Shown one piece after another: positions 1-64,000 of a DNA stretch of 64,000 nt (position 1 is the first letter of the stretch; every line of letters begins with the position of its first letter). The position numbers were made by a program, and so were the translations under genes. The DNA lies in NCBI RefSeq assembly GCF_964355755.1, contig NC_092679.1, positions 19,704,932 through 19,768,931 of the forward strand, written 5' to 3'. This DNA is from Antedon mediterranea. Taxonomy: Eukaryota > Echinodermata > Crinoidea > Comatulida > Antedonidae. Under the pieces are notes generated by a model, which saw nothing but the letters and a program-made list of their open reading frames with translations, did no database searches and was not told where the DNA came from.

Positions 1-1479
1 TGTGAAAAAGCATGAACAAAGTTCAAGATGCATGAGACTTGACTTGTATGGGCTTGTATGAATTTTATTTCAAACTTTTTATCAACTGGTATAAAATAAT
101 ATTTTTGCAAAAAATATTGCATAATTAGCAATTAAACAGACAGACAAGAATTTATCCCTACTGTGCAAAATATCACATGTTTCAAATTAAAACAATCTCC
201 TGGGAATAGCTGAATGGAACATTGGGAAGGGTGAATCATGAACGAAATCCCATAACATATCCCTATAGATTAATATCAAATGAACAACCATGTAATGGTT
301 AAATTAATGTCGCAGCAGACAGTGATAAACGGTGTCTACAAGATTGATTTTACGTAAATGACTTGAGGGTAGAAAGAAGATCAGTGTCTATATATACCTA
401 ATATCGTCACATTTTTAGTGCGATAAAACTAGGTCTAGGGTTGAGATGAAAATTCATCCCCTATGTAGTGACTCTACCCAGTAATCTCAACTGATCTCCT
501 ATTTAAATATAATCTGTGACCTTGACAATATATTCTATATCTATTTCTACAATTTTACAAATCACTATAAACAAGAAATATTTCTTACAAAAAACGCTGC
601 TCGCTTATTGAAAAATATTTTTTATTTTAAAAGTTTTTGAATGTGTCATTTTATTGTCACAATAGTTATTTTACCTGAAAAAAATGTAATTTAAAGCAAC
701 AAATACTTAAATTGTCTGTCAGACAATGGTTTTTGGGTTTCTTTTCTTTTTTTATATGTGAATAAATATTATTTTTTTGTTACAGAAGTGAATACTCAAT
801 TTCTGTCACTTTAGTTAATTTTATTGCTAAGGTCAAATCTGGGGGTCACTTCATCACCCTAGATATTTCAATTGTGAAGTATCCTATTACAAACACAAAC
901 TTTAATGGACTGTTTCGATAATAATTCAATGAATATCTGACAGTGAATATACCAGAAATGCTTAGGGATTTGTAATTTTAGCATGACATGTCCTAATAGA
1001 CTCTTTCCCAGACGTTTTTTGGGTCTACTGTAGCAGCTGGAATCAATAAATTATAGTGGAGTTTCCATTTTCACAAAACTGTCTGTCCTTAGAACTATAA
1101 CTGCTGCTTGCTTTAGCTTCTGATTGAGTAGTCCTAATGGGACGTAGCGGGCTAGAGCAGCAGCGTGAAAAAAGTATTAATTTATTGGTAAAATACAAAT
1201 TTGGAATCTCAATTGTTACAGTCCCTACTTTGGGACATTCTGTTCAGATGAACCCTAGACCCGGTTACGGGTCCACTTCAAGATATGAGGCACTTGCGCT
1301 ACCTGTTTTACTGAAAAATACTATATAAATATTTTAAACATTTTCTTGAAGTTGCCTGGGAAAAAAGATCTGAGTTAAAAAAGAGCTAATTTGCATTGTT
1401 GCCAAAAAAAAAAAGTTAAAAATTAAGAAAAGCCACTGCATTGGTTTTTGTTTTACTATTGTATTTAATGCCTATGTAT
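1..1479. other. AT-rich sequence, no gene seen
   Basis: No open frame here looks like protein and I see no paired splice sites. A stretch at about 670-745 (ACCTGAAAAAAATGTAATTT) recurs in diverged form at about 11905-11980, so it is a low-copy interspersed repeat. Confidence 0.6.
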
Positions 1480-1620
1480 GTATCGTTGAGTGTACATACA
1501 TACATGTTTGGTTTATAATGTTCATTTGTATGTTGTTTAAGTTGACTGCACCACTAATGAGTGTGTTGACACTGATCCAAAAGTGTTTGTCAATAAATTA
1601 AAGTTACTTTACTTTACTAT
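1480..1620 (+). mobile_element. LINE 3'-end fragment
   Basis: The segment ends GTCAATAAATTAAAGTTACT followed by TTACT repeats (to about 1618), the form of a CR1/L2-type LINE 3' terminus with a short tandem tail. No reverse-transcriptase frame precedes it. Confidence 0.45.
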
Positions 1621-3054
1621 GAAATATTAAACTACCATTTAGAGAGGCCGCAATATTTGTACTGGTTCTCTGCGTTCCCTTTATATATTCAAAAGTAGGA
1701 CCCATTTAGCAATGGGCTTAGCATCCAGTATAGCTAAAATCCCTGCTAAAAGTGTGCCACCTGGGACTCTAGATACCTATTCTACGAGATTATAGTCATT
1801 TGTTATCATGGAAACATAAATCCTAAATTAATCCCACTTCGGCATTCACTTAGACATACCCTTTTTGAGGTCCACTGTCATATTCTTATTGGCAGAAATT
1901 CAATTCAAAACAAAACTCATTTATGTTTAGACATACTTATCCCATAATCACTGGGAAGATATAAAACCAATTATCATATCTATGATATTAGACCTGATTT
2001 TCATGTAATAAGCTAACATTCCAAGCATGGCAAGTCAACCGGTACAACTCTCAAGTCAAATATATACTACGGTATTTATAAAGCAGTAAAACTCTTTTAA
2101 AACATATATAAAGCAATATTATGAATTACATATTTAACAGAAAGGATTTGAGACCTAATACTTACTTTTTCTTCCATATTTGACTACTATAGGACTACCC
2201 TATGATTCACACTCACAAACAAAGGCATATAAATACCTGTCTAGCTTTTATTGTGTTTACTTTACCTTTAATAAACAATGATTTTGTTGACTATACTTGA
2301 AACTTTCCGAGTGACTGGACAACAATTGACTAGTATAAAAATAAGGCTAAAACTGAAAAATAACCTGTTGATATAACTCCTCCCTCTTTACATTTCAAAG
2401 GCCCTGTTCCCACCAATGGAAAGATGTGGTATTTTAGCATATAACACATTTATTATGTATATTATTAGTTAGTTTCCACCACCAGAACTATGATTGTAAA
2501 AGTCTTTGGCATCTCTTCGCAGCTACTTGACTCCAAATGTTATGAAATTCTGAAACCGATATTTAAGCAATCAAATAATTTTATGTGACATAGTCACTAT
2601 GCTATCACTGTATATGAATTACATTATGACATAATCTATGGTTACCAGTTGACATAAATAAGACAAAATTTAATTAGGTCACATCATAATAAAAAAAATG
2701 GATAACCATAAACATTAAATCATTTAAATTTCATGAAGGATTTGCCTAATTTGCAACGGAACTCATTGAAGCATGACAGGGCTTATTTTTGGATTTTCAA
2801 ATCCCCTAGTTCAGGAACCTAGTTTATACCCCGCTTTTCAGGATGTAGATTATGTGTAAGAGAACACGTAATTCTGCCCCTCAAATTAAAGAATATTTTA
2901 AGTCGTAAATACATTTTTTATAGAAGCCAATGCATTATTAGAAAAAGAGAATGGTGTTCATTTTAACTCAGTCCCTGTTGTTAATCGTGATGCAACGGGC
3001 AAAAATGTTTCTACCAGTTAAAATCATCTTGTTACAGAAACATAAAGAGCTGTG
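1621..3054. other. AT-rich sequence, no gene seen
   Basis: No coding frame, TIR pair or tandem array is visible. Scattered short words resemble the dispersed repeats elsewhere, but nothing is delimitable. Confidence 0.5.
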
Positions 3055-3260
3055 GCCCTAATTCAATCCAATTCAACTTTATTTAATCAACACATATGGT
3101 TCTTCCTACACACATACAAAATACAATATCAACAATGTTTCAATAATATGTACAGGATATATCATATTTAAACACGTTTTAGTGAAAGTTTATGTTTACA
3201 TGATTGTAGGGTCGTAAAATGTAAACACCAAGATTGTCCCATTCAAGTGCACCTTTATAT
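3055..3260 (-). mobile_element. Possible LINE 3'-end fragment
   Basis: AATTCAATCCAATTCAACTT followed by TATTTAATCAACACA is the reverse of common LINE tails (a TTGAATTG-type tandem tail). It borders the minisatellite starting at 3264. No RT-coding frame is seen beyond it. Confidence 0.35.
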
Positions 3261-3263
3261 GCG

Positions 3264-3532
3264 AGGCTACGTTTTTTATATTCCATAGGATCCCAATTTG
3301 GATAAAAGGGGATTAAAAGGCTACGTTTTTTCTATTCTATATGATCCCAATTTGGATAAAAGGGGATTAAAAGGCTATGTATTTTCTATTCTATATGATC
3401 CCAATTGGGATAAAAGGGGATTAAAGGGCTACATTTTTTTATATTCCATAGGATCCCAATTGGGATAAAAGGGGATTAAAAGGCTACGTTTTTTATATTC
3501 CATAGTATCCCAATTGGGATAAAAGGGGATTA
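3264..3532. repeat. 54-bp minisatellite, five units
   Basis: Five tandem units of about 54 bp, each running AGGCTACGTTTTTTATATTC to GATAAAAGGGGATTAAA. Units differ by a few substitutions (GGATCCCAATTTGG versus GGATCCCAATTGGG). Non-coding. Confidence 0.9.
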
Positions 3533-3944
3533 ACTACAGAAAGAACAATAGAACATAAAAGAATCTTTACCAGAAACGCTTTGTATGGACAGAAACTAAC
3601 TTACCTAGCCAGCTATTGTGCCACAGTATTTATCCATTCAGTAGAAAAAGCAAAAGCACTGACAAATCTAATCCCATCAAAATAACAATTGCTGAAGATA
3701 CGTGAAAATGTTGTTATCCCGATGTTATCGGAAATAAAATCAACATCCTTCCTTATCAAAACTGAAGAATCTCACGGTCGAAAATGTTAAACAGCTGGTC
3801 TTCACAAATTGCTGTTATATAGCCTACTATACTTAGAACTGAATTTAGTAGGCCAAATACACAATAACAATTTTAAAATAACTTTTATAAATTCATATAC
3901 TATATATAATGAAGATAGCCAGGCCTTCCTGATATTACTGGACT

Positions 3945-4096
3945 AAAACTCTGTCTACACTATCAAACTTTATGTGATGTGCCTCATATATGGACATGAT
4001 GATGTCATATCACTACCATATTTAAGCATATCACTACCATATATGGGCACATCACATTTTTTTGTCAAACTAGTTTGATAGTGTAGACAGAGCTTT
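3945..4096. mobile_element. Palindromic TA-flanked MITE, copy 1
   Basis: Inverted ends AAAGCTCTGTCTACACTATC flank a core with GTGATGTGCC, ATATGGACATGATGATGTCA and repeated ATCACTACCATAT. TA borders suggest a Tc1/mariner-type target duplication. Non-coding, about 152 bp. Confidence 0.85.
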
Positions 4097-4907
4097 ATAA
4101 TTTTGAATAAGTAAAAGAGTTCCAACTTTAACAAATTAACTCTCGGTAGACTTTATAAAGCATATGGCCAAACCATAGAGGGTACTATAGTTTAATTAAT
4201 TTAATTACATCCAAACATAGTTGACTATAACAAATCTTGGGCATCACAATCTATGTAAAAATAGGTGCAAAGTACTTTCTAAGCATGGCATATTTTATAT
4301 GTACATAGTGTACAATGCATTGCCAATGCATTTTTTTCCCTTAATAATAGTTAACCAACATAAGCCTAAATGGAAAATGCATGCACTATCATTATCAGGT
4401 TTTTTTGTATATCTATAACTGTCTTGCAAACGTAAGTTTACACAACTGGTTTACTATCAAAGAACTACATATCAATATGCGAATCGAAACCAGAAGCAAT
4501 GTTTTCATTAATCTGGAAAATAATCTGGAAAATTGCATCTTTTATCAGGAGATATTAGATCACTTAACAAATCTACTGCAGTCTGACTTAATATTCAAAA
4601 GTAGCTTTTAGGTTTTGTTTAGTTTTTTGGAAAAAAAAAAAAAAACAACTTTAAAAATAGCACATAAACTCGAATATCAATATATGTTTACATGCCATAA
4701 TAATATTTGTATGATTTTCCATGCTCTGCCAAAAATTGGAAACTTCTGGATAGAAAAAAGAAGGTTCGTCGATTCTTTAAAAAAAATAGTACATAACATT
4801 CTCTAATTGGTTATCCGCCTCAAGCGGATAAGCCCTTGGAATTGTAGTGTTTCTTTTTTTTTTTTTTTTTATTATTCTTCTTTCTTTCCGCCACTTTTGT
4901 ACGGGAC

Positions 4908-5515
4908 GTTTCTCTGCAACGTGTTAACATAACATGTTGTAACTTGGTAAACCTTTAGACATTTAACTGAAGATGTGCAGCCAAACTTTTGGACGCAGTC
5001 AGAACCGCATAGCGTAACTTACGCGCGATTTTCTGAAAATCTTAAATTTATCATAACTTCGAAACCAATAAATATTTTTTAACGTAACTTGCAGCCACGT
5101 TTTCTTCACATCAATGGCTAACTTTTTCAATCTTTAGCACATTTTTGGACACTAGAAAGTTTGCGCGTAAATTGCGTTTGAAATTTTAAAATGCTCCAAA
5201 TGTGTACACGCTGTTTCTCTGCAACGCGTGAACATAACATGTTGTAAGTTGGTCAACATATAGACATTTAACTGAAGATGTGCAGCCAAGCTTTTGGACG
5301 CTGTCAGAGGCGCGTATCGTAAGTTAAGCGCGATTTTCTGAAAATCTTAAATTGATCATAACTTTGAAACAGATAAATATTTGTTAACGTAATTTTCAGC
5401 CACGTTTGCTTTACATTAATTGTTAACTTTTTTATCCCTACCGAATTTTGTAACATTAGAAAGTGCGTGCGTAAAGGGCGTTTGAAATTTTAAAATGCTT
5501 CAAATCAATTTCTGA
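4908..5515 (+). repeat. 305-bp tandem duplication inside Helentron copy 1
   Basis: GTTTCTCTGCAACGTG at 4908 recurs as GTTTCTCTGCAACGCG at 5213. The following 300 bp (AACTGAAGATGTGCAGCCAA, GCGCGATTTTCTGAAAATCT) align with scattered differences. The copy at 33.5 kb has only one diverged unit. Confidence 0.8.
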
Positions 5516-6179
5516 TTAAATTAGAGCACGTTTCAGGTCATTTTAAGGGTTTAAAAATTGCCACTGGTGCGCACATTTTTACGCGCGCACGGCGCAGGGA
5601 ACGCGTATAAGCTTTTCTTTTACATAAATTGTGTTTTTCAAACGTAGATTAACAATTTTACGTTATTTTATTCACTTTTCAACTTGAAATGGCGTTCTAC
5701 GAGCACGTTAAACATGACTGGTTGCGCACGAAAACGTCAACAAATTGTGAAAATGTTGCAAAATATGTCTACTTTTAAAAGTGATACAGTTCCTCAGAAT
5801 GCAAGGTTACCCCCATTTTTTATTTTATTTTATTACAGTCTATGAATCGTAGGTCTGATTTATTATAGTGTTGAATGTTAAAACGTGTTTGATGGCTACA
5901 TTATTTGCATATTAAATATAATTTTCGAAATTTTTATCATCAAACAAACAATAACATATTCAAAGAGCAAAACAATAAACATAACGTTTATCTTTTTTCT
6001 TTACATGTTAATATATAAAACTTGAAAGTATGCACTTTGCTAATATGTCACTGTTTAAAATTTGTGAAGATTTCATCATAGTAAAATTTATGATTTAAGT
6101 ATGATATGTAATAATCAACTTGCATCGAGAAGATTCACGACATACCGAATGAACGAGGACTCTTTCTTCGGATTTTCTT

Positions 6180-6260
6180 CAGCAGGTTCTCATATGGCTC
6201 GATGTGTAGTGCAACCGACTTTGGTATCAGAGGTACCGGGTTCGAATCTCATCACGGGAA
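6180..6260 (+). repeat. tRNA-like (SINE-type) remnant
   Basis: GGCTCGATGTGTAGTGCA resembles an A box, and GGGTTCGAATCTC is a good B box about 40 nt downstream. I could not fold a consistent cloverleaf, so this is a tRNA-derived SINE remnant, not a tRNA gene. Confidence 0.4.
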
Positions 6261-6429
6261 AACAATTAAATAAAAGGATTTGTTTGGTTATTACACTGAA
6301 AGGGCAGTTTTAATTTTGAATAGGCTACTTTTTGGAAAAGTCAGAACTGAAAAGTACTTGAATGCGCAAGATATGCTTTGTTGCGGGCGGATAACCAAAC
6401 TCGTCCTCAAGTGACGAGTTCAGATCTAG

Positions 6430-8955
6430 TATAATTCTATGTTTACATGCCATAATATTTTTATGATGTTCCAAGCTCTGCCAAAATTGAATTTGGAAAC
6501 TTCTGGATAACTCATTTATAATGGAACGCAGGTCTACCTGCCAAAGACATCCTGATAGGTCTATTTATGATCGATGCTTATCCGTTGGGAATATGTATAT
6601 CCTTTGGAATACTCCATCCATTGGGAATTCACGCACACTGTCATTTTTAAACAACTGTTAAATTTTAAAATGTTCTGCATTTGAAATTAGATTTGATAAA
6701 TGTAGTTGCAATAAATCAGAGAATGTGTAATAACGCTTACATTTGGCTACCCTTTTAAGAAATAATCAGAATTTCTATGAAAAAATGAACACTAGACTAT
6801 TAATATGTAAAGGCTCCTAAATACTTTGATCTGAGATTTTCCTTTTTAAATGTAAACTTCAGAGGAAAAAAGACTAGAAACTTTGGCGACATAAAACATT
6901 CGTGAATCAGCCATTTTCGGAACATAAAACTTTCGCAAATTTGAAAAACAAGTACAAGTAAATACTGTAACAAGATTGCATATGCGCGACCTTTGTGTTA
7001 TAAAGACGCTAATAGATAAGCTACTGTATACAGTAGTAGGCCTACTCTACATTCTGAAAAGTATTCATGCCCGCAAATTTCAATCATTCACAAAATTCGC
7101 AAAAGTTTAATGCCCGCAAAAGTTTAATGCCCGCAAAAGTTTCTGGTTTTTACAGTACTGTGAGCAAAATAGTATATTAAGCTAAATCCATGAATCAAAT
7201 ATTTACTTATAACATTAATGTAGCTACTTGTTTTGGATATTTTTATCAAATTAACCTTTTTTTTTAAAGTTGAAAGTATTTAGAAGACATAAGTTAACAC
7301 CTGTCCGAACATTAACCCCTGCTTAACTTTAATATTTCCCTGTATTACTTTCTATTTGCAAAATTTTATGTTTCAAGCTGGTTTGTTAAAAAATATGATA
7401 ACCCAATAATGTTGAAAATAATAATGACACTTACCTTGACATACCATATGTATACAATGTATATAGACAAAGGTAAGCCTACCCGACAACGAAATCATCG
7501 CAATAATTTAGTTTTCATGCAAAAGAATAAGGTAGGCCAATTCATTTTGATTATCTATTCTCATTCCTAAAAACTAAACTTATTTTTAAAAACTTTACTT
7601 TTCATCCCTGGATGGAAAAAATAAGTAAAAGTTTATAGTCTTGCTCTATATAGCCACATAGACAAGACACAAAACATGGGAAATATTATTGTTTATCTAG
7701 TTGTGTTCCTGATTAAGAAAATCAGTTAGTATTTAATATGAGTGCAAAGTTAATTTCATCATATCCTGTACCTATTTGTATTTGTGCATGGAAAATGTAA
7801 TAAAAATTGTACTGTATGTTTAACTTAAAAAATATATTCAAATTCAAATTCAAAATAATATGAAAAAAATAAATTCATTCAGAACAGAGCATATATCATG
7901 TACCTATTGACACTCCTGGGTGACCAGACTGACATCATTATTTACAAGGACAAACCAGATCTATGACACAGCTATTCAAAAATGTTACTACTGATGCTTC
8001 ACATTTATTTAATTATTGTGAGAAGACCGACAACATTAAAATCCTTTAAAAAATGTTACTACTGCAAAAATCAATAGATAATGTTAAAGTCAAGGATAAA
8101 CCTAACATACTTAGCAATGGCAGACAATTTGAACACTAAGGAATTAATGAAGTTCAAAGGCACCAACTTATTAACTTCAAAATCAATTCATCCTTGTGTA
8201 TAAATCAACTAATAAAATAAATATCTGAAAAAATCCAGTTCAAGTTATTAATTAAGAAATAAGTCACAATTTCAAACATGACCGTCGACATCTATCAATC
8301 AAAAAGATGATTAGCCTAGCCTTGAGATTGTCATGAAACGCCTTCAACTGCCAGCTTGAAGCAGAGACAACCTGCTTCTTTCCGTTCTAAGGTACTTTAA
8401 GTTAGGCTTAGAAACGTCCATCAAGCTAAAATGATAATATTTTGCTATTAATGTGTAGAGCTTTATGTTATTTAAAAGTTTTAGGATTTAATTGATTACC
8501 ATGAACCCCAGAATTTAGAAACTTAGTGAAAATCATGAATCATAAGTATTTAAGCTTTAACCCAAGGGAAAATCTCATCTACGAATGTCAGACCAGAATT
8601 TAGCCATGTGGTGGAACATCTTTTAGTGTTATGATTGTAATATTTTAGGTATAATTCAAAACTAATAAGTACCTTTTTCCGCTTTTTCCAAAATTTCTAA
8701 AATACAGGTTACCAATCATGAGTTTTACTCAGAACTCCTCAACTACTTTTCTCAAACCTGGAATTTGACACTAAAGTGGTGCAAGCAAATTGTCACTGAT
8801 TTTACAAGGAAGAAACAACATTTCATGGTTGTGCTTATACATAGGTTCTACACAGGTTTTTGCCTGAAATCAATCAATATTTTCTATATCTTCCAATATT
8901 TTAAGCATTGTTTAACTGATCAAATTTATCAAACATTTTTGCCCAGCACAGAAGT
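6430..8955. other. AT-rich sequence with repeat fragments, no gene seen
   Basis: At about 6870-7160 lie fragments of a dispersed repeat with words such as AATGCCCGCAAAAGTTT (three times) and ends resembling AAAAACCAGAAACTTT in inverted order. At about 7770-7855 a plus-strand LINE-like tail ends in ATTCAAATTCAAATTCAAA. The rest shows nothing coding. Confidence 0.45.
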
Positions 8956-8962
8956 GGGAACT

Positions 8963-9116
8963 TAACTGGTTTAAATTGGTTTTAAACTGGTTAAAATTGT
9001 TTTATTAGCTGGTTCAAATTGTTTTTCAACTGGTTTAAATTGGTTTTCAACTGGTTCAAATTGCGTTCAACTGGTTCAGATTGGGTTTCAACTGGTTCAG
9101 ATTAGTTTTCAACTGT
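8963..9116. repeat. 22-24-bp minisatellite
   Basis: About seven degenerate units of the form TTTCAACTGGTTCAAATTGG. Spacing varies from 20 to 24 bp. Non-coding. Confidence 0.8.
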
Positions 9117-9394
9117 CTAATTGATGTTGGGATGAGTTGAAAACTATGACCATTCTGAAAATTGGAATATTTACCCTCTAGAATTGAGGAGGTGGTATCT
9201 TTAAATGTTATTAGAACCTATTTCTTATATTTCAAATGTTAATAAAGTTGAAAGTTATAAGGCGTGAACCTGAAATGTAATTTTTTCAAGGTTTTACAGA
9301 TTGAATCAGACTTTATCTATAAAACTGTACTAATACCAGTAATATGTTAGGCTTAACACAGTCTCTCGCCAAGACCCCACGAGGGAGTATGTTC

Positions 9395-9465
9395 ATTATA
9401 ACCTGTAGCTTAGTCGCTAGCGCATCCGCACATTTAAAGGCCTAACTTTCAACTCCCAACAGACA
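9395..9465 (+). repeat. tRNA-like remnant
   Basis: CTGTAGCTTAGTCGCTAGCG is a good A-box-like stretch, followed after about 35 nt by a degenerate B box (TTTCAACTCCC). Probably a SINE head. No functional tRNA fold. Confidence 0.3.
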
Positions 9466-10827
9466 ACAACCAAGTTTTTCTGTTACGGCAATTATTGTAA
9501 TATTCTGAAAATAAACTTTTATATTTGCAGTCCCTCGGTGGTCAATCTCTTCAGGGGACAGGTAGTCAAAATCAAATAGGAAATATGTTTAATGGCAATT
9601 AGAAGGTCAGATTAAAAGGTCAACAAGTTTGTCTATAGATGTAGTAAAAGGTAAAAAAATAGTAGTTACTGTATACAACAGGTGTTAAGTTGTGTCTCTT
9701 TTGAATTCCCAGGAAAGTATAGATATTGAAACATCACTATGCTTTTTTCTACTTTTTTTTTTCCTGAGAAATCTTTTCCAATCCCTTGATGAATACTCTG
9801 AAGGCTCAGAGTTTGTGAGCAAATGTAAGTGTGGTGGTATTTTTACTATGTCAACTTCTCTTTTTCTCTTTTTCACTGTATTGTAAAGCTTTTTTATGTA
9901 AATTGATTTGAAATTACTAAATTAAAAATTTTATTTATGGTACTGAGCAAGAAACGACAACAAATAATTATTATCATTGGGTGAGAGGGTTCTGACCAAC
10001 ATACATGATACTTAACAGATCAGAGACACATTTAATAAACCACTAATTGTTAAAAGGCCAGAGGGATATTCCTAAACTTCCCAAGGGGTAACTAATTAAT
10101 AATTAGGCCACTTTCTCACATTTATTGAAATTGTGTTCAATGATTAAATATTAAAATTTCATTGATTGATGTAAAAGACTGATGTTGTTGCTTTCGAAAT
10201 CAAAGAAATCACATAGTGAAAATGTACTTTTAAATATATTTAAATAAAGACCTTAAAAATTGACAAAATGTGACCCTCAAATTTCTTAATAATTTCCACA
10301 CTTTTAAAAATATAATTTAACATATACCAAAAAAACACAATTCCCATTAGGATGTTCGTGATCTGGTTTACCCTCTGATTTTCCTGTACTTTCACCCCGA
10401 TTTTAATCTGAAAATTCCCTGTTGCATTTCTCAAAAGGGTCCATGCACTGTATTGGCCCTCTAACTTCCCACATTTCTACCACAAATATATTCCCAATTG
10501 GTTCTTTAGAGGGTCTATGTACTCTGATGGAATTAAAGGATGTTTTCAAGACATTTTTCTTACACTTAGTATAAAGATTATAAATGGCACCATGTGTGAA
10601 CAAAAAAAGACCCGATATTACTACTTGTTGATTGCAGAGGGTACATTTTTTTCTTACTTTGTAACATGTAAAAAAGACAAACAAAATGCCATTCTGACAA
10701 AAAAAACACCATAACTTTATACAACGTGTATAAACACATAGGGGTTTATTTATAATGGTGCAAGTATTTTTAAACTGTTTTATTTATATTATAATTTATT
10801 TCGTTTACTTTAAGAAATTAATACATG

Positions 10828-10871
<44 letters not shown>

Positions 10872-13690
10872 AGGAAAAGACTAAATGAGACCTCAGTCCT
10901 TATGTTCGTAACCATTTTTTTTTTACAAAAAATTGTATATATTTGTTGGAGTTTAATATTATCCGGGTTGGATCACCCTCTCCACCGTTCTAAACATCTC
11001 CTCACCGCCACTACCACTCTCTTTCAATGCAATAACATTTGTTTTCAATATTATTACAGTATTTTATTAACACTTAATACCAGCATAAAAATAGTTTTAC
11101 TTTAACTATAATCATATCGTAATGAATCACCAAATCAAATCAATTTTTTTTTTAATCATTCAAAGCTTATACACCAATCAAAACAGGAACATATTTTCTC
11201 CGAGGCTAGAATTAGCAAATAAAAACGAACAATATCAAATACAAATTTAATTACTTATACAAACAAAATGTTAGTCCCTAAAGTGGTCAGAGGAAGTCTG
11301 GTGCCAAGACACCGTGGCGTGGGGACTTAAAATGTTGGTGGGTGTGAAAAGTCTCAAGATGCCATTTTAATTAAATATTACGGTATAATATTCCATGGTG
11401 GTAGCTCATCAAATTATAATAATTTCAGGTCACGAAAAAGTTGTCAAATATAATTAAGTAAATAAATTAAATAAATAACAAGATTTAAGAAATTAGAAAT
11501 TGTTGTTGTTTCTATCATGGGTAAATTACTTAAGTGTAATTGAGTAAATTGGAAATCTATAATTTTAGTTAAATTGCAAAATTTGGGGTAAATTGTGAAA
11601 TTTGAGACAAACTATGAAATTTGAGATGAATTGTCACTTCTAGCCAAATTGTCACATTTGAGTATAATTGCCATAAATGAGCTAAATAGTCACATTTTAG
11701 CTAAATAAATGACATTTTAGCCGCAGAAAATAAGATTAATTCAATAAACAAATAAGATTTTTTTTTAAATAAATACTAGTTTAATTCGCTCATTAAATTT
11801 TTATCAAAAGTTTGTTCCTTTGTAAAAATAATTCTTAAATAATTTTTTGAATATGCCAAGTCACATAATCTAATTTGACCAAAAATTGGATGGGAAAAAA
11901 ATTTACCTGAAAAAAACTGTAATTTAAAGCAACAAAATTGTCAAATTGGCTGCCAACCAATGGATTTTTGATTGAATTCAACCATTTTATCAGTGAAACA
12001 TGATCAACTTTATTCAAACCTATTCAAAGTATGATTTAATTAATCTTTTCTAGTTTCTAATTTTCAGAAGATAAATGTTAAGATTCTTTTTGTTTACCAA
12101 TTAAGCCAAAGTGAATTTACTTCTACTCAACCTTCCTTAAAAAAGAAGTTTGTTTTCTTGGACTAAGACAGGATTTGAACCAAGGACGCGGATCAGAAGG
12201 CAAGAATGAAAACTTGTTTTTATAATATTGAATAAAAGTTATAGCACACATGGGAAACATACTCCATTCTATACTCGGTAAACAAAGAAAATTATGTTTA
12301 GAGGGCAAGAAAATCCAGACATTTTATGCTCAAATAGTAAAAACATTAATTAGCAATAATTTCCCATGACAGATGCTATTTTCCTCGTTATGTATTTAAA
12401 TGGCTAATAATTAAAGCTAGCAATTAAAATGAAAGTATAAAAAAAGTACAACTCATAATAAACTATGAGGGCGCTATCATTTTTTTGCAAATAATGTGTA
12501 TCTCTCTGAGTATGGTCAAATGCTTAGCAAAATTTAGTACAATAAAAATCATATTTATATATACTGTATATATTGCAGTTTATTTTAAACAATATTTATT
12601 TTCATCTACAGTATTTTATGAGGCCTCACATTTCTACCACTGACTAAACATTCAGAAGATTTCTACTCTAGCATATATTATAATTTTAAAGTTTCTTTTT
12701 ATTTAAAGTTTCTTATATTTATAGCACTGTCGCAGCCGAAGCTGAATTATTGTGTATTTGCATTTAAATGTATAAAACAATAAAAGTATTTAAATAATAA
12801 TATAAAATCGTGAAAATGTATTACAGTAGGCGCTAATACAAGAACACAACGAGATGTAGATTACATCTATTGGTAATCGGAATGTTCGGTAATGCATGGC
12901 ATATCAGACGGCCAGAAAGCAACAAATTAAGAGAAACAAGCACTTTAGCTTGGTGTTGACAAGATCCTTCTTACCCCATTACATCACACATCAGGCTTAT
13001 AAATGACTCATTTGGAAATTAACACTCTTGTCTGAGGTGCAGGACAGCTGAGCAGGGGTAAATGCGTGAGAACTTGGCCCCCCCACCATCTGGTAACAAT
13101 ATCAGGGGACACTTAACAAGGTCCAGATAGCATTAATTTGAATGAAGCATATCTGATAAAATTTCAATTAATAATCGTAATTAACCTAGCTTGCGATAAG
13201 CAGCTTTTCTTAACTAACCGTGTCCCCCCTCTCAAGGTCAAAGCGACAAACTGGAAATACAGACAAATATATATTAACTGCATTTGTTGATGGAAAAACT
13301 TAATGCAGTTAACTTCACTTAAAATGTTGAAGAAATAACAAAACAAAAAACTTTCTTTCAACAAATTTACAAAATACCAAATCTTGTGAACATAACATAG
13401 AATAAATTACTTAATGATTAACTTAATTACTTATTGATTTCATTATCAAAATTAGCTAATCTTATTATCTAATCAAATACCATGGAATAGGAAAAAAAGT
13501 TATTCAAGGAGAAGAAAAGATAGAAAATCAGGTTCCAACACCAATGAGACTCAAACCTTATTGGGAATAAAATGGAGCAGCTAAAGCAGAGATTTCTGAA
13601 GGCTTCTCAGCAAAAGAGCATTAAAGTCATTAGGTTAAGTTCAGCCTTTACATTATTCAAACTGCTCCCCGACACCCCAATTCCACCTCT
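9466..13690. other. AT-rich sequence, no gene seen
   Basis: Contains a (TTGA)n microsatellite at 10829-10868, degenerate GAAATTTGAGA-type repetition at about 11575-11730, and a minus-strand B-box-like stretch (GGTTCAAATCC) at about 12170-12185. A GC-richer patch at 12870-13120 holds TGACTCA and E-box (CAGCTG) words but no coding frame. Frames of 60-93 codons here are AT-driven and lack splice context. Confidence 0.5.
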
Positions 13691-13959
13691 TCTCATATTT
13701 CAATCAATCAATCAATCAATCGATCAAAGTAGCATACAGAATATTGTTAATGTGAGCAAACGAACAATCTTGAGAAATGGGCTGCCCAAAAACAATAATG
13801 CGTTATCAAAAATTCATATTATATAACACCTAAATAAATTCCTGTCATTTGATTGGACGATTGTGGGTCACATGGCGTGCAATAGGACGCACTATTTAAC
13901 AATCTTTAAATCTTTTTGCATATGGAAAATATTTTCTCTTTTCTTTACGGCATTGTAAT

Positions 13960-14030
13960 AAGACAGCAACACAATTTCCCAAGTAGGGATGAATAAAGTT
14001 TCCTTGTATTCTTGTATCCTTGTATATTTG
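13960..14030 (+). mobile_element. LINE 3'-end fragment
   Basis: CAATTTCCCAAGTAGGGATG followed by AATAAAGTTTCCTTGTATTC and CTTGTAT repeats is a typical LINE 3' terminus. It directly abuts the TTAA-flanked element starting at 14035. Confidence 0.45.
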
Positions 14031-14034
14031 TTAA

Positions 14035-15164
14035 AATGGACCTGAAATGGAATTTCGATTTTCAAGAAATTCACACATGTTATTTAAATGTATCAAATTA
14101 ACACAAACCCATACAAATAAAAACAAAATGTATAGTATTTTGAGTAAAAACGAAATTTTAAGATACCATGGTAAATTAGCGAAAATTACTCACGCCATTG
14201 CAATATTCTATTTCAACGGCCGTCGGAAGCCTCTATATTCACGACGTCACATATACACACGATGATATCGAGAGCGTGTATATGCCGCCCGATAGTCAGT
14301 GAATGATCGACGGCCTGGAAAGATACGCGAAGCGTTGACACTAATACTAATTTATTCAATATCTAATGTTGTTGAAATATAGGTCCCTAAAATGTACTTC
14401 GTTTGTTCTAAAACCCGAATTTAGAAGGCTACCTTCCAAACCTTTACTAGGCCTAGGCCCCCAATCCAGCGCGCGGAGTCAATCCACCACCCACATCATG
14501 CGGCGAGCCTCCGTTTCATGTGCATCCAAGTACCAAAGCGATATCAACAACTTGCTGCGCTCATTGTCAAGCCAAAGTAAAATATGAATAAAATTCGTTT
14601 TCGAACTGCCTGATTGGTGACAAATAAATTATCATCTCATATTACTAATTTAATTCTGCTAAACTAAAAACTAAAGAAACTAACACATTTTAGCAGTATA
14701 AATTACGAACGATATACAAAATACACGAACGGAAAATATGGATACGCATCATTGCGCACGGAGCTGTATCCCGGACAACGTTGCCAGGCCAACTTCGGTA
14801 TTGCCAGAAAAAAACCGTTGATTTTAAGATTTTAAATCGTCATTTACTCGATGAATAACCGTTTATACGGTAATAATTTTATCTAAAAAAATTCTAAATA
14901 CGTTTCTGCAAATGCACAACCATTTTTTAGAAAATACTCCATAGATTTCAAGAGTTATAGCCAAAAAACTGCAAATTGTCCATTGGAGGGATAGGAATAT
15001 ATTCGCAAAGTGACGTCACCCGCGAATTTTTTTGATTTTCAAATGGGGCTTTCCCCAAAAGGGCCAATTTATATTTTGTAACAATATACATTCTAGCAAC
15101 ACCTAATAGCCCCCAAAACATCATTCTAAAATGAAAAAAATCGAAAATCCATTTCAGGTCCATT
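14035..15164. mobile_element. TTAA-flanked DNA element with inverted ends
   Basis: The left end AATGGACCTGAAATGGAATT matches the right end in inverse orientation (AATGGACCTGAAATGGATTT) for about 29 bp with few differences. TTAA stands on both sides (14031-14034, 15165-15168), the piggyBac-type target duplication. The inside holds a GC-rich part (14210-14590) with CpGs, a CRE palindrome TGACGTCA at about 15010, and a plus-strand frame with MRRASVSCASKYQSDINN. No transposase frame is present, so it is non-autonomous. The family assignment rests on TTAA only. Confidence 0.6.
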
Positions 15165-16203
15165 TTAAGACCATTACTTCAGAAATCCAACATCATCATT
15201 TACCTCATGGCATTATTTGTACCATTCCACTCATAAACATTTATTATTTGTACAACATTCTCCAATCCATATTTTACCCACTTTTTTCAAAGTTTAAAGC
15301 ATATAACAGTAAATATATTAGTTCTTGAAATAGACTGTTCATTGTACTGTAGAAGCATGCATTATGTCAGTTAAATTAAATACTTTCAAACTAAATTAAT
15401 TATTTAGATTGCCTCACAGAAGTCTTAGAACTTCTAAAGAAAGATTTAATTACTTCGGTAGTACTTTAAAAAAATAATGTATATATTTTTTTAATAGCAA
15501 TTAGAATTACAAGTAAATACACATAATTTGTTAACATTGTCTTCAACCTAAAAAAATAAATATTAAAATTTAATTCTATTACTGTAATTGCATCATATTC
15601 ACTATTTACTAAATTAGTTATCAGCTAAATCTACAAAATTAACAACCATGCTAAAAAAACATCTTCTAATATTGCACTTACTTTTATTTGTCCAGCTATC
15701 AAATTCCAATCTCACTCATTCTGTATAAAAACTGTTCCAATAAAGCTTATAACAATTTAGGAATTTTAATTTATAAGAAAAACACTTACATGACTGCATT
15801 AAAACAAATGTTTTCAACTCTTTTGCTCAGCACACAGGGTCCCAAAGTAACCCACAAAAAAAATCTCTTAAATCCTACGTTCACTAGAGGATGACAAGTA
15901 AAGTTTACTTTCGCTTTTAGAACTTCTGAAATCCACGAACACGTGCTGTTAAAAGTGGTTTGATTAGTGACCAGGAAGTTACCTCTTCCGAAGGAAGGAG
16001 AGAATTGAGCATGTTTAAGATTTCTAAAGAGACTTCAGCTTCATTTCATTGGACCCTCTACACACCACTCGACTTTCAATTATGAAAGTTTATGTTGAAA
16101 TAGTGAAAGTTCAGTGGAAAACAACATTAATTTTTTTGGAAAAACATGTAAAAGTATTTATATATTCATAATTAAAAGATTTTATAATCCCTTTTCTAAT
16201 CCA
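15165..16203. other. AT-rich sequence, no gene seen
   Basis: No coding frame, splice-site pair or tandem array could be supported here. Confidence 0.5.
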
Positions 16204-16361
16204 TAAGCTCTCTACACTATCAAACTTAATGTGACAAACAAAAGTGATGTGCCCATATATAGACATGATGATGTCATATCACTACCATATTTGGGTATAT
16301 CACTACATTATTTTGGCACATCACATTTTTTGTTAAGTTTGATAGTGTAAACAGAGCTTTA
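16204..16361. mobile_element. Palindromic TA-flanked MITE, copy 2
   Basis: Same family as at 3945: ends AAGCTCTCTACACTATCAAA and its inverse at GATAGTGTAAACAGAGCTTT, with the ATGATGATGTCATATCACTA core. Confidence 0.85.
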
Positions 16362-16611
16362 TAAAAGATTCCTTGGCTGGAATTACTGAATTTGAATTGT
16401 GAATGGCCGAACATTGGAAACATACATCTAATGTATGTTTTATGAAGGTTGTGTACATTTAAAAATATAGACAAACATAGCTATATTTAATATCATAGTA
16501 TTTTGTATTGTTCTTTAAATTTTAATTTGATACATTAAAAAAAAATTTGATTTGAAAATGAATAATAGTAAATTAATTCCATCCAGCTTCTGCTCATAAC
16601 TGTTTATTTGC

Positions 16612-16722
16612 CATAAGTCGCGTGCTAAAACGCATAGTGATACCGGACCGACACAGACCGACAAACAGACAGACAGACCGACATAGTGAACTATAGAGTC
16701 GCGTCCATGCGACTAAAAATGA
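16612..16722 (+). mobile_element. Possible rolling-circle or MITE 3' end with ACAG microsatellite
   Basis: A GACCGACAGACAGACAG tract leads into a short perfect hairpin AGTCGCGTCCATGCGACT followed by AAAAAT. Microsatellite plus hairpin just before an A-run resembles Helentron/HINE 3' termini. No matching 5' end was delimited. Confidence 0.35.
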
Positions 16723-18219
16723 TTGAAAAAATCTTATATTTATATCAACTGCATGCTAAATTTGTGTTCCAAAAAAATCAATTGAAATCATATTTTGTAT
16801 TGCGGCTATAAGTTGTATAGCGATAAACTGGCGTTTCAACACCCAATCGATTGCATGTTTTTAATTGTTCCTCATTCTGCTGCCAAAAAATTGGGGAATT
16901 TATTTAAATAGTTATTAATTATAAATTTTTTTTTTCAAACAGAAACAGGCTTGCAATTAATTTAAATGTAGGAGACCTCTTGTTGTGGGCCTATTTTTTG
17001 GGACGTGCCACAGAAAGTTCAGAGTACAAAGAGAAAGAAAATATGTTTGTCAAAATAAATGTAATATACCAATTACGCTTCAAAGCGAAAGTAAGTTTTG
17101 AAGTTTAATAAATCTTGCAATAATTATCTAATACTTGTTGATTCTCTATTTTCATGAACGACCTAAATTCTAAACTGCTAAAAATTCATCTTACTTAGAA
17201 AAAGAATATTTTTATTGGCATTTCTATGTCGATTAATTACGAATCTTTATGTCATTAATCATAACCCAATAATACTCAGCCTACTAGCACTTGATATGGG
17301 TGTGTCTCAGGTCTTCCTGATCGGATCATCCACCATTACTAAATAACCCACTTTAAAAGGTCAATGCTCTTTAATATAAAATGCTAAATTTCATTTCTTT
17401 CTTTCTTTTTCTGAACTTTTGCCAAAACTTGAAGGTCAACGTTTTTGAAATCTCTGTTGTACTTGTTATGGTATTGACACATGACAAATACCACAGGATA
17501 TGTCTTCCAAATTTGGCACATTTTGAAATAGAACACAGTTGCACTCGGGCACAAAATGGTACCTAAAATATGAAATTTATAATAAATATATTGTAACTAC
17601 ATTTTTTTCAACTGAATTGAGATCGAGAGTTGTGATGTTATACAGAAGAAGCAACATAGTTGGGAAACCAAATAATACCTCTTTCACACTAAAACTCCTG
17701 AGTGGTCTCCGGAGATACCCCGGGATTTAAGACCATTCAAAACGTTGAGAAATTCCAGAGATTTTCACACCAACCTAGCAACACCGGGGTTTATAAAATA
17801 AAATTGTAAATGTTGCCCTCTATTTTTTTTGTTTACATAGCGACTATCATTAGAATCATTTTAATTAATAATATTTTTAATTTAATAATTACTTTCAACA
17901 GTCTCAGAAGTAATATAATGTTTTATTGATAAACTACTTATTATTTTTGAAACTCGCTATATAATTCGCACAAAAGCTGATGCAGGTTGCATTGTGGACT
18001 CAAGTACATTAACTATGTTTTTATTTACAACTGTCATGAATTCTGTTCTTTAAACTATGAATGAAGTTCCTTTCTCAGTTTCTCCAATATTCATAAAATT
18101 AGGGAACGTTATTCGTTACAAACATCATGCTTGCGCTATTATATAACTAGGTAACTTCAGAAGCTTACGTAACCCGGTATTCTAAATAAGTTTACAGTAC
18201 CTTCACTGAATTTACTCAA
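16723..18219. other. AT-rich sequence, no gene seen
   Basis: A GC-richer stretch at 17690-17790 (GTGGTCTCCGGAGATACC) may be an old MITE, but I could not pair its ends. No coding frame. Confidence 0.4.
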
Positions 18220-18328
18220 CCAAATATGGTAGTGATGCCCATATATGGTAGTGATATGCCACCATAATGTGTTTATATTGGCACATCACATTTTGTTGTC
18301 ACATAAAGTTTGATGTGTAGACTATGAC
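18220..18328. mobile_element. Palindromic MITE, copy 3 (5'-truncated)
   Basis: CCAAATATGGTAGTGATGCC ... GGCACATCACATTTTGTTGT and AAAGTTTGATGTGTAGAC match the right half of the family at 3945. The left inverted end is missing. Confidence 0.65.
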
Positions 18329-19060
18329 AATGGGAATTATATACGTTTTACAGATGATTTCTGACAGAGATTTAAAAAAAAGTTTGATGTTTTCGTATCA
18401 TAGTGTTCTATAACAACCAGGTATCTATATATAAATTTACGTAAGGGCAAAATTCGGTAAATCGCGCCTTACTTCTAGAATTTTTACTCGATGGTATATA
18501 AAGTTGGTTCGTACTTTCGGTACTGATTTTAACCACCTGATGTAACCCTGTTTACTAATTAAATTAAGTTAGATAATTAGTTATTGACGATTAAAACGAA
18601 TTTAGGTTCAACGATTTGCCCCAAATAGGGGTGTTTTCCGATCGTGGTATACACTGTCTAATGGATGTCCATCTTGAAAAATACCCGCCACAAAAATGCG
18701 AGGAGGCTTCGCATTTTCCTATCTCCTCCTACGATAATTGTTTTTAATAGCTGAAAACCGGTTGAACAGTTCGAGTACAGCATCATAATGTTGAAGACAG
18801 GCCGATTTTCTTTAAAAAATACTATTTTGATACATTTAATATACGTTTTTACAAATGTATTGATTTGTGATGAATGGAACATTCCAAATTATTTGGTTTA
18901 ACCATACAGGTATAGATTTAGATTTATGGGCCCCCTTGGAGAATAAACATAAATAGTATTGCAATGCTGTACCAGGGAGTTCCCTGGCTGTACAATACTG
19001 TTAAGGTATTTTAATGGTTAAAACCACTTTTGATCGCAATTTGAATCGCAAATTTCTTAC

Positions 19061-20881
19061 TCAAGTTCAAGTTCAAGTTCAAATTTATTGTCAAATACAC
19101 AGTAAATGAAATTTGCCTTCCAAGGTTCAAATTACAATAAAAATAACAACAGTTAAAAACATACAATACTATACAATGGATAAGATAATATATAAGAAAA
19201 TATGCTATGTATAAAACATTATGAACAATATAAATATTAAAATACTATATAAAGAATAAAATATAAAACGTCTCAAGTTATCTTTTAAATTGCTTGTTGT
19301 ATTGCTTGATTGCACACGGAAGAAATGATTTATTATGACGCTCAGTCTTCTTAATTGAAGGAATCATCCTTCCGGATCTACTGAAATTTATAAAGTTAAA
19401 AAGAGGATGAGACTGGTCGTTAATTATACATTTTAGTTTTTTCTCCATAACCTTATCGCATATATCATGGATAGATGGGACGTTTGCACCTATTACCTTC
19501 TTAGCCATTTTGATTATTCTCTGTAATTTATTTGAGTTATTCTTAGATAAACTATTTAGCCATACAATACAGCAAAATGTTAATATGGACTGTATCATAG
19601 CCTGATGGAATAGAGACAGCGCATCTCTGCCAATCTTAAAGTTTCTTAATTTCCTTAAGAAGTACAATCTTTGGTTTGCCTTCGCATAGACTTTGGCAGT
19701 GTTGGCGTTCCATGAAAGTTTTTCATCTATCCATACTCCTAAATATTTATGTTCACTAGTTGTGCGGACATCATTATCTTTGATATTTAAAGGTATAAGT
19801 TGCCTCTTAATTTTACGAAAGTCAAACACAATTTCCTTTGTTTTATTTACATTAATACTTAGACAGTTCATATCACACCAGTTAATTATATTATTAACTT
19901 CAGTTCTATACGTGCTCTCATCATTGTTTACAATTAAGCCTGTGATACAGGTGTCATCAGCAAATTTAACTATTTGACATGATTCACTTCTAAGGTCGCT
20001 TGTATATAATGTGAACAACAATGGAGATAACACGCATCCCTGTGGGGCACCGGTGTTTGAAACAATGATATCAGACAAAACATTATCAATTCTAACACGC
20101 TGGGTTCTGTTTTTCAAGAAATCTCTGATCCATAGACAAACAAAAGGATTAACATTCATACTAACTAATTTATCAAGAAGTATGTTTGGTTTCATTGAAT
20201 TGAAAGCCGAAGAAAAATCTAAAAATAACGTCCTTACATATTGCCTAGGTTTATCCAAAGTTTCATAGATTGGATGCAAGAGGGTAGTTATTGCATCGTC
20301 GACACCTCTATTACTACAGTATGCAAACTGATTATTATCAACAAAAGGCAACGTTTCTTTAATCAATACATCTTTAAATAGCCTCTCAAAGCACTTTGTA
20401 ATAATTTGGGTTAGAGCAACAGGACGATAATCATTTAATATTTTCGGCTTAGGTACTTTATTTATTGGGGCTATTATTGAATACTTCCACATGCATGGGA
20501 CACAAGAAGAGCTTAACGACCAGTTAAATAATCTACAAAAGATAGGCGCAAGTTGTTTATAGCATGACTTTAAAATATTGCCAGTTAGTTTATCTGACCC
20601 AGCTGCTTTATTTGGCTTAACACCCTTAAATACTTTCTCAACTGAAAGCAGATCAAATTCAGGTACATCAGATTTGGTTGTATTTAACTCTAGGTTCAGT
20701 TTAACATCATTATCATTAGTATTATTAATTTGGTCATCATTATCAAATCTGTTAAAAAATATATTCAGTTTATTTGCAAAGTCCAATGGGCGGGATCCGG
20801 ATGGAACTATTGTTGTGTTCTGCCTTTTCGCGTTTCCAATAACTTTCTTTAATCCATTCCATGCTTGCTTGGGGTTACCGC
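19061..20881 (-). mobile_element. 5'-truncated LINE inserted in Helitron copy 1
   Basis: Minus-strand non-LTR retrotransposon. The 3' end is a (TTGAAC)n tandem tail at 19061-19080. The 5' end breaks off at 20881 inside coding sequence (GNPKQAWNGLKKVIGN is still readable before the listed ORF). TACT flanks both sides (19057-19060 and 20882-20885), a short target duplication. The interrupted Helitron sequence resumes exactly as in the uninterrupted copies. The endonuclease half is missing. Tandem-tail 3' end and RT style fit the CR1/L2/Rex1 side of LINEs; the clade is not certain. Confidence 0.88.
19278..20786 (-). CDS. LINE reverse transcriptase, intact C-terminal ORF
   Basis: A 502-residue open frame of a non-LTR retrotransposon. 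NKAAGSD at 59-65 and YRPVAL at 120-125 are standard finger-region motifs. FLDFSSAFN around D190 is motif A, GAPQGCVLSPLLF at 246-258 motif B and FADD at 275-278 motif C, so all catalytic aspartates are present. NVNKTKEIVFDFRK and KYLGVWID follow in the thumb region, and a basic C-terminal part ends NKQFKR. The frame remains open upstream to the truncation at 20881, so the start is not a native start codon. The apurinic-endonuclease domain is missing, hence the copy cannot be autonomous. Absence of any stop or frameshift suggests a young insertion. Confidence 0.93.
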   Translation of the reverse strand: MDFANKLNIFFNRFDNDDQINNTNDNDVKLNLELNTTKSDVPEFDLLSVEKVFKGVKPNKAAGSDKLTGNILKSCYKQLAPIFCRLFNWSLSSSCVPCMWKYSIIAPINKVPKPKILNDYRPVALTQIITKCFERLFKDVLIKETLPFVDNNQFAYCSNRGVDDAITTLLHPIYETLDKPRQYVRTLFLDFSSAFNSMKPNILLDKLVSMNVNPFVCLWIRDFLKNRTQRVRIDNVLSDIIVSNTGAPQGCVLSPLLFTLYTSDLRSESCQIVKFADDTCITGLIVNNDESTYRTEVNNIINWCDMNCLSINVNKTKEIVFDFRKIKRQLIPLNIKDNDVRTTSEHKYLGVWIDEKLSWNANTAKVYAKANQRLYFLRKLRNFKIGRDALSLFHQAMIQSILTFCCIVWLNSLSKNNSNKLQRIIKMAKKVIGANVPSIHDICDKVMEKKLKCIINDQSHPLFNFINFSRSGRMIPSIKKTERHNKSFLPCAIKQYNKQFKR

Positions 20882-21837
20882 TACTGTGAGTGTTGGTACT
20901 GTTAGATGTAATATAAAAATATATACAAATAAACTTTATTACTGTGAGTGTGGGTAGGCCCTACTGTTAGATTATAAACATATAATATACAAATAAACAT
21001 TCCAAATTATTTGGTTTAACCATAGAGGTATAGATTTAGATTTATGGGCCCCCTTGGAGAATAAACATAAATAGTATTGCAATGCTGTACAATACTGTTA
21101 AGGTATTAACCACTTTTGATCGCAATTTGAATTGCAAATTTCTTACTGTGAGTGTTGGTACTGTTAGATGTAATATAAAAATATATACAAATAAACTTTA
21201 TTACTGTGAGTGTGGGTAGGCCCTACTGTTAGATTATAAACATATAATATACAAATAAATAAACGTTATTACTGACAGTTGCTTCTCAACGTTTGTATTA
21301 ATTAATAATTTAAAAATATATAAACGTCGTAGTGGTGTATCGTTACATGTACTTTACTATTTCAATCGACTATGACAGTGAGAGTTTTAACAAAGTACCG
21401 TATTAAATCGTAAATGTTTTACTGTATTTAGTGGTATATTATTTATAGGCCTATAAAACATTAAAAACAATATTTCGTTACTGAGTGGATAAGAATATAT
21501 TTTAAAATGTTTCCTCTTTGTACCTATCTTCTTCCCCCATCCCTCAACCCTTAATGTTACATACAAAACACAAATTGGGTTTGTTTAAATGAGTCCAAAT
21601 AAAAAAATTTGACTCATTTTGTTTCTCTCTCGGAAGTAATTCCCAGGGTGCTAATTTTGGTTGACTACATAAATCATTGTGTATATTTATTCGTTTCTGT
21701 AAACGACAATGTATTATAGTCCTGCGGTACGTACATTTGAAATCTCCATTTTTTTCTCGCTGGAAATACTGTGTATTCGAGAACCATCTGTGGGCACGAC
21801 CTAGATGGTACGCGAGCGAAGCGAGCGTGCCATCTAG

Positions 21838-23384
21838 TCTATATATAAATTTACGTAAGGGCAAAATTCGGTAAATCGCGCCTTACTTTTAGAATTTTTA
21901 CTCGATGGTATGTAAAGTTGGTTCGTACTTTCAGTACTGATTTTAACCACCTGATGTAACCCTGTTTACTAATTAAATTAAGTTAGATAATTAGTTATTG
22001 ACGATTAAAACGAATTTAGGTTCAAAGATTTGCCCCAAATAGGGGTGTTTTCCGATCGTGGTATACACTGTCTAATGGATGTCCATCTTGAAAAATACCC
22101 GCCACAAAAATGCGAGAAGGCTTCGCATTTTTCTATCTCCTCCTACGATAATTGTTTTTAATAGCTGAAAACCGGTTGAACAGTTCGAGTACAGCATCAT
22201 AATGTTGAAGACAGGCCGATTTTCTTTAAAAAATACTATTTTGATACATTTAATATACGTTTTTACAAATGTATTGATTTGTGATGAATGGAACATTCCA
22301 AATTATTTGATTTAACCATACAGGTATAGATTTAGATTTATGGGCCTCCTTGGAGAATAAACATAAATAGTATTGCAATGCTGTACAATACTGTTAAGGT
22401 ATTAACCACTTTTGATCGCAATTTGAATCGCAAATGTCTTACTGTGAGTGTTGGTACTGTTAGATGTAATATAAAAATATAAACAAATAAACTTTATTAC
22501 TGTGAGTGTAGGTAGGCCCTACTGTTAGATTATAAACATATAATATACAAATAAACATTCCAAATTATTTGGTTTAACCATAGAGGTATAGATTTAGATT
22601 TATGGGCCCCCTTGGAGAATAAACATAAATAGTATTGCAATGCTGTACAATACTGTTAAGGTATTAACCACTTTTGATCGCAATTTGAATCGCAAATTTC
22701 TTACTGTGAGTGTTGGTACTGTTAGATGTAATATAAAATATATACAAATAAACTTTATTACTGTGAGTGTGGGTAGGCCCTACTGTTAGATTATAAACAT
22801 ATAATATACAAATAAATAAACGTTATTACTGACAGTTGCTTCTCAACGTTTGTATTAATTAATAATTTAAAAATATATAAACGTCGTAGTGGTGTATCGT
22901 TACATGTACTTTACTATTTCAATCGACTATGACAGTGAGAGTTTTAACAAAGTACCGTATTAAATCATAAATGTTTTACTGTATTTAGTGGTATATTATT
23001 TATAGGCCTATAAAACATTAAAAACAATATTTCGTTACTGAGTGGATAAGAATATATTTTAAAATGTTTCCTCTTTGTACCTATCTTCTTTCCCCATCCC
23101 TCAACCCATAATGTTACATACAAAACACAAATTGGGTTTGTTTAAATGAGTCCAAATAAAAAAATGTGTTTCTCTCTCGGAAGTAATTCCCAGGGTGCTA
23201 ATTTTGGTTGACTACATAAATCATTGTGTATATTTATTCGTTTCTGTAAACGACAATGTATTATAGTCCTGCGGTACGTACATTTGAAATCTCCATTTTT
23301 TTCTCGCTGGAAATACTGTGTATTCGAGAACCATCTGTGGGCACGACCTAGATGGTACGCGAGCGAAGCGAGCGTGCCATCTAG
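21838..23384 (+). mobile_element. Helitron, copy 2 of the head-to-tail pair
   Basis: It begins TCTATATATAAATTTACG directly after the CTAG of copy 1 and ends CTAG at 23381-23384 before a T. At 1547 bp it shows the complete element without the LINE: 5' part (to about 22290), two roughly 265-bp units (22292-22555, 22556-22816), 3' part and terminal hairpin. Identity to copy 1 is very high by eye, so the pair is recent or homogenised. No protein is encoded. Confidence 0.85.
22292..22816 (+). repeat. Two ~265-bp tandem units inside the Helitron
   Basis: Each unit runs from ATTCCAAATTATTTG through ATGGGCCYCCTTGGAG and GTATTGCAATGCTGTACAAT to a TATACAAATAAA end. The same pair is present in copy 1 (one unit split by the LINE), so the internal duplication predates the head-to-tail pairing. 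Confidence 0.85.
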
Positions 23385-25290
23385 TATAAAACAATTTAAA
23401 GTTATAAACCATACGCCCACCATATACTGCATACACTTCTGCATAAATAGCTATAAAGCAAAACAGACAGTTTATTATTTATCCTTTTGCACAACATCAG
23501 ATTTGTGTCATTTTTCTTCCTGATGAAAATTAAGTTTGTTGAAAAGAATTCAAATACATCCTTTTCTAATATTATACTTGCTGATAGATTTTACTTTTAT
23601 TTTTTGTCTTGTGTGTAAAGATTTTACTTTTAAGCAGAGACGTACATTACAAAGTTGGCTATGCCAAAACAAGACAGTAAACCGGCACGGTTTAATTGAT
23701 AAATTGATATAAAAGATATTAATAAGTGATTTAGAAAATTTAATATCCTATATCCCCTAGGTGTATTAGAGGTAAAGTTGATGCCACTTTAGTATCAAGG
23801 TTGGAATTCTTACCTCTGCTGACTGAAAAGAAAATAAATTAATTTTTATAGCACTACAAACCTTTCCAATTTAGGGGATAACCTATTAAGGAGACACTTT
23901 TTCATTATGAATGAAGTTTAGAGGTAATATTAATACTTTTTTTGCCATGAGAAAATCATATTATGGTGACAACAATTTGATTTGAATCCAGAACCCTGCA
24001 TTTGGCAAGCAATCATGAAAACCACGATGCTACATTGCCATAGGCCTACATGACCATACTGACAACATTTGTTTGTGAAGAGTTCATTGATTTGCACCAA
24101 TCAGTGCTGAACTATAACCTATGTTTTTCTTCTTAATATTGAAAATTTCTAAATTTAGGGAGGTCCTGTGCACGCCCGGGTGTATGTTATTGTTATGGTT
24201 CAGTGATTTTGTTTGATTTTTTGATAATGGAATAGCCCATGGGGGATGGGAACCCTGCTGGACACCCAAGCCTAGATAGCTGTATCCAAGGAGACATCTC
24301 TTTCTTTTTGGCTTGGGTGACTGGCAGGGAGGAGTGTTCTCCTTAAATAATAAATAATAAATGCTATAGAATTTGTAATTAATTAATTAAACTGCCATAA
24401 ACTGAGCCTGTTTTGCTTGCCTGTTTTGCTTGCCTGTTTATATTCCAATAAATGTTTGTTGTGAGATCAAATCAAGACGATTTACCTGGTATCATTATTT
24501 CACATGTCGACCGCTACCCCACACAAGTTAGGGAGGCCGGAGCCTTTTACATTATCCTATGAACTGAAGCTCAAAATGAATAAATGGTATATTATTATTA
24601 TATTATTATGTCACACCCGGAAATTGGGTGTATTTTATATATAACTCAAAGCTCAAAATGCGTAAATGGTCTATTATCATTATATCACTGTAGAAATCGT
24701 AGGTGTCATTACATGACCCACTTTTATTTAAATTTTCAACCAGCATGATGATATCATCAGAATAATATAAATGGTAACATTTGTCAAAGACAATAGCATA
24801 ATAAAATTTTGTAGGAAATTAAGCAGTGATAAGGAAGATGCGCTCTAATGAACATGACAAACTTCCAATTCAATATTTCATTTTTCTCAAGGCCCATACA
24901 CAATAATGTTCAACCAATTCTGGTAATTCCACATACATATTTTTTTATATAACCAAAAATAGATTGAATAACGAAATTAGGAAGGAACAGCCACAACATT
25001 CATCATTCATTCATTTGGCACCATTTTATGTGACTGAATTAGTATCGTGTCCTGACTTGATTCTATTTGATGTTTCATTTTAGCAATGACAACATAACTG
25101 CCAATAATCATTAGTAAAAACAACATTTGAATTACTTTAATTATGCTTATTAAAATTCAAAGAACTATATTTCAATTCAATTTTATTTGGTTAAACACAA
25201 TGGCCTGAAATAACATAATAATGGTAACAAGTAATGCAACACCAACTTGTTAGAGTTTTTTTTTAAAATCTGGATTGCATTTCTCATTAC
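23385..25290. other. Repeat-rich sequence, no gene seen
   Basis: A minus-strand tRNA-like SINE head is visible at about 23965-24055 (TAGCATCGTGGTTTTCATGA as A box, GGATTCAAATC as B box). At 24530-24690 two LINE-like tails share AAGCTCAAAATG and AATGGTNTATTAT. AATTCAATTTTATTTGGTTA at about 25170 looks like another LINE end. No coding frame. Confidence 0.45.
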
Positions 25291-25400
25291 TAAAAGCTCT
25301 GTCTACACGATAAAAAAAGTGTGATGTGCCAAAATATGATAGTGATATGACAACATCATGTCTATATATGGGAAGTTGGAAAATGTGGACAGAGCTTTAG
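25291..25400. mobile_element. Palindromic TA-flanked MITE, copy 4 (internally deleted)
   Basis: Ends TAAAAGCTCTGTCTACAC and GTGGACAGAGCTTTAG with the core AGTGATATGACAACATCATG. Shorter than the family norm. Confidence 0.8.
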
Positions 25401-28400
25401 ATCTATGTGATGGAAAATGTTGCAGTAAAAACACCATTGAGTTGTTTGTCTTATTATTATTATCAGTCTCAACACGTCTTCTAGCTCTATGTGGTAGAAA
25501 AACGTTGCAGTAAGCGAGTTTCCGCTGTCATTTATAAATGATGAGTCAGGCTCAACAGCAGGACTCTAGGAGGTTGCATGAGTACAGTTGTTTGTTGTAT
25601 CTAATGACCAGGAGACCTAAAGTGTGTAAAGCCAATTAGGATGCTGTACTTTAGCAGTTATACAACAGCACATAAAACTTTTGAACTAAAGATGTTTGGA
25701 TTATTTTATTTACTGTAGATATGAGTTATATAATTCATAGGTGGGTCCTATTGGGGCTCAGCAAGCCTGCGACTCTTGTCCCTGCCGAAACTTTTGATGA
25801 TTACTGGACCTTGAATTAGCCCATTTAATTTCTGGTTAGTATTGAGAACTTTTCACACAGACATAGTACAAAACTCTCTCAACACTAGTCTTTATGAAAC
25901 CCAGAAACTATTTAAAAACCAGAATTTTCTTAAGCTCCAAATTCTTTTTTATCCTTAAAATAAAATCACTTTTACAATACCAGAATTCTAAACCATCAAA
26001 ATTATGGCCTGGAAATGATCAGGGATGTATAAATTATACCTCCATGAATTCACTGTGAATCACGGCCAGATGAAAAGTGTAACTCGAGAATACATGTACA
26101 TTTTTTAAACCACCATGGTCAAGTAATGTCTTCATATGGAAAAAACAAAGTAGTAGCAAAAAACTAACACAATCAACAATGTAACAACAAATTATGGGAC
26201 ACGTATCCAACAGTTCCAACACGGTGACTACCAATTTCTGTCAAACCGAAGGAATAATGTAAAACCAAGAAGATTCATTGGCTAACTAATCAAATATCCA
26301 CATGTGCACCTGATAATGCAAATTAAAACTTGTGGTCCTTACTTACCGGTCAAGACGAATTTTTCTCAAGTCTTATCGCTATGGTTACACGGCAAGAGGT
26401 TATTATTGAATTGTGTTTGTAACAAAAATACCGGAAGATCAGGTAAAATTGGTTTTGGTCTAATATTGACTTATAATTGAACACTTATAAGTAAGTTATT
26501 TGAAAATCAGACAGGGTAAAGATTTAAAAGGATAGAAAGGAATTAAGGATCTAAAAAATGTCTGGTTTTAGGAATGTTTTCGATATAATATTAATATGAA
26601 ACTTTATACTTTATATATCTACCGCATTTTAAAACTTAAGTTTTGTGCAATATTATGTGTATACTCTGTATATGAATTTTTGTTTTATATTTCATATTTA
26701 TCTGTTTTTTTATCATACTAATATTTGCCAATCTTTAAGATGATGAATGTCTATGGTTAGTTTATTATGAAAAGGGACAAATAAAGTATTCAGTATATTC
26801 TTAATCTTAGCATTCTATTTCGAAAAAAAAAGGGGTACCTGCACTTTGTATTAAATCGATTAAAAGATTTTTTTTAATTTTTAACATTACTGTTTAGGTG
26901 AATGACTTTTTTTTTCCTGACAACTTAAGTTTATTATTTCTAATTTTCTCAAAATTGGTTGGAATTTTTGAAAGATAGACATCTAAAAAACGTCAATCCA
27001 ACTACGACTCAATTAAACTACGATATGATATGGTCACATTCAATTGACTGACACTGACACCTAGGTTGTATCACGATTGCGGAGGTAGCCCAAAGCATGA
27101 TGGGAAATTCAATTGACTGACAGCAACACCTGTCACTAGGGTTGCATTACAGAGACGATAGCCCAGAGCATGATGGGATATGTTGATGTTTTACTTTAGT
27201 ATCTTATTATGAGTGGCTTGAGACTGGAATTCTATACGTACAGCTAGTTAAACAATGCCTGATATACCTTAGGCTGTTAAAACCATCAAAATCACTTTCA
27301 AATGATGGAAATTCAGTACAAAAAATTAAAGATAGATCGTTTGATAAGAATGTCAATCATCATAAATATATAAAAAAGATAAATTTTAGCCATGAATCTA
27401 GTATGGGTCTAGAATGCAGAACAAAATAAAATTAACAATAAAAAGATATTTAAATTGTGGGAAAATTAAACCAAAGGATCTGGTAAAAAACGAACATTTT
27501 CACTGAACTGGAGAAAGCATAAGATAGGCCCCACTGTGATCTTCAATTTGATAGCAAACACCAATATGTCAATCTTTTAATGCTCTAAGCCTGTGGGCAC
27601 TTTACAATGTTACCATAGTCATTGGAGTAAACATGTGTGGACACCCCCATAATGTTACAGCTAGTAATCAGCACTACAGTTGTGTTTGGTCATACCAGGT
27701 ACCCATTTGTACACCTGGGTAGAGAGAGACAAACTTAAATAAGTGTAAGTGTAAGTAAAGTTTCTTTCCTAAAGAACACAAGCATTGGATATTATGATTC
27801 TGTGTTCAACGCCTAACACACTGAGCCACATGCCGTTACTTTACCATTTGATAAGTATAAAACAACCATCAAGGCAATGAAACATTTGAGAGTAACAATC
27901 CAGTCAGAAATTCACTTTCCTAAAAATCTCTTTCCCATGTTTAAATTAGCCTATTAACATCTAAATCATCACCGCAAAACATGCAGACACTTGCGTCATA
28001 CAACAACCTGAACGAGAAAACTCTATTTTAAACATATCCATAGCATATGACATCTTCAATAAAACACAGGAAAATAGGTAAAATTTATGTATTTTATTTT
28101 TGACAAGGGCTTCATAATTCAAGTCATTTTTAATTTAATCTTTCCCTTCATTTTCCTCAAGTCACTAAACTTTCAAGTTATATTGACATCAGGACATTCA
28201 ATCTCCATTAGTTAGACTTCCTCTCCCAAGATTTAAATCCATATATGGATAATTGCAGTGAGCGTCCCATTATTATCAGAAAAAAATGAAATAATTTAAT
28301 TCTTACAGTAATTATTGTGGTAGAACTTTAATAATCTTAAAAGGAATTTGATTTGATTTTACTTTTTCTTTGTACTGTTTTGAAAAGTGAGAAGTACTAT

Positions 28401-30533
28401 GAAATATCTGTGCGATAGGTATCGGAGGATATTGACCTTCAAGGTACTGGAGTTTATCGGAGTTCATCGGACAAACATGCTTTTAGCAACAGGTTCAATA
28501 TCATTTGCCAATTAAGGACAACTTTGAAACTATGGTTTAGCAAGGGTAAAGTAGTACTAGAATTTAATAGTAGGGATGGTAGTAGGCCTACAGTTCTTTC
28601 TTTGCCCCAGACGTAAGCTAGAACAACTTCTCACCACCTAAGCTACGGTTCAGCAGGGGTAGCTGGTACCAGACGTGTGCCAGAACAACTCACCACTAAA
28701 CTATATGGTTTAGCAGGGGAGTAAGGATGTCTCGTGAATATGGGTTGGGTCCGTCTGTTCAACATATCATTACCCTTCGTTTGTTTCCCAAGTGTAGCCT
28801 GAATAGGGATGTCCATGGAGCCAGGCTTCTTAGCTGTATTTGCTAAGGCACGAAACTGGACAATTAGACAATATTTATTTATTTGTTGACCATGCACCTT
28901 TGAATCGGTAACACTCACAATATACAGTGCAGTCCAAAAACACAGAACAGAACATATTGAGAAGAAAGACAATAACTCAAATAAAAGCTATTACAAGCAA
29001 CAATACAATACTATAAATCCAATCATTGGGAGTAACTTTAAGGAGGACCATTTCTCCCATGCAGAACAATATTTAAAAATATTTCTTTCTAATCTGTTAT
29101 CTGTAACAGAAAATCTGTCAATCTTGACATTTTTTATTTGTATTATAAATATTAATGTCATAGCATATGGCGTGCTCATAAAATACAAAGGTTTATTATT
29201 GGTGCACGTGATAGTGCCAGTATTGACAACAACTGCCATTATAAATGCTTGTGGTAACACCTGTGTATTATAAGTTCATTACGAATAATTGAAATTAAAA
29301 CATGTGGTGTTACCGCAATCATTGATGCATAAAATGCATACTCTCAACAATGTATCCTTCCCCCAACAACTGCCTTACATAACTTTTATGTTAAATATTT
29401 TTGCATTAATATATCACCATTTGACATCAATCAATTATCTCTAAACATGACCTGTTCAATGAACCATACTTCCTGTCTCCGACACGGTCCCTGGATTAAG
29501 TATGTGGTTAAATAAGTTAGTCAGGTCAAAAAGATTATTTGATAAAGAATCCATTTCCTAAAATGACATGGATCTTTACCTAATACATATTCATAAACGT
29601 GAATTTAATATTTAAATCTATTGTTTTTTTAAGCAATTATTAATGGATTTATTAGCAGACGACCTTAATGTTGTAAGGTCAATGTTATGATAAATCCTGA
29701 TGCGCATAATGTCATTTGAAACATGAAACAAAATGAAGGGAAACTAGTAATTGCTGGACGTCAAGATGTCAGAGATGTAGAAACACATAACGGCGTCGAA
29801 GATCCTAAGTAAACTCTACAGTCGAATCACTTGGGATGAGAAGCAGTGATGAATGTAATAAGAGATGTGGAGATATCTCAGATCGGATCTACCGTAGGGT
29901 CAGACGGAAGTAATCAAATGAGTGTTAGAATGAAACGTCAATCAAGGAACGCTTTGATGTATCGTTGAATTGCGAAGTAGAATCGGTCAGAAAAGTTTGA
30001 TAATGTGACAGATTTTTAGTGAAAATTCGTTTTTGAAAATAACGGATACCCGATTTTCTCGTGGAACACAAATTGAACAAAATGTAACAAATTATCATAC
30101 CAAACTACAGTGCTTTTTCACACATTAGTTTTTCACGTTGGTAGAAATGTAAATTCCATGTAAAAAACTCATTAAAAAGATAAATTTGATAAAACAACAA
30201 AATTTGATGAATAAAAACGAAAGTTCATGAAAATTGGAATAATGCTGATCTTACCTTTTCTATTTAAAAGTCAAACTTGAATTAATAATTGCAGTATATA
30301 AAATAAAATTTAACAAAATAGGTTAAATATCAAATTTCTTGTTTTTCATAGACTCATTATGTCCTAAATATTTTTTGCAGTATCATTCTCGTACACATTT
30401 ACAAATGTTAACCCATCCACCCCTAACGCATATTACACGGAAACATCCTACGTCACATGAAAACCAGCTGTCTGCAATTAGCGACAAACTTACGAAAGGA
30501 AAATACAACCATCTGATACCTAAGTTTACTTAC
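25401..30533. other. Mostly intronic or intergenic, no exon identified
   Basis: No coding exon could be supported. There is a strong unpaired minus-strand donor (ACCG|GTAAGTAAGG) near 26347, a 70-bp direct duplication at about 27041-27181, and a fragment of the AATAGGGATGTCC dispersed repeat at 28730-28815 that explains a 109-codon minus frame. If the exon at 30534-30671 is real, this stretch is part of its first intron. Confidence 0.45.
27041..27181. repeat. 70-bp direct duplication
   Basis: Two units beginning CAATTGACTGACA and ending in GCATGATGGGA. The word GCATGATGGGATA also occurs at about 60820 upstream of the DHRS7-like gene. Confidence 0.7.
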
Positions 30534-30671
30534 TTTTTCCTTAAGGATTTCCCGCACATAGTGAGCTTGGGATTTGAATTTTTCCAGCTGATTTTCCAAG
30601 ATTAAGTAGCGCTGTTTCCATTCGTCTGCTTCAACCTCGTCATAAGCGCTATCACTTTCCATTTTGATCAT
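30534..30671 (-). CDS. Putative first coding exon of an unidentified coiled-coil protein
   Basis: An ATG at 30671 (or an in-frame one at 30662) opens MIKMESDSAYDEVEADEW and continues KQRYLILENQLEKFKSQA to EILKEK, ending at a near-consensus donor (AAAA|GTAAGT) at 30534. The heptad-like pattern and acidic start suggest an N-terminal coiled coil. Beyond the donor the frame continues only as intron-like sequence to a stop. No downstream exon is identifiable between here and 18 kb, so the gene either has long introns or this is an isolated remnant. I do not recognise the family. Confidence 0.5.
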
Positions 30672-30984
30672 AGAGGGCACACTCCACTTTTTTCCAGTGA
30701 TACTGTACTTTTACATTCAATATCTACACTGTATAAATAAATGTTGTTAAATGTTATTAATTAAATTGTATAGATTTATTTTTAATTACTGTAGATCAAG
30801 TAAAAACTGATGGTACACTCATAATACACTTTCAGGGGTACAATCTGTACCCCTTGGTGTGGAGTAATGTTGGCCAACCCCCAAACTTTACCCAATTGTT
30901 AAGTGTAAGGGATGTGGGCTTGACCAAGCCATTCTGTATGTTAGTATTACTAAGTTTTACCTCTACTACACTATACTTATATAT

Positions 30985-31228
30985 CTACTATATAAATCTA
31001 AAGGAAAATTACTGAAAAAGACAATTCTGTTGAGTAAGTAGCTGGATTTCAATGGAGATACAAAATAAGCACCAAAAAAATTACAATGCTGTGGGTATTA
31101 ACTATTATTAAAATAAGCAAAAAGCTAAATTAAAACAGCCAGAAAAATGTTCAGATCTCTTTTTTTATATCTTTCTAAACTGTAAATATTTACTACATGC
31201 TGCAGCCTTGCATTAATTAATTTGTTCT
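30985..31228. repeat. Interspersed repeat 'B', left copy
   Basis: The segment AAAGGAAAATTACTGAAAAA ... TACATGCTGCAGCCTTGCAT matches 56012-56135 and, for its last ~95 bp, the two pieces 35785-35822 and 37443-37505. It abuts the truncated Helitron at 31229. Confidence 0.7.
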
Positions 31229-31676
31229 AATCATCGCAAATCAATACATTTGTATAAACGTATATTAAATCTATCAAAATAGTATTTTTTTAAGAAAATC
31301 GGCATGTCTTCAACATTTTGATACTGTACTCGAGCTGTTCAACCGGTTTTCAGCTATTAAAAACAATTATCGTAGAAGGAGATAGGAAAATGCGAAGCAT
31401 CTTCGTATTATTGTGTGCAGGTATTTTTTAAAGAAGACATCCATAGACAGTGTATACTATGGTCGGAAAACACCCCTATTGGGGCAAATCGTTCAACCTA
31501 AGTTCGTTTTAATTGTCAATAACTAATTATCTAACTCAATTTAATTAGTAAACAGGGTTACATCTGGTGGTTTAAATCAGTACCAAGATTCTAACCAACT
31601 GTATATACCATCGAGTAAACATTCTAGAAATAACGAGTGATTGACCGATTTTTGTCCTTACGTAAATTTATATAGA
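31229..31676 (-). mobile_element. Helitron copy alpha, 5' part only
   Basis: Minus-strand copy of the Helitron at 21838. The 5' TC terminus is at 31676-31675, and the sequence runs to the GTATTGATTTG region, then breaks into repeat B at about 31229. It is more diverged than the 18-23 kb copies. It directly follows the CTAG end of copy beta, giving a second head-to-tail junction. Confidence 0.75.
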
Positions 31677-34600
31677 CTAGATGGCACGCTCGCTTCGCTC
31701 GCGTACCATCTAGGGGTGCTCACAGATGGTTCTCGAATACAGTAGAATAGAATAGAGACAACAAAACCAATACTGGATTCCATAAAGGACAATTAATTTA
31801 TGTGGACTAAAGAAATTAGGGAGAAATGGAAATGTATGTACCGGGAAATTGGGCGGCACGTGGTGGTGGTGATGGAACCGCAGTAATAAAGTTGATTGTA
31901 TTTATATATTATAAGAACCAAACTAAATAAATAGACCTAGACATTCTGCGAAATGGAAATCGGAAATTCAAGCTCCTATTCAGTGAAAAATTAAACTGTA
32001 GTCTACCTAAATATTTAGGGCAAATCATCGGTTGTGGTGGTTGAAATTCCTGTAAACATTTGTGTGAACCAAACTGGGTCGAATTTCTGTCATGAGTACT
32101 GATTTGTTGGCCTGTGATTTATGACGCCTAAGGGATCTATCTAGACTTATTTTTTAGAATAATGTACGTACCTGTCAGATACAATTGTCTTGTGTCGTAT
32201 AATAAATAAGTACTGTAATAGTTACTGAAGTTACTATTACAATCTCGTCAATGAAAACACGAAAATGTATATGCACTTACTTATGAAAACGTATACAGTA
32301 TTATACTCAGTTATTGAAACAGTAGGTTTAAAAAAGTTTCGTTTGTCTGTAAAATGATGTAATCAAGCTGTTTACATGAGTCTTAATTTATAAGCACATC
32401 AATAATAAAATAGTTTATCTATCCTGTAATTGGCGAGATTATGGTCGCTGTTGAATGAAATAAAGCCAATCGGTATCATATTTGTACAGAAACGTTTTCG
32501 CGGCCGAAGGGTGTAACCTAAATTCGTTGTATTATCGTCAAGAACTAACTGTAACTAAATTTACATAGAAAGTAGGGTATCATAAATTTGGCCTTAGCAC
32601 TCGGGGGAGTGGCTAAGATGAAGTCCGTGGGACTACTAAATATAAATTGTAATGAACCTCGAGGGACATAAATAGGAATATTTCATGTTTCATTATCAAT
32701 GTATAATAAATGGAAACTGTTTACCGATTCAAATAATATAAATTGGTTTTTAACATTTTCCGAACCTATTGCAAGTTTATTCTCAAAGGGCCCATATATT
32801 TACCTACCGTATGTGTTAAACCAAGGGCTCATAAATTTACCTACAGTACTTGTGTTAAACCAAACTCTGGCAGACTGAGAGATTGGGATGTTCCATTCAT
32901 CGCAAATCAATACATTTGTATAATCGTATATTAAATCTATCAAAATAGTCTTTTTTAAAGAAAATCGGCCTGTCTTCAACATTATGATGGTGTACTCTAG
33001 CAATCTATCAAAATAGTATTTTTTTAAAGAAAATCGGCATGTCTTCAACATTATGATGGTGTACTCTAGCTGTTCAACCGGTTTTCAGCTATTAAAAACA
33101 ATTATCGTAGGAGGAGATAGGAAAATGCGAAGCCTCCTCGCTATGTAACATTAGGGTTGAGGGATGGGAAAGCGGATAGGTACAAAGAGGAACAATTTTT
33201 AAATATATTCTTTATCCACTGAGTAACGAAATATTTTGTTCATGTTTTATAGGCCTATAAATAATATACCTCTAAATACAGTAGGCCTAAAACATTTGCG
33301 ATTTAATACTTTGTTAAAACTGTCACTGTCATAATCGATTGAAATATTAAAGTACATGTCACGATACACCACTACGACGTTTATATTTTTGGTAATTAAT
33401 TATTAATACAAACGTTGAGAAGGAACTGTCAGTATAAAGTTTATTTGTATATCTAACAGTAGAGCCTATCCACAGTCTCAGTAATAAAGTTTATTGGTTA
33501 TCCGCAACGAAGTTGCAGGATAACCTCTTGTGATTGTACGAAATCATCATCATCATCATCATCATCAACTTTTTATTCTTCTTCTTTCTTTCTGTATGAT
33601 TTTTGTGTAACGCTTTTCTCTAAAACTCGCAAACATAACATTTTGTTAACTATGTCAACATTTTGACATTTATGTAACGTCGTCAAGCGAAGCTTTTCAT
33701 GATGTTTACAATTGCGCAACGTGACGTACGCGCGATTTAACGATTTTATCGTATTTAACATATGTCGAAAACCAAATAACATTTTAAAGTGAAACTTTGC
33801 AAAAGTTTAATTTATATCATGCGCTAAATTTCTGTTGAAAAAAAATTGCGTGTTTTACACAAAGTTACGCGCGCACGCACATTTAAAATTTCAAAATGCG
33901 CAAAATTAATTTATAATCAACTTTCTACGCGTTTCATGTCGTTTTAAGCATGTCAAAAATTCCCACGCGTGCGCACATTTCTACGTGTGCGGTGCGCACG
34001 TAGCATTGAAAACGTATTTTTTTCGCGTGATTTATGTTTTTCCAGCCTTTTCTAGTAATTTTACCAAATTTTAAACAATTTCGACTTAAAGATACGTCAT
34101 ACGAGCACGTCGAATTGGACAATTTGCGCGCGTTTTTTATGAAAAGGTTAAAAAATTCGTTTAAAATATGCCTTTTTTTAAACAGTCGTAATTTCTAAAC
34201 TAGACGGTCAAATTTTTGTGGATGACATATTCTGGAAGTAGATGAGTTTTAGATATCGGATCAGGTATTAATATGGCTAACCGGATATTGTGACGTCATC
34301 GTATGGCCACGCGAATATAAAATTTAGTATTTTTGTATCTTTCGTCATAGCTCATCACATTGAATAGAGCGCATCTCCACTTATCCGTTTTCCATTTTCA
34401 CCCCGATTTTGATATTGTCTAGGTCAATCAATTATCTTTCGCATGAGTTAAAAATATTTTAATTTTTTTGACGTCATCATGCCTAAAAATTTAAATCACG
34501 TGTGGCATCAATTTCATCTTTACAGTAAATTTTAATCTGTTATAGCTCGTAAGAATAAAATGTGATAATCACGATTAAAACTTTTTCTGGAAGCTATTGG

Positions 34601-35784
34601 ATTGTAGATACGAAATTATGTAAAAATGTTGCCAATCGGATGTTGTGACGTCATCATATGGCCAGTTAAATAAAAAAGGTCGTATTTTCATCTTTTTCGT
34701 CATAATTCATTACATTTAAAAGAGCGCGCATCAATATTTAACGTATTCAAATTTCTTCTACACGCTAATACGTTGTTGCTGAGATAATTTCCTTTCGGAA
34801 TTGCTAACTTCGCGTTTCATTTTAAAACCATCAACATGTTAAAAATTGCAATAAATAGCGGGTCCCGTAATTTCACCTATTCTACACTGTATGTGATATG
34901 GATACAGATTATACTGTGTATACTATATATGAATTTAAATAATAAAATTCAGCAATAACAACAGATCATATTCTTCAGTTCAGGTCATAATGCCAACGTG
35001 AACACTTCCTTTTGTCCTCAACCTATCCCCTTAATGTTAATGTTGCACCACTTGCGCGGCGGATAACCAAACTCGTCAAAGTGACGAGTTACATGTCTAG
35101 TTTGTATATATTTTTATATTACATCTAACAGTACGAACATTCACAGTAAGAAATGTTCGATTCAAATGAAAAATAGTTAATAGGTATTTACAGTATTGTC
35201 AAAGTATTGCAAGTTTATTCTCAAAGGGCCCATATATTTACCTACCGTATGTGTTAAACCAAGGGCTCATAAATTTACCTACAGTACTTGTGTTAAACCA
35301 AACTCTGGCAGACTGAGAGATTGGGATGTTCCATTCATCGCAAATCAATACATTTGTATAATCGTATATTAAATCTATCAAAATAGTATTTTTTTAAGAA
35401 AATCGGCCTGTCTTCAACATTATGATGCTGTACTCTAGCTGTTCAACCGGTTTTCAGCTATTAAAAACAATTATCGTAGGAGGAGATAGGAAAATGCGAA
35501 GCCTCCTCGCATTTTTTTGGCGGGTATTTTTCAAGATGGACATCCATTAGACAGTGTATACCACGATCGGAAAACACCCCTATTTGGGGCAAATCGTTGA
35601 ACCTAAATTCGTTTTAATCGTCAATAACTAATTATCTAACTCAATTTAATTAGTAAACAGGGTTACATCAGGCGGTTAAAATCAGTACCGAAAGTACGAA
35701 CCAACTTTACATACCATCGAGTGAAAATTCTAGAAGTAAGGCGCGATTTACCGAATTTTGCCCTTACGTAAATTTATATATAGA
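31677..35784 (-). mobile_element. Composite Helitron copy beta with a nested element
   Basis: The 5' TCTATATATAAATTTACG is at 35784, after an A on the minus strand. The 3' hairpin and CTAG end at 31677. Going 5' to 3' it holds the normal 5' part (35784-35320), internal unit, a nested Helentron (33494-35100) and the mid-3' part (33480-33141). It then jumps back to 5'-type sequence (33140-32880) before unfamiliar sequence (32750-31750) and the hairpin. Segments 32760-33130 and 35206-35520 are direct duplicates, and 32930-33065 holds a further ~65-bp tandem duplication. So beta is at least two partial copies fused. Confidence 0.7.
33494..35100 (+). mobile_element. Helentron-like element, copy 2, nested in Helitron beta
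   Basis: Starts TTGGTTATCCGC, has GCGGATAACCAA near the far end, then hairpin AACTCGTC ... GACGAGTT and CTAG, as at 4807-6429. Removing it restores AGTTTATTTGTATAT exactly as found in uninterrupted Helitron copies, so the insertion made no target duplication, as expected for rolling-circle elements. An (ATC)n run lies at 33545-33567. No Rep/helicase frame. Confidence 0.75.
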
Positions 35785-36147
35785 TTAAAGCTAAATTAAA
35801 ACAGCCAGAAAAATCTCTCTTTGGGCCTGTTTCTGCTGCATAAAAAATAACCGGTTAAAATCGGTGTGAATAAATTAAAATCGGTGTGAATAAATTAACT
35901 CCATTTTCTTGGCAGCAGAAACAGGACACATTTGTGGTAACCGGTTAAAAGGCAGCGCAAAATAACCGGTTAAAAACACCAATTTAAATCGGTGTTAGAA
36001 CGCCGTTTAACCGGTTATCGCTGAGCAATTCTTAGCTGCAACACAAAATAACGGTTATTTGATTGACAGTTGTGACCCCGGGTCAGATACCGTCGCATAC
36101 GGTGTGTGTTTTCCTCGTGGTTTTGACAGTCGAACGAAGAAGTTAAC

Positions 36148-36441
36148 ATGTATGTGGATGAATGAAATCACAAGATATGTTATTCAGTTGTGGGGGGAGA
36201 GAAAGTACGGGGAAGGATGGCAGGCAACAGAAAAGAATCACAGATAATAAATAAGAGCATTTTTGCGAAAGTAAAAGAGGAATTTGGGGTGGAGTTCCGG
36301 GGACTACCCAAGCTAAAGCAATTTGAGGCGTTAGTACACGCTCGCGAAGGGTATGGATGGTCCTATATTAACACCAAAACGGAAACAAAAGGGACTCAGA
36401 ATGTTGCAAATACCTACCAAACGATAGTAGATAATGGTTAA
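36148..36441 (+). pseudogene. Broken Myb/SANT-like DNA-binding ORF of the Harbinger-like element
   Basis: One frame gives MWMNEITRYVIQLWGER. The continuation VRGRMAGNRKESQIINKSIF and AKVKEEFGVEFRG lies in another frame, the switch falling in a run of six G at about 36192-36197. The pattern W..E.T...I.LWGE, a G..R..... linker and a third helix fits the Myb/SANT-like protein that Harbinger elements encode alongside their transposase. Its 3' part (36370-36440) also appears inverted at 36880-36960. Not functional as it stands unless the shift is a polymorphism or assembly error. Confidence 0.5.
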
Positions 36442-36960
36442 TTAATTATGAAAACCCAAATTTTATAGCAAAAATCATCCGAATTTATGTTATAAACGAT
36501 GAATTTAGCAACAAAAACTTAATCCAAACGAGCGTATTTATGGCACGCCCTTAGTGCCTTTAATAGGAGAACAATCTTAATTTGATCGTTTTATATAATT
36601 TTTTTAGAAAAACATCACATCGACCGAAAACAAAGGTTATGAGAGCCTTTGATAATATATTAAATATGATTTTATTAAGCATAGAAATGTGTTATTATTT
36701 ATGTTAGTACATAAATATACGAAACAATGTTTAATACTCATTATTCTATTAAAGGCACTATGTGCGTGCGATATTCTATGACTTGGATACTCTCGTTTGA
36801 TTTAAGTTTTTGTGGCTAAACTCGTCGTTTTTAACATAAATTCGGACGATTTTTGCTATAAAAGTTAGGGTTTCATAATTAATTAACAATTATCTACTCT
36901 CGTTTGGTAGGTATTGCCACATTCTAAGTCTCGTTTTTGTTTCCGTTTGGTTTTTTGTAG
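36370..36960. repeat. Internal inverted repeat (fold-back) in the Harbinger-like element
   Basis: An arm at about 36370-36565 (AATACCTACCAAACGATAGT, ATGGTTAATTAATTATGAAA) recurs inverted at about 36755-36960 (TTTCATAATTAATTAACAAT, TCGTTTGGTAGGTATT). Roughly 200-bp arms surround a spacer of about 190 bp. The inverted arm repeats the end of the Myb-like frame. Confidence 0.75.
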
Positions 36961-37505
36961 GACCGCGCTCGCGAAAGACAACAGTCGTTCACGTGGGAAG
37001 GGCCGTATCATCATCGCCTTTGTTGAGGAATTTTAGGCTAGATAAAAATTATCCTAGGCGATCGGGCGCTGCACGACCCTCCCCATGTTATTGAAGGCGC
37101 CATGAGAATTAATTTTATTAGCGATCAGTAAGTAGGCTTTACAAAAAACAAAACTTGTAGACCTGTAGACAACATTTTATTATTTTAACATGTTTGAGAT
37201 GTTCGGCGATATACACACGTGTGTATTGACGACGTCGATGTAAACAAACAGCCAACTTACTAGTTCCGTCTGAGTGTATTGCATTTTGGGTAATGATGAC
37301 GTTTTGCTCGACGACCACCCATAGATTTAACCGGTTATTTCGGAGCACAAATTGAGCAGAAACGCGGTCTTGTTATTGTTATCTATTTTTAATCTATTTT
37401 AAAATAACCGGTTAAATTGCGTTATGCAGCAGAAACAGACCCTTTGTAAAAATAATGATGATATTTTTCTAAACTAAATATTTACTACATGCTGCAGCCT
37501 TGCAT

Positions 37506-39549
37506 TAATTAGCATGGCTAATAAACCTTCACAACAAACTAATTAAATTAAAGTTTAATGTTAGGGGTCATAACTGATCATCAATTACTGTATAATAAAA
37601 TGTTATTTCTAATTGAAAATTGTTGTAATACTTTATTGCAATACTTTTACTGTTTTGCTAGTGTTACTGCAGTATGTTTACTGCAGTTAATGCAGTTTAT
37701 CATAGCTTGTGCATTTTTACTATTATTTTTTTTTTATGTAGATTTAATGTACAAACAATACTTTCACATTCGATGATGTAGTACTTTGATAGAGTACTTT
37801 CATTTTAGTTCTTAATGCTATTGGCATGCTATAGCTTTCACTTGGTAGGTAATACAGTAGTTTCAAAACATCTAGTAAAAAAGAAGTTTAAAAGATTTTA
37901 CAATTAAAAACACATACCAAATATCAGAAAATCAGAATAATATAGCCAGACCAGGGGTGTCCGGTATTGGGAGAGTTGTATGATAAATAAATATTAATTA
38001 CATATATACAAATTTCAATACATGTATAGAAAATTATCTCTTTGATTGAATATTAACAGACTTACGATGATCATGAATAAAATCACATACAAATTAAAAA
38101 CATGTAATAGAAAAAGTATTATACTATACTATATTATTTAACTAACCCATGGAAACAAAACATCACAAGCAGTACAGATGGACAAAGAATGAACAACGAA
38201 ATAGAGGAATTTGGTTGCAGCCTTATGTCCCAGCCAGAGGATGGGTATCTAACTGTAGAACTCCTACTAAAGGGAAACAAAAAACCCAATTATTTTGTAT
38301 GGTACCAGGGATAGCCCTCTAAATCCCCAAAAGGGGATTTACATCCTGAAGAGCCTCCCATATTTCTCCTTGTTTGTTTCATGATGAAGTGTCCCCTTAA
38401 TAGGCGTCCACCCTAATTTTTATTTTTATTTTTATTTTTTTTTTCATTTTAACACATACATAATACAAAATTAATAGATAAAGGTAACGTAACTATTAAA
38501 ATGAATAAATAAAAGGAAACACTATATAATACTCTCTCAAAAATAAGAGAGTAATGAAATTAAAGAAAAAAAAAATTATCGCAAAAATACACTTTATAAT
38601 AGTCATTTTGTAAATAATATGGTTGCCTTGTATTTTTGGTAAATGTGAAAACCCTAAATGCGTCGACCCTAAATAGGGGTTGGCTGTAGTGTTAAAAATG
38701 TATTACCCCTTGTTAGGTTTAACAAGAAAATGTCCCCTGATAAGGGTTCTAGTCATTTTTAAAAACAAAGATTTTACTTACCAATAACCAGCTAGAAACC
38801 ATGAAAAAGAAATAATTTTATCTTTCAGATAAGAACAAGATCTGATTTACTGAATAAATTCTAGAAATACTAAGTATTCAGGATACATTTAATTAGATTG
38901 GTAGCTAAACCCAAAATGAGTCAGTCACAGAAAAAAATTAACATAAATGGCTCCAGAAAATGATAACGCATCACGAAAAAAGGAAGAGGCAGCCTGGACA
39001 AACGACCTTAGAGCAGTCCCTTGATACATCAGCATTCAAAAACAAGTCAAATTAACACTTTCGTCTTCTGTAACGTAAGTGGTTTCCCCCTTTCGTAACA
39101 GACACCTGTGACTTCGAATCGTGATATGCTAGTGATTCAACGAAAAGTTTAAATAAAACGATTCCAAATCTGTCAAATATTTGACTTTTCTTTTTCTACA
39201 CATTACTATTTTTGTCGATCAGTTCATTGAACCTTTATTTAATATTTCAATCTTAATTAAAAAATATTAAAGTTTATTTCCAATTCAAAAGATTTTCAGA
39301 GGTATGACTTACTATGGCATACCCATATAATGCAATTATATTTCTAATTATTTATAAACTATTTATCTATAAAAAATATAGTGGTGCTGGCACTAAATGC
39401 AATAACGACTTGAAGATCACTATGCAAAAATAGGTTATACAAAAGGTGGGAGAATAGGGGATGGGGTACAGGAGGTGTGGTAGTGTAGTGTAGTGTGTGG
39501 ATGAATTTGTGCAATAAAAGAATACAGAGATGATAGCAAATTAGAAAAG
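37506..39549. other. AT-rich sequence, no gene seen
   Basis: Holds pieces of a dispersed repeat with CCCTAAATAGGGGTTGGCTG and GTGTTAAAAATG words (about 38270-38420 and 38650-38745). A 25-codon frame at 38947 (MAPENDNASRKKEEAAW) is protein-like but has no splice context. Confidence 0.4.
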
Positions 39550-39551
39550 CA

Positions 39552-39610
39552 GAACTGTGGCTTTGTGGTTAACATGATTGCCTTGCAATCCCAATGTCCA
39601 GGGTTCAATC
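39552..39610 (+). repeat. tRNA-derived SINE head
   Basis: TGTGGTTAACATGATTGCC resembles an A-box arm and GGGTTCAATCC is a B box about 45 nt later. The head is close to the one at 49657-49725. The B box is the first unit of the minisatellite that follows. Confidence 0.6.
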
Positions 39611-39877
39611 CTGACCTGGTCTATGATTCAATCCTGACCTGGTCCATGGTTTAATCCTGACCTGGTCCATGGTTTAATCCTGACCTGGTCCATGGTTTAA
39701 TCTTGACCTGGTCCATGTTTCAATCCTGACCTGGTCTATGGTTCAATCCTGACCTGGTCTATGGTTCAATCCTGACCTGGTCCATGGTTCAATCCTGACC
39801 TGGTCCATGGTTTAATCCTGACCTGGTCCATGGTTTAATCCTGACCTGGTCCATGGTTTAATCCTGACCTGGTCCAG
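39602..39877 (+). repeat. 23-bp minisatellite of 12 units grown from a SINE B box
   Basis: Twelve uninterrupted 23-bp units of the form GGTTYAATCCTGACCTGGTC plus YAT. The first unit is the B box of the SINE head just upstream. Units fall into GGTTCA and GGTTTA subtypes. Confidence 0.93.
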
Positions 39878-41790
39878 AGTTCAAATAATGACAGTTTCTA
39901 CTCTATTACTTTGATAGGGCAATGCCAAATCATTTCAATTTGTTGGTATTTCTTAGATTTTTCTGTAAATTCCACAATATCTTGACAAATGTAAGTTGCA
40001 ATACAGCCACCTAGAAATTCTTCAAATAGACTAGAGTACAGTAAGTAAGAAAAGAAGGAAGGCAACAATTAATGGACAGAGAAGACTGTCTACTATGAGT
40101 ACATCCGTGAACTTAGTTCAATAGACCAAATAACCACAATATAGTCATCCTTAAATATAATTAAAAATTTTCGTTTAAATTAAGTTTAAGTCACTATTTG
40201 TCAGGTTGTCCAATCAATTTGTGTTTTAAATCATAATAATTGATTACGATTAGCTAAATATGGTCATTTAGGTTAAGGATGACCACAGGGCATTAATAGA
40301 TGGATTCATTCAACATTTATTTCCATCAACGAACGCAGAGAAAGAGACAGACTACAGTAAAACCCCTATTAAGAGGACACCTTCGGGACACAAAAAAACA
40401 TGTTAACTCACTGGATACGGGTTGGATGTTGTGTTCAAACATATATTTCCCCTTGATTATTTCCCAGAAAAATGTTCCCCTAAAATATCTCCTCTGAAAA
40501 GGGTTGTGGTAGATTGGTTCTCTGTTATCAAATATTAGATTAGAAGATAAATGTTTTCTAATGGAGAGTTTAGTCTAAGTTATACGGCAGACCTAAGATA
40601 TAATAATTTTTCTATAAGAATTCACTAGAATTTGGGATTTTTTACACCCCTGACCCTGTCTGATGGCACCTATGACTTAGAATACCCTTTCCTTAGCCTA
40701 TTTCCTACACCATCTCCAAAACATGAGGCTGTTGTGGTAGGCCATATTGGTAACTTTGAACATGTATCAAACCTTGAAAATAAAAAAATCATCACTTGTC
40801 CTTGACTAAAACCTAGAAATAAAATCTAAGATAACAACTACTCATTAATCTCCCATAGTCAAGGTCAGTTTTTATTTAAAAGTTGGGGAAAATCAGACAT
40901 GGCTTACCCTTCAAAGACGAGGGCATAAAATTCATTAAGATCATCTATCTAACGAGGTTAACCCAAATCCCTATATTACAATGTACTTTATTTTCATTAT
41001 AAAAAATATAATTTAATTATGAAATTTATATAATTTGATCCTAACTAAATTCTGTCAAATTAATAAAATTAGAATACTGATAATTTTCTTTTTCGCGATT
41101 TATACACAGTAAACTGAAGATGGAATGAGGGATGCAAGGACCCCAAAACAATTAGGTTGTGCGTTGGTTTTCTAGTATTATAGAAGAAACCCTTATGGTA
41201 CAAAGTGTCCACTGAATAGGGGTATCATCTGAATAGGGATTGACCATAGTGTTAAAATATATATTGGCCACCATAATTTCAGTGTTCCCTTTAGTAGGGG
41301 TGACCCCTAAATAGGGATATCCCAAATGACAGATTCTACTGTACAATGATAAAACTTAACACTGACTATAATATTATGACTGTATACACCATAACCAAGG
41401 CAGTCAATTATTATTATTCAACAAGGGTTGAAAAGCAAAATAAACCCTCTGCACAAGTACTGTACCTAGAAATCATTGTGGTTAAATCGGCAATCACGTT
41501 TTTAGCAATGTTCAATGACTTGATGGGGGTGTCCTCCTTGACCCTGTCCTCCAAAAACTGGGGTTAATGCTCCAAATTCTATCGTTACATCCCGTACTAT
41601 CAACTTTTTTTATCTGCACGCTAGGAAGGGCAAGTAATATTGATATTGTTTGAAGATAACTATATCACTTTTTATTATATTTGATATGTTAAAATATGAT
41701 GAATAAACCAGCAGCATAATACAATTTCAACTAGTAGTATGCATGAAGCCATATGTGCTTAATCACATTTTAATATTTCAATATAAAACT
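39878..41790. other. Repeat fragments, no gene seen
   Basis: Two fragments of the AATAGGGG dispersed repeat are present: 40361-40510 (ACCCCTATTAAGAGGACACC) and 41170-41345 (CCCTTATGGTACAAAGTGTC). They account for the short open frames here. Confidence 0.5.
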
Positions 41791-41794
41791 ACTA

Positions 41795-42360
41795 TAACTC
41801 ATACTTTTACCAACAGGAGTAGCATAGGATTTTAACCTAAACTCGCCACAGAAACAATTAACCATTTAAATATCACAAAAATATAGAATAATAATCTACT
41901 AGAAAAACAATGACATTGAAATTATGCAAACAAGCTATAAACCAAATGCTAACCACCATGGGATTTAAACCCAAACTCACCACAGAAAATCACGTAAAAA
42001 ACCAATCAACCATTAAATAAATTCATAAAATTAAAGCATAATCTACAAAAACAAAATTACACTAGTAACAATGACACTGAAATTATGCAAATAAGCTATA
42101 AACCATACATAACAAACATGGGATTTGAACCAAAACTCACAATTAGAAAGTCATGTCAACAACCAATCAACCATTAAATAAAATTCATAACAATTAAACA
42201 TAATCTACAAAAAAAAGTACACTAGTAACAATGACATTGAAATTATACAAACAAGCTATAAACCAAATGCTAACCACCATGGGATTTGAACCCGAACTCA
42301 CCACACAAAATCATGTAAACAACCAATAAACCGTTTAAAAGTCACAAAAATAAAGCATCT
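41795..42360. repeat. Tandem array of ~133-162-bp units carrying an inverted B-box
   Basis: Four units with landmarks at 41827, 41960, 42119 and 42281, each with GGGATTTGAACCC-type sequence (a B box on the minus strand) and the shared words ATGACATTGAAATTATGCAA and AACCAATCAACCATTAAATA. It looks like part of a SINE amplified in tandem. Confidence 0.75.
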
Positions 42361-42590
42361 CATTGTTATGTCACATGACAACATCCTGAAAACTTTCGTT
42401 TCAATCCATCATTCATAATCCATTGCGGTGATTTGTAATTACAGGAAGATCTAGTCATTAAATCAATTAGGTCAAATTTTAAATCTAATTTTTATAAAAA
42501 AGTTTTAAAATGACAGAATTTCAATGAATACCAGGTTACCTAATAAGTACATGTCCCACACTTGATCTTGACTAATATTCTAATTAAGTT

Positions 42591-42820
42591 GATTAATTGC
42601 TCTGATTGGTCAGTTAAAATTAGCATGTGACCAATCTAACTTTATACAGTATGCAAGTATTTGCATTGATTGGTCAGTTATTAGCATGTGACCAATCTAA
42701 CTTCATACAGAATATGATTAATTGCATTGATTGGTCAGATAAAATTAGCATGTGACCAATCTAACTTTATACAGAACGTGATTAATTGCACTGAATGATC
42801 ATTTATTAGCAACTTTATAA
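42591..42820. repeat. ~62-bp tandem array with internal hairpin
   Basis: Three good units and a fourth degenerate one: GATTGGTCAG ... TAGCATGTGACCAATCTAAC. GATTGGTCA and TGACCAATC within each unit are inverse, so each unit can fold. Confidence 0.8.
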
Positions 42821-43689
42821 CTAACAGTATAGCTATTACATTAACATAACTGACTGACATCTAAATAACTTTCAATGTCGAAAGACCATTGGCCAAAACA
42901 GACTCATTAGTGTGAGGAAGTCACTCTTGATACCACATTTTTCTAAATTAATTCAAGCACCAAATTATCTAGTTTTTACTTTTTTAAAGAATTACATTTG
43001 TTATTTTGGCAAAACCACAAGAAAATGTCATTAAATATAGAACGCGATGCTGACAATGAAACCAGGAAAAAAACAAAGACAGTCCGCCTAGGATAAGTAC
43101 ACTAGGATAAGATAAGATGTCAGGAATGAACTTTAAAAAGCAAGAAATTATTTGATGACAGATAACTTAACTTCTGTACTTGGTTAAAAAAAGTTTAGCT
43201 TTTCTGACAGGTTAAGTAAACCCACTTACGTGTGGAATAAATCAATTGATAGGTGATGAAAGTAATAATGCGATAGAAATGACTTAATTATCCAGACTCA
43301 TGCTTATTGTCTTCAAGATACATTGCCAGATAGAAACCAGGTCGCTATTAAGTTGTTCTTACAACCATAAACCATTAGTTTTACAGTTGTCTTCAGCAGC
43401 AGCGACAAGCAGAAGAGGGGATGTGTAGTGTTTCTTTATTATATTGCCTTTTTCAACCGATCTGTCATTGCCCTTTTCAGCCTTTTCAATATTTAAAACT
43501 ACTCTAGGTACTATCATACTTTTACCGTTTTTACAGACACAAATCTTGTATAAAACTCACTATTTGTCTCACTACTTGAGTGTTGTGATAGTTATTCTAC
43601 AAACGTATGATTTGAGATAGAGCGAAACATCGGACAATTTTTCCATCAGGGTCAAATGCAATGACTACTTTATGGTCCTATAAATCCTT
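42821..43689. other. AT-rich sequence, no gene seen
   Basis: No coding frame. A cluster of GATA words (AGGATAAGTACACTAGGATA, then AGATAAGATG) at about 43088-43120 could be regulatory. Confidence 0.4.
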
Positions 43690-44075
43690 ATTTTATAGTT
43701 TGGTCCATGTGCGAACTGGTACCAAAGAGAAACAGGTTGTACAGCAATCTAACTAAGTAGTGGATTCATGTTTAGTAGAAACTGGTGGTACTAAACTAGG
43801 TTTAAGAAATTTAGATGTAAAATTGTTTTTTAAAAAAAAGTCAACATAATATTGTTCCATATGTGTGAACTGGTACTAACTTTAGGTTTAAGAAATTCAG
43901 ATATAAAATTGCTTTAAAAACAAGCCAACATCGTATTGTTCCTTGTGCGAGCTAGTACTAAATTAGGTTTAGGAAATTCAGATACAATTGTTTTAAAAAA
44001 CAAAGCCAACTTATAGTATTGCTCCTTGTGCGAACTTATTCTAACTTAAAGTTAAGAAATTCAAATACAAAATTG
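43690..44075. repeat. ~83-bp tandem array
   Basis: Diverged units with AGGTTTAAGAAATTCAGATA, a short T-rich stretch and TGTTCCTTGTGCGAACTGGT. Landmarks at 43798, 43884, 43965 and 44048. Confidence 0.75.
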
Positions 44076-46579
44076 TTTTTTTCAAATGAAAATTGTAGTA
44101 AATAAGCTGTTATTGCTTAAAAAGCTTGGAAACTAGCGCACCACGGTAACCCTATGTCTTTACCAAAATTGTTATGTCCCCTAAATCTGAATAACTAAAA
44201 TTTGATCAAATCTATCCTTTTTTTATTTGGCAATAGAGCATAACATTTTTTTTTATAGTTCAGTTATTGCATACACAAATGAATTTTCCATATCGCCCTC
44301 TATTTATTTATTTTTTGGCCCAGTTATAGTTTTTCTGTTAGCAAAATTACATAATTATTGTCAATTACATAAAATCAGCTTTAAAACAAATGGGAAAAAA
44401 GCCACTGAACGACCATGTTTTTTAATTGATGCCGACATGCTCAGGCAACATGGCAATTTCTTTTAGGTATAATAGTGTACACTGACGAACGATGATCAAT
44501 GGACCTACAGTCCATCAAAGAAAACAGATACCATGGAGGCGACTGGCATGAATCTATCCCCATGTAGCGGTTATGAACTAAAGCATCCATGCCGTAACCG
44601 CTAGATAATTTTGCATGAAAATGTACAGTACTATGTGGACACATGATATCTATTTACATCCCATCTAGATTGTAACAACAATTAAATTTAACAGTTTGCA
44701 AAGAGGGTTACAGCAGTTTTCCTACCATGTGAATACATATTGTATTATTTAATTTGGCACTCATATGCATGTACTTTTTTAAACTGAAAAATAGAGTTCT
44801 AAATGTGAATATCTAAAAAAAAAAAGACTCATAACCAGACATTTCTGGGTATAACCGAGGTGGCAATTAATAGTAGATAGGGGGCAAGGTTTTCACCCCT
44901 TTAATCAAATTATCATTTATCAATTTAAAGTGCAAACTATAGTCACAGAAACAAATATCTAAAAATCCCATACATGTATTTTTAATCTTCTTGCTACAAA
45001 GTGAAATCATGAAGAGAACGCTAAAATGAAGTATAATCACCATCCTTGAAAATAATTCAATAATTTTAAACTACAATATAATTGACACAAAAATATGTTT
45101 TTTTAGAATGGTACATTTGGGATTTCTGGTTAAATAGCAAAGGAAAAATAACAAACATATCCGATTCTCTTTTTATAACTTTAAGAAAAGAGATATTTTT
45201 AAAGTACTGTGCAAGGATACCGGATTGATTAAATCATTTTCAATTCATTTCCACAGAAAATACATAAAACAGCATTGTGTACAATATAATAAGTTTAATA
45301 ATAATCAATTAATGAAAAAAAAAGTTTTTTTAAATATATAATTTTACCAAAAGCTTTGCTTTGTTTTAGTTTATCATTGTGATTTTTTATTTTATTTGAG
45401 ATCCAGTCAATAATATCCACAGTATTTTCATTTTTCCAGTAATTTTAGATTTATATATAGGCCTACAGTACAATTCAAGATTCAAGACATTTTATTGGTC
45501 CACTTAAAATGGAAATTCATTTTGCTTGGCATAATTAAGAGAATAAAACTTCAAGAAAATTACATCAAACTGCATAAACATACAGGCTAATGATAAAATG
45601 AATTGAATAGGGATTGGCTGTAGTATTAAAACATTATTTTTTCTCGTTTTCCAAACAAAAAAAAATGTCACCTTTATAGGGTCCCAAGGGTTTCCCAAAA
45701 AAGAATTTACTGATAATAATAACCAACAGTATAAATGAAATAATTGTATTTGGTTGGAATCAAACATTCAGTATATAAACAAATATTAAAAAGACTAAAT
45801 ATTAAATATTGATATGTAGTTCATAGAAAAACAAATTATAATAATTATAATTTGAACGTACATCATCGTCAGGGCGGAGGCTTTTAAGATTACATTTTCA
45901 AAAAACAGCGAAGTCATTTGCAATAACCAATCATATTGACAACAACTAGTTAGTGCTAGATAGCACTTAGGCTATAATGACACTGGATTCTCAGAGTTTT
46001 AAATGGCGTGACACTAAATGTCCATCTTCTATGAGTAACAGATATTAATATTTCCTTTAAAAAAAATATGTAATTGTTTTTGTAATTCACTGATATTATC
46101 CTTTAAAAAAAATTAACCTACAAAATAAACTAACTTTAATTAAATTATATAAAGTGTGGACATTGATATCAAAATTCCTAGTAAAAATGATTGATTTATT
46201 ATCCCCAAAACAAGAAAGTGCTTCGTTTAAATATCATAAAATTAAAATGATACAATTATAGAGGAATGATAAAATAAATTAAATTACTGAACGTATTAAT
46301 AAAACAAATTTAGTTTAATTTACAAAAAATAGTTCAATCAATGATAATCAAGGTTGACATAAAAGACGTAAAAAAATGTTAAGTTAAACGGTTTTAAAAT
46401 TAAATTAAAAATAATAAAATAAAATTAGTTTCAACACGAGAACAACATTACAATAATTGTACAATTACGATTTATTTTAATTCAGATTGACTTGATCAAT
46501 ATTTGAAACTTTATCATGTTTTAAAATTCTCTAGTTATTAACCATGTATAATCAAATTTATGTGAGTAGCTACATAGTC
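44076..46579. other. AT-rich sequence, no gene seen
   Basis: A LINE-like 3' end on the minus strand lies at 45470-45560 (CAAGATTCAAGACATTTTAT). A fragment of the AATAGGGATTGGCTG dispersed repeat follows at 45595-45700. Nothing coding was supported. Confidence 0.45.
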
Positions 46580-46702
46580 TAAAGCTCTGTCTACACTACC
46601 AAACAAAAAAATGTGATGTGCCCATATATGGACATAATGATGTCATATTGGGTACATCACATTGTTTGGTCAAACTAGTTTAATAGTGTAGACATAGCTT
46701 TA
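46580..46702. mobile_element. Palindromic TA-flanked MITE, copy 5
   Basis: TAAAGCTCTGTCTACACTAC ... TTAATAGTGTAGACATAGCT, with GTGATGTGCCCATATATGG core. Internally shorter than copy 1. Confidence 0.85.
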
Positions 46703-47015
46703 ATTCAAAGTGACAAAGATAATTTTATGGAGTTACTTTTTTCTATATGGAATGACGTTTAAATTTATTCTGCCAACAGAATAATAACATTTTCAATTTG
46801 ATATGAAATTTAACAAAAAAATAACAGAAAAGGTAATTCAGTCATTTAGTAGAAAGATATTCAATAAAATTAATTAATTTGTGGATAGAAGTTATACACA
46901 TTTCTAGTGAACTTTATAAAATTGTATAACTCTATAAAACTTTATAAAATTGTATAAATCTATAAAACTTTATTAATGATTATTTTTTGGTGATATATTC
47001 ATAATTTTTTTTTTT
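46703..47015. other. AT-rich sequence, no gene seen
   Basis: Contains a small duplication of ACTTTATAAAATTGTATAA at about 46910-46970. Confidence 0.4.
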
Positions 47016-47303
47016 TTAAATATATTCGTACAGTCTTCTTGAATTAGCATCACTTTTGAGAAGGTGAGCACCTGATTTTGGGGTCACTGCAATACAATGA
47101 ATGTTGTTTGGCCAGAACCCTGTGAGATATAATACCTCCCATCGTTTTCCAATAAATAGACCAGGGACCTCAATAAACATTGTTTTCTTTAAAAATTCAT
47201 TGTTCATTGTTTTTACTAATGTTTTTCCGACATGAAGTGCTGAATATAAAGTCCTATCTTTTGCATTGACTGGGCTCATCTTCGATCCGCTATGCCAATA
47301 CAA
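47016..47303 (-). CDS. Orphan terminal coding segment, function unknown
   Basis: A minus-strand open frame with protein-like composition. From a possible ATG at 47279 it reads MSPVNAKDRTLYSALHVG and later WEVLYLTGFWPNNIHC, IAVTPKSGAHLL and SRRLYEYI, with stop TAA at 47018-47016. Tryptophan, proline, glycine and histidine content and few AT-driven codons set it apart from the random AT-rich frames around it. It is followed at once by a run of A (on the minus strand), as in a retrocopy, and it is preceded by ...GATCGAAG, a weak possible acceptor. It may be the last exon of a minus-strand gene or a retroposed fragment. I do not recognise the family. Confidence 0.4.
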   Translation of the reverse strand: MYWHSGSKMSPVNAKDRTLYSALHVGKTLVKTMNNEFLKKTMFIEVPGLFIGKRWEVLYLTGFWPNNIHCIAVTPKSGAHLLKSDANSRRLYEYI

Positions 47304-47647
47304 ACATATTTACCGAATTAAACTTTTAATTTATTGGATTTTAAACGTGTTACTTTTCATTCATGTACAATTGATTAAACTGCAAATCATACCTAACCGG
47401 AATAGCAACTGTTACTGATATTTGAATCAAGGACATTTTTGTTTTAATAATTAGATTTAATAAATACAATGATAGTGTCATATAGTAAATCTTAATGTCC
47501 ATTATATTTCTTATATTGTTAATTGAGTACCCTGTTTATTTGTACTCAATAATCATATACTATTATTAATGCAAGTTGGAAGGTTCACCTGGGAATATCA
47601 TATTATGGCAACTAAAATGATTAATGTTATAGGATGAGTCATGTACA

Positions 47648-47740
47648 TACTGGTCTTCAGATATAAGCCCGGTCCAATACTGGTCCTCAGATATAAGCCC
47701 GGTCCCATTCTGGTCCTCAGATATAAGTCCGGTCCCATAC
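47648..47740. repeat. 30-bp minisatellite, three units
   Basis: Three units of TACTGGTCCTCAGATATAAG plus CCCGGTCCCA. An apparent 10-residue peptide repeat on the minus strand is a by-product. Confidence 0.85.
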
Positions 47741-48975
47741 TATGTTCAAATAGGTGGGCGTATTGTACATCTGAGCATGAAAATATGTTATTAAAATTGT
47801 TTAATACCATGGAGGTATAAAAATGATTTGTACATATTTTTTGTAAAGTGCAACAGCAAGCACATAGAATTTCCTCTTGAAAAAATGTCTTGAAATCTTT
47901 GATTGAATGTAAACATGTAGCACTTTGAACTGCAAAGATTAATGTTGACTTGTGATTTTAATCCAATTACTGTACAACGTGACATGTTCATGCAATGAGG
48001 AATCATACACATGAAAATAACCAATTTGCAACCATTTCAGAGATAGACTAAGCATTCCAAGGAGATAATTTTTTAATTTTTTTACTGAAAAAAAAAATGT
48101 TTTAATTTGTGTTATCTCTTTTAAGATGTGTGTATTTCATTGTATAATTTTGAGTACCTTTATGTTAATATTTTTTTTGTGACTTTGTTAATTTTGATGA
48201 AAAATGACATGTTGATAATGACTAAAATAGATGTGTATTATATCTTTATAGATTTTACTAGCCCACATGCCAGCATACTACACCAAACAAAAATTGTTTT
48301 TAATTTTTTTTTTTACTTTTTTAAATTTATATATATTTAGACAAGATAAAAACATATCAGGTATATATATTGCACCTGTTTTACATATGGTCCTGTTTTT
48401 TAGAGCATAGATTAAAAACACTCATAAAAAGACATTAAAAAACTTACAATAAAATTTTAAAATCACAATACAAAGATAAGACAATATTTACAATGTTTTA
48501 AAAGGACTGAAAATAGGTTGGAAATGTACATTCATAATGGCTTGCCTCAATTTTTTTGGAGTTTGTTTCATATTGCCATATCAAACTTATTAGTTGACTT
48601 AGAAATCCTCAAGACAGAAACAATAAAAAAACTTACCTTTTATAATATTATTTAACAAATAATGTCCAATGGTATTAAAATTAACTATAAGCTTATATAC
48701 ACTGTTTACCACACAAAGCATGAACTAATGTGGGATACAGCATAAATATTACAAGGCATCATCAACAAAATTAAACCAATAAAGGTAATAAACAATAAAT
48801 GAAAATCTTACCTTTTAAAATATTTTTTTTTTTTTAAACCACCTCTGCTCAATAATACCACAACTTCTGTACTAAAACACAATTCACAGGATACAGCAAA
48901 TTAACAAAGAATTTCCACGCAGCACAATGGAACAATCCAAATACTAAAGACAATATCGTTTCTTCTTCAGCTTAC
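47741..48975. other. AT-rich sequence, no gene seen
   Basis: No coding frame or delimitable repeat. If the segments at 48976-49073 and 47016-47303 belong to one gene, this is its intron. Confidence 0.35.
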
Positions 48976-49073
48976 CACTGCCTTGAGTTTAACGAATTGA
49001 CCTGGTAGCTCGGCAAGGGGTAGTCTGCAAGCAAAATTTGCATCAAACGTGACAGCTGTGAGGGCGGAGACAT
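48976..49073 (-). CDS. Candidate first exon in a GC-richer island, frame uncertain
   Basis: On the minus strand an ATG at 49073 opens MSPPSQLSRLMQILLADY, then PLPSYQVNSLNSRQ, and ends at a good donor (CAGTG|GTAAGC). A second frame through the same stretch is also open (VTFDANFACRLPLAEL, PGQFVKLKAV), so the frame is not decided. The island 48960-49140 is clearly GC-richer than its surroundings. It lies 1.7 kb upstream, on the same strand, of the orphan terminal segment at 47016-47303, and the two could belong to one gene. It could equally be an RNA gene or a conserved non-coding element. Confidence 0.3.
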
Positions 49074-49465
49074 GTGCAGTTGAGGGATGCGATTGGAAAC
49101 ACAATGCGGCCTATGGCTACGCCTTTGATACCCAATAAGATTTGCATTATCATTGGGTTAACTAGGACTATCCTATCTCTCTGTATCTCTAGGCATATGT
49201 AGTTCTAGTTCTGTCTGTTGGCAATAGTTGTTGGTTTGTAGATATAACCTTAGGCTTGCCTTGAAATTTAAGTAACTTTTTATCTCAGAACTAATAAGTC
49301 CCATCTATGAATACTAGTCAGCCTGGTCACAGATACAACAACAAAAATAATTTAACTTTATTCTATTGTAATTTGAGTATTTAAAAAATCTTAAAACAAT
49401 TTATTAACATGAAAATACCCGAAAAAAATGACTTTAAACTCTATGGCAGTCACGTAAAAACAATG
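49074..49465. other. Upstream flank of the GC-richer island, no gene seen
   Basis: The first 70 bp (GCGATTGGAAACACAATGCG) stay GC-richer and may be promoter. The remainder is ordinary AT-rich sequence. Confidence 0.35.
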
Positions 49466-49627
49466 TAAAGATCTGGCTACACTATCAAACTTTCTGTGAC
49501 AAAAAAATGTGATGTGCCCATATATGGACATGATGATATCATATCACTACCGTATTTGGGCATATCACTACCATATTTGGGAACACCACATTTTTTTGTC
49601 AAAATTGATAGTGAAGACAGAGCTTTA
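49466..49627. mobile_element. Palindromic TA-flanked MITE, copy 6
   Basis: TAAAGATCTGGCTACACTAT ... GATAGTGAAGACAGAGCTTT with the complete ATGATGATATCATATCACTA core and two CACTACCATATTTGGG-type units. Confidence 0.85.
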
Positions 49628-49656
49628 CTCTCCTTACCTTCACTGTCAATCTATTG

Positions 49657-49725
49657 CTTGGTGTAGTTTAGTGGTTAACATGCTTGCCTTCAAACTGCAA
49701 GGTCTTTGGTTCAATACTGGCTTTA
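49657..49725 (+). repeat. tRNA-derived SINE head
   Basis: GTGTAGTTTAGTGGTTAACA (A-box arm) and TTGGTTCAATACTGG (B box) with normal spacing. Close to the head at 39552. Confidence 0.55.
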
Positions 49726-52030
49726 GTCACTGAATACCAGGATTTTTCTCATGGTCAATAAGCGGCGCCAATGTTTAAGCCTCATATCGAGACTTGAAGT
49801 TTAGGTTCTAATCCTATAATTGGTATTCATTTAATCACATCCTAAAAAATGAGCATAGAAAACAATATAAATTATTAATAACATGAATATTATATAAATA
49901 TATTGCATCATAAGCCATCATTATATGTTTCTAGTTTCCTCAATAAATAAAAAAAATTATATATATAATGGACATTTGTCAAGTTCAAAGAATATGTCAT
50001 GTTTGAAATTACAATTTGGTGACATTTTGACAAACCTGTTAATAGGGGGTCACTTTGTGGTCTTAGCCTGTCACCATAACAAGAGTGACCAGCAGCTGTG
50101 GCATTGAAATTTGGTGTTTATACTAATCCCAAAATACTGGGTTCAATTCCTGTGGACATACTTACCAATCACACCTAACGAGATATTTATTCATTAAAGT
50201 CAAGAATAGAGATTTCACCTAAGTGATACTAAACAGAAAAGATTTTTTTGAAGAATTTTCTTTTATAGCCTAAAATGAGATTGGTGAATACAGCCACTTT
50301 TATAGATATGCCACACGCACACCACAGCCACTTCTTAACACTCCTAATCCTAGTACTTTCCTATAAAAATAGTGCCACCATCAAAGTTATTTTTCAATCA
50401 ATAGGTAGGTATTTTATTTTTGTATAATCAAATGTTGTTTTAAAACTTACCTTGACGAAATACTTTTCGAAGTTCATTTTTTTGGTCAAAATCCTGATTA
50501 CTAAAATTGTCAAAAGTAATATCATTAAAAAAAACATTTAAAGGCGAGATGACACAATTATTTAAACCAAAAATGTTAAAAAAAATTGATATTCTCATAG
50601 TTTGATTTATGGGACAAAATAACTTTGCGGTTAGGATGAAGTTTACGTGACCAAATCAGAAGTTATAAATCAAAATAGATTTGTTTTAATCCTTAATGTC
50701 TTTATTCAAGAAAATGTCACCAAATTGAAGTTGATTGTAATTTCGACATCTGATCTTACATCTTGCATTGATAATATCTTACAACATAAAGCAGATTTTT
50801 ATTCCTATTTCAGGCCGTGGATGTTAATATAATAAATCCTTTTTATTAAAAACATATTTGATTGAAAACATTAATATGGCATGTTTAACATTCATCTTTG
50901 AGCTGGAAAGTCAAATATGACTAGCCAATGTCAAACTGACTTCTTTTGCTCTAAATTAAATGTTGAATTTATTTTTTCGGGACACGCTATAGCTTTCCCA
51001 TGGATGTGATGATTAAAAAAATCTCTGATGAAAATGATTTGATTTTCTTTTATAATTCAAATCCTTTGAACTAATATCTAAGTGTTTTTCTATCTATATA
51101 ATGTCTATACAAACGACACAAACTGAACCACATACATTACTGTAGATCCGTTCGTTGGGACATCTTGTACAAACGCAGGAGAGAAACAAATAAACTAACA
51201 GGGGCGGGGTGACCAAGTAAATTTTTTTTAATTAAAAAAAATAATTTTTTTTTATTAGAAAATCGACATAATAGCAATACAAGACAATGGTACAATAATG
51301 ATAATAACAACCTGGTTAGAATAACCTGAGAGAATAATGGGCTGATAGCCCGAGACAAAAGTGAACAACTGATTTGATTGATAAATCATCGTTTTATGAA
51401 ACTAAATTTTTTAAGAAGTTGGTTTACTTCACAGTATCTTATAGCAAAACAAGTTTAACATCAATCAATTCTTCTCTCTTAAAAGCTTTTTAATTCAATT
51501 TGTCGCTGATTTTTATAATCATTTTTAACAATCCCATTAAGTGTGTATTCTTAAATCCAACTGATGTTATTGGTGATATGGTTCAACTCACGTTTTAGGA
51601 GTTCAATGACCTTTACATGTTTAATATAAAATTTAGCAATAACTCAAAACTTTTTCTCCTAAACCACAGACCAATACTACAGCAAGGCCTAACCTTCAAA
51701 CCTGATTAGAATCTTATTTAATACATTTTTTAAATATGAAATAAAAAAAATGTTTTTTATTCAATTTCACAAGATGTTCATTTTGGATAAGCTTAGAGAA
51801 TCACCAGAGCATGTTATTGCAAAATAGAAATAACTGATAAAAAGGGTGAGGTTGTGATATAGGCCTTCTTGACGGATGAAGACCCGCCATCAAATGAAAC
51901 AAATCAACTCTATGCATAAAAAAAATCAGACTTAATAACATGTTATAATGTATGTTGATATTTTCTTGATATATTTCCAAAGAATAAAAAAAAAGTAAAA
52001 ACATTTCAATGTTTTTCTGTATCATATGTC
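49726..52030. other. AT-rich sequence, no gene seen
   Basis: A B-box-like word (GGGTTCAATTCC) occurs at about 50138. Nothing else could be delimited. Confidence 0.45.
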
Positions 52031-52200
52031 TAAAGTTCTGTCTATCAAACTAGTTTGACCAAAAGAAATGTGATGTGCCCAAATATGGTAGGGATATGAT
52101 CAAATATGGTAGTGATATGACATGATCATGTCCATTATATGGGCACATCACATTTTTCTTGTCACATAAAGTTAAGTTTGACAGTGCAGCCAGAGCTTTA
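52031..52200. mobile_element. Palindromic TA-flanked MITE, copy 7
   Basis: TAAAGTTCTGTCTATCAAAC ... GACAGTGCAGCCAGAGCTTT with CCAAATATGGTAGGGATATG core units, inverse orientation to copy 1. Confidence 0.85.
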
Positions 52201-52498
52201 CAAATTTAGGCCACAAGAACTCCAAAACGTTGCGCCAGTCAAAGTGAAAGAAAACATAATATTAATATTATAGATCAACGGACACTAAATATAGAAATTG
52301 CAAAATTAGTTCCAGAAATGCAGAATTGACGTGATCTGGAAGTCATGTACTTGGTCAATCAAATGTGAAATATCCGCGGAAATGAAAAGATTTCTAACTA
52401 CATTTGCCTACAGTATTCATTAATAATATATTGACCTAACAAATTATTATATTGGCCTTCAAAATGTACGAATCAAACACATTGAATTGATGCTAGTA

Positions 52499-52720
52499 AA
52501 TTTAGGGCTAGGCCTACAGTATATGCAAAGACCTTTCTGCCAACGCCACTACTATTGTCTACTAGGCCCAGGCTAAGTACTACTACTTAGACTAGAGCAG
52601 TAGACAATGAGTGGCTTAGCCTTTGGTTGGAAACTTGGACAGGAGGACCTGGAAAACAACATTTTGCTATTAAATAGGCCTTTCAATTACATTACTTACG
52701 CTAGCAAAATATATACTTGT
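52499..52720 (+). CDS. Weak candidate promoter plus first exon
   Basis: A patch rich in AGGCCTA/TAGGCC words (52500-52570), like the one at the DHRS7-like promoter, is followed by an ATG at 52607. The ATG opens MSGLAFGWKLGQEDLENN and ends at a strong donor ACTT|GTAAGT at about 52720. The frame is protein-like only for its first 24 codons. No following exon was found on the plus strand, and the region downstream is occupied by the minus-strand DHRS7-like gene. Treat as a hint only. Confidence 0.2.
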
Positions 52721-53696
52721 AAGTTGTATGTTATATTCTGTCATATTTTGTTGTTTTTTACAATTTCCATCGTACCCATCATCCGTTTCGTCGTCTGCTG
52801 CAGTACCTGATCAGGTGGTTGTGTAAAGTTAAGCACGTGGAAAAGTTTCTCAAAATTACTCAAGCGTGCAATAACTTTTTTGTTTCTATCGATCGCGGCA
52901 AACATTAACGGGTTTTTTTATATTCTTGAAAATGGTTTCATAAAATTTCCAAACACGTCCACCTTGTTTTTTTTTTGTCATTTATTTAGTGCGTAAATCT
53001 ATCAGCAATTTTCTTGTTCAATCAATTTCTTCTCAAAATAATATAAAGAGAAATGAATGAATGAATTTACCATATCTAATTATCTATTCTTTATTATTTT
53101 TCATATTTTAGATTAATACACCAAACCAATATGTATATATATATTTTAATAAGAAACCTTATTAAAGTTGAATTTTCCTGAATTTATTAATACTTAAGGC
53201 ATAAGTTATATGTATTACATGCACCAAAATAATACATTTTTTTCCTTTATATACCCAACTGTACAGTATATAATGTATCATTTTCATATGATTATCTTTT
53301 TCCATTATTTTCTTATACTTTTCTGTATATCTTTCTTTGACCTAAAGTACTACAATAGCCTACAGTAGTATGTTCACACACATAATTAGGAGCAGCATAT
53401 TGTGTTTACCATCTAGTAAGAAGACTTTTTCCAAAAGGATGCCTAGAACTAGAACTAGAATGTTCAGATATGAGTTTTCTAGACATCCCAGTCAAAATGC
53501 AGAGTTCATCCGAACTCTGTATAAAATTTACCCGCATCACAAATAAATTAATAACCAATTATACATAAATATGATTTATATAAAGTAAATACACCTATTT
53601 ATCATTATTATTCATTATTTATGTATCAAAAATGATTAAAATACAGTTAAAATAATAATAAAATCCATCAAATATGTAGTTTTGTGAGCAGTTCAT
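52721..53696. other. AT-rich sequence, no gene seen
   Basis: Lies downstream of the DHRS7-like stop and should include its 3' UTR end. No canonical AATAAA in the expected orientation was spotted. Confidence 0.35.
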
Positions 53697-53760
53697 CTAT
53701 TTCTCCTTCTGAATTTTCTGAAAAGCTTCAATCCGCTTATGGCCTGATCTCACATTCAGC
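53697..53760 (-). CDS. DHRS7: DHRS7-like last coding exon
   Basis: Sixty-four nt with acceptor TTGTTTTCTAG. The first base completes the tryptophan codon begun by either exon 6 version, then LNVRSGHKRIEAFQKIQKEK and TAG at 53699-53697. The basic tail resembles the ER-facing end of vertebrate DHRS7. I could not assign a poly(A) signal. Confidence 0.85.
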
Positions 53761-56700
53761 CTAGAAAACAAAATGGTAAATCAATACAGTAGTTAATCAC
53801 TTTAGGCTTTATTCTTGGTGTGTCAGATGAAGGGGATTCTGCTGTAATTTTGTTTCTTTTCAATTTCAATTTTGTTCGTTTCTGTCGTATTTATATGGTG
53901 TTGATTTCTATTTGTTTTGTAATACAGTATCACGAACTTGTGTAAAAACAATCAATATTGATTGAACGAGTTGTACTGCACATCAGTCTCGTGTCTAAAT
54001 AAAGTTTATATATATATATATATCCGATTGGTTTTTTTTTTGGACTCCTCGCTGTTTCTATACAAGCAAGCACTATGAGGAAGTAAACAGTCAAAAATGC
54101 CTATTAGTAAAATAACGGAGGAAATGTAGTATAGATTAATTATGCACCACCAATATAGTATATATGCAGTGGTGTAATGCAGGGGGAAAACGCCCCTGGT
54201 TTAGCATTCATAAGGGGCCCTCCAACACTGGGTAGTTGCATTGGGGTTGCTCATGCTCTGAGACTCCTTATTCCCCGAGGCTTCTGGGTTTAGACAGTAA
54301 ACTCTCATAGCCGTCACGCCACTATCAAAATGCAGATATGCTCACAGGACAGGATTAGGCACTCCACAACATGACAGGTAGTACTTTTTGTTTGGTTGTG
54401 TACTTGTGAAAACAGCATATCAATTCATCTAGGACAAATCAAGCCTGTAGGCATGTGGGTACGAGGGTTGGATCGAACAAAGCCCCCCCCCCCCCACTTT
54501 TCCTGAAGTGCCCATTGCAAGGTTGCGAGACCAGCAGCTGAATTGATGTTGAATAGGCTTAACCAGCCTAGCTTGTGATGATATTTGCTCTTTTTGTTGA
54601 AAAACAAACTCCATGTAAAAATCTGGGCTATGGACATGATTGCCACTCAATTTTAAGTCCTATTGTCGAACATTTCAATTATACATATGAATGCTATTTA
54701 CAACAAAGGACTTTCTAGTTCTACATAGATTGGATTTTAATGGACATGATTACTTTAGGATGATGGTAAACTTTAAAAAGGGGAGGCATATTTGTGAAAT
54801 ACAAGTTTAGCTAACTTGTAAATGTAAAACTTACCATGAAAATATAGAGGGCATGTATTGTGATACGTAGGTAAACAAAAGCACTGGTTGCTTGCTAATC
54901 CAGGCCTCGTGAAGATTATTGGCGAGAGCTACGGTCGTTAGATGAGCACAGCGCTCAGTCGGCATGACGGATCTTGGGTCTCGCTCCGCCAGTTGTAAAT
55001 CTTTTTTATATGTAGGCTGTAAAAAAAAATCTTACCAGGAAAGTAAAGAAGGCATGTATTGTGATAGGTAGATGAAAAGAAGCGCTGGTTGCCTGCCAAC
55101 CCAGGCCTCCTGAAGATTATTTGCCAAAGCTACGGTCGTTAGATGAGCACAGCGCCCTGTCGACATGATATATCTTGGATCTCGCCCGCCAAATTGCAAG
55201 TCACTCTTAAACGAAGGCTGTAAATCAAAATCAATTTAAAATAAAAAGTTAGAAAGAACCAAAAATGTTTGCTTTTTTAACGCCAATGGCTAGTACTAGT
55301 GTTCGCCTTTATATCTGCCTTGCAAACTCATCTTTTTCTTTTAAATTGTGCTCTCTCATACACCACGCCTTTGATTACTTACTACTGGAATTGGCGCATT
55401 ACAAATTCATATTATTATTATTATTATTATTAGTAAAATATGAAAACATCTTGATCAAATAGGAATGCACTTCAAGGTGTTTCTAATAGAGAGACATATA
55501 TTTTGCTGGTAGATTAAGACTTTAAACAGATGTATATATTTATAACACATCACAGATGTTCATTAGAATACCAGTAAATATGTATAAATATGAAAATATT
55601 ATTTAATTGCAATGTTTAAACTAATAAAGTTGTAAAGTTGATGGTAGAAAGAGAAATTTCACAGTATTATAGATTTTTAATGATCCTCAACCAGAACTTG
55701 TGCGTACTTATTATAAGGATCAAAATGCTCTGTTTGTCCGACCACAAATAACAAAAAACCCAACTGAAAAACTGAAAAAAAAAACAGAAAACAAATAATG
55801 GATGGATATTAGATACAAAATAGAAAAAAAGTAAATTAAAATATAAATTAAACCAAACAGATGGCATTATATGTTCTTCAGTGTGATAGGCAAATCTTGT
55901 AATATAGTGACACAGGTGGTGATAGTATTAGGTTAAGCTTTGGCCTATGATACAGGCATTACATGTGATACATAGGTTATTCTGCATCACAGTTACAGTA
56001 TAATGTATTTTTAAACCTAAAGGAAAATTACTTAAAAATGAAAATGCTGTAGGTATCAGTGGCTGGATCTCAATGAAGATACAAAATAAAATAGGCAAAA
56101 AGCTAAATCAAAACGATAAAAACAGCCAGAACAATTTGCAGAGGTTCTGGTCAACACACATCAGTTCAAGTGAGAATACTAAAGCTCTGTCCACACTATC
56201 GAACTAGTTTAAAAAAAAAGTGTGATGCCTATATATGTTAGTGATATGCCCAAATATGTTAGTGATATGCCCAAATATGGTAGTGATATGACATCATCAT
56301 GTCATATCAGCACATCACATTTCTTTGTCACATAAAGTTTGATAGTTTTTGGAGAGTCTTGTTTCGAAAGAGTTGATCGAATAATACAGATAATTACCTG
56401 ATCGATATCATCTCTCATGGCATTTGTGAACACATTTGAAACAACTGGACCAGGACATACATTAGTAATTGTTACATTTTGACGGTACACTTCTGCTCGG
56501 AGTGTATTGAAGTAACCCTGAAAATAAACATAGCACACTGTCTATTTTTTAAGTAAAAAATATATTATCCTGCAGGCCTTGTCTTTTCAAAATGATAGGG
56601 GTGCTACAAATTGCACTCCTCAATACATTCAGGGGTGCTGTTTGTATTTTTGTGTGTAGAAGTTTACCAAATTAAAGTGTGTTGTAAAACGCACTCCTCA

Positions 56701-59700
56701 AGGGCAGTTTAGGAGTGTTAGGTGAGTGATCGCACTCACTCGCCTTAAAAGACAAGGCCTGATTCTGCCGAATCTTTAATAAATTTGATAGAAATGTCTG
56801 CCCTGACAAATGGAGAATTCACTTTTTTTGTATGCATTTTATCTAAATAAAATACCATGACTTTATAAAACATGGCCAATCCATAGAGGGTGCAATAATT
56901 TTTCCAGAATACATTAAAACATTAACAGGCATGCCATGCTTTTTGCAAACATGTCACATGCCAATGTGCATTGTATAAAAGTTTACTGCCAATGCATTTC
57001 TTTGTCTTTAGTTAATCAAAATGGGTTTTTTTTTTTTTAAACAATCAAGAGAAATTGGACCTTTGCCAAAAATATCAGGAAACTAAGGTGACTAAAGCTC
57101 TTTTTATCAAAAAAGTGTGATGTGCCAAAATATGGTAATGATATGCCCAAATATGGTAGTGAGATGACATAATCGTGTCCATATATGGGCACATCACATA
57201 AATTTGATAGTGTAGACAGAGCTTTAGAATAGGTTAATTTTGTTAATTTGTTTAATTTTTATTAAAAGAACAGTAAAACAATTGAAAAAAAAATTATAAG
57301 GTATTAGATTTTGTTGTATTGTGGAGGCGAATATTGGTGATGTGTCAGTCAGATGTCGGGACTTTTCCTCATGAAAAAAAAAGAGCAACGCCACTCCTAA
57401 AGACTTGTTTAAAAGACTTTGTTTATGTAGAGCATCTTGTGTATATGTAAACTATTATATTCCAAAATTGCCTCAAAATATTCAATTTTTCTGTAATTTG
57501 GTTGAAATTATTAATTATATGTAAGGTTACCTGGATGGCATGTTTAGTTGCTGCATAAGAAGATGACAGTGTTGGTCCAAACTTGCCTGCTACGCTACTG
57601 ATGTTAACAATTTGACCAGATTTTCTGGACAGCATGTGCGGGAGGACAGACTTTGTTATTGAGACTGTACCAATGAAGTTTACATTAACAAGTTGTTGGG
57701 TCACTTCCAAAGTGGCGTTTACACCCAACGATCGCTGCGAGACTCCACCATTATTAATGAGGATATCAATCTGCAAATTGTAAAACAAAGAACAGCTTAA
57801 AGTCAGGTTCCCAAGGCAGAATAAACGTATCTCAAATGCAAAGATATATATAAATATAAAAATCAATATAAAACCGCTCCTGAAATCCATACATGTCGAG
57901 AAAAATGAAAATAAGAAAAATACATTCTTTACGTAAATATGTTATTCGTTTTAGCGATTTTTATTTTCGTTGGCTTGGGGAATTCTATTTCAGGTTCTCT
58001 AACGACTTAAAAAAAATAAAAAGATTTAGAAATATCATGAGGGATAAAACTCATCCTCTTTCCAATACTTTCCATGTTAGTTCTCAAAGCTGCAAATACT
58101 GATGAGAAAAATAAATACTGAATGCTATAATAAATCATTGATTCTTACTATACTACTGCAATCCTTCAATAATACTGTGTAATGTAATAATAACCCGGTT
58201 TATATTTTTGTGCCATTTGTTCTCTCTCTGTGTTTTTTTAAACATATTTTAGATTTTTATTATGATTGTGCTTGTCTTTTGCATTGAATCTTTGTATTAC
58301 TACAACCAAATGAATTTCCGCAAGGTTTGGGATAATAAAGTTTTATTGAATAGAAATGCTGGTTTGTGTAAATGATTTTGTTCTTTTTACTACCAGTATG
58401 AAAATGTCACTTAAGCGTGGTTCCCACTTACGACACAACACAAGGACGTAACGCAATGCAAGTGAATTGACCAATCACAAGCGATGGCTTATTCGCTTGT
58501 GATTGCTAACTGTCTATAACTTCGCTTGTCATTGGTTAAAATTATTGCGTTGCGTTTACGTCCTTGCATTACGTTCTAGTGGGAACCAAGCTTAAGCAAT
58601 AGCTTGCAACGCAAGGCTATTCAGGAGAATTTTAAAATAAAATCAGCACTTTTACCAATATGTCTATAACCCATCCTAATTTGTCCAAACGGTATAAAGT
58701 GTGAATAGTTCAAAATCACCTTTCCAAATCGGCTAATGACATCTTGCGCTAACTGACGGTGAGATTCAAAATCTGTAAGGTCAAGGGGCAAGATCCAAAT
58801 ATCCCCGCCCTTGGCACCGTGATCGTTAATGCAGTTATCTTGGACACGTTTAAGTTCACTTTCTCGTCTTGCGGATAGTACAATCTTGCATCCCTAATAA
58901 AGAAAAATAAATTTGTTTATTAAATTGTATTATAATAACACTCTGAAAACTTTTATGTTTGTCTTGTGGGATTGCCACCTTTACGAATACTGAATGAATG
59001 CGATTATGGTTATCCTTGGCAATTTGCCTAAATATATAAAAACAAAAACCAAAAACAAAAATATGATGTTTAAGCTGGGGCACCTTTATTTGGCTATGTT
59101 ATAGAAAAATGTGTTTTTCTGATGGCAGAATGTTAGATGGGTGGCCTGTGCCTTGGTGTAATATTGCGAGAGTACTCTTCCTGTATAGTTACCTTTGTGG
59201 CTAGTTTGTAGGCTATATGTTCTCCAATACCACCTGACGCCCCTGTAAGCCAAACCACCTTTCCACTTAAATTATCTGCAAAAAAGGTGAATTCTGATGA
59301 GGTATTAGGGTGCAAAACATAGGACATTCGTTCAGCACTTCATTTTACAATTTTTAGGCCTAATTGACTAGATTTTGCAGCTGAATATATTAACTGTTCA
59401 TCAAATCAATAGTATTATTAATTCGAAATAGGTTTTAAATGATTTTTTGTAAAATAAGTTTTTAATTAATTTTTAAATATCAAAAGTTGCTGATGTTGAG
59501 TTTGTACCAAGAAGAAGATGCAAAGTAATATAAAGTGCACAGTATGGAAACAGATAACAACGATTTGTCAGAAGAGCGAACGCATCAAGGAACAATTTGG
59601 CTGATGGATGGGAAAATAACGATGAAGATAATTTTTAAAAAGTAACATTCATGCTGTAATAAATTTCTATTGTCAAAAAATATACAATTAATTTAAATTT

Positions 59701-59930
59701 AAACATTTGTTTTTTACTTTACCTCCATCTGGATTGATTTTATCATAAAACATAAGAGTAAGATCTCCGTCAGATATCAGAATCAAGAAAAATGCAATGA
59801 TGAATGCTATGGTCATGAACACAGCAATAAAGTATACAAATGGCAACAGGAACAGCAGAATGAGAGATGCTAGGCACACACCACCAAGTTTGTAAACCAG
59901 TTGCATGATGAAATTAATTGTCTCTGTCCT
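53697..59930 (-). CDS. DHRS7: DHRS7-like short-chain dehydrogenase/reductase, 7 coding exons with a duplicated exon 6
   Basis: NAD(P)H-dependent SDR oxidoreductase of the DHRS7 group, which in vertebrates is an ER-membrane carbonyl/retinoid/steroid reductase. Coding exons on the minus strand are 59906-59723, 59275-59193, 58893-58720, 57770-57531, 56517-56398, then either 55217-55036 or 55016-54835, then 53760-53697 (TAG stop). All have GT-AG borders, phases fit throughout, and the product is 348 residues (human DHRS7 is about 340). Residues 10-47 are strongly hydrophobic (membrane anchor). TGASGGIG at 72-79 is the cofactor motif, NNGG is at 153-156, the catalytic set is S206-Y219-K223, and CPG at 248-250 starts the substrate loop. 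The C-terminus (LNVRSGHKRIEAFQ) resembles the vertebrate GKKRIENF tail. NNGG followed by SQRS favours DHRS7 over DHRS7B/C. A 3' splice site just upstream of the ATG (59931) implies a 5'-UTR intron. Product class is seen directly; substrate is unknown. Confidence 0.93.
53761..54834 (-). other. DHRS7-like intron 6 (A side)
   Basis: Contains a TATATA microsatellite at about 54008-54022 and a run of C at 54482-54494 with overlapping spurious frames. No third version of exon 6 is visible. Confidence 0.6.
54835..55016 (-). CDS. DHRS7: DHRS7-like exon 6, version A (transcript-distal alternative)
   Basis: Second version of the sixth coding exon, also 182 nt with the same phases. The acceptor is a run of T ending TTTTACAG and the donor is CATG|GTAAG. 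It encodes PTYKKDLQLAERDPRSVM, RCAHLTTVALANNL, LHEAWISKQP and SQYMPSIFS. The ISKQP variant is closer to the vertebrate ISEQP than is VGRQP of version B. Only 19 nt (55017-55035) separate it from version B. Both versions are fully open and have no damage, so neither looks like a pseudo-exon. Confidence 0.9.
55036..55217 (-). CDS. DHRS7: DHRS7-like exon 6, version B (transcript-proximal alternative)
   Basis: One of two tandem versions of the sixth coding exon. It is 182 nt, starts in phase 0 (acceptor GATTTACAG) and ends after two bases of a codon (donor CCTG|GTAAG). It encodes 60 residues starting PSFKSDLQFGGRDPR, then RCAHLTTVALANNL, LQEAWVGRQP and SQYMPSLLS, matching the region before the vertebrate DHRS7 C-terminus. 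Compared with version A, about two thirds of residues are identical, with no gaps, and a 27-nt stretch around GCTCATCTAACGACCG is unchanged. It joins exon 7 to give a tryptophan codon. Confidence 0.9.
56012..56135. repeat. Interspersed repeat 'B', intronic copy
   Basis: AAAGGAAAATTACTTAAAAA and GCAAAAAGCTAAATCAAAAC match the copy at 30985-31228 with small indels. It lies in the intron between exons 5 and 6 of the DHRS7-like gene. Confidence 0.7.
56180..56350. mobile_element. Palindromic TA-flanked MITE, copy 8 (intronic)
   Basis: TAAAGCTCTGTCCACACTAT at the left, three CCAAATATGKTAGTGATATG-type units, and a decayed right end (GTTTGATAGTTTTTGGAGAG). It ends about 48 bp from exon 5 of the DHRS7-like gene. 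Confidence 0.8.
56398..56517 (-). CDS. DHRS7: DHRS7-like coding exon 5 (PG motif)
   Basis: Encodes residues 228-267 (120 nt, 40 codons, phase 0). It runs from GYFNTLRAEV to DDIDQ and contains NVCPGPV, the conserved PG motif before the substrate-binding loop. The acceptor is TATTTTCAG and the donor is TCAG|GTAATT. Confidence 0.92.
56573..56761. mobile_element. hAT-like MITE (intronic)
   Basis: Inverted ends CAGGCCTTGTCTTTT (left) and AAAAGACAAGGCCTG (right), 189 bp, with GTGCTACAAATTGCACTCCT inside. The CAGG..CTTG start fits hAT elements, but no clean 8-bp target duplication is visible. It lies 55 bp upstream of exon 5. Confidence 0.7.
57093..57226. mobile_element. Palindromic TA-flanked MITE, copy 9 (intronic)
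   Basis: TAAAGCTCTTTTTATC ... AATTTGATAGTGTAGACAGA with two CCAAATATGGTAGTGA-type units and GACATAATCGTGTCCATATA. Intron 4 of the DHRS7-like gene. Confidence 0.8.
57531..57770 (-). CDS. DHRS7: DHRS7-like coding exon 4 (catalytic exon)
   Basis: Encodes residues 148-227 (240 nt, 80 codons, phase 0). It contains NNGGVSQRS, the catalytic serine in NISSVAG and the YAATK active-site pair. The acceptor is CAATTTGCAG and the donor is CCAG|GTAACC. This single exon holds the whole catalytic triad. Confidence 0.94.
58190..58360 (+). mobile_element. LINE 3'-end fragment (intronic)
   Basis: CCAAATGAATTTCCGCAAGG followed by TTTGGGATAATAAAGTTTTA and a TTGAATA tail is a common LINE 3' terminus. Opposite strand to the DHRS7-like gene. 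Confidence 0.5.
58415..58591. mobile_element. TTAA-flanked palindromic MITE (intronic)
   Basis: GCGTGGTTCCCAC (left) and GTGGGAACCAAGC (right) with TTAA on both sides (58411-58414, 58592-58595). The arms AAGGACGTAACGCAATGCAA and GCAATAATTTTAACC-type sequence keep pairing inwards, and CACAAGCGA recurs inverted. The TTAA duplication suggests piggyBac-type mobilisation. It lies in intron 3. Confidence 0.8.
58720..58893 (-). CDS. DHRS7: DHRS7-like coding exon 3
   Basis: Encodes residues 90-147 (174 nt, 58 codons, phase 0 at both ends). It begins GCKIVLSARRESEL, which holds the arginines typical of NADP(H)-preferring SDRs after strand beta-2, and contains PLDLTD, the usual DLTD-type adenine-contact motif. 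The acceptor is TTTATTAG and the donor is AAAG|GTGATT. Confidence 0.92.
59193..59275 (-). CDS. DHRS7: DHRS7-like coding exon 2 (cofactor-binding motif)
   Basis: Encodes residues 62-89 with the TGASGGIG Rossmann motif. The acceptor is a T-rich tract ending TTTTTTGCAG and the donor is AAAG|GTAACT. The 83 nt plus the single carried base give 28 whole codons, so the next exon begins in phase 0. Confidence 0.92.
59723..59906 (-). CDS. DHRS7: DHRS7-like coding exon 1 (membrane anchor)
   Basis: Encodes residues 1-61 and the first base of codon 62. The ATG at 59906 begins MQLVYKLGG and opens a hydrophobic stretch to about residue 47, followed by a DGDLT segment. The donor reads GGAG|GTAAAG. Upstream in the transcript, a pyrimidine-rich stretch ends in AG at 59931, 24 nt before the ATG, so translation starts inside the second transcript exon. 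Confidence 0.9.
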
Positions 59931-60060
59931 CTGAAAGAAAATGGAAAATTAATAATTAAATGCTTAATATTATTTTTTTTGTGTTTAAATTGCGCAAATC
60001 GTTCAAATGTGCAATTTTAAAATTTAAAATTGTACAAGAAAATCTTTGTACAAATCGAGC

Positions 60061-60420
60061 ATAGGGCCTATCATTAACAAATGCCTACTCTATTCTACAG
60101 TATGGATACTAACCTCTCTCTACCGGCCCTAGCCGGCCAGAGAGAGTCTAGGCCTAGGCCTACATTTTAGACTCTCCATCTACAGCCTGGGGCCGGGCCT
60201 AGCCTAGCCTACTACTAGCTACCTAGCTGCCTATTTTATTAGGCCTGATATACTTGATAGGCCACCTAACTAAGACGCACCCTGGCAAAAAGATCATAAC
60301 TTACATAATGTATTAGTGTGCAGAACAGAAACTTACACTATTGTAATGTCTTATCGGTAACTGCTGGCATAAATAACTGCATTGCCGGCTGGAAAAAAAT
60401 AAAAGTGGGCTGGCTTATTG
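60061..60420 (-). promoter_or_regulatory. Probable DHRS7-like promoter and non-coding first exon
   Basis: A locally GC-richer patch full of TAGGCCTA and GGCCTAGGCC words lies just upstream of the coding start. On the minus strand a good donor (AGAG|GTTAGT, exon side ending at 60114) pairs with the acceptor at 59931, so a non-coding first exon probably ends at 60114. The transcription start is not visible and I see no clear TATA box. The TAGGCCTA words may be a genome-wide texture rather than a factor site. Confidence 0.4.
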
Positions 60421-61048
60421 TCGGCTGGCTTATTGTCGGCTAGCTTGACACAAGCGGATAAAGTAAGTTCGCTAATAAAAAAAACACTAAAATAAAGGTA
60501 CTGGTACGACGGTGGAATTTAAAATGGGAATCCTTTAATGTACCGCATTGGTAAGTTTAGCACGTCATGGTCGACCGGCCACGGTACGTCTGTAGGAAAG
60601 TCTACTTGAACTTTAAATTCTTAACTTGCTGTGACTTTCTTCATTCAAAACAAAGCAAACAACAACAAAAAAACCATACAAATTACTAATTTTTATATTT
60701 TATTATAAGAAATTTGAAAAACTATTTTGCAGTGTTATATCCTATTATTGTAGCTCTAAACCCAAAATGTACTTTTAATCAAACCTACACTTACTTTTTG
60801 TACATGCAATGCAAGGATGCATGATGGGATATACGCTGCATGTCCAATGGTGCATGTTCGCACACTCTGCACATTGCCTGTCACATTCAAGTCAATCTTG
60901 ATAAATCATTTTTGTATGGTATAATACTAAATTAAAAACATTTCTTTGGTAATATCCTGGATAAGACATCAACCACGACACGATGGATCATGAGAACCGT
61001 CGCTTGTGATTGGTCAAATTACTTGCATCGTTGAATGGGAACAAAGGT
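60421..61048. other. AT-rich sequence, no gene seen
   Basis: A decayed relative of the 58415 MITE may lie at about 60965-61035 (ACGACACGATGG, TCGCTTGTGATTGGTCAAAT). No coding frame. Confidence 0.4.
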
Positions 61049-61170
61049 ATCAAACTAGCTTCACAAAAATAGCCAAATATAGCAGTGATTTATGCCCAAA
61101 TATGGTAGTGCTAAGACATAATGTCCATATATGAGCAAATCACATTTTATTGTCACATAAAGTTTGATTA
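61049..61170. mobile_element. Palindromic MITE, copy 10 (decayed ends)
   Basis: TATCAAACTAGCTTCAC, CCAAATATAGCAGTGAT, CCAAATATGGTAGTGCTAAG and CACATAAAGTTTGATTA match the family at 52031. The outer CTCTGTC ends are lost. Confidence 0.7.
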
Positions 61171-61321
61171 AGGATACTAGATTAAACCTAATACTTTGCA
61201 TAGACAGTATAAAGAATGTAATCATTTTAATGGCAAAATTATAAATAAAATAACTTCAATTCATTACTGGGTTTTTCCACAAGTGATAAATAAACCAATT
61301 ACTTTAAAAAAAAATTAAATA

Positions 61322-61788
61322 CCGTATTTATTCGAATAAACATACCGGGGCGTTTATTGTTCAGGAGGATTTCAGGGAGGCGAGAGTTTATTCGAGGGGG
61401 AGGCGTTTATTTTGCCCGAGGCGTTATTTTTTGGGGTGTAATGGTATGTATAATAAATACCCCCTAGATATGAACAAATACAACACACCTAATATTGAGA
61501 AGTGATAAAATGCAGTAAAAATTGTATCAAAATGCTTGGTAAATTGTAGATCATGTCAATCAATGAATTCTACTACAAATAGAAATGTGTTGTAATAAAA
61601 TATTATGTATATATACATGCATGTGGCGGGCTGTTTTTTCGAGAAAATAAATAAATGCTCTGGGGCATTTATTCGAGGGGCTATTTATTTCAAATTCCGT
61701 TCTATGGGGGGGGGGGGAGGGAGGGGGAGAGAACGTTTATTCGAGGTTGATTTTATTCAAAGCGGAGCGTTTTTTCGAATAAATATGG
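61322..61788. mobile_element. TA-flanked MITE with CCGTATTTATTCGAATAAA ends
   Basis: Left end CCGTATTTATTCGAATAAAC and inverted right end CCATATTTATTCGAAAAAAC, with TA on both sides (61320-61321 and 61789-61790), 467 bp. GGGGCGTTTATT and ATTCGAGGGG words recur throughout, and a G-run of 13 lies at about 61707. Non-coding; a 71-codon frame inside is spurious. Confidence 0.8.
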
Positions 61789-61790
61789 TA

Positions 61791-62460
61791 ATCAAATTGA
61801 GGCCGATGCATTTTGAATAATACACAATAGTACTATAACAATAATGTGATATAAAGTATGTAAAGAAAATAACAATTATTTACAAATATTTAAATTTACT
61901 TGCCAAAGTATATACCAGAATTTACTACGAAGAAACTATTGTGTATTTACAATAATCAATGGAATGTAGAGACCGTCAACACCTGAGTACTGGAAACATT
62001 TGAGCATACATTTTTATAATAAGAACAGTTATATAATTCATTCAGGATTTAATTTTCTGAATAATGGAAAAAATCAGTAATGTTGTGTGGTTAACCAGTC
62101 ATCCAGGATTTGTTTTAACTGGGGAGCACTAGCATTATAATAATAGTAAAAAAAGGTATCAAAAAGTAGTTGATAATTTTGTTTTAGACGTCAAAATGGT
62201 GAGGTGTATGCCTCTAGTGCTTCATCTGAAACCGGTCATTTGTTCATAGAAGTACAGCTAAAGAAAATCTGTTTGACGGAGACTATTTAATGACCAGACT
62301 AATTTTCGTTCACAGGCAGGTTTTAAAATTTGTTTTGCAAATTTTTCCAGTACATACTAACATTCATATATTTTCAATGCTTAAAAAGTAAATTGGAAGA
62401 CTTAGTAACTTAACTGCTAGGCTAATTTGCATATATATTGACAATATGATTGCTAAATTA
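61791..62460. other. AT-rich sequence, no gene seen
   Basis: No coding frame or delimitable repeat. Confidence 0.4.
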
Positions 62461-62462
62461 TA

Positions 62463-62645
62463 GTATGGATAGAAGCGCTTAAAATAAGAACACCTAATTT
62501 GCTAAATTACATGAATGGGAGCGCTTAAAATAAGAACACCTAAGTTGCTAAATTATATGGATGGGAGCACTCAAAATAAGAACACCTAAGTTGCTAAATG
62601 ATATGGATAGGAGTACTCAAAATAGGAACACCCAAGTTTCTAGAT
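62463..62645. repeat. ~54-bp minisatellite, about 3.5 units
   Basis: Units of ATGGATGGGAGCGCTTAAAA plus TAAGAACACCTAAGTTGCTA. Differences are single substitutions. Confidence 0.85.
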
Positions 62646-62729
62646 ATATAGAAAAATTTATCACAGAGCATTTCTCAAACATGGCACAGTGAGCCAATCA
62701 CAGAGCGGTTAAGGCAAGTGTGCCATAAT

Positions 62730-63212
62730 ATATAGCTACTCAATTCAATTCAACTTAACATTTATTTCTTCCTTCAAGAAAAAGAGGTAAACATAATAAA
62801 AATAAGTAATGAGTCAAGAATGATAAATACTGTGATTAAAAAGTATAAAGTTATCAATAAAATGAAGTAGGCAGAGTTATTGGCATGTGTTCGCTGCAAT
62901 TTTTTTTACCCTAGTAAAGGGTTGATAATGGACAAAAAAAAGTAAATTTCAGGCCCTGTTTATTAAATACATTAAGAGAAGAAAGATTTCAGGGCGCCAA
63001 AGAAAAGTACCAAAACCTCAAAATCGGAAGAACTTAAACTCTGTAAACAACTGAAAAAAAATTAAAAACTGCAGCATGAAACAGTGTATCAAGTTCATTG
63101 GTAAATCAAACAAAAAAAAACCCCTCAAACCACTTAATCATTGAAAACCAAAAGAAATTAAAACAATTGAAACAAAATAATATTGCAAAAGAAAAGATTA
63201 GGATCTAAATAA
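62730..63212. other. LINE-like tail and 3' flank of the terminal exon
   Basis: CTCAATTCAATTCAACTTAA at about 62737 resembles a minus-strand LINE end. The rest up to 63212 is the likely 3' UTR of the gene ending at 63213. Confidence 0.35.
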
Positions 63213-63440
63213 TTAACTATCATCTTTCGGTCGTTGCCGTAATTCGGTTCCTTCAGTTCCTGTTCCTTTAGAAACTTTATCTACTTTCTCTTCTCCATTT
63301 TTTGTCTGTTTCTTTTCTTTTTTATTACCCTTTTTCTTTTCTTTGTCTTCTTCTGATTCCTTTTCTGCTTCTGCTGGTGGTGGAGTTGGTTGCGTTTGTC
63401 CTTTAGTTGGGCAAATGCAATCGGAGATGAGTACTAGTAT
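63213..63440 (-). CDS. Last exon of an unidentified membrane protein gene (rest outside window)
   Basis: An open segment of 76 codons on the minus strand starts after an acceptor (TTTTGTCAATTGTAG) and ends at a TAA at 63215-63213. It reads ILVLISDCICPTKGQ, then a Pro-rich PTPPPAEAEKE, then a highly charged Lys/Glu tail (EEDKEKKKGNKKEKKQ) and ends LRQRPKDDS. The hydrophobic start looks like the end of a transmembrane helix, and the rest looks like a cytosolic tail. Such low-complexity tails are poorly diagnostic and I do not recognise the family. Earlier exons must lie beyond 64000. It could also be an internal in-frame readthrough of AG-rich intron sequence, but codon use and a clean stop argue for real coding. 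Confidence 0.6.
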   Translation of the reverse strand: MLVLISDCICPTKGQTQPTPPPAEAEKESEEDKEKKKGNKKEKKQTKNGEEKVDKVSKGTGTEGTELRQRPKDDS

Positions 63441-64000
63441 CTACAATTGACAAAAAGTATAAAATGAAAATATATATTTTTAAGTAGTTTATACATCAGC
63501 TGCTGTTTTTACAGATTTTTTGGAGCGATATACTACCTAAAAATTTGGCTTGACGTTTGGCTTGTTTCCAAAATGTATAATATATTTATATATAATTTTA
63601 TGTTAGAAGTATAGTAGAACACTCTTATTCAGGGGAAACTTTTCCATGACATGAATGAGGGAAAATGTCAATTTTAACCCTACGGCACAATTGGCACAGG
63701 TGTGGATGACGCATACAAGTTTGTCTTCCCTTATGATTCTGGGGTAGCACTAACATTTCATTTTGTTTAGCCATTTGGCGAAAGTCAAAATATTTTTTTT
63801 AGTCAAATCAGTTTATCTATAGTCAAAATGGCTAACCTAAAGTAAATTTTTTTATTTAGCCAAATGAATCGGTTTTTAGCCAAAATTTAAAATTGTTGAA
63901 ATATAATGGCAAAAACATTTTAGTCCATTTATCTATGTCAACAGGTCTATACACTGTTCCCTGAACGTTTTTGTAAGGCATTGAGAAGAACCATGCCTAA

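Follow-up and report, generated by a model that had tools for sequence, protein, structure and literature searches.

Likely Mutually Exclusive Twin Versions of Exon 6 in a DHRS7-Like Gene of the Crinoid Antedon mediterranea

Introduction

Tandem mutually exclusive exons are already known. Published work sets the steric limit at a donor-to-branch-point separation of about 50 nt (PMC5740500; PMC7969005), and such interference between splice sites potentially applies to 57 of 629 human clusters of mutually exclusive exons (9%; PMC5740500). Among the closest described cases is OGDH, whose mutually exclusive exons 4a and 4b (PMC7969005) resemble the exons treated here in being a tandem pair in a dehydrogenase gene with branch points too near the upstream donor.

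DHRS7 (SDR34C1) was earlier called an orphan enzyme (PMC4673999), but more recent reports give it lipid substrates. These are ether-lipid precursors, with reduction of alkyl/acyl-glycerone phosphate reported for the vertebrate enzyme (PMC13200781), and an inflammatory eicosanoid pair, with reported 5-HETE/5-KETE interconversion (PMC11839141). In PMC7352703, DHRS7 appears solely in a table of 3'UTR variants.

A DHRS7-Like Gene in Antedon mediterranea

The window, that is, the whole stretch of 64,000 nucleotides of A. mediterranea contig NC_092679.1 that was analysed, carries a DHRS7-like gene on its minus strand (59906-53697). Its coding sequence has seven exon positions, of which one is occupied twice. 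The exon boundaries were read directly from the sequence and give coding exons of 184, 83, 174, 240, 120, 182 (B), 182 (A), and 64 nt, separated in this order by gaps of 447, 299, 949, 1013, 1180, 19, and 1074 nt, with GT...AG found at each exon border. By splice-site reading and translation, coding exon 1 (59723..59906) starts with the ATG, ends in phase 1 and encodes an N-terminal helix that the structure model predicts at residues 2-44, while exon 2 (59193..59275) holds TGASGGIG, which we take to be the cofactor motif, and is followed by exon 3 (58720..58893). Exon 4 (57531..57770), for which an alignment was used as well, holds S206, Y219, and K223, presumably the catalytic Ser-Tyr-Lys residues, which are invariant across 50 aligned sequences; exon 5 (56398..56517) holds the CPGPV motif and ends in phase 0, and exon 7 (53697..53760) is the last coding exon and closes with the stop codon TAG.

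The original prediction had called the gene DHRS7-like, and this identity is upheld by an SDR domain in the product (PF00106, E 1.4e-52), by the first two database matches, which are named DHRS7-like and each span 100% of the query, and by the product containing exon 6A, which equals P0001, "dehydrogenase/reductase SDR family member 7-like isoform X1 [Antedon mediterranea]", at all 348 residues. The NCBI label "isoform X1" implies at least one more annotated isoform, and the 90% cluster of P0001 includes a second sequence, which could be another variant or a sequence of different origin; both exon-6 forms may perhaps already be present in the public gene annotation.

Short elements with 21-nt subrepeats (like ATGCCCAAATATGGTAGTGAT, on either strand) occur in the window at 4009-4055, 16275-16324, 49540-49581, 52080-52120, 56225-56290, and 57118-57173, two of them within introns of the DHRS7-like gene, and may form a MITE family with varying repeat number. 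Elsewhere in the window, a LINE-like open frame of 560 aa at 19278-20960 on the minus strand encodes a reverse transcriptase domain (RVT_1, E 2.4e-26), and near-exact repeat pieces about 1.55 kb apart occupy 20882-21841 and 22440-23388, where the identity of 99-100% points to a recent duplication or insertion. At 39596-39884 a 23-nt unit is repeated in tandem about 12.6 times, with 93% matches.

Two Complete Versions of Exon 6

Exon 6 had been described as two full 182-nt versions, each with its own acceptor and donor, equal phases and no damage, standing 19 nt apart, and the description holds throughout. Exon 6B (55036..55217) and exon 6A (54835..55016) lie on the minus strand, as established by the direct repeat and translation and, for A, by its identity to the isoform X1 entry; each is bordered by AG and GTAAG, is entered in phase 0 and left in phase 2, is open, and encodes residues 268-328 of its own form. 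The spacer between them (55017..55035), GTAAGATTTTTTTTTACAG, reads GTAAGA, nine T, and ACAG on the minus strand and holds both the donor of B and the acceptor of A. The swapped part follows the PG motif (CPGPV, in exon 5) as predicted, and the expected difference at about a third of positions comes to 19 of 61 residues, or 37 of 182 nt.

Both exons belong to a direct repeat of 201 nt (54817-55017 vs 55018-55218, 80% identical) that spans exon and spacer, and Tandem Repeats Finder returns a matching array (54826-55232, period 201, score 546). The two have what is expected of tandem-duplicate exons, being adjacent, equal in length (182/182 nt) and phase, and 80% identical. Thirteen families of direct repeats of at least 80 nt with copies within 2 kb were counted in the window, the exon-6 pair among them, so that a tandem duplication is in itself nothing unusual in this stretch, and the exon-6 repeat is distinguished by its fit to the exon borders.

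The claim that double use would shift the frame is correct, as 801 coding nt lie upstream and each copy of 182 nt is 2 mod 3. Translation of the predicted products gives 348 aa with B alone and 348 aa with A alone, a frame-shifted product of 353 aa whose final 26 residues are aberrant with B and A together, and 274 aa, the final 7 aberrant, without either exon 6. This frame argument favours exactly one exon 6 per productive transcript.

Divergence and Constraint

Copies A and B share 42 of 61 residues, with dN 0.18-0.19 and dS 0.43-0.48 by four methods and a dN/dS of about 0.4. If 37 substitutions fall at random, about 24 residues should change, and a count of 19 or fewer arises in about 3% of draws, so that residue changes are genuinely, if mildly, disfavoured. 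The differences between A and B are concentrated in family-variable columns (p=0.0017), and those between A and the crinoid Anneissia show the same tendency, which marks the A-B difference as ordinary constrained divergence with no sign of unusual selection.

These data bear on the strongest rival to mutually exclusive use, namely that exon A alone is used, B being a silenced or poorly used duplicate and "isoform X1" referring to some other variation. A is indeed the only form matched to a database protein, and it is the closer copy for 28 of 49 homologues, as against 8 for B and 13 ties; B carries four glycines (277, 278, 288, and 308) where A has none, as well as a valine where I307 stands in 46 of the 49, and is slightly less family-like than A. 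However, B is open, has AG and GT together with a CTAAC branch-point match, and differs from A at family-variable sites. Of the 15 residues shared by 45 or more of the 50 aligned sequences (P0001 plus 49 of 119 other listed homologues), B keeps 14 and A all 15. When decay was simulated with 18 random substitutions (20,000 simulations), either copy stayed open with intact AG/GT and at least 14 of the 15 conserved residues in just 4%, and at 25 substitutions neutral decay left B this intact in 0.8% of draws. Exclusive use of A is accordingly regarded as unlikely.

How Exclusion Could Be Enforced

We consider it likely that 6B and 6A are real mutually exclusive exons that arose by tandem duplication and whose exclusion is enforced physically. 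Branch points were predicted by a consensus scan, yTnAy being a loose consensus. The CTAAC match of B's acceptor lies at -32 with no intervening AG. The acceptor of A consists of nine T and ACAG, and its sole yTnAy match at -15 to -50 is TTTAC at -28, within exon B, the adenine of which (55044..55044, minus strand), a candidate branch point for A, lies eight exon bases before the end of exon B and upstream of B's donor. The spacer holds an extra AG at -16, which could misfire. The candidate sites thus fall below the steric limit of about 50 nt between donor and branch point, and as the entire spacer measures 19 nt, this distance is less than 50 or negative for any branch-point position.

With the donor of B lying within the acceptor region of A, U1 on the former and U2AF/U2 at the latter would contest the same nucleotides, and B would not be joined to A. 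The original prediction that B cannot be spliced to A likewise draws on published limits. The overlap of B donor and A acceptor makes this joining very unlikely, the frame penalty lending support, in that inclusion of both or neither of the exons would also disrupt the frame. Which of 6B and 6A wins would depend on relative strength and trans factors. As to competing RNA pairings of the docker and selector kind, the local 491-nt fold was no better than that of shuffled sequences, having a z of 0.78, with 76 of 100 shuffles equally or more stable. The spacing appears unusually tight, and a published survey of spacer lengths, or a usable minimal spacer length, was not found in the papers searched.

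The same spacer admits another reading, in which it is often retained, yielding a form of 328 aa that ends in ...LLSW and lacks the last 20 residues, with exon A mainly serving as 3' sequence. B, spacer and A together measure 383 nt and keep the phase, and the spacer-retaining product indeed stops after Trp-328, where an in-frame TAA follows directly. Yet both exon-6 donors (55032-55034 and 54831-54833) supply such a TAA directly after the codon TGG, so that any intron retention would terminate the protein after Trp-328; shared as it is by A's own donor, the TAA is a by-product of the donor sequence. Frequent retention would also leave the conserved coding of A and its identity to X1 unexplained, and we hold it to be very improbable.

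Birth, Age and Spread of the Duplication

Of the 19 spacer positions, 14 agree with the opening 19 nt of the intron that follows A and 13 with the closing 19 nt of the intron that precedes B; the intron before B terminates in ATTTACAG, and the intron after A holds ATTTACA at its nt 12-18. The pair would have been born in a single tandem duplication of a 201-nt unit, made up of the exon and 19 nt of flanking sequence, and probably spanned the 7-nt repeat ATTTACA, whose copies would be those at the upstream intron end and at nt 12-18 of the downstream intron. A duplication across this repeat would produce a unit of exactly 201 nt together with a 19-nt spacer containing donor and acceptor, at once equipping both copies with an acceptor and a donor 19 nt apart. 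This route is suggested by a repeat that is short and by matches that lie in T-rich flanks. The spacer has a longer T run than either of its presumed source flanks, which would fit an improvement of A's acceptor after birth.

Compared with Anneissia, A and B are identical at 40 and 41 of 61 residues, respectively, against 42 between A and B, so that the copies are about as distant from each other as from Anneissia, and the counts of shared sites (7:5:6) come close to a star. In the tree, A and B pair (support 85/85) within a supported crinoid group (97/95), and rejection of the trees pairing A or B with Anneissia was not reached (p-AU 0.087 and 0.33). With Anneissia as the reference for the 19 differing sites, the shared state is retained by A at 5 and by B at 6, while 8 give no polarity, so that neither copy is simply ancestral. 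An identical stretch of 28 nt (55128-55155 and 54927-54954), synonymous sites included (permutation p 0.037), possibly reflects gene conversion or a shared splicing signal and can make the copies appear younger than their true age. The duplication seems, from these comparisons, to have occurred inside the crinoids, at roughly the time when the two comatulid families Antedonidae and Comatulidae separated, give or take.

For Anneissia japonica a single product (P0002) is recorded, without an isoform label and in a cluster with one member, so that the pair is seen in one species; this is a weak hint that Anneissia lacks it. A search with a 3-row C-terminal profile did not find a second crinoid or a B-form protein; of 39 candidates, one matched, with 33% identity to the query.

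In the 354-Mb genome, the 61 residues of exon B match at least two places at E<=10, namely 6B and 6A, and the whole protein matches at least 35 at E<=0.001, of which 8 are exons of the DHRS7-like gene and at least 27 lie elsewhere, the latter, at most 51% identical, presumably being other SDR genes. That the tandem layout, set in a repeat-bearing window, is an assembly artefact from a misjoined allelic or duplicated stretch is scarcely credible against a nucleotide divergence of 20% with codon-level constraint, unlike allelic or sequencing noise, a single genome place for the twin-exon stretch, and the presence of the A form also on a second contig (25,047,721 vs 25,042,131 bases), the two contigs being, it appears, different versions or haplotypes of one chromosome.

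Consequences for the Enzyme

A fold comparison made with VIA-align shows the modelled protein to be 11beta-HSD1-like, with the swapped segment forming its lid, its last strand and its C-terminal side. The choice of 6B or 6A would give two full-length enzymes 19 residues apart, with the differing residues placed in the substrate lid, the surroundings of the last strand and the C-terminal helices. The gene probably encodes two versions of the enzyme's substrate-binding end, and the swap would most likely tune the lipid substrate or membrane placement. A natural exchange of the lid and C-terminal side with the rest identical would amount to a ready-made experiment on the residues that set the substrate.

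A more far-reaching account can be offered only tentatively, at somewhat less than even chances: an extreme form of steric exclusion, in which a donor lies between its rival's branch point and AG, the same 19 nt act as 5' or 3' splice site, exon coding doubles as the rival's branch region, the arrangement was born in one step across a 7-nt repeat, and a DHRS7 substrate switch exists only in (some) crinoids.

Comparison With Known Systems

The suggestion that exclusive exons in DHRS7 are undescribed stands for the papers reached, in that no exon-6 alternative of DHRS7 was found in the literature among the matches listed (titles and abstract starts); it does not extend to gene annotation, which may already hold both forms. 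No paper on exon duplication in crinoids was found in the literature search. By full-length similarity the nearest system is DHRS7 itself, the product showing 71% similarity to that of the crinoid Anneissia and 41-47% to 48 other aligned proteins, while 11beta-HSD1 and 17beta-HSD13 are the closest known systems by modelled fold.

With the human steric clusters (PMC5740500) the pair shares a distance of less than 50 nt from donor to branch point and an exon length not divisible by three, hence a frame penalty, whereas it is found in a crinoid gene. In OGDH, an enzyme of a different class, the intron between the two exons carries the branch points, which in human follow the donor at 25-41 nt (PMC7969005). 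The DHRS7-like gene has a spacer of just 19 nt, and its best branch-point match precedes the donor and falls within the other exon. The spacer would also offer a clean minimal case in which a single duplication could produce fully formed exclusive splicing, exclusivity requiring no regulator. To the tandem exclusive exons already known, this case adds the gene and the animal in which it occurs, together with the close overlap of its splice signals.
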